From: Spirogloea muscicola
Taxonomy: Eukaryota > Streptophyta > Zygnematophyceae > Spirogloeales > Spirogloeaceae
Direction: 5' to 3'
Assembly (NCBI GenBank): GCA_009602725.1
Contig: WELB01000053.1
Span: 534,880 to 560,728, forward strand
Length of the DNA: 25,849 nucleotides
Positions 1 through 25,849 of the stretch are shown here, piece by piece (the stretch's first letter is position 1; each line of letters opens with the position of its first letter). The notes under the pieces were generated by a model, which saw only the letters and a program-made list of their open reading frames with translations, did not search any database and was not told the origin of the DNA. The translations under genes were made by a program, and so were the position numbers.

Positions 1-207
1 GCCGCCGCTGCCGCCGCCGCCGCCGCCGCCGCAGCTGCCGCTGTCGCCGCTGCTGATAGCGGCGCCAGCAGCGCGCGGCCATGCGGCGGCGGGAGGATTG
101 CCAAATGACGCAGCCGCGTTGAATCTCCGCCGTCCCGGCGCCTGCCTCGCGGGGGGCGCAGGAGCTGAGGCCCGCACACGCAGGGCCTCTGGGAGAGCGG
201 CGCCTCC

Positions 208-318
208 ATGGCGGAAGCGACGGCGGCCTTCCTAGCGCCCGCTGCGCGCACGAGCGTGCTGCGGCCACGACGGCGTGGCTGTACGCTGGCCTCCCTGGCC
301 CCAGCGGTCTGCTTGTGA
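208..318 (+). other. Possible 36-codon upstream ORF
   Basis: An ATG at 208 in a favourable context (CC before it, G at +4) opens a 36-codon frame that closes with TGA at 316-318, 119 bases before the main start. The predicted peptide is rich in Ala, Arg and Leu and resembles no family I know. If the transcript begins upstream of 208, this would be an upstream ORF likely to lower translation of the main protein. It could also be a chance ORF in GC-rich sequence or the first exon of another transcript. Confidence 0.25.
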
Positions 319-425
319 CAGAGGCGCAGTCAAGCGGTGACAGCGCGAGGAGCAGGACAGGTGGTCGCGTGGTCTGGGCGCTCCTGAGGTCGCGGCTAGA
401 CTAGACAGAAGCGGCCATACGGTGA

Positions 426-431
426 ATGTAG
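426..431 (+). promoter_or_regulatory. Start-stop upstream ORF (ATG-TAG)
   Basis: An ATG at 426-428 is followed directly by TAG at 429-431, in the same frame as the main ATG at 438 and only six bases before it. Start-stop elements of this type can hold ribosomes and limit initiation at the next AUG in other eukaryotes. Whether this one acts depends on the transcript start, which the sequence does not show. Confidence 0.4.
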
Positions 432-437
432 GGCAGG

Positions 438-3400
438 ATGTTCAAGGGTCTGCGGAAGAAGACCGGCAAGGTCAAGCAGAAGTTTGAGTTCCGGTTCCTC
501 TTCTATGCGACGCAGGTGGGGCTGCGAGATTGGTCTACATGCGCTTAATCTTAGACATGCAACGAACGTAGTTGCGAAGCATGATGCTGGAAGCACTTCG
601 AGGGGATGCCAGAGCCTTATCATGAGCACAATTGTGGTGTTCTAGTTGGCAATCGCTCCCGTTGGATAGACGAGGGCCATGCATGAGTACTCCACTGCTA
701 CTTGAACTAATTTCTGCTACCCTGACAGAAATGCATGCCTGGCCTGAGCCACGTGACGACCCGGATAGGCATGAGCAATGCAAGGGCAGAGATGGCTCCG
801 AGCTATCAGACCTGATGCAGGAGGGATTGCTGACCATCACTGCCAGGGGGCTGCCAACGTGCAGGTGCCTCTCACAGGTTATGAGAAGCTGGTAGTGTCC
901 TTGATCGCGGTAGACACTGGTAAGCTGGAACGCCAGACATCCAAGGCCACTGTGCGGAATGGCAGCGTGTCTTGGACAGACACCCTAATTCACAGAGTTA
1001 AGCTCCAGAAGGACGAGAAGGCCAAGCAGCATGATGCAAAGCCCTACAAGCTTGTGGTATCCACGGTGAGCACAGGCAAACGCAAAGCAAGTGGAAAGCA
1101 AGGTCTCAGGGCTTTAGTGAGCGACCATACATGTCAGCTTGCAGGCCTCAAGACAGGAAGCCACACGTGCTCGGCAACTACGTCGTCCACATATAGTAGT
1201 CTGTGCAAAAAGTGGAGGCCGGAAGCTTATGTGTAGCTCACATAGGCCACATCCCCTTGGTGACTTCTTGTTTCACATTGTAAGCTCTGGTGCAGATTGC
1301 AGCAGCCATATATCCACCCTGGTCTCAACAATGTTTCCTGCACACCTGCAGGGGGCCGGAAGGTCTGGAGTGTTAGGTGAAGTCGTCATCAACTTGGCAG
1401 AGTGCAGTGCCTCTCAGCATGTGGACGAACGTACTCTGCCCCTCAGCAACTGCCCTGCTGGGACAGTTCTGCATGTATGACCTGGCAATGCCCCTCTGCT
1501 CTGAGCATGCATAGCGCGCTGTTGTGCATGGACGCAGAACAGCGTGCATGCATGTGCTTCACTGTCTTCCCCCAGGTAATTTCTGTGATTCGAGTTTGGC
1601 ATTTTAGGGGTGTAAATAAGATTGCTGACCAGTTTGCAAGTGCCCCATTTGGCAGGCAAGGATACAGTGTGTCCCTGTAAAGATCACATCGGGGTAAGAA
1701 CGTTATCTTTAGATGGACATGTGTTAGGCGCTTCTTCAGGTGACTTGCCCTTCAGCATGTTCTGTGCAGATTTTGCATGTCAGCCATATGACAGCAAGTG
1801 TTGCAATTTCTTATGGCACGTTCTGCTGTGCATCCTGCATCTGTACAGGGACTTGGAGCTGTCGAGCGCTAGTGAGCGCAGTCTGAGCAGCATGAATTTC
1901 TCAGAGCTCACGGCTTCAGACGATGAGGTTGAAGAGGAAGAGGCTGATGCAGAGGAGTATTCAGATGGGAGGTCTGATGCGTCAGGCGGCCACCACTCAG
2001 TGGGAAGCGCCTCCATGGGCAGCCGAGACAATGCCATCACTCGGACAGTCTCAGGAGGAGCTAACCTTGAAAGAACTCGTTCAGAGAATATACATGGTGA
2101 TCACCGGCAAGGTGGTCTTGTCTACGCCAGGAACGGCACTCCACAGCGCTTTGCTGCGACCAATGACAGCTCACAGCAGCAAGGCAGAGTCGACCATGAC
2201 TCCGATGGCACAGGATCCCAGGCATCAGGAAGGGGTGGTCATTATGCCAGGGGCAACGGCACCAGTTTAGCGAGTGATGGTATAATACGTCAGTTTGGGG
2301 GGGGCGATGGAGAAGGGCCCCCCAGGCTTTCAGGCAAACCCTATGGAGCACAAGGAGGCTCTTCAAGGGTAAGGGCTGAGCTTTTAAAAGCATGTAAGAG
2401 GACAGTTGACAGTAGCTAGATGTTCTTGAGCTGGCTGCTCATGTAACGTGCTCTTGACTGCTCTCGATAAAAGCCTGGATATAGTCTACTCATTGTGCCC
2501 CTGCATTTGGCAGTTTGCAGCATCTTTCCTCTGAGGTAGTGCAAGTGACATGCCAAACGTGCCTTGCCTGTTTCCTTGATCAGCCCGAGAGCCGCTCTTC
2601 CTACGAGGAGAACCTTGACAGCCCGCAATTGCGTGGCCAGCCGGAGCAGCAAGAGCCTGGCTATCACGGCAACGGTGTACGCAGGGGTATGTCACCGATG
2701 AGAACGGGACTCAATCCCACTGCTCGTGAGGTACCTGGTCACCAGACCAGACCTTCATCTGCCCTTGGGCGTGCAAGTGTAGCGGAGTTCGGCCCCTCAT
2801 GGGCCAGACGGGCTGGTGACCCGTCCCCTCAGCGGCGGATGGCTGATGCGTCTCCTGGTAGGCGTATGACCGACGCTTCTCCTGGCAGGCGAGTGAGCTA
2901 CGACACAGTCCAGCCAAGGATCCAGCCAGACCCCTCGCCTCTGAGGGCCAGGGCCGCAGACCCCTCACCTCTCAGGGGCAGGAATGCTGATGCATCGCCT
3001 ATGCGAGGGAGGCTGACCAACGCGTCCCCTGCCCGTGGTGGCCGCGCCCCCTCGCCCGGCCCACAACCGGGCGCACCTTATGGAAGGCACCCACTTGATC
3101 AGCGAAGCTCTGGGTACAGCTCCGCAGCTTCCAGTGGGGGCGACTCACCAGCACACTCTGCCCACAGGGGCAGGGAGAAGTCGGGGATGCTCGACCCCGT
3201 CTATGCTGCCCAGCAAGGCGGTCTGTCTGCTGCAGCGTTGAGGCAGCAGCATATGATGATGGGGAACAGTCGTGCACAGCTGCCAGCACTTCGCGAGGCG
3301 GCGCCTCGTGGGATGCTTTCCATGGCGCCGACTGGAGGGGTGGGTGCTGGCCGTGACGTACTAGCTGAGCTCGAGGCAGCCGAGGCTGCCATTGAAGAGC

Positions 3401-6400
3401 TTCAAGCAGAGTCCATCTCTTGGCAACGAGCTTCTCGTAAGCTGAGCACGGAGGTAACAGACACGGTTGTCCAATTGAGCTGATGGTCAAGTGCATTTTC
3501 AGTGCAAGGGTGAGAGTGCGATAGCAGCTTCTATGTACAGTTGACAGCACCTGACTCATACCTGTCGCCTGTGAAGGTTGAAGCACTTCGCTCACAGTTA
3601 ACGCAACAGCAGGAGCAAGAAGAAGAATATGGCATGGAGCTAAGTGCACTAGCAGAGGAGAGGCATCGCTTGGCAGACGAGCTTGAGAGGTTGCAATCGT
3701 CGCATAGAGGTATGGAGGAGCTAGAGGATGAGGAGGCTACAGCTCGGTGGGATGCTGCTAATGCAAAGCAAGGCAAGCGCGAGTTGCAGGTAGCATCTCC
3801 TTCCACACATACTCCAATCTCGTGTTGCAATTTGTGTCCACTAGGTACTGCCCTTCATGAACAACAAAGGATGCTCGTTGGAGCTTTCTTTGACAAAGGC
3901 CAGACCACTCGTACTGCAGTCTGTCAAGTCTGGGCAGCCAATTCAGAGACACCATTGGCACAGTATGTAATTTTGTGGTCTCGTGTTGGAGAAGACTGAA
4001 GAGAGGTGGGATGCTTGGCTAAGGAGTTAGAAGGAGCTCAAAATCCTTGTGGCTATGTGGCAGGAGGAGCTGCACTTCCAGTCTGAAACTGTTGGCGCGC
4101 TCAATCTGCAGATCAAGAAATTGCAAGATTCAAATCATGAACTGGTCTGTGCTGTTCGAGAAGCAGAAGAACAGATTGAGCATCACAAGAAGGACCTGGA
4201 AGAACTCTTTGAAGACAAGGGCAAGGTGACTGAATCATCACATGGGTGCCATGTACATGGCAAGCAGACACTGCAGCCGCCTAAGACTTGGTTCACTCAA
4301 CTAAGATCGTTAGGCGTTATTGCATGTCTTGGTGCAAATCACTCTCTTATTCCTGATACTTTGCGCCAGTACATTCTGCTAGCAATATTCAGCTAATTCC
4401 AGGCACAGTACAAGTTAGTATAATGCTTTGACACATGTCCTTGTACATTTCAACTGAACCTTTACAGTGACACGACTTTGCAGATGGAGGCTCAGGTTAG
4501 GAAGTCGCAGTATGCACTTGCTGAGAAAGACAATGAATGGAAGCAGCGCCTGGCAGTTGTCATCAAGGCAAATCGCACTTTGGAGGCGAAACTTGTAGAT
4601 GCTAACATTCCTTTTACATCGGAGACCTCGTCTGCTGACATTCTTGGGAATGAGGTTGAGGTTACTCAGTCAACAGAGCCGCCCTCAGACAAGGATTCTG
4701 CTGATTCACGTGCCATGAAGAGCAAAATTGAGGAGATGGAGAAGGAGATGCAGGAGCTCACGGACGAGAGCTTGCAGCTGGCTGCATCTCTGACTAGGGC
4801 AAAGAAAGAACTGGATGCAAAGTCGTCACAAGTGTCGTCTCTGGAAGCTGAGGTTAGAAGAGTTGGAGCAGGTGCAGGCGCAAAGGATGGGCTGGGCATT
4901 GGTGCCTTCTTTGGGGGAGGGGCTGTGGCAGCAGCTGCAGATGCGGAGGTTCTCAAGCTGCGAGAAAGGGTCACCGAGCTTGAGCGCCAGCTCCAGGAAG
5001 TGGCAGACGAGGATGCAGGTTCGGCTGATTCTGGCGATTTGAAGATCGTCAGGAACCGACTGAGGGTGACGGAGATGGCCATGGCGCGCGCTGGGGAGCG
5101 CCTGGCAGTACTTGAGCACGCCGATGAACGAGCCCAGGTGGATACTTTCAGAAGCTCATTCTAAGTGCTCATCCTCAATCCACGATTGAAAGAATATCTG
5201 CTCATTTGCTGCAACTGCTGCATATTTCTGTGCTTGCATAAGGGTCGTTGCACTACAGGTGTAGTATGACTTTCAATCTTATCACAAAACCTCTTGGGTT
5301 TATAATTTGCAGCATGCTGAAATGGAGCTTGCGGCGGCCAAAGAGGCGTACTCAAAGTCTCTGAAGGCAAGGGAAGAAGCTGATGCAAGGGCAGCTGCAG
5401 CTCGAGAGCAAGCAGAGAGTAGGCAGACGGCAGCAAGGGAGCAGATGCGGTTGGCCCAGACTCAAGCAGAGGAGAAGGCAGCCAGGCTGGAGCAAGCATA
5501 CCAGAGTGCAAACTCGAGGGTTGTTGAGCTTGAAGGGGAGAAGGAGCGCATAGCTGATTCGTTGAGCTCCTATCACAGGATGAAGCAGGAGATGGAAGCC
5601 ATGGCTTTGGCTGCCGCATCTGAGAAGGGTAGTCTCCTTTCGCAGCTGAAAGGCATCCAGGAAGAGGCTAACAACCTCAGACAGGAGCTGCAGGTACTGC
5701 TAGCAGCCCTGCACATGCAGAGCACTGATGAGTAGCGAGGGACATGGATGTTTGTGCCACATGAGTGACTAAGACTGACATAGAAAGGGTACTCTTTCTG
5801 CAGAGAAGCAGTAAGTATACTGCAAACTTCTTCACCTGCGAGGGGGTTACAAGGCTAAGGTGTCGCTTAGTATCTGCCTTGCAGGTCTTGAGAGAAGGGC
5901 AAGCTAGGATGGAGGAGTCAGCCAAGTTGATGGAGTCTGGCAATCTCAATCTGGAGAGCAAGATCCAAGAGTTGGCCATTGCCAAACAGGACCTTGAGCG
6001 AAACCTCCGCCACTCCGAGGAGCAGCGCAGGCTGGGCCAGTCGACTGTCCAAGAGCTCGAGCTGCAGCTTGCGGCGCTCAGGGAGCACCTGGAGCAGGCC
6101 ACATCACCCCCAGCCGCGTCCGCTGCATCTGCAGATGTAGAGGTGCTGGAGAGGCGGTTCACCAGGGAGAAGGAGGCTCTGTTGTCGCAGCTTGCCGCGC
6201 TGGCCACAAGCAAGGATGACATACAACAGCAGCTACGGGTTGCAAATTCGGAGGTGAAAGCGCTGATAGAGGAGAAGAGAGCCATCGAGACCTCTGGCTT
6301 CCAGCTCCAGGAGCAAGTCAAGCTTCTTAAGCAGAAGCTGGAGGAAGAAGGGGCGGAGCGCAGTGCAGGGGAGGAGCAGAGGCATGACCAGCTGATGCAG

Positions 6401-9400
6401 TTGTCCGCCCTGGCCACGGAGCGCGACAAGCAAGCTGCGGCCAAGCAGGCTATGGAGAAGGAGGTGGAGAGGCTGCAGGCAGAGAGGGTGAGGGACCGGG
6501 AGCGAGCAGTGCTTCTGGAGCGGCAGCTCTCTGAGCAGCGAGAGGAGGCAGATGGTCGCATCGTCAAGCTCAAGGAGGACATGGCAGGGCATGTCGCGGT
6601 GCGGCGAGAGCTGCAGGCGCAAGCGCTGGGGCTCGATGCGACCAGGGCCGAGCTGGAGGAGAGGCTGCTGAGCATGGAGGGCGCTCATGGGCAGCTGGGA
6701 GACCAGCGAGCCGCTCTGGAGGCCCAGCTCGAAGCGGCGCATCTCGAAGTGCAGAGGGTGAGGGGCGAGGAGGAGAAGGTGAGGAAGCAGCTGGAGAGGG
6801 AGAGGGGAGGGAGGTTGGAGGGGGAGACGCGAGCCACTCGGGCCGAGGAGTCCCTGCGGCTGCAGAAGGAGGAGAGGAGCTTCACGGAGGCTCGGCTCCA
6901 GGATGAGCTGCAGCGGCTGGCTGCCCAGATGACGTCCACCGCCGAGGAGAAGGATGCTGCTGCGTCCAAGGCCCTCCTCGAAGCGTCAGATCTGCGGGCG
7001 GAGAAGGGCCGCCTGGAGGATCAGCTTCGGATGGCCAGAGGGGAGGCCATGCAGGCCAAGGAGGAGAGCCAGCGGGGGCTGCAGGAGCTGCAGATGCTGC
7101 TGAGAGCCGGCGAGACCGAGCGGGAGGCTGCCAAGAGGAGGAGCGAGGAGCTGGAGAGCGAGCTGGACAGCACTCGGAGGGCAGCTCAGGCGGTTGCAGA
7201 TGAGGCTGCGAGCGAGACCACCCGGCTGAGGGCGGAGAGGGACAGCCTCGGCAGGAAGCTGGCGGAGGCCAGGGCCAGCGGAGCCAGCCTGGAGGCTGAG
7301 CGGGCCTTCCTGGAAGTTGAGCGGCGGACGCTGGCGGAGGAGAGTGGGAGGGAGGCCGATGCTCTGCGCGTGGAAGTGGACGAGGAACGCAAGCAGAGGG
7401 CATCCTTGGAGAGGGAGGTGGACAGCGAGAGAGCTGGCAGGAGACAGGAGGCGGCGAGGACTGCGGAGCTCACGGAGCGCGTCAGGAGCATGGAAGATCT
7501 CAAGAAGCAGAAGGAGGCCGCGGAGGCCGAGAGGGAGCGGCTGGCTGTGAGGGCGGCCGCGACGGGCTCAGAGCTGGAGAGGCTTAGAGTGGAGAACCGT
7601 GAGCTTCAGGTGCGTGTACGCAACAGTACAGTACAGTACAGTATAGAGTCGTGAAGTAGCTTCCTCTTGCCATCTGTTACTTGCAAGAGCGGCAGTTAGA
7701 TATCAGCCAGAGGCAACTGCCAGATTTCTCGAGCTTTTGTGACACGTCATCTTATCGTGCACGTGGCTACCGCTTCTCAGGAGAGAATTCGGGGCCTCAA
7801 TCAGAAGTCGGAGGAGGCTGGAGTGAGGGAGGCGAACAGCAGCAAGTCCGCCCAGGCAGAGCAGCTCGCCTCCAAGGCTGCGGCAGTCATGGCGGAGGAG
7901 GCAGCCACCCTGCGGCTGCAGACTGCCACTCTCCGGAGGGACTTGCAGGCTGCCCAAGAAGGAGCTCAGGTGTGTAATCACCTGATTGTCACGTGGCTGG
8001 GCAGGCAGTCAGATCTACTTTTTGTCATATATGCTTTGACTTGCTTTGCGCTGGTTATTGAGACAATGTCAGGGGTGCATGCAGGCATCGACCAGCAGTG
8101 TCCAGCGAGAGCTGGACGAGCTCAGAAGGAAGGTTGCGAGCATGGAGGACGACCTCCAGAGCAAGCAGGAGGCTCTTGCCCTTGCTGAGCAGAGGCTTGA
8201 AGGGGCAGTAGGCCGGAGCCCGTCAATGGGCAAGAAGGGACGCGTGGGACCCATGGGCGGGCCTTCTCCCCAGCGGGACGGCAAAGAGTTACTTGAGCTT
8301 CGCAGAAAGCTGCAAGGCCTTGAGGTATCATATAGAGCACTGTGAGGGTTTCACAAGATTGAGCGTCAGTCTAATATAACACTGCCTTGGTTACATCATT
8401 TGTCTTATGGCGAAGCCTCTGCAAGGCTCTTTTGTCTGGGGGTTGCAGTTACCGTCCCTATACATTGGCTTGCACTTAACTCTCATGATGCGAATTACAG
8501 CAAGGTTCTGCTTTTTTGTTGCAGACGGAGGTCAACACCAAGGCTGCAGAGCTGGAGGCCTCGAAGCGAACAGCGGAGGAAAGTGAGAAGGCATGGCAGG
8601 AGGAGATACGGAGGTTGCAGTCTGCAAATGAGCACTTGATGGCAGGAGCGTTAGATGGGGCTGGTGACCAGCTCCAGATGGAGGTAAGCCCTTGCTGCTT
8701 CAACTGAATGGATCTCGTCGAAGCCATTCTAGCAACAGCTTAAGATTCCGCGCTCGTGTTGCAAAGGTTAGCGCACTTTGCCGAGCTTCTGCAGAGGCTT
8801 GCGGGCATGCTCGTTCCAGATTTTGATCAGGGCTCTGGCACGAGACACTGGGCATTGCAGGTCATACGGCTGCAGAGCTCCAATTCAGAGATGGTTCGAC
8901 GAGAAAGGGAACTCCACAACAAACTCCGGGCGCAGGAACTTGCAACTGCAGAGCTGCAGCGCCTTCAGAAGGTGATGATGACAAGATTGAAGCGCACCTG
9001 CACCTAGCACAAGCCCAAATCTGGACTGAAAATTTTGTTCGTCATAAACGATCTGGCAAGGCTGCATGTTGCTAGCCAGTGTCTGCTGCAAACGATGACT
9101 AAGAGAGAGGGGGAGGGAGGGGGANGAGGGAAGAGGGGGGGGGGAAGAGGGGGGAAGATGGGAGAGGGGCAACTCTGACACCATCGTTCTGCTGCCACAC
9201 AGGTGAATGATGACTTGCAGCGATGCTTACAGCGCCACCGGCAGCCGACAGACACAGAGAACGTCGTGGAGCGTATGGCGACGCTTGAGAACGAGCTGTC
9301 GGAGGCGCTCGAGGCCAACAACATGTACAAGGAGCAGCTCAAGTCGTGCGTGCCGTCATTCCGCCACTCCCTTGCACTTCCCCTGTTAGACAGTAGTGTC

Positions 9401-9704
9401 CTGCATGCCAACTCGATGTGCAAGCTCATGCCACAGGTTTTTTCAGCTTCAACTTACGGCACCTACTGTCTTCGCACTTTGCAGGGCGTTTGCGGAAAAG
9501 GCAAATGTGGACGCGGCAGCCATGAAGTCGCTGGGTGCCAATGCAGACGAAGTCGTGCAGGAGATGGCAACACTGCGACGGCAGGCTAAGGGGCAGGAGG
9601 AGGAGCTGCAGGACCTCAGGGAGCGGTACAGCGACCTGAGCCTGCGCTTTGTGGAGGTCGAGGCGGAGCGCCAGGAGATGGCTATGCTCCTCCGCCGGAG
9701 GTGA
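438..9704 (+). CDS. NT-C2 domain and long coiled-coil protein (myosin heavy chain-like)
   Basis: Modelled exons: 438-515, 865-1065, 1352-1474, 1576-1676 (weak), 1849-2368, 2584-3453, 3541 or 3577-3789, 4031-4225, 4484-5137, 5313-5693, 5885-7609, 7781-7969, 8085-8324, 8525-8683, 8861-8971, 9203-9345, 9485-9704. They join in frame to about 2050 residues. Residues 1 to about 140 form an NT-C2 (EEIG1/EHBP1-type) domain: a basic start (MFKGLRKKTGKVKQKF), then GYEKLVVSLIAVDTGK, a VRNGSVSW strand and the VLGEVVINLAE strand. This domain is known from plant myosin-heavy-chain-related and PMI1-like proteins, where it is thought to tether to membrane or actin. An acidic, Ser-rich linker and a block of SPxR motifs follow. 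From about residue 600 to the end the protein is almost continuous charged coiled coil rich in Glu, Arg, Leu and Ala; the 575-codon exon 11 is the core. A role in organelle positioning or trafficking is inferred. Exon 4 and the start of exon 7 are uncertain. The start is fixed by an in-frame stop just upstream. Confidence 0.85.
2692..3036 (+). repeat. SPxR motif repeat block in the coiled-coil gene
   Basis: Exon 6 encodes one SPMR motif at 2692-2703. From 2818 come seven further short units of the form D/N-A/P-S-P-x-R, with x being Q, G, G, L, L, M and A, spaced 9 to 30 residues apart. S-P-x-K/R is the consensus for cyclin-dependent kinases, so this segment is a plausible multisite phosphorylation region between the membrane-binding domain and the coiled coil. 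The repeats vary at the DNA level, so they are not a recent tandem array. Confidence 0.75.
7623..7642 (+). repeat. ACAGT pentanucleotide microsatellite (4 copies) in an intron
   Basis: Four perfect ACAGT units lie 13 bases after the 5' splice site that follows the 575-codon exon. The tract is intronic and has no visible role. Confidence 0.8.
9101..9169 (+). repeat. Polypurine G-rich tract in the last-but-one intron
   Basis: About 69 bases are almost pure purine, with several runs of three to ten G, between exons 8861-8971 and 9203-9345. A single N at 9125 sits inside it, consistent with poor sequencing of such a tract. G-runs of this kind can form quadruplex or triplex structures. Length and sequence may be imprecise because of the N. 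Confidence 0.85.
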
Positions 9705-10858
9705 CAGCTGCCCAGGTAGCCCGTTGGCTATTCACTTGTCCCCTACAACCACAGCAACTTCACGTACAGATTTACAGTACTCTGCGTTGCAGAATTTTTT
9801 GCTCGCCCAGTACCCATTGCAGTAATGTCTTCGCAAAACCCTTCTGCCCTGTAAATAGAATATGCGCCAATGTCGCAAATTCTCAACGATTTATTAAGGC
9901 CTACAAGGTTTCTTAGGCCTGACGTGAAAATCTCCATCTTGGTAAGAAGGTGCTTCAGTGTGCAACCTATTGTTCCCGGAGCAGGCTCATGCGATTAGCT
10001 ACATCAGCAGTGGCCTAGGCTCCTTGAGAATCGGCCAGTACAGTATGCAGAAGAAGGCAAGAAGCCAAATTGCAAATGCATAATCAAATTGTGGCTCCAA
10101 TAACACCTTGCTTTAAGCTGATTTATACATGATGTCTCTCCAAAACTTGTGTTCTCACAGAAGGCGCTTAGGACCTGAGCAGCCTGCGCAACTATGCAAT
10201 GACCAGCCGCAACTGGTCGCAGCAGTGTGTACTTGCCACATAGCATGAACTGGTGGTTAACTACAGTCACCTTGACTACTAGGAAAAAGTGGACACTGTG
10301 GACAATAAGGGCTAACACAGTGACGAGACAACCATAATGGACAAAGTTCGACCTGTCCACTCTCTGGGAGCAGAGTATAAGGGGTACAGAGAGACACACT
10401 GTATACTTGTAGCCAAACCGTAGCAATCTATTTATAAGTGGTATATGGTCTTCCTATATAGTCCGCTAATTAGCGTAACCCACTAAGTAGCCACAAGCAA
10501 CCAGCATAAGTGTGCCTGTGCTATTTAGGCATATATGCTACAAATGGACAACACCACAGCAGGTAGCGTGGCAATGCTCTCTAAAAGACGGCCTCAGGTT
10601 GCGATGTCAAAAGGGAGAGCCTAGCAAAAGGGGCACGACAACCACAGCAACTCTGTTGCGGTTGCGGCAGCGGCACACTCTGCCGGTCTGCCCTGCGGCT
10701 GCTGCAGGCTTGCAGGAAGGAGGCTGCTGCAAAACAGGGGGGCTCCAGGCGAGCCACACAAGCGGCCGCCGGCGACCAGGAGCCATCCCCCTCGCCTCAC
10801 TGGTAGCAACAACGTGGTGCCGGCAGTCGTGGGCGGGTCAGCTTAGCTGTTGGCAGCT
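9705..10858. other. Convergent intergenic region (3' ends of the coiled-coil and PP2C genes)
   Basis: This is about 1.15 kb between two convergent stop codons, noticeably more AT-rich than the coding regions up to about 10,550. I find no credible ORF, tRNA or mobile element. It holds a TGTAA signal for the upstream gene and a 12-bp perfect palindrome (CGCTAATTAGCG) at 10464-10475. The GC-rich last 300 bases are probably the 3' untranslated part of the PP2C transcript; no TGTAA is visible there on the minus strand. Confidence 0.6.
9850..9854 (+). terminator. TGTAA polyadenylation signal for the coiled-coil gene
   Basis: TGTAA lies 146 bases after the TGA at 9702-9704. TGTAA (UGUAA) is the dominant polyadenylation signal in chlorophyte algae, and the distance fits a normal 3' untranslated region. 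Confidence 0.6.
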
Positions 10859-13157
10859 TCACAAGAGGGTGGAGGCGGACGATGTCCGCAGCGTCGATGG
10901 GCCGCCCCCCAGCGAGAGGACGACAATAGTGACGTCGTCGTGGTACTTGCGGCGCCGCCCGATGGGCACCGCCTTCAGCTGCTCAACCGTCATGCTGGCG
11001 TGCTCGGCAGCACGCACGAGGAGCTGCTCAAGCATGTGCCTGGCAGGGTCGCCATGCGGGTGCGCTGCCGTGAAGGCCGCCACGTGGTCCACAACCTGCT
11101 GGTCCGTGAAGAAGTCAAAGAGGCCGTCGGAGCCGAGCACGACAAAGGCGTCGGCCGGCGTCACGCGGTGCGCCCTGACCGACGGTGCGGAGCTGACATA
11201 AGGCGGGCTGTCGAGGCCGCGCACGCGCAAGATGCCCATCAGCCCGTCATTGAAGTGCGCCTGCAGATTAAGTCACGGCTTACATTGGCTCAGTCAGTAT
11301 CCTCAAGCACCGCCTGATCACGATTCCACAGAGTGCTCTTAAGTCAACACTGGTGATCTTCGAACCCACATTTGATCATGTTTCCTCATGGGCCTTCATC
11401 CATGACTTGTCAAGCCAGGGGAAAAGAGAGGAGAGGGTGCGTACGCTTTTGAGATAGCCAGCGCCAAAGGCGCGCGTGAGGCGCAGCTTGCCCTTGACGC
11501 GCGTGCCAACTATGGCAGTCGGGTCGTCAGGGTGCTCGGCCATCACACGCTCGCGCTCTGGCTCGCTGTCCACCGTGTGCACCTCCGTGAGCGCCGTCGC
11601 CACCAGTGGCGTGTCGCTGCTGCCGCCGGCGCCAGGCCGGCGGGTGGCCAGGACGGCGCGCGAGTCGCCGACGTTGAGGGCGAAGAGGTCATCGCCTTGG
11701 ACGAGGACGGCAAGGACGCAGGAGCCGACCATGGCAAGGTCGGGCCGGTCGTCCATCTCCTGCTCCACCATCTCCAAGAAGTCCGCCTCAGTCGCAGCCA
11801 GCGCACCGACCATGCGGCCCATCACCGCCTCGCGCACCGCCGCCTCGCTCGGCGGCCGGGCCGCCTCCGCCTCCGCCACGCCATGCTCGGGCACGTCCGG
11901 CAGCAGCATGTGGGTAATTGGCCGGCTGCAGTCGTGGTCGGTGGCGGCGAAGGCCGAAGCATCATGAGCGAGCTGCCAGTCGAGGAGGCGCAGCTGCTGG
12001 CCGATTCGCTCATAGAGGTTGGCGGCCAGGAAGTCAGCAGCGTCACGGCCGTTGAAGCCATCGTATATGCCGCAGAAGAGCCAGCCGTCCTCCTCGGAGC
12101 ACACCGCCTGCACGCGGTCCTCGCCGGCGGCGCCGCCGGCGACCTGCAGCTCCGGCGCAGCCGGCAGGAGCCCACTACTGCCCTCAGGGAGCACCACCAT
12201 GCTGCCGCTCCGTGATCGAGCGAGTAAGTCTGGCGCGGCCGCCGCTGCCCCTGCCACTGCCGCCACCTTGGTGCTGCTTTCGCTGCCGCCGCCGCCGCCG
12301 CTATTGAAGCTGCCGGAGGAGGGCGGGGAGAGGGAGCCGAGGCCGCCGCCGGCCGAGGACGCGAGGCTGCCGCTGGCGGAGGACGAGAGGTCGGAGCTGC
12401 CGGCGGAGCCCGAGCTGCTGGCGAGCGAGAGGGAGCCGCCCGCGGACTCGACGCGGCGGAAAGTGCGGGGCGAGTCCAGGCCCGGCAGGACCACGCCGCC
12501 GATGAGGCCGCCCGCCAGCGTCGTGTTGGCCAGTGTGGCGTTGGCGCCCATGGCCGCGCCCGCGAGGCAGTGGAACGAGCCGCTCCGCCGCGACCGTACG
12601 CTGCCCTCCTCGCTCTGGCAGCAGACAAAGTCAGCGTCAGTGTCAGTGTCAGCGTCAGCAGTGAGAGCCTTGCCATAGTTTCTAACACACAGGATCCTCC
12701 CGTCGCCGGCGCTGGGACAAGCCCGGCGGCATGGCGGCCATGCATTGCGAGCGGCAACATCGGCGCCGGTCGCTGCCCCTCCGACACCAGTCGTGGGCAT
12801 AGCTGCGGCCGTCATCGCGGCGGCAAGCCGGCGGCTTTGGCGCGGAAGGCTCGGCTTTGGCGCCCGCTGCGTGCGAGATGGCACCAAAGCGGCGCCTTCG
12901 GAGCGCAGCCGCAGCCACTGGGCAGAGATGGATGCGGCCATCGTCGGCGATGGATGCGACAGCCGTCGGCGGCGGCGGTGGCTCACCGGCGAGTGGCCGC
13001 CCCAGTCGAGGCCGGCGACGGAGGAGGACGAGGGCGACGCCGCGGCGCCAGCGGCATCGTCGTCGTCGGGGAGCGCGCAGCTGCTGCGACACTGGTACTC
13101 GAAGCTCACGCTGAGCTCCTCCGCCGGCGGCGCGGCCGCTGCTGCGGCGGCGGCCAT
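10859..13157 (-). CDS. PP2C-type protein phosphatase, POLTERGEIST/PLL-like; N terminus in assembly gap
   Basis: Two exons are modelled: 13157-11445 (571 codons) and 11260-10859 (133 codons plus TGA), joined in phase 0 at a GTACGC donor. PP2C enzymes are Mg/Mn-dependent Ser/Thr phosphatases. Motif I is GIYDGFNG (Asp about residue 366), with Phe in place of the usual His, as in the plant POL/PLL clade. Further motifs are GDSRAVLA, RLTRAFGAGYL across the intron, GSDGLFDFF (Asp about 616) and HDDVTIVV (about 678-683), so the metal-binding aspartates are present. The first 350 residues are Ser/Ala/Gly-rich and poorly conserved. A 72-nt stretch at 12686-12615 begins with GT and ends in a pyrimidine tract plus CAG. 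It could be a retained, frame-neutral intron. The frame stays open upstream of the Met at 13157 into the N run, so the true start is probably missing. POL/PLL proteins act in receptor-kinase signalling in plants; the algal role is unknown. Confidence 0.88.
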
Positions 13158-13186
13158 GGCCTCGGCCGTCGCCGCCGCCGCCTCCG

Positions 13187-13363
13187 NNNNNNNNNNNNNN
13201 NNNNNNNNNNNNNNNNNNNNNNNNNNNNNNNNNNNNNNNNNNNNNNNNNNNNNNNNNNNNNNNNNNNNNNNNNNNNNNNNNNNNNNNNNNNNNNNNNNNN
13301 NNNNNNNNNNNNNNNNNNNNNNNNNNNNNNNNNNNNNNNNNNNNNNNNNNNNNNNNNNNNNNN
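13187..13363. other. Assembly gap (177 N)
   Basis: A run of 177 N is flanked on both sides by GCC/CCG-rich sequence. It interrupts the 5' end of the PP2C gene, so the start codon and leader of that gene cannot be read. The flanking trinucleotide sequence suggests the gap is a GC-rich repeat that failed to assemble. Confidence 0.99.
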
Positions 13364-14207
13364 CGCCGCCTCCGCCGCAACAGATCGCGGCGCGAGGCGA
13401 GGCGCGAGGCGCGGCGGCGGCGCCGCTGGCGGCGGCGAGGGTCTAGCGATGGCGGAGGGGGGGGATTTTCCTCCACACCGCTGAGGAGGAGGGGGGGAGG
13501 GCCGGGAGGCGAGAGGCCTAGATGGGCGTGTGAGCGGCGGGTGGGGAGGGGGGGAGGGCGCAATCTCCCGGCGCCGCTGATATACTCGTATTATTTCGTT
13601 TCAGCCGGCGCTGGGATTCGTGTCAAACCCCCCGGGGGCCCTCCTCCGGATTCGGCCGCCTGGCCGATTTGCTTGCCATTGGCCGCCAGGCGGTGGCGGC
13701 ACAATTTGTCCGAGGCGCCCCGGGCTTTTGCCACCGTTGGGGGTTGGATGTGGGGGGAGGACTGCTAGCCCCGCCCCCGCAGTTTGTGCACATTGACCGC
13801 CTGCGACGGCGCGGCTTGACCGGGCATCGCCCGAATTGGCGCCCCCGGGGGGAAGGGGGTCGGGGACGTTTGCCCGCTGCCCCGCGCCGCGACAAGCGGC
13901 CGGGTGGGCCCCGCGCGGCGGACGTTCAGCGGCGCGGCCTCCCACGTGGATCCCCGTGTGCCACGCGGCACCAGTCGTCCCATGCCTTTCCGTGCCTTTC
14001 CGAGCCGGGGTGTCGGTGCCTGTCCCCCGTGTCCCCGCGGAACCGTCGGCCCGTCGCGCCTCCCCAACCACCTACCGTTGCTTCGGCGTCGTCTGATCCG
14101 ACCCCCCAACCCAGAGCCGTTCCAGGCCTTGCCCTCGGGTGCCTACCCTGCACTGGGGGCAGGCTCATGCTCACCGCGCGCCTTCACTCTCATCGTCGGT
14201 TTTGCAT
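13364..14207. other. GC-rich spacer upstream of the PP2C gene
   Basis: About 840 bases of very GC-rich sequence. Several long overlapping frames are open on both strands, which is expected from base composition, and none resembles a known protein. On the minus strand a TATA-like GTATATC (13585-13579) sits in a short AT-rich patch about 420 bases before the visible PP2C start and is a weak promoter candidate. Nothing else is supported. Confidence 0.4.
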
Positions 14208-14331
14208 GTGCTCACCTGTGGGTACTGACGTTACACTGTTACCTTAGCCACCTTAGCATAGGGGAAGCCCTATGTAGAGCCTTACTCTTCTTGCACTGGT
14301 ATTTGCCGGAACAATGCATTGCCTTGGATTG
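14208..14331 (+). repeat. Dispersed repeat, short copy (introner-like element candidate)
   Basis: This 124-base segment matches the two ends of the longer element at 20030-20560. The shared head is GTGCTCACCTGTGGGTACT, followed by an ACTGTTACCTTAGCCAC unit and TTAGCATAGGG. The shared tail is a GAACAATG…TTGGATTG stretch. A stem-loop (CATAGGG-GAAG-CCCTATG) lies in the middle. It begins with GT, and 17 bases after its end comes a pyrimidine tract ending CCCAG (14344-14348), so 14208-14348 has the form of a 141-bp intron. No flanking exon is recognised, so it may instead be an intergenic copy. It also carries TTACA (14231-14235), a TGTAA signal for the minus-strand PhzF gene 550 bases away. Confidence 0.75.
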
Positions 14332-14782
14332 ACCTCCCTGTCTCCCAGCGCAGCCCATGACGGTGGTGGTCCGAGCCCCGCAGCATCGTCCGCCCCGTGC
14401 CAGCAGATAGACGCCAAAGCAGAGGGCTGCCCGGAAGTCTTCACTTGGACATTGTATGAGCTGGCTTCGATCCTCAAGCCCGCCGGACATTTCCCATCGC
14501 GGAGCCAAACCCGCTAGTGCCGCTTCACCTCACAGGGCGCTGATCGGGACCACAGCCCACGGTACAGCAGCCTGCTCTCACAAGTGGGGCAGAATCCAGG
14601 AACGCTGTACGCATGCTAGGATTCCACTCTCCTTCTGAGGCAGCATCGAACGTTTTTCCGGCCAGAGAGCCGAAGGCAATGCTACGTTTGGCCTGTCCTG
14701 AATGTGGTCATATCACAAGAAGTGCGAGCATCCGCACGGGCTACTCACAACAATCCTGGCTTGACCAAGCCAGCGGACCGCC
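14332..14782. other. Intergenic sequence downstream of the PhzF-like gene
   Basis: These 450 bases follow the TAG of the minus-strand PhzF gene and run to the short repeat copy. Small open frames occur on both strands, but none resembles a known protein or shows matching splice sites. It is probably the 3' untranslated and intergenic sequence of the PhzF-like gene. Confidence 0.45.
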
Positions 14783-17106
14783 CTATGGCTCGACGTCCTT
14801 GGCGGTGGTATTGAGCAGCACGCCGGCCATGACCATGACGGCGCTGCCCCGGAGCTTCACTCTCCCAGCTTCCCTCATATACCGCAGCATCAAGCAGCCC
14901 CCCCGGGCTGAAGCCTGCACACATGAGCACGGGAATGTGCCTCGCATTCATCAAGATTTGGTCTGGCAAGCGCAGCAAATCCGTTCAGCAGTTTGAGCCT
15001 CACTGCCAAAACAGACGAGCATGCACATAAGTTGCCCCGACTTTCAGCGCACGCTTGCCCTGCCACGGACCTGGAAGGCACGGAGCTCATCCTTGCCGAG
15101 CTTTTCAGCCCAGTACGTCGCCAGCGTGCAGTGGACGCTGCCCGTCACCGGGTCCTGACATCAAATTACAGCCAGGAGACACAGCCGTGCAACTGCTTCA
15201 GCCAATGAAGCTTGACAACAGGGTGGCAACCCCACCAACCACTGACTTCCTACCTTTCTCGCTGGATGACTTAAAGGGCATTTGGCCAGCTACGGGATAT
15301 CAATGTCAGACTGCACCTATGACAAGTACTGCACAATCAGCATATGAGATTCTCAGAGCTAAAGGCAGGTCTCCAGCCCACCTGATAATTGCATGAAAGT
15401 CGAGGGTAAGTTAGAGCTGAGTGGTGACCTATCAATCCACAGCAACCTGTGGTTTTGACCATTTTCGCCTCGGACCTTAAACATGCTTGAAAGCGACCTG
15501 GAGTATTGCTTTCTACAGAGAAGCTCTGCCCACCTCATCGATGCCGCACTGCGGCGCAAAGAACCTGGACACGATATCGTGGCCGTCGCCGTTCCGAGCA
15601 CGTGCAGTGATGCAAACGCCCCTGCCCCCAAGCTCCTTGACCTTTACAAAGTCTGGACGGGCCTGGACGACGGCGTCGGCAGTAGGAAGCTCCACCTGCA
15701 TCTCATGAACGCCTTGTTCAGATTGAGGACGGCACAAAGCAGGGCAGGCTTGACCATTTAAGAAGGAACGTGAAAGAGGGGTCAACAGAAACAACGACAG
15801 GTATCTCAGATCCCATTAAAGCGCGCTCATGTGCAAGAAGATTGCTGCGCACAGTGCGTGCATTTCTGGCTGCTCAGTTGACACCTCAGAGCTCGGTCTT
15901 TACTTGATAGCGGTGGAGATGGAAAGTCCTTTGATAAGATATCATGATTCAAGCTTAGCTAGTCTCAGCATTTAAGGGCTAGGTGAGGACTAAGGGCAAA
16001 GGCCTTCAGCATAAGCGCTACCAGTAAGTCGAAGCTGCTGCTGCCGACGAAGGCAACGTCCTCGCAGCCGAGGGCGTCACGGATGGGGCCCCACTCTGTC
16101 TCTGCAACGGCCTGTGCATGGTCCGCCGGGAAATCTAGCTCCAGCACGCCACGCCCAGAAGGCCGTCGTGCAACTGAGGTCGACGGGGCGCTGCTGCCAT
16201 CACTGGCGCCACCCTCGTCGACAGCGACAGCGGAGCTGCTCGCCGGGTCATTGGCCTCAGTGATGCGTTCAGCAGTGAGGACCCCCGACTTGGTGTGGAA
16301 GTGGACGACGTCGCCGTCCACAATGCCGGAGGAGAAGAGCAAGTGGGCTGCCGCGAGCGTCGCGTGGCCGCACAGGTCCACCTGGCCATGGCCGCACGCC
16401 GAAGGTCAAGGCCATGCCAAGCGCTCAGGCGAGCCTAAGCACTCAGCCGCAAAGTAAAGCTTCGCCTCGGCCCATATGCTTGCCCACGACCGAAGATTGC
16501 TTCGGATTTACGTTTATGGTTTACATATTACCCGAACCCTAATGATGATTGTTGTGGATTTTGAATTAGGGTCAGGGTTTGACCCCAAATCCCAAAAAGC
16601 TAACCCTAGACCCTAAAGCCTGGACTTACCTCGGTCTCGGGTGTGAACCAGCGCAGGTCAAACTCGTTGCCAGGCGGCGACGGCACCAGCCTCCTCACGG
16701 GCTTGAGGCCGCCGCCGGCGTCCGGCTGGATGAGCGCCGGCTGGCCCTGCCCCGCGGCGGCGGCGGGGCGGCGGCTGCGGCGGCGCACCAGGAAGGCGGT
16801 CTCGGAGACGTTGAACTCTCGCGCCACGAGCTGCATCCAGCGCGCGCCGCGGGAGAAGGGCAGGTAGACGACGGCGGCGGGGTTGCCGCCGAAGGCGCGG
16901 TCCGTGAAGGCGTCGATCTGCACCGTCGCCGCCGCCGCTGGTCATGGCCGCCGGCTCCCAGCGGCAGCAGGCATTGCGGCGACGCCGGCCGCCGCCGCGG
17001 CGGCGGCGCACCTGCGCGAAGTCCACCTCGGCGAAGAGCTCGTCCTCGAGGCCGTACTCGGCGGCGGCCTCCTGCAGGTCCGGCTGCGCCGCCAGCGCCG
17101 CCAGCG
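14783..17106 (-). CDS. PhzF-family (phenazine biosynthesis-like) isomerase-fold protein
   Basis: Exons, all phase 0: doubtful first exon about 17106-17012, then 16917-16630, 16381-16022, 15695-15534, 15154-15071 and 14914-14783 (TAG). The last five give 341 residues. Motifs in order: IDAFTDRAFGGNPAAVV, EFNVSETAF (the Glu of SETAF is the family's catalytic acid), RWFTPETE, VDLCGHATLAAAHLLF, DVAFVGSSSFDLL, RGVCITARA, VSRFFAP, DPVTGSVHCTLATYW, ASARGGCLMLR and RVKLRGSAV. PhzF proteins are two-domain, diaminopimelate-epimerase-like folds. PhzF itself isomerises trans-2,3-dihydro-3-hydroxyanthranilate, but eukaryotic homologues have mostly unknown substrates. No phenazine genes are nearby, so I do not assign that reaction. 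Two low-complexity insertions, one after SETAF and one before the FPA strand, make it longer than the usual 260-300 residues. The first exon (…ELFAEVDFAQ) joins well to IDAFTD, but it lies next to an N at 17107 and its start is not visible. Confidence 0.88.
16534..16618 (+). repeat. Degenerate telomere-like CCCTAA/TTAGGG motifs inside a PhzF intron
   Basis: Within the intron 16629-16382, AACCCTAA, TTAGGGT, AGGGTTT, TAACCCTAG and ACCCTAAA occur in about 85 bases, in both orientations. Part forms an inverted repeat (GGGTCA … TGACCC). CCCTAAA/TTTAGGG is the common green-lineage telomere repeat. The motifs are too broken to be a telomere; they may be a remnant interstitial tract or chance. Confidence 0.5.
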
Positions 17107-18037
17107 NTGATTGGCGGGTTCTCCACCTCCCACGCAGTCCCCCAAGGTGAGTCGCGGTGCTGGCCGGGCCTGCTCCGCTTCTGCAAGTGCTCCAAGCTGC
17201 GAAGAAATGCGATGGCTGTCATGGACTGGTACGTTGTGCCCATGTAACTCTAGATTGCAGCAACTTACAAAGACCAAGCACACCGCTGGTGTCTATTGTG
17301 CCACCCAGGGCCTCTACTTCAGATGAGCTTCAAGCAAGCCAAAGAGAGTGGAAGACGATGCATACAAAGCCATCCAGCACTAAGTCGTCCACAAAAGGGA
17401 TGATTGTAAGCACTTCACCTGGCAACACGCTGCATGGACGGTGTGCGCTCCATCTTCATGCCCACGGCTGCCTGGTCGATGAAATCCTGCAAGGGAACGA
17501 GCAACCAGGTCGTCAAGGCAGGGCTATCGCCGCTTGCCATCGAATAGCCTCACGGCGCCTGTGCAGATGGCGGACTGACTTGGAATTGCACCAGCGTTGA
17601 GGCAGCCAGCGCATGAGGCTATTTCTTGGCCAAATTCTTTGGCCAAAGAGGATTGCTGACATACAAAGAGGTCAGCAATCTAGAAATCAGATTGTATTGC
17701 ATTGACTATCCTGGAAGGGAAAAGATAACTGACTTGACTGCCCAGGCTTGGCGACTGATGCAAATCCATGCGTGGGCTCACACTGCCCACTATCTGTGGG
17801 TCCATTTGCTGCACGCATGTGAAGAAGGCCGGTCAGCAGGCCAAGTGGCACCAGGCGACCAGTCAGTGTCCTTGGTAGGTCAGTATTGGCAATTGTCGAC
17901 ATGTGACAAGCACTCATGCCACACACAATGAAGACGGCAAAGCACGTGTCGTGCGAAGTATGTGCTTCTACCACAATGTGGAGGCCCTCTACGACACTAT
18001 CTTGACGGTTGGTTATTGATATCGAACCAGTGACCAC
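17107..18037. other. Intergenic region between the PhzF-like and bZIP genes
   Basis: No convincing gene is found in these 930 bases. A single N at 17107 may mark a contig join or low-quality base at the PhzF 5' end. The half next to the bZIP gene is probably its 3' untranslated region. A pair of hairpins lies at 17626-17680 and is listed separately. Open frames of about 100 codons exist on the plus strand, but they have no recognisable domain. Confidence 0.4.
17626..17680. repeat. Two adjacent perfect inverted repeats
   Basis: TTGGCCAAA (17626-17634) pairs with TTTGGCCAA (17638-17646) over a 3-base loop. GATTGCTGAC (17651-17660) pairs with GTCAGCAATC (17671-17680) over a 10-base loop. They lie about 360-410 bases beyond the bZIP stop codon and could fold in its 3' untranslated RNA, or be the remains of a small mobile element. 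No function is shown. Confidence 0.7.
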
Positions 18038-19436
18038 TCAAATCAAGGAGTCGGTATGGCGTAGCTGTCCAAGGCATGATTCCGGAAGGAGGGAGCGCAC
18101 TCTTGAGCATTGCTGCTGCTGCTGCGCAGGTAGAGGCTGCTCCTGCTGCTGCAGCAGTGAAGGTTGGGCAACCCCTCCTGACAGCATCGGGCCACCCGGC
18201 GGGAGATAATGCCCCGGCGGGTGGTGTGGTGCACGTGCATCGTGCGTTCGGTGGGAGCCGCCATCCTCGCCCATTCCCAGTGGTGGCCCATAGGGCGGCG
18301 CATGCCTGTCCAGCACGGCCGCTCCGTCGCCACCGACGCGGTATCCATCGCCAGGCGAGTGGTACCTCGGCGCTGGCTGCTGCTGCTGCTGGTGACCGCC
18401 AAGCCCATATGGTAGGCCGCTGCCCCGCTGCGCCCTGCCCACCATCTCCTCGGCCATCTTGACCTGCCATGAGAGTGAAGTCCAGCGAAATTCCTGATCA
18501 AGCTCCTAACCACTTGAAGCTTCCGCGTGGGATCTGCATGTTCCTCAAACCAATGTTTGGTCCACCATTGACAGCTTCTTACTACTGCTCCCCTTGTCAG
18601 ACTGTAACAAAGCGGCCTTTCAGCCACACCAATGAGTAGAAATACCTGCTCACTACTACTGTGGTTGTCAGGTGAAATGAGATTGTGTCAAGCAGAAATG
18701 GTGCGAGGTGAAATTCCTGGCAGCCGCGACACCCACCTTTGCACGCAGCGCCTCCACATCGGACTTTAGCACGCGGTTGTCCACAGCGGCATCATTGTAC
18801 TTGTGCCCAATTTCCGACAGCCGCTTTGCCAGGCCAGAATTCTCCATCCGCAGCTGCGCCACCTGCAGCGAGGCAGTCGCCGCATGCACGCCAAGTGGAG
18901 AATGAGAGGGCAGGCAACTAGAGATAGAGAAGCTCCATGATCTGGATGAGCATACAGCCGTGCAGTGAAGCCATGCCGTTGCCCAAGAGGCCGGCAGCCT
19001 AAGGAGGCCGGCTCTGCTACCTGCAGCTCCAGGTCTGATAGATGCGCCTGCTTTCGCCGACGCGAGCGTCGCGCCGACTCCCGATTGGACAGCATGCTGC
19101 CAGGAGGAAGGCCAAAGTGTTACGCCATCGACCGAAGCTGCGCCCTGCCTTGCCAGCTCCCATGCAACAGCGCCAGTGTTGCAGAATGATGGCGACGAAG
19201 GTGGCACCCCGCCAGACTTGGGCTCACCGCTTGATGCGCTTGATCTCGTCGGGATCTGTCACATTCTCCAGTGATGCCAGGAGCTCGTCCTCGCCCTCCG
19301 ATCGTGCGCCCTCCTCGTCAGACTGCTCCCGAGACGAGCCGCTGCCACCGACCCCTGCTCCTGGGGCGGGCATCGCACGCCGGGCGGCGAGGTCGGGCTT
19401 GGGAGGCAACGCCGGGATCCCAAGTGGCGCGGGCAT
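18038..19436 (-). CDS. bZIP transcription factor, plant group C (Opaque2)-like
   Basis: Exons: 19436-19228 (5' limit uncertain), 19096-19021, 18862-18737 and 18463-18038 (TGA). The second intron separates the basic region from the zipper. The basic region is [19 protein letters not shown], with the N-x7-R DNA-contact signature. It runs directly into a zipper of about six heptads ([21 protein letters not shown]-…-VEALRAK) and then VKMAEEMV. The tract [17 protein letters not shown] is typical of land-plant group C bZIPs, which bind ACGT-core sites as dimers in the nucleus. Before the basic region is an acidic, Ser-rich segment ([13 protein letters not shown]) suited to CK2 phosphorylation or activation. 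The last 140 residues are Gln, Pro and Gly-rich. The frame stays open upstream of the Met at 19436, so the N terminus may lie in further exons between 19440 and 20000 that I could not define. Confidence 0.9.
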
Positions 19437-19889
19437 GAGGAGCTGCGCTGCACCCGCCCGTCCCGATGCTGCGCAACGGACAAGCGAAGCACGGCAGAGG
19501 CTGCAGTCATGATGTGCATTGTCCTGTGGAGCCGAGAGCCGCGAGTGTTGGCGGCAGAGATATCAAGGCAAGCCCAGGTCGGAGGCGCACCATCGCTGCT
19601 GGACGCGCTGAGCCTACTGCCAGGGGCTAGCACGTCCACGGCCTGCGGGCGGGGAGGCGCAGCGTACGACCCAAGCTGCGCGCTAGCTGCCACCTGCAGC
19701 AACAGCAGGGCCCCCTCTCTCGCATCACTGCGGACGCACTGCAGAAGATGCCTGACGGCGCAGCGCGAGCAACGGGGGAGGAGACGGAGGTTTGGGTTGA
19801 GGGCTGACTCTGGTGGAGGCAACGGCGCAGGCCATGGCGAGGCGGTGTTTGAGCATGTCGGCGTACTCCTGCGGATTCGACGTTGATGC

Positions 19890-20974
19890 CTCCTCTGGGA
19901 AGTCGGAGAAAAGCGGCCGGACGCCGCCGCCGCCGCTGCAGCCGCCGCCGCCGCCGGTGGCAGGGCGCCGCCGCCCAACGTCAAGTCGGCGGAGCAGCTG
20001 GACCTCACCACCTTCCAGCTCCTCCTCAGGTGCTCACCTGTGGGTACTAACGTCTCACTGTTACCTTAAGCCACACTGTTACCTTGGCCACACTGTTACC
20101 TTAGCCACACTGTTACTTCAGCCACCTTAGCATAGGGCTTCGCTTAATGTAACCCATCTATGATACTGATTGTTGCCTGCTCACTGTTACCTTAGCCACC
20201 TTAGCATAGGGCTTCGTTTTATGTAGACCCATTAGTTGCACTAGCACTAGCACTATAGCACTAGCACTAGCATTAGCACCAGCACTAGTACTGGCACAAG
20301 CACTAGCACGAGCACAAGCACTACACTAGCACTAGCACTAGCACTAGCACTAGCTCTAGCACTACACTGGCACAAGCACTAGCACAAGCACTACACTAGC
20401 TCTAGCACTAGCACTAGCACTGGCACAAGCTCTAGCACAAGCACTACACTAGCTCTAGCACTAGCACTAGCACTAGCACCAGCACTAGCACTAGCACTAC
20501 ACTAGCACTACCAATAGCACTAGCACTAGTTTTTCCTGAACAATGAATTTGCTTGGATTGGCCACCATTTGATGATTGGCCACCATGCGCGCCGCGCGCC
20601 TTCTCTCAGGCTCGCCCGCGACACCTTCTGCCTTGGCGCCGCCTTTGCGCTCGTGGGCATTGCCCGCGCCGCCGAGTCCGTGCTCGCCGTTGCCGCCATG
20701 CCGCCGTCCGCGCCGCTGTGGGAGAAGGCCATGGCGCTGCTCAACCCCGTGGAGCTCTTCACGCTCGCCTGGCTGGCCTTCGAGCTCCGCAAGCCCCTCG
20801 TGGCCTTCACTTCCGTCGACCCCGCCGACGAGGACCACATCTTCGAGCTCCGCACCCGCTTCCTCCGAGAGCTCCACAACTTCTTCGGCCGCGTCTGGAA
20901 GCTGGTGAGCTCAGCCACCTCACACGTCCACTGAGCGCCATGTTCCTTTTCAGAATGACGGGATAAGATGCTGA
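19890..20974 (+). CDS. Putative membrane protein, family not recognised (5' end unresolved)
   Basis: An Ala/Pro-rich exon ends at 20029 with …VKSAEQLDLTTFQLLLR. It joins exon 20610-20904 in phase 2, giving LLLR-LARDTFCLGAAFALVG. Exon 20954-20974 (NDGIRC, then TGA) may close the gene after a 49-base intron. The second exon encodes one clear hydrophobic segment (FCLGAAFALVGIARAAESVLAVAA) and a second, weaker one (LFTLAWLAFELRKPLVAF). A charged helix (DEDHIFELRTRFLRELHNFF) follows. I do not recognise the family. The 580-base intron is almost wholly made of the long copy of the dispersed repeat. The start is unknown: the frame is closed by TGA at 19887-19889, and a Met at 19834 lies in another frame before a CCG run where an assembly indel is possible. 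Confidence 0.55.
20030..20560 (+). repeat. Dispersed repeat, long copy, occupying an intron (introner-like element candidate)
   Basis: The element starts exactly at the donor GT of an inferred intron (20030-20609) with GTGCTCACCTGTGGGTACT, the head shared with the copy at 14208. The 19-base unit present once in the short copy is here in four tandem variants (about 20051-20129). A longer block ending CCTTAGCATAGGGCTTCG then occurs a second time (about 20179-20217). A GCACTA satellite follows, and then the shared tail GAACAATG…GCTTGGATTG. The 3' splice site lies 49 bases beyond, after a duplicated 13-mer (GATTGGCCACCAT at 20556 and 20574). The match at both ends with a different interior shows one element that expanded internally. 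Confidence 0.8.
20238..20530 (+). repeat. GCACTA hexanucleotide satellite with higher-order repeat
   Basis: About 290 bases consist of degenerate GCACTA units with variants such as GCACAA, GCTCTA and GCACCA. Two long near-identical blocks beginning AGCACAAGCACTACACTAGC start at 20381 and 20434, giving a higher-order period of about 53 bases. The tract lies wholly inside the long repeat copy, and so inside an intron. The short copy at 14208 lacks it. Confidence 0.9.
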
Positions 20975-22340
20975 GGGTCGCTGCAACCATGACTGCCCAT
21001 CTAGACCTGCGCAGGAGCTACGCCGGCTATGGCACAAGTGCCCTTGAGCAGATTTGTACGTCCGTCAGTCCCCAGATGTCAGACAATCGAAGTGCGCCGA
21101 CTCTGAGCACGATTGTGGTTCTTGCATGTACTTTACCTGCATTGAGCACAGGTGGCCACAATCGCCATCACTCGGATCACTGCGCTGCTCGTCACGCACA
21201 TGCCGTCAGCAAGCCGTGCAGCCGAACTCGGGCGGCAGGCTGCCGGCATCCTCTTGGCTCTGCCGCTATACTGACAACGTGAAGCGAAGACATTGGTCTT
21301 TGTATTGCCTATTTCTCTAGTAGATATCATGTTGCCCTAGGAGCATCCCAATCCAGGCTTTGCATGCCATTATATAGGGTGCCAGACTCCCAGATTACAT
21401 CTCACATTTTCAGGTCTGATGGGCAGGTCCATCATTTGCAGCCTTTGGAATGTTTCTAGGTATTGCCTTTTATCATCTGCAGCAAATCAAGCACTCTCTG
21501 AATGCAGTGCAGGCTGCAATATCCTTCCTTTAAAGGAGATAGTATGTACATGCAGCTTGTTCATGCATACTCATGAAGCGGGAGTGTGATGCGCAGCTTG
21601 ACCACTTAATCTGTAGCATCATATCCGAATACATCAAACCCTGCAATACTTATAAGTTTTTCCTGAGCATCGGCCTCACTCGATCCTGAATCAAACACTT
21701 GAGTCCTGACCACACCACCGGCTTTCCTCTTACTCTAGCCCAACTCCCTAAAGCAACACCTTAATAATGTCAGGACCGAGATTCACGAAACCTGAAGTTT
21801 TGCATGCACGAAGCACTCCTTACACCTGGTTTGGCGAGGATATGCCAATCGTAACAGCCTAACTAAGTAGGTCTCCGCAGCGAACCACTGTGGTGACCTA
21901 CATCTCCATGATTCTGCTGATCAGCACACCTGATGGCGACTTGTGAGCAATGCAGGCGACCAGACAGGAGGCACCAACTTGTGTAGAGCATGACGATAGG
22001 TTGGCGAGCAGCAAAGACTGCCATTTGAGACGAGACAGAGTCTGCCGAAAAGGTGTGGAGGTGAAGGTGGATGCAACTCCACATCAAACTGGTACACTGG
22101 TGAGCCAGGTGTGAAGCTACCGGCCGCACTCTTGATTACGGCTGCCTGGGCAGCTCGCCGGCAGGCTCGTCTATGACCAGTGGCTGCCAGTGCCTCCCAA
22201 CACCCGACCCCTCCAAGGGGCCCTGGAATGTCCTTGCTCGACACGCGAACTGCCCAGTTGGCGCTAGACGACTCGCAGATAGGAGCCCTGCATAGTGGCT
22301 GTGTGACAATCTCTTATGGTACAGCCGATTGTGCCCCCCC
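20975..22340. other. Intergenic region with no gene recognised
   Basis: About 1.37 kb lie between the putative membrane-protein gene and the 3' end of RPP1. Base composition is nearer to balanced than in the coding regions. I see no ORF with a recognisable domain, no tRNA and no repeat. TTACA at 21820-21824 is a TGTAA signal on the minus strand, about 520 bases after the RPP1 stop, and may end that transcript. Confidence 0.5.
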
Positions 22341-22896
22341 TTAGTCGAACAAGCTGAAACCCATGTCGTCGTCGCTCTCCTCCTTCTCTTCCTCCTGCAC
22401 AAGCGCAGCCGGCGACGCATCAGAACACACACTCCAGTGATGCCAGCAACGCCGCCGTCAGGAAGCGCAGGCCTGAGCAGCGGGGTGCGGCATCGCGCAC
22501 GGCCGCGTGAAGGAGGGCTTCAGACGGGCAGCCCCACCTTCTTCTCCTCCTTCTTCTCCTCCGCCGGCGCGACGTCGCCGCCGCCGCCGCCGCCTCCGCC
22601 GGTTGCGGCGGGCGCGGCGGTGAAGCTGCCGCCGCCGCCGCTGCCTGGACGAGCAGCGGCAGCAGGGCATGGGACCATCAGCCGGCCGTCGGTCGCCAGG
22701 CGGCGCTCTGAACGGGAGTAGAAGGGGCTTAACGAGGGAATGTGATTGGGGAAGGGGGGGTGGTCCACACCGGAGCCGACGTTGGTGATGAGGTCCTCGA
22801 CGCTGCGCTTGTCCAGCAGCTTGGCAAAGAGCATCGGCCAGTAGGACTCCACGCTCACGCCCGCGGCCTTCACCAGCGTGCTGATCTTGTCGGCCT

Positions 22897-22928
<32 letters not shown>

Positions 22929-23094
22929 CTCAGGCGCGCTCAGAGGCCACAGCCGCCAGGAGCCGCCGTCGCTCACAAGAGCGCAGGAAGCGCCGCCGAA
23001 TAGGGCCAGGGCGGGGCGGGCTCACGGTGATGGGGATGCCGTCGTCGTGCAGGATGAGCGCGGCGTACGTGCACGCGAGCTCGCTGGCCGCCAT
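22341..23094 (-). CDS. RPP1: 60S acidic ribosomal protein P1
   Basis: Four exons: 23094-23026, 22894-22771, 22644-22538 and 22394-22341 (TAA), encoding 117 residues. P1 pairs with P2 on P0 to form the flexible stalk of the cytosolic large ribosomal subunit. The stalk recruits elongation factors and stimulates their GTPase activity. The N-terminal dimerisation domain is intact ([19 protein letters not shown], then [19 protein letters not shown]). A Gly-rich hinge with eight consecutive Gly follows, then a charged EEKKEEKK stretch and the conserved tail [12 protein letters not shown], whose Ser is the usual CK2 site. The length matches the family. The first intron follows DGIPIT. The first ATG is the only one that fits. 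It is divergent from the Ser/Pro-rich gene, with 189 bases between the two starts. Confidence 0.96.
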
Positions 23095-23283
23095 GGCGGC
23101 GGCGGCGGGGGCGGCGGCGGCGGCGGGGGCGGCTTCGGCAGCGCTACGGCGCCCCTCGAGTCGCCATTCGCCGCCAGCAGCATTGCCGGCTCCTTCGGTT
23201 CGGCCTCGCTCCTTGCCGTGTTCGCTCCTCCATGGTCGCCATGGCCTCATCACGAGGCGCTGCACTTCTCCTGGCAGCTCCTG
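23095..23283. promoter_or_regulatory. Short divergent promoter region between RPP1 and the Ser/Pro-rich gene
   Basis: Only 189 bases separate the RPP1 start codon (minus strand) from the proposed ATG of the plus-strand gene. The side next to RPP1 is a GGC trinucleotide run. No TATA box is visible. Shared or bidirectional control is inferred from the distance alone and depends on the plus-strand start being right. Confidence 0.4.
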
Positions 23284-24296
23284 ATGCCTGTGCCGCATGC
23301 CGCTACTGTCGCTGCTGCAGATGATTCCTCATGCCTGGACGAGGAGGCGCTCTCGCCTTCGTCAGAAGCCCCCGGAGGGCGGCTGCCCGTCCTGACCATC
23401 GACGATCTGCCGTCTGCGCCCCACCCGCGGCAGCGGCGTGCAGGGTTCATGTCACAGAGCGCGCCGGCGTTCCGCGAACCGACGAGCCCACACAGCGGCG
23501 CTGGTGTGTGCCCTCACTTAGGCGAGCAAGAACTGCAGCAGCCAGCACTGGCGCCGCTGGTAGTGCGGCCTCGGTCCTCGCTTGCGCAAGCCTGACGCTG
23601 CCGGCCGGCATCGTCTGGCCCTGCAGCGACGCCGACCTCTAGAGCACTGCCAGGAGGACGGACGCCTCGGGGATCTCCGGCTGCGGCCATGGATGCACTC
23701 CTGCCGCAGGGCCTCTCACCACTCCCGGGCGGGACCTTCCGGCGGCTGGTGGCCAGCCCAGTGCAGCTGGGCAGCAGCCCAGCGGCTGCCAGCGCCCGCA
23801 GCGTAGGCCTGCCGCCCCCGACGCCCGGCGGCTGCCTCCGCAGCACCGTGCCTGGCTTCAGCAGTGGCGGCACTGCCGCAGCTGCCGACCTCTCTGCATC
23901 GACGGAGTCGTGCCTCAGCAATTCCATCTCTCCATTCAAGGTCCTGCGCCCGCTGTCGTTGGAGGACACATTCTCGCTGGAGGTACGGCCACTCAGCAGC
24001 ACCTCGCAGGCATGGTCGAGACCTGCCTACCATTTCCCCACCTTCCCACCTAGCCAGTCTGACAAGTTGCGGTCCTTGATATGGCGCAGGACCTCAACCG
24101 GCAGATCAACGGGCCGTCACTGCGACGCAGCAGCTCCACAGGCTCTGTTCCATGGCCAGGGCCACCATCCGGTCCCCTTGTGCTCTCGCCAGCCAAGCTG
24201 TCGCTCTTCCCAACCCCGGCGCACGGGGAGGTCCACGTGACGCGGCTGCGCACGCAGGGGAACGGCTCCATTACCATCAAGCGCAACAAGTCATGA
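23284..24296 (+). CDS. Ser/Pro-rich protein of unknown function
   Basis: Model: exons 23284-23503, 23627-23982 and 24090-24296 (TGA), about 260 residues. The ATG at 23284 is the first in frame before a conserved-looking acidic segment. The first intron (23504-23626) removes an in-frame TGA at 23593-23595; the two flanking parts are otherwise in one frame, which supports a spliced gene over two ORFs. The protein has no domain I recognise. It is rich in Ser, Pro and Gly, with repeated SP and TP sites (EALSPSSEAP, SPFKVLRPLSL, LVLSPAKLSLFPTPA). It ends in a basic tail (GNGSITIKRNKS). The composition suggests a disordered, phosphorylated, perhaps nuclear protein; that is inference. The position of the first intron is the weakest part of the model. 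Confidence 0.6.
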
Positions 24297-24800
24297 TGCC
24301 TCTCCTAACGCTCCAACTCCAGCGTACCACTAGCAAACTCCTCAACTCTCCACCCTCTTCCATATCCTTAGACACTGGCCGGCGTAGAACGCCTGAGCCG
24401 ACCCCTCGCATGTGTGGTCGTAAATGGTCCAGAACAACACACATGCTCTATACTGCCTCCGCGCCAGTCTAACAATGGCGCCACAGCTCTGCCAGCGATT
24501 TTCCAGCAACAAGCGGCACGTCCAAAGGACTTCTGCTCATGTTTCCAATACGCCCATGCTGATTACAATGAATGACACAGTCAGGCTCACTGTCAAGGCC
24601 CAGGGGCAGTCAGCGAAAACAGAGGGTGATCATTGAGCTTGAAACACAGACAGCCACCCACCTCACTCTTGCGCGACGCGCTAGGTCTGACACAGTTGGA
24701 AGCTCCAATGCCACTGGCCTGGTCTGCAGCTCGGGCGTGCGTACGGTGCACACACTAGCAAGTCGAGCTCGTTGAGCCTTGGAGACGAGCCCACACGTGG
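24297..24800. other. Convergent intergenic region (Ser/Pro-rich gene and DPH1)
   Basis: About 500 bases lie between two convergent stop codons. Apart from a minus-strand TGTAA signal for DPH1, nothing is recognised. No TGTAA is seen on the plus strand for the Ser/Pro-rich gene. Confidence 0.5.
24563..24567 (-). terminator. TGTAA polyadenylation signal for DPH1
   Basis: TTACA on the plus strand is TGTAA on the minus strand, about 235 bases after the DPH1 stop codon, a normal 3' untranslated length for a green alga. Confidence 0.55.
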
Positions 24801-25788
24801 TCAAGGTGGCCGCGTGCTGACGGAGGCAGCACCTGCGGCCAGGTGCTGCCGATGGGATGGTGCCGCAGTACCATAGGCCGAGTTCCAGGGGCCGCCTGCA
24901 CGCGCATAGTAGTCCATGGAGTATGCTGCCACCGACTCCTCCTCCTCAGAGAGCTCATCCGCCCCGCCCAGTCCGAAGCATTGGCCCCTTGCCCCATCTG
25001 CCGATTTGGGCGCTGCGGGCGCACACGTGGCGGGGTCGGAGCAGGCGCCATCGCAGTGGTCATGGTTGGACGGGTGCCGCTTCCACCATGGCCGCACGGC
25101 CCCGAGCGCGACGGTCGCCTCGAATGGCGTCAACAGTGGCACTGCAAAAGTCTCGCCCCAGTCGATGGACAGCCGCGGGCAGGCCACCTGGACCCAGGCC
25201 TCGATCGACGACCCGAAGCTAGCCACCTTGGCTGGCGACAGCTCCGAGACAAGGACGATGATGTGTGAGAGGTTGCGCTCGTCCAACAGCCGGCGCACGT
25301 AGTGCAGCGTGCGCAGATTGCCCTGCCGCCCCAGCGTGCCAAGGACCAGGCCCCAGCGCCGCGCAGGCGCAGCCTTCTCAATCGCGCTCCTCCGAGCTCG
25401 CCGCATGCCCGCCTGGTCGTACTTCTCCAGCGTGAGCACGCGAGCGTACGGGTCGTAGCGGTAGGCCGGCATCGCTGGGTTGGCAATCATGATGGCCTCC
25501 AGGTGGAAGCGACCATCGGCGACGAAGACGATCGAGTCCGCATCGCCCGCCGGCAGCGCAGGCGCGGTGCAGCCCAGGACCTCGCCGGGCGACAGCGGCT
25601 TGGCCTGCGGGATGCGCAGCGACGGGAAGTCATCCGCGAGCGCCGCCCTGGCCGCCTGGAGCGCCGTTGAGAACTGAATCGTGCCGGCCAGCATCAGACG
25701 GGCGCCGCACTCAAAGTTGCGCCGCACGGTCGCCACCAGGTGCTCCACGTCGATGCCAATCTCCACGAAGACGTACATGCAGGGTATC
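24801..25788 (-). CDS. DPH1: Diphthamide synthase subunit DPH1, 3' exon (partial)
   Basis: One exon of 328 codons with its stop at 24803-24801. It begins after a CAG acceptor at 25789, in phase 2, so the gene continues beyond the window. With DPH2, DPH1 moves the 3-amino-3-carboxypropyl group of S-adenosylmethionine to a histidine of elongation factor 2, the first step of diphthamide synthesis in the cytosol. Visible motifs are MYVFVEIGIDVEHL, LAGTIQF, IPQAKPLSPGEVLGCTAP, FVADGRFHLEAIMIANP, RYDPY, WGLVLGTLGRQGN, SELSPAKVASF, VACPRLSIDWGE and LLTPFEA. Two of the three cysteines that hold the [4Fe-4S] cluster are here (GCTAP and ACPRL); the first should lie upstream. The C-terminal tail has a Cys-containing insertion (CDGACSDPATC) and ends after YSMDYYARAGGPWN, which resembles other DPH1 tails. 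Confidence 0.95.
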
Positions 25789-25849
25789 CTGCGCAGCCGT
25801 CGCCGCCATGGCAGCCGAACGCAAGAGCGTGAGGCCGAGGGCAACAGCG

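Follow-up and report, generated by a model that had tools for sequence, protein, structure and literature searches.

Can a single retrotransposon insertion become a complete intron? This question was raised by a locus in a stretch of 25,849 nucleotides of Spirogloea muscicola DNA (hereafter the window), where a first-pass annotation had noticed a repeat at two sites that in one of them starts together with a predicted intron (20030-20609), and had proposed it as a candidate introner-like element. The underlying observations were reproduced. The 19-base head of the repeat (GTGCTCACCTGTGGGTACT) is found, exact and on the forward strand, at 14208-14226 and 20030-20048, where 0 were expected from 100 shuffles, and its reverse complement reads GTGAGCAC. 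At 20030 the head begins on the first base of the intron that the reading frame predicts, with coding signal on both flanks, and the phase-2 join of 20029 to 20610 gives ...SAEQLDLTTFQLLLR-LARDTFCLG... with no stop near the join. The features of this locus are as follows.

19960-20029, forward strand: predicted end of the upstream exon, phase 2, ending ...CTCCTCCTCAG (frame score and GC3)
20030-20035, forward strand: predicted donor CAG|GTGCTC, at the 5' truncation point of a LINE (score 3.95)
20030-20607, forward strand: 5'-truncated LINE copy with the last ORF codons (VLTCGY), the stop and a 3' UTR with internal expansions (collinear genome matches and family comparison)
20056-20125, forward strand: tandem expansion within the LINE copy, 17-base unit CACTGTTACCTTAGCCA, 4.1 copies (TRF)
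20238-20529, forward strand: GCACTA array of 49 units within the 3' UTR of the LINE copy (TRF)
20535-20607, forward strand: LINE 3' end, finishing GCGCGCCTTCTCTC, as predicted pyrimidine tract (79% over 73 columns against an autonomous LINE copy)
20608-20609, forward strand: predicted acceptor AG, a probable duplicate of the target (CTC)AG (read from sequence; score 0.43)
20610-20904, forward strand: predicted downstream exon, LARDTFCLG...GRVWKL (frame score and GC3), whose frame continues to a nearby TGA unless another intron follows

The repeat proved to be dispersed on a larger scale than the window had indicated: in the 153.1-Mb assembly (471 contigs), the head matched 379 + 386 = 765 places with at most one mismatch, and its reversed control matched none. 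The family was compared by using 67 heads from the window and 60 fetched genome pieces, a non-random draw: all 17 places outside the window that match exactly, supplemented by the earliest one-mismatch places when the contigs are taken in order (C1-C4). Homology upstream of the head extended over 0 to 500 bases or more, 500 being as far as the pieces reach, and varied between copies, while the 3' end GCGCGCCTTCTCTC was common to most of them, so the repeat copies are 5'-truncated LINE copies. Given that the open frame upstream of the head ends with ...SLSDLFVLTRGY-stop, the head corresponds to the last codons of the LINE protein (VLTRGY) and its stop. Open frames spanning 1292 and 1453 residues were present in two LINE copies, with YADD and with Pfam RVT_1 matches at E values of 1e-14 and 8.5e-15. 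Thus, by both tests, a reverse transcriptase and variable 5' truncation with a constant 3' end, the repeat family is a LINE (i.e., a non-LTR retrotransposon). A 344-residue C-terminal piece of its protein gave at least 120 matches, fragments counted, and 20 copies besides the query's own were 99-100% identical to it over at least 336 residues, which argues that the family has been recently active.

The single ORF of this LINE contains an N-terminal zinc-finger-like motif, the reverse transcriptase, a linker with NALP (WLNALP), a CCHC-like knuckle and an acidic C-terminal region, an arrangement that resembles that of the R2-like LINEs with restriction-like endonuclease (RLE) as they are described in PMC5678591. 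R2-type (RLE) is, however, a likely label only: the spacing of the knuckle, CX1CX12HX3C, differs from the CX2-3CX7-8HX4C given there for the R2-like group, Pfam returned RVT_1 only, and no endonuclease model was matched. In addition, the R2-like group is generally site-specific according to the same source (PMC5678591), whereas the LINE studied here (L128 and the family) is dispersed with a bias toward pyrimidine-rich targets. The match of the LINE to R2 in the PDB was weak (E 0.006), and a PDB search with the 344-residue C-terminus gave six matches, all at E 1.6 or worse. The head pattern was found 0 times in viral contigs. Related repeats with a variant head beginning TTGCTCAC were observed on the forward strand in L045 (near 164) and L056 (near 730), which suggests that several LINE lineages may have a similar ORF end. 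In L026, L041, L051 and L059, a different dispersed repeat (about TTGTCCATTC..GGGCTGGC) lies directly next to LINE ends.

How far does the copy at 20030 extend? The head, middle and tail blocks of this copy matched elsewhere in the genome in collinear order, together over about 160 bases (BLAST), and the window copy is longer because of its 17-base tandem repeat and the 292-base GCACTA array, the latter occupying the position where the subfamily has TTGCACTAG. Among the 13 tail matches in other copies, 11 ended at query bases 604-609 (i.e., 20603-20608 of the window) and the other two at 570 and 574, and the LINE end GCGCGCCTTCTCTC was located at 20594-20607. The element therefore ends at the acceptor, rather than 49 bases before it as had been annotated; that estimate is explained by the second window copy (14208), which is without the LINE 3' end. 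The 3' end of the element (...CTTCTCTC, to 20607) touches the acceptor AG, and the element and the predicted intron coincide apart from this final AG. An intron derived from a transposable element should equal the element and take its splice sites from the element and/or the target duplication; the extent of this intron agrees with that definition, and the splice sites are those predicted above. In a subfamily alignment of 20 rows, for which TAGCATAGGGCT or TAGCACAGGGCT was required, five extra loci were offered by hand and the copies at 14208 and 20030 were added by hand, the window copy differed from the consensus at 17 of 160 sites (10.6%; 9 to 29% for the other 19 rows), and thus it is not a recent insertion.

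Both flanks of this copy look like coding sequence. For exon 2 (20610-20904), the joined frame scored +0.43 per codon, compared to -0.49 and -0.43 in the other forward frames, with a GC3 of 0.94; for the last 70 bases of exon 1, it scored +0.47, compared to -0.37 and -0.53, with G or C at the third position of 17 of 17 codons. Training of the codon model used 1,669 codons from four window ORFs, two of which are without an accepted family match, against a background of fetched loci. Minus-strand frames were also positive (0.28 and 0.38 for exon 2, 0.32 and 0.35 for exon 1), and over 19890-20029 one of them (0.398) was slightly above the joined frame (0.383), so the score fixes the frame among the forward frames and not the strand. 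Exon 2 keeps its open frame and high GC3 though the LINE copy has diverged as far as it has from its consensus. Simulated neutral decay lowered the GC3 of exon 2 to 0.86 but introduced no stop in 52% of runs, which makes an intact frame by itself weak evidence for constraint; an indel-based estimate ranged from 0.09 to 0.0006 when 2 to 6 events per 160 bases were assumed.

These scores also bear on the possibility that the gene model is wrong, with the LINE sitting in a broken gene or a 5' leader and the frames agreeing across the join by accident. Neither the joined product nor exon 2 alone matched Pfam, the open stretch upstream of 20029 contains no ATG, so that a further upstream exon must be assumed, and frame agreement by itself would be expected about once in three by chance. 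The positive minus-strand frames and the weak acceptor described below point in the same direction. We consider such an accident unlikely: coding signal reaches both edges of the LINE in matching frame, which it does at none of the other 44 copies sampled, and if the element were not spliced out, the upstream frame would run into a stop after 13 more codons.

The predicted splice sites were compared with 32 introns inferred in CCT chaperonin genes (12 loci). Below the donor score of CAG|GTGCTC (3.95), 13 of the 32 introns are listed (one of them, at 3.9, within rounding), while the acceptor score of 0.43 is weak, with only one of the 32 lower. It should be noted that these models kept 32 of the 35 exon pairs, were refitted to sites that they themselves had chosen and drew on loci that include five near-duplicate pairs, hence the introns are not independent. 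The CCT introns point to loose donors after AG, including a CAG|GTGCTT inferred in one CCT gene, which suggests that CAG|GTGCTC would be compatible with the donors of this genome. A candidate donor inside the LINE, GTGGGT, was rejected: it scored -3.34 and, checked by hand, would be out of frame with exon 2 when the acceptor at 20608 is used. Each CCT gene is found on two or three contigs that share the same exon layout (C63/C267, C119/C178/C347, C237/C255/C332, C1/C23/C34 and C8/C42), and the contig pairs that were compared showed small differences in intron length; perhaps the genome is duplicated or its haplotypes were left unmerged. For exon 2 of the host gene the assembly gave a single match, by which a second copy of this gene was ruled out.

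How the family inserts was examined in 51 copies, drawn from L001-L060 only, of which two have N flanks and four (L001/L002 and L007/L011) look like the same two insertions seen twice. The 5' starts were scattered, with 6 of the 51 lying within ten bases of the head. C+T made up 70% of the 10 bases that directly precede the element, compared to 55-59% further out (49 readable copies), and LINE copies thus favor pyrimidine-rich targets, as in CTCCTCCTCAG. A search for target duplications found a clear 45-base case in L049 and 7-9 bases in L001/L002, L022, L023 and L038, most other scores being low; these scores are without a shuffle control, the breakpoints are approximate, and the longer cases in CT-rich copies overlap the LINE tail.

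To summarize the anatomy of the locus, 20030-20607 is a 5'-truncated copy of the LINE 3' end, and the sequences on its two sides resemble coding exons whose frames meet once the LINE and the AG are removed. The reading that we favor, with a probability of roughly 0.6, is that a truncated LINE inserted in an exon at CTCAG|G became a precise phase-2 intron, the splicing being predicted and the insertion deduced from this anatomy. Target-primed reverse transcription would have placed a short LINE copy in the exon at CTCCTCCTCAG|G. The truncated end would by chance begin with GT beside the CAG of the exon and so provide the donor, the natural CTTCTCTC end of the LINE would provide the pyrimidine tract, and a short target duplication of 2-5 bases, (CTC)AG, would provide the acceptor AG. 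The spliceosome could then remove the whole LINE and leave the protein unchanged, and tandem expansions of 17-base and 6-base units within the intron would later have blurred the single event. Without the element the exon reads CTCCTCCTCAG|GCTCGCC, and with it CTCAG|GTGCTC...CTTCTCTC AG|GCTCGCC. The apparent duplication of 2-5 bases was found by eye, the automatic search having misplaced the tail of this copy; it overlaps the LINE's own CTC and may be due to chance.

An intron older than the LINE would lead to the same final arrangement if the LINE entered an existing intron and the residual intron sequence was then lost or replaced, so that the splice sites now lie at the LINE edges. Introns are common in the CCT genes, and the other LINE copies tested lie outside recognizable coding sequence, both of which are consistent with such a history. 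It would, however, require two independent exact losses, given that no residue of an earlier intron is left on either side except the AG, and we regard it as improbable compared to direct insertion into the exon.

Direct insertion of one LINE copy differs from the work of an introner family, that is, an element specialized for making introns genome-wide. The edge coincidence at 20030 and the hundreds of copies in the genome invite the latter interpretation, and the sharing of both edges by a mobile element and a predicted intron there is as expected of an intron created by insertion. The expectation of the first-pass annotation that copies would be biased to start at splice sites was not borne out: the repeat is the 3' end of a LINE with scattered 5' starts, AG precedes the head at only two places genome-wide (exact pattern), the window copy and L081, and AG precedes the element in 1 of the 49 readable copies surveyed. 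L081 was rejected as an intron, because all tested frames of both its flanks were negative. Among 45 evaluable copies, coding signal on both flanks was found at the window copy, whose edges were set by hand, and at none of the 44 others, with L013 reaching 0.30 on its downstream side only. Likewise, among 32 places where the exact tail is followed by AG, the window copy is the only one with coding signal on both sides (0 of the 31 others) and the only one with a downstream score of at least 0.3. In that set, 12 of the 31 upstream edges were called inside a related element (nine begin after ...TGTAA; also L095, L102 and L122), so that their upstream scores do not describe host flanks, while their downstream scores remain valid. 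Copies lying mostly in intergenic DNA without edge bias had been named beforehand as the outcome that would speak against an introner, and for the family the results match this outcome.

The CCT introns were also considered as introners and rejected: the 32 introns showed no similarity across non-paralogous genes, and one weak 40-base match to the LINE. Neither of the two marks of introners, many copies in introns of different genes and edges at splice sites across copies, was found among the copies tested. These tests contradict an introner family, which is highly improbable. The intron at 20030 was probably born once, in a single event, rather than as a member of a family that makes introns by itself. 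Since the truncation points are scattered, a chance start with GT after AG is about what many truncations would yield. The striking feature of the 20030 copy is its position between predicted coding exons.

Doc is a non-LTR element. In the account of PMC3296678, the retrotransposon Doc1053 made intron 3 of Drosophila sechellia GM26034, and there too the inserted retrotransposon constitutes the intron and the reading frame is kept. In that case, target duplications lie at the 5' end of the intron and 15 bases beyond its 3' end, and the protein gained five amino acids (PMC3296678), whereas the predicted join at 20030 is exact, with a duplication of no more than 5 bases. The Doc1053 intron also comes from a set of gained introns (PMC3296678). 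In the introners of Chrysochromulina sp., as described in PMC9860276, the element carries the 5' splice site, the 3' site is co-opted, and the target duplications are 4 bp, a division of labor and a short duplication that resemble those proposed here. Those introners belong to a family of many introns (PMC9860276), and the present intron is one LINE copy; most introners are, according to the same report, consistent with DNA transposition (PMC9860276). A review lists the insertion of transposons at AGGT among the proposed mechanisms of intron gain, with indirect evidence (PMC3443670). The 20030 case combines features of AGGT insertion, the Doc1053 intron and the Chrysochromulina introners, and it is not itself an introner.

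If the splicing is true, this locus would be a fairly clean case in which one LINE insertion gave one exact intron and in which the source of every splice signal can be traced (i.e., the truncation point, the LINE tail and the target duplication). Such traceable cases of intron gain are useful, because thousands of novel introns have, as stated in the review, origins for which the proposed mechanisms fail to account (PMC3443670). The locus also shows that coincidence of a repeat edge with a splice donor is insufficient for calling an introner, and that tests of both edge and context over many copies are needed. A wider reading, for which we see little likelihood at present, is that LINEs of this class make introns sporadically but are mechanistically prepared for it: their fixed pyrimidine 3' end, the bias toward CT-rich targets and short duplications might leave an acceptor ready at any landing site before AG|G, and any truncation starting with GT might then complete the intron. 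Introns of this origin would be scattered thinly over the genome, each with a different LINE start, and they would escape introner searches because these group introns by sequence likeness.

Elsewhere in the window, Rfam models (at the gathering threshold) and tRNA searches gave no match, and the following features were identified.

11376-13442, reverse strand: PP2C phosphatase gene (Pfam; the ORF holds an N gap at 13187-13363)
14195-14340, forward strand: second LINE copy of the window, not located at a recognized splice site (family comparison)
24801-25847, reverse strand: diphthamide synthesis protein gene (Pfam)

A diverged LINE tail (CCGCGCGCCTTCACTC) lies at 14166-14189, just upstream of the second copy (14208-14340), which indicates that two LINE insertions are adjacent or nested near 14166-14340.
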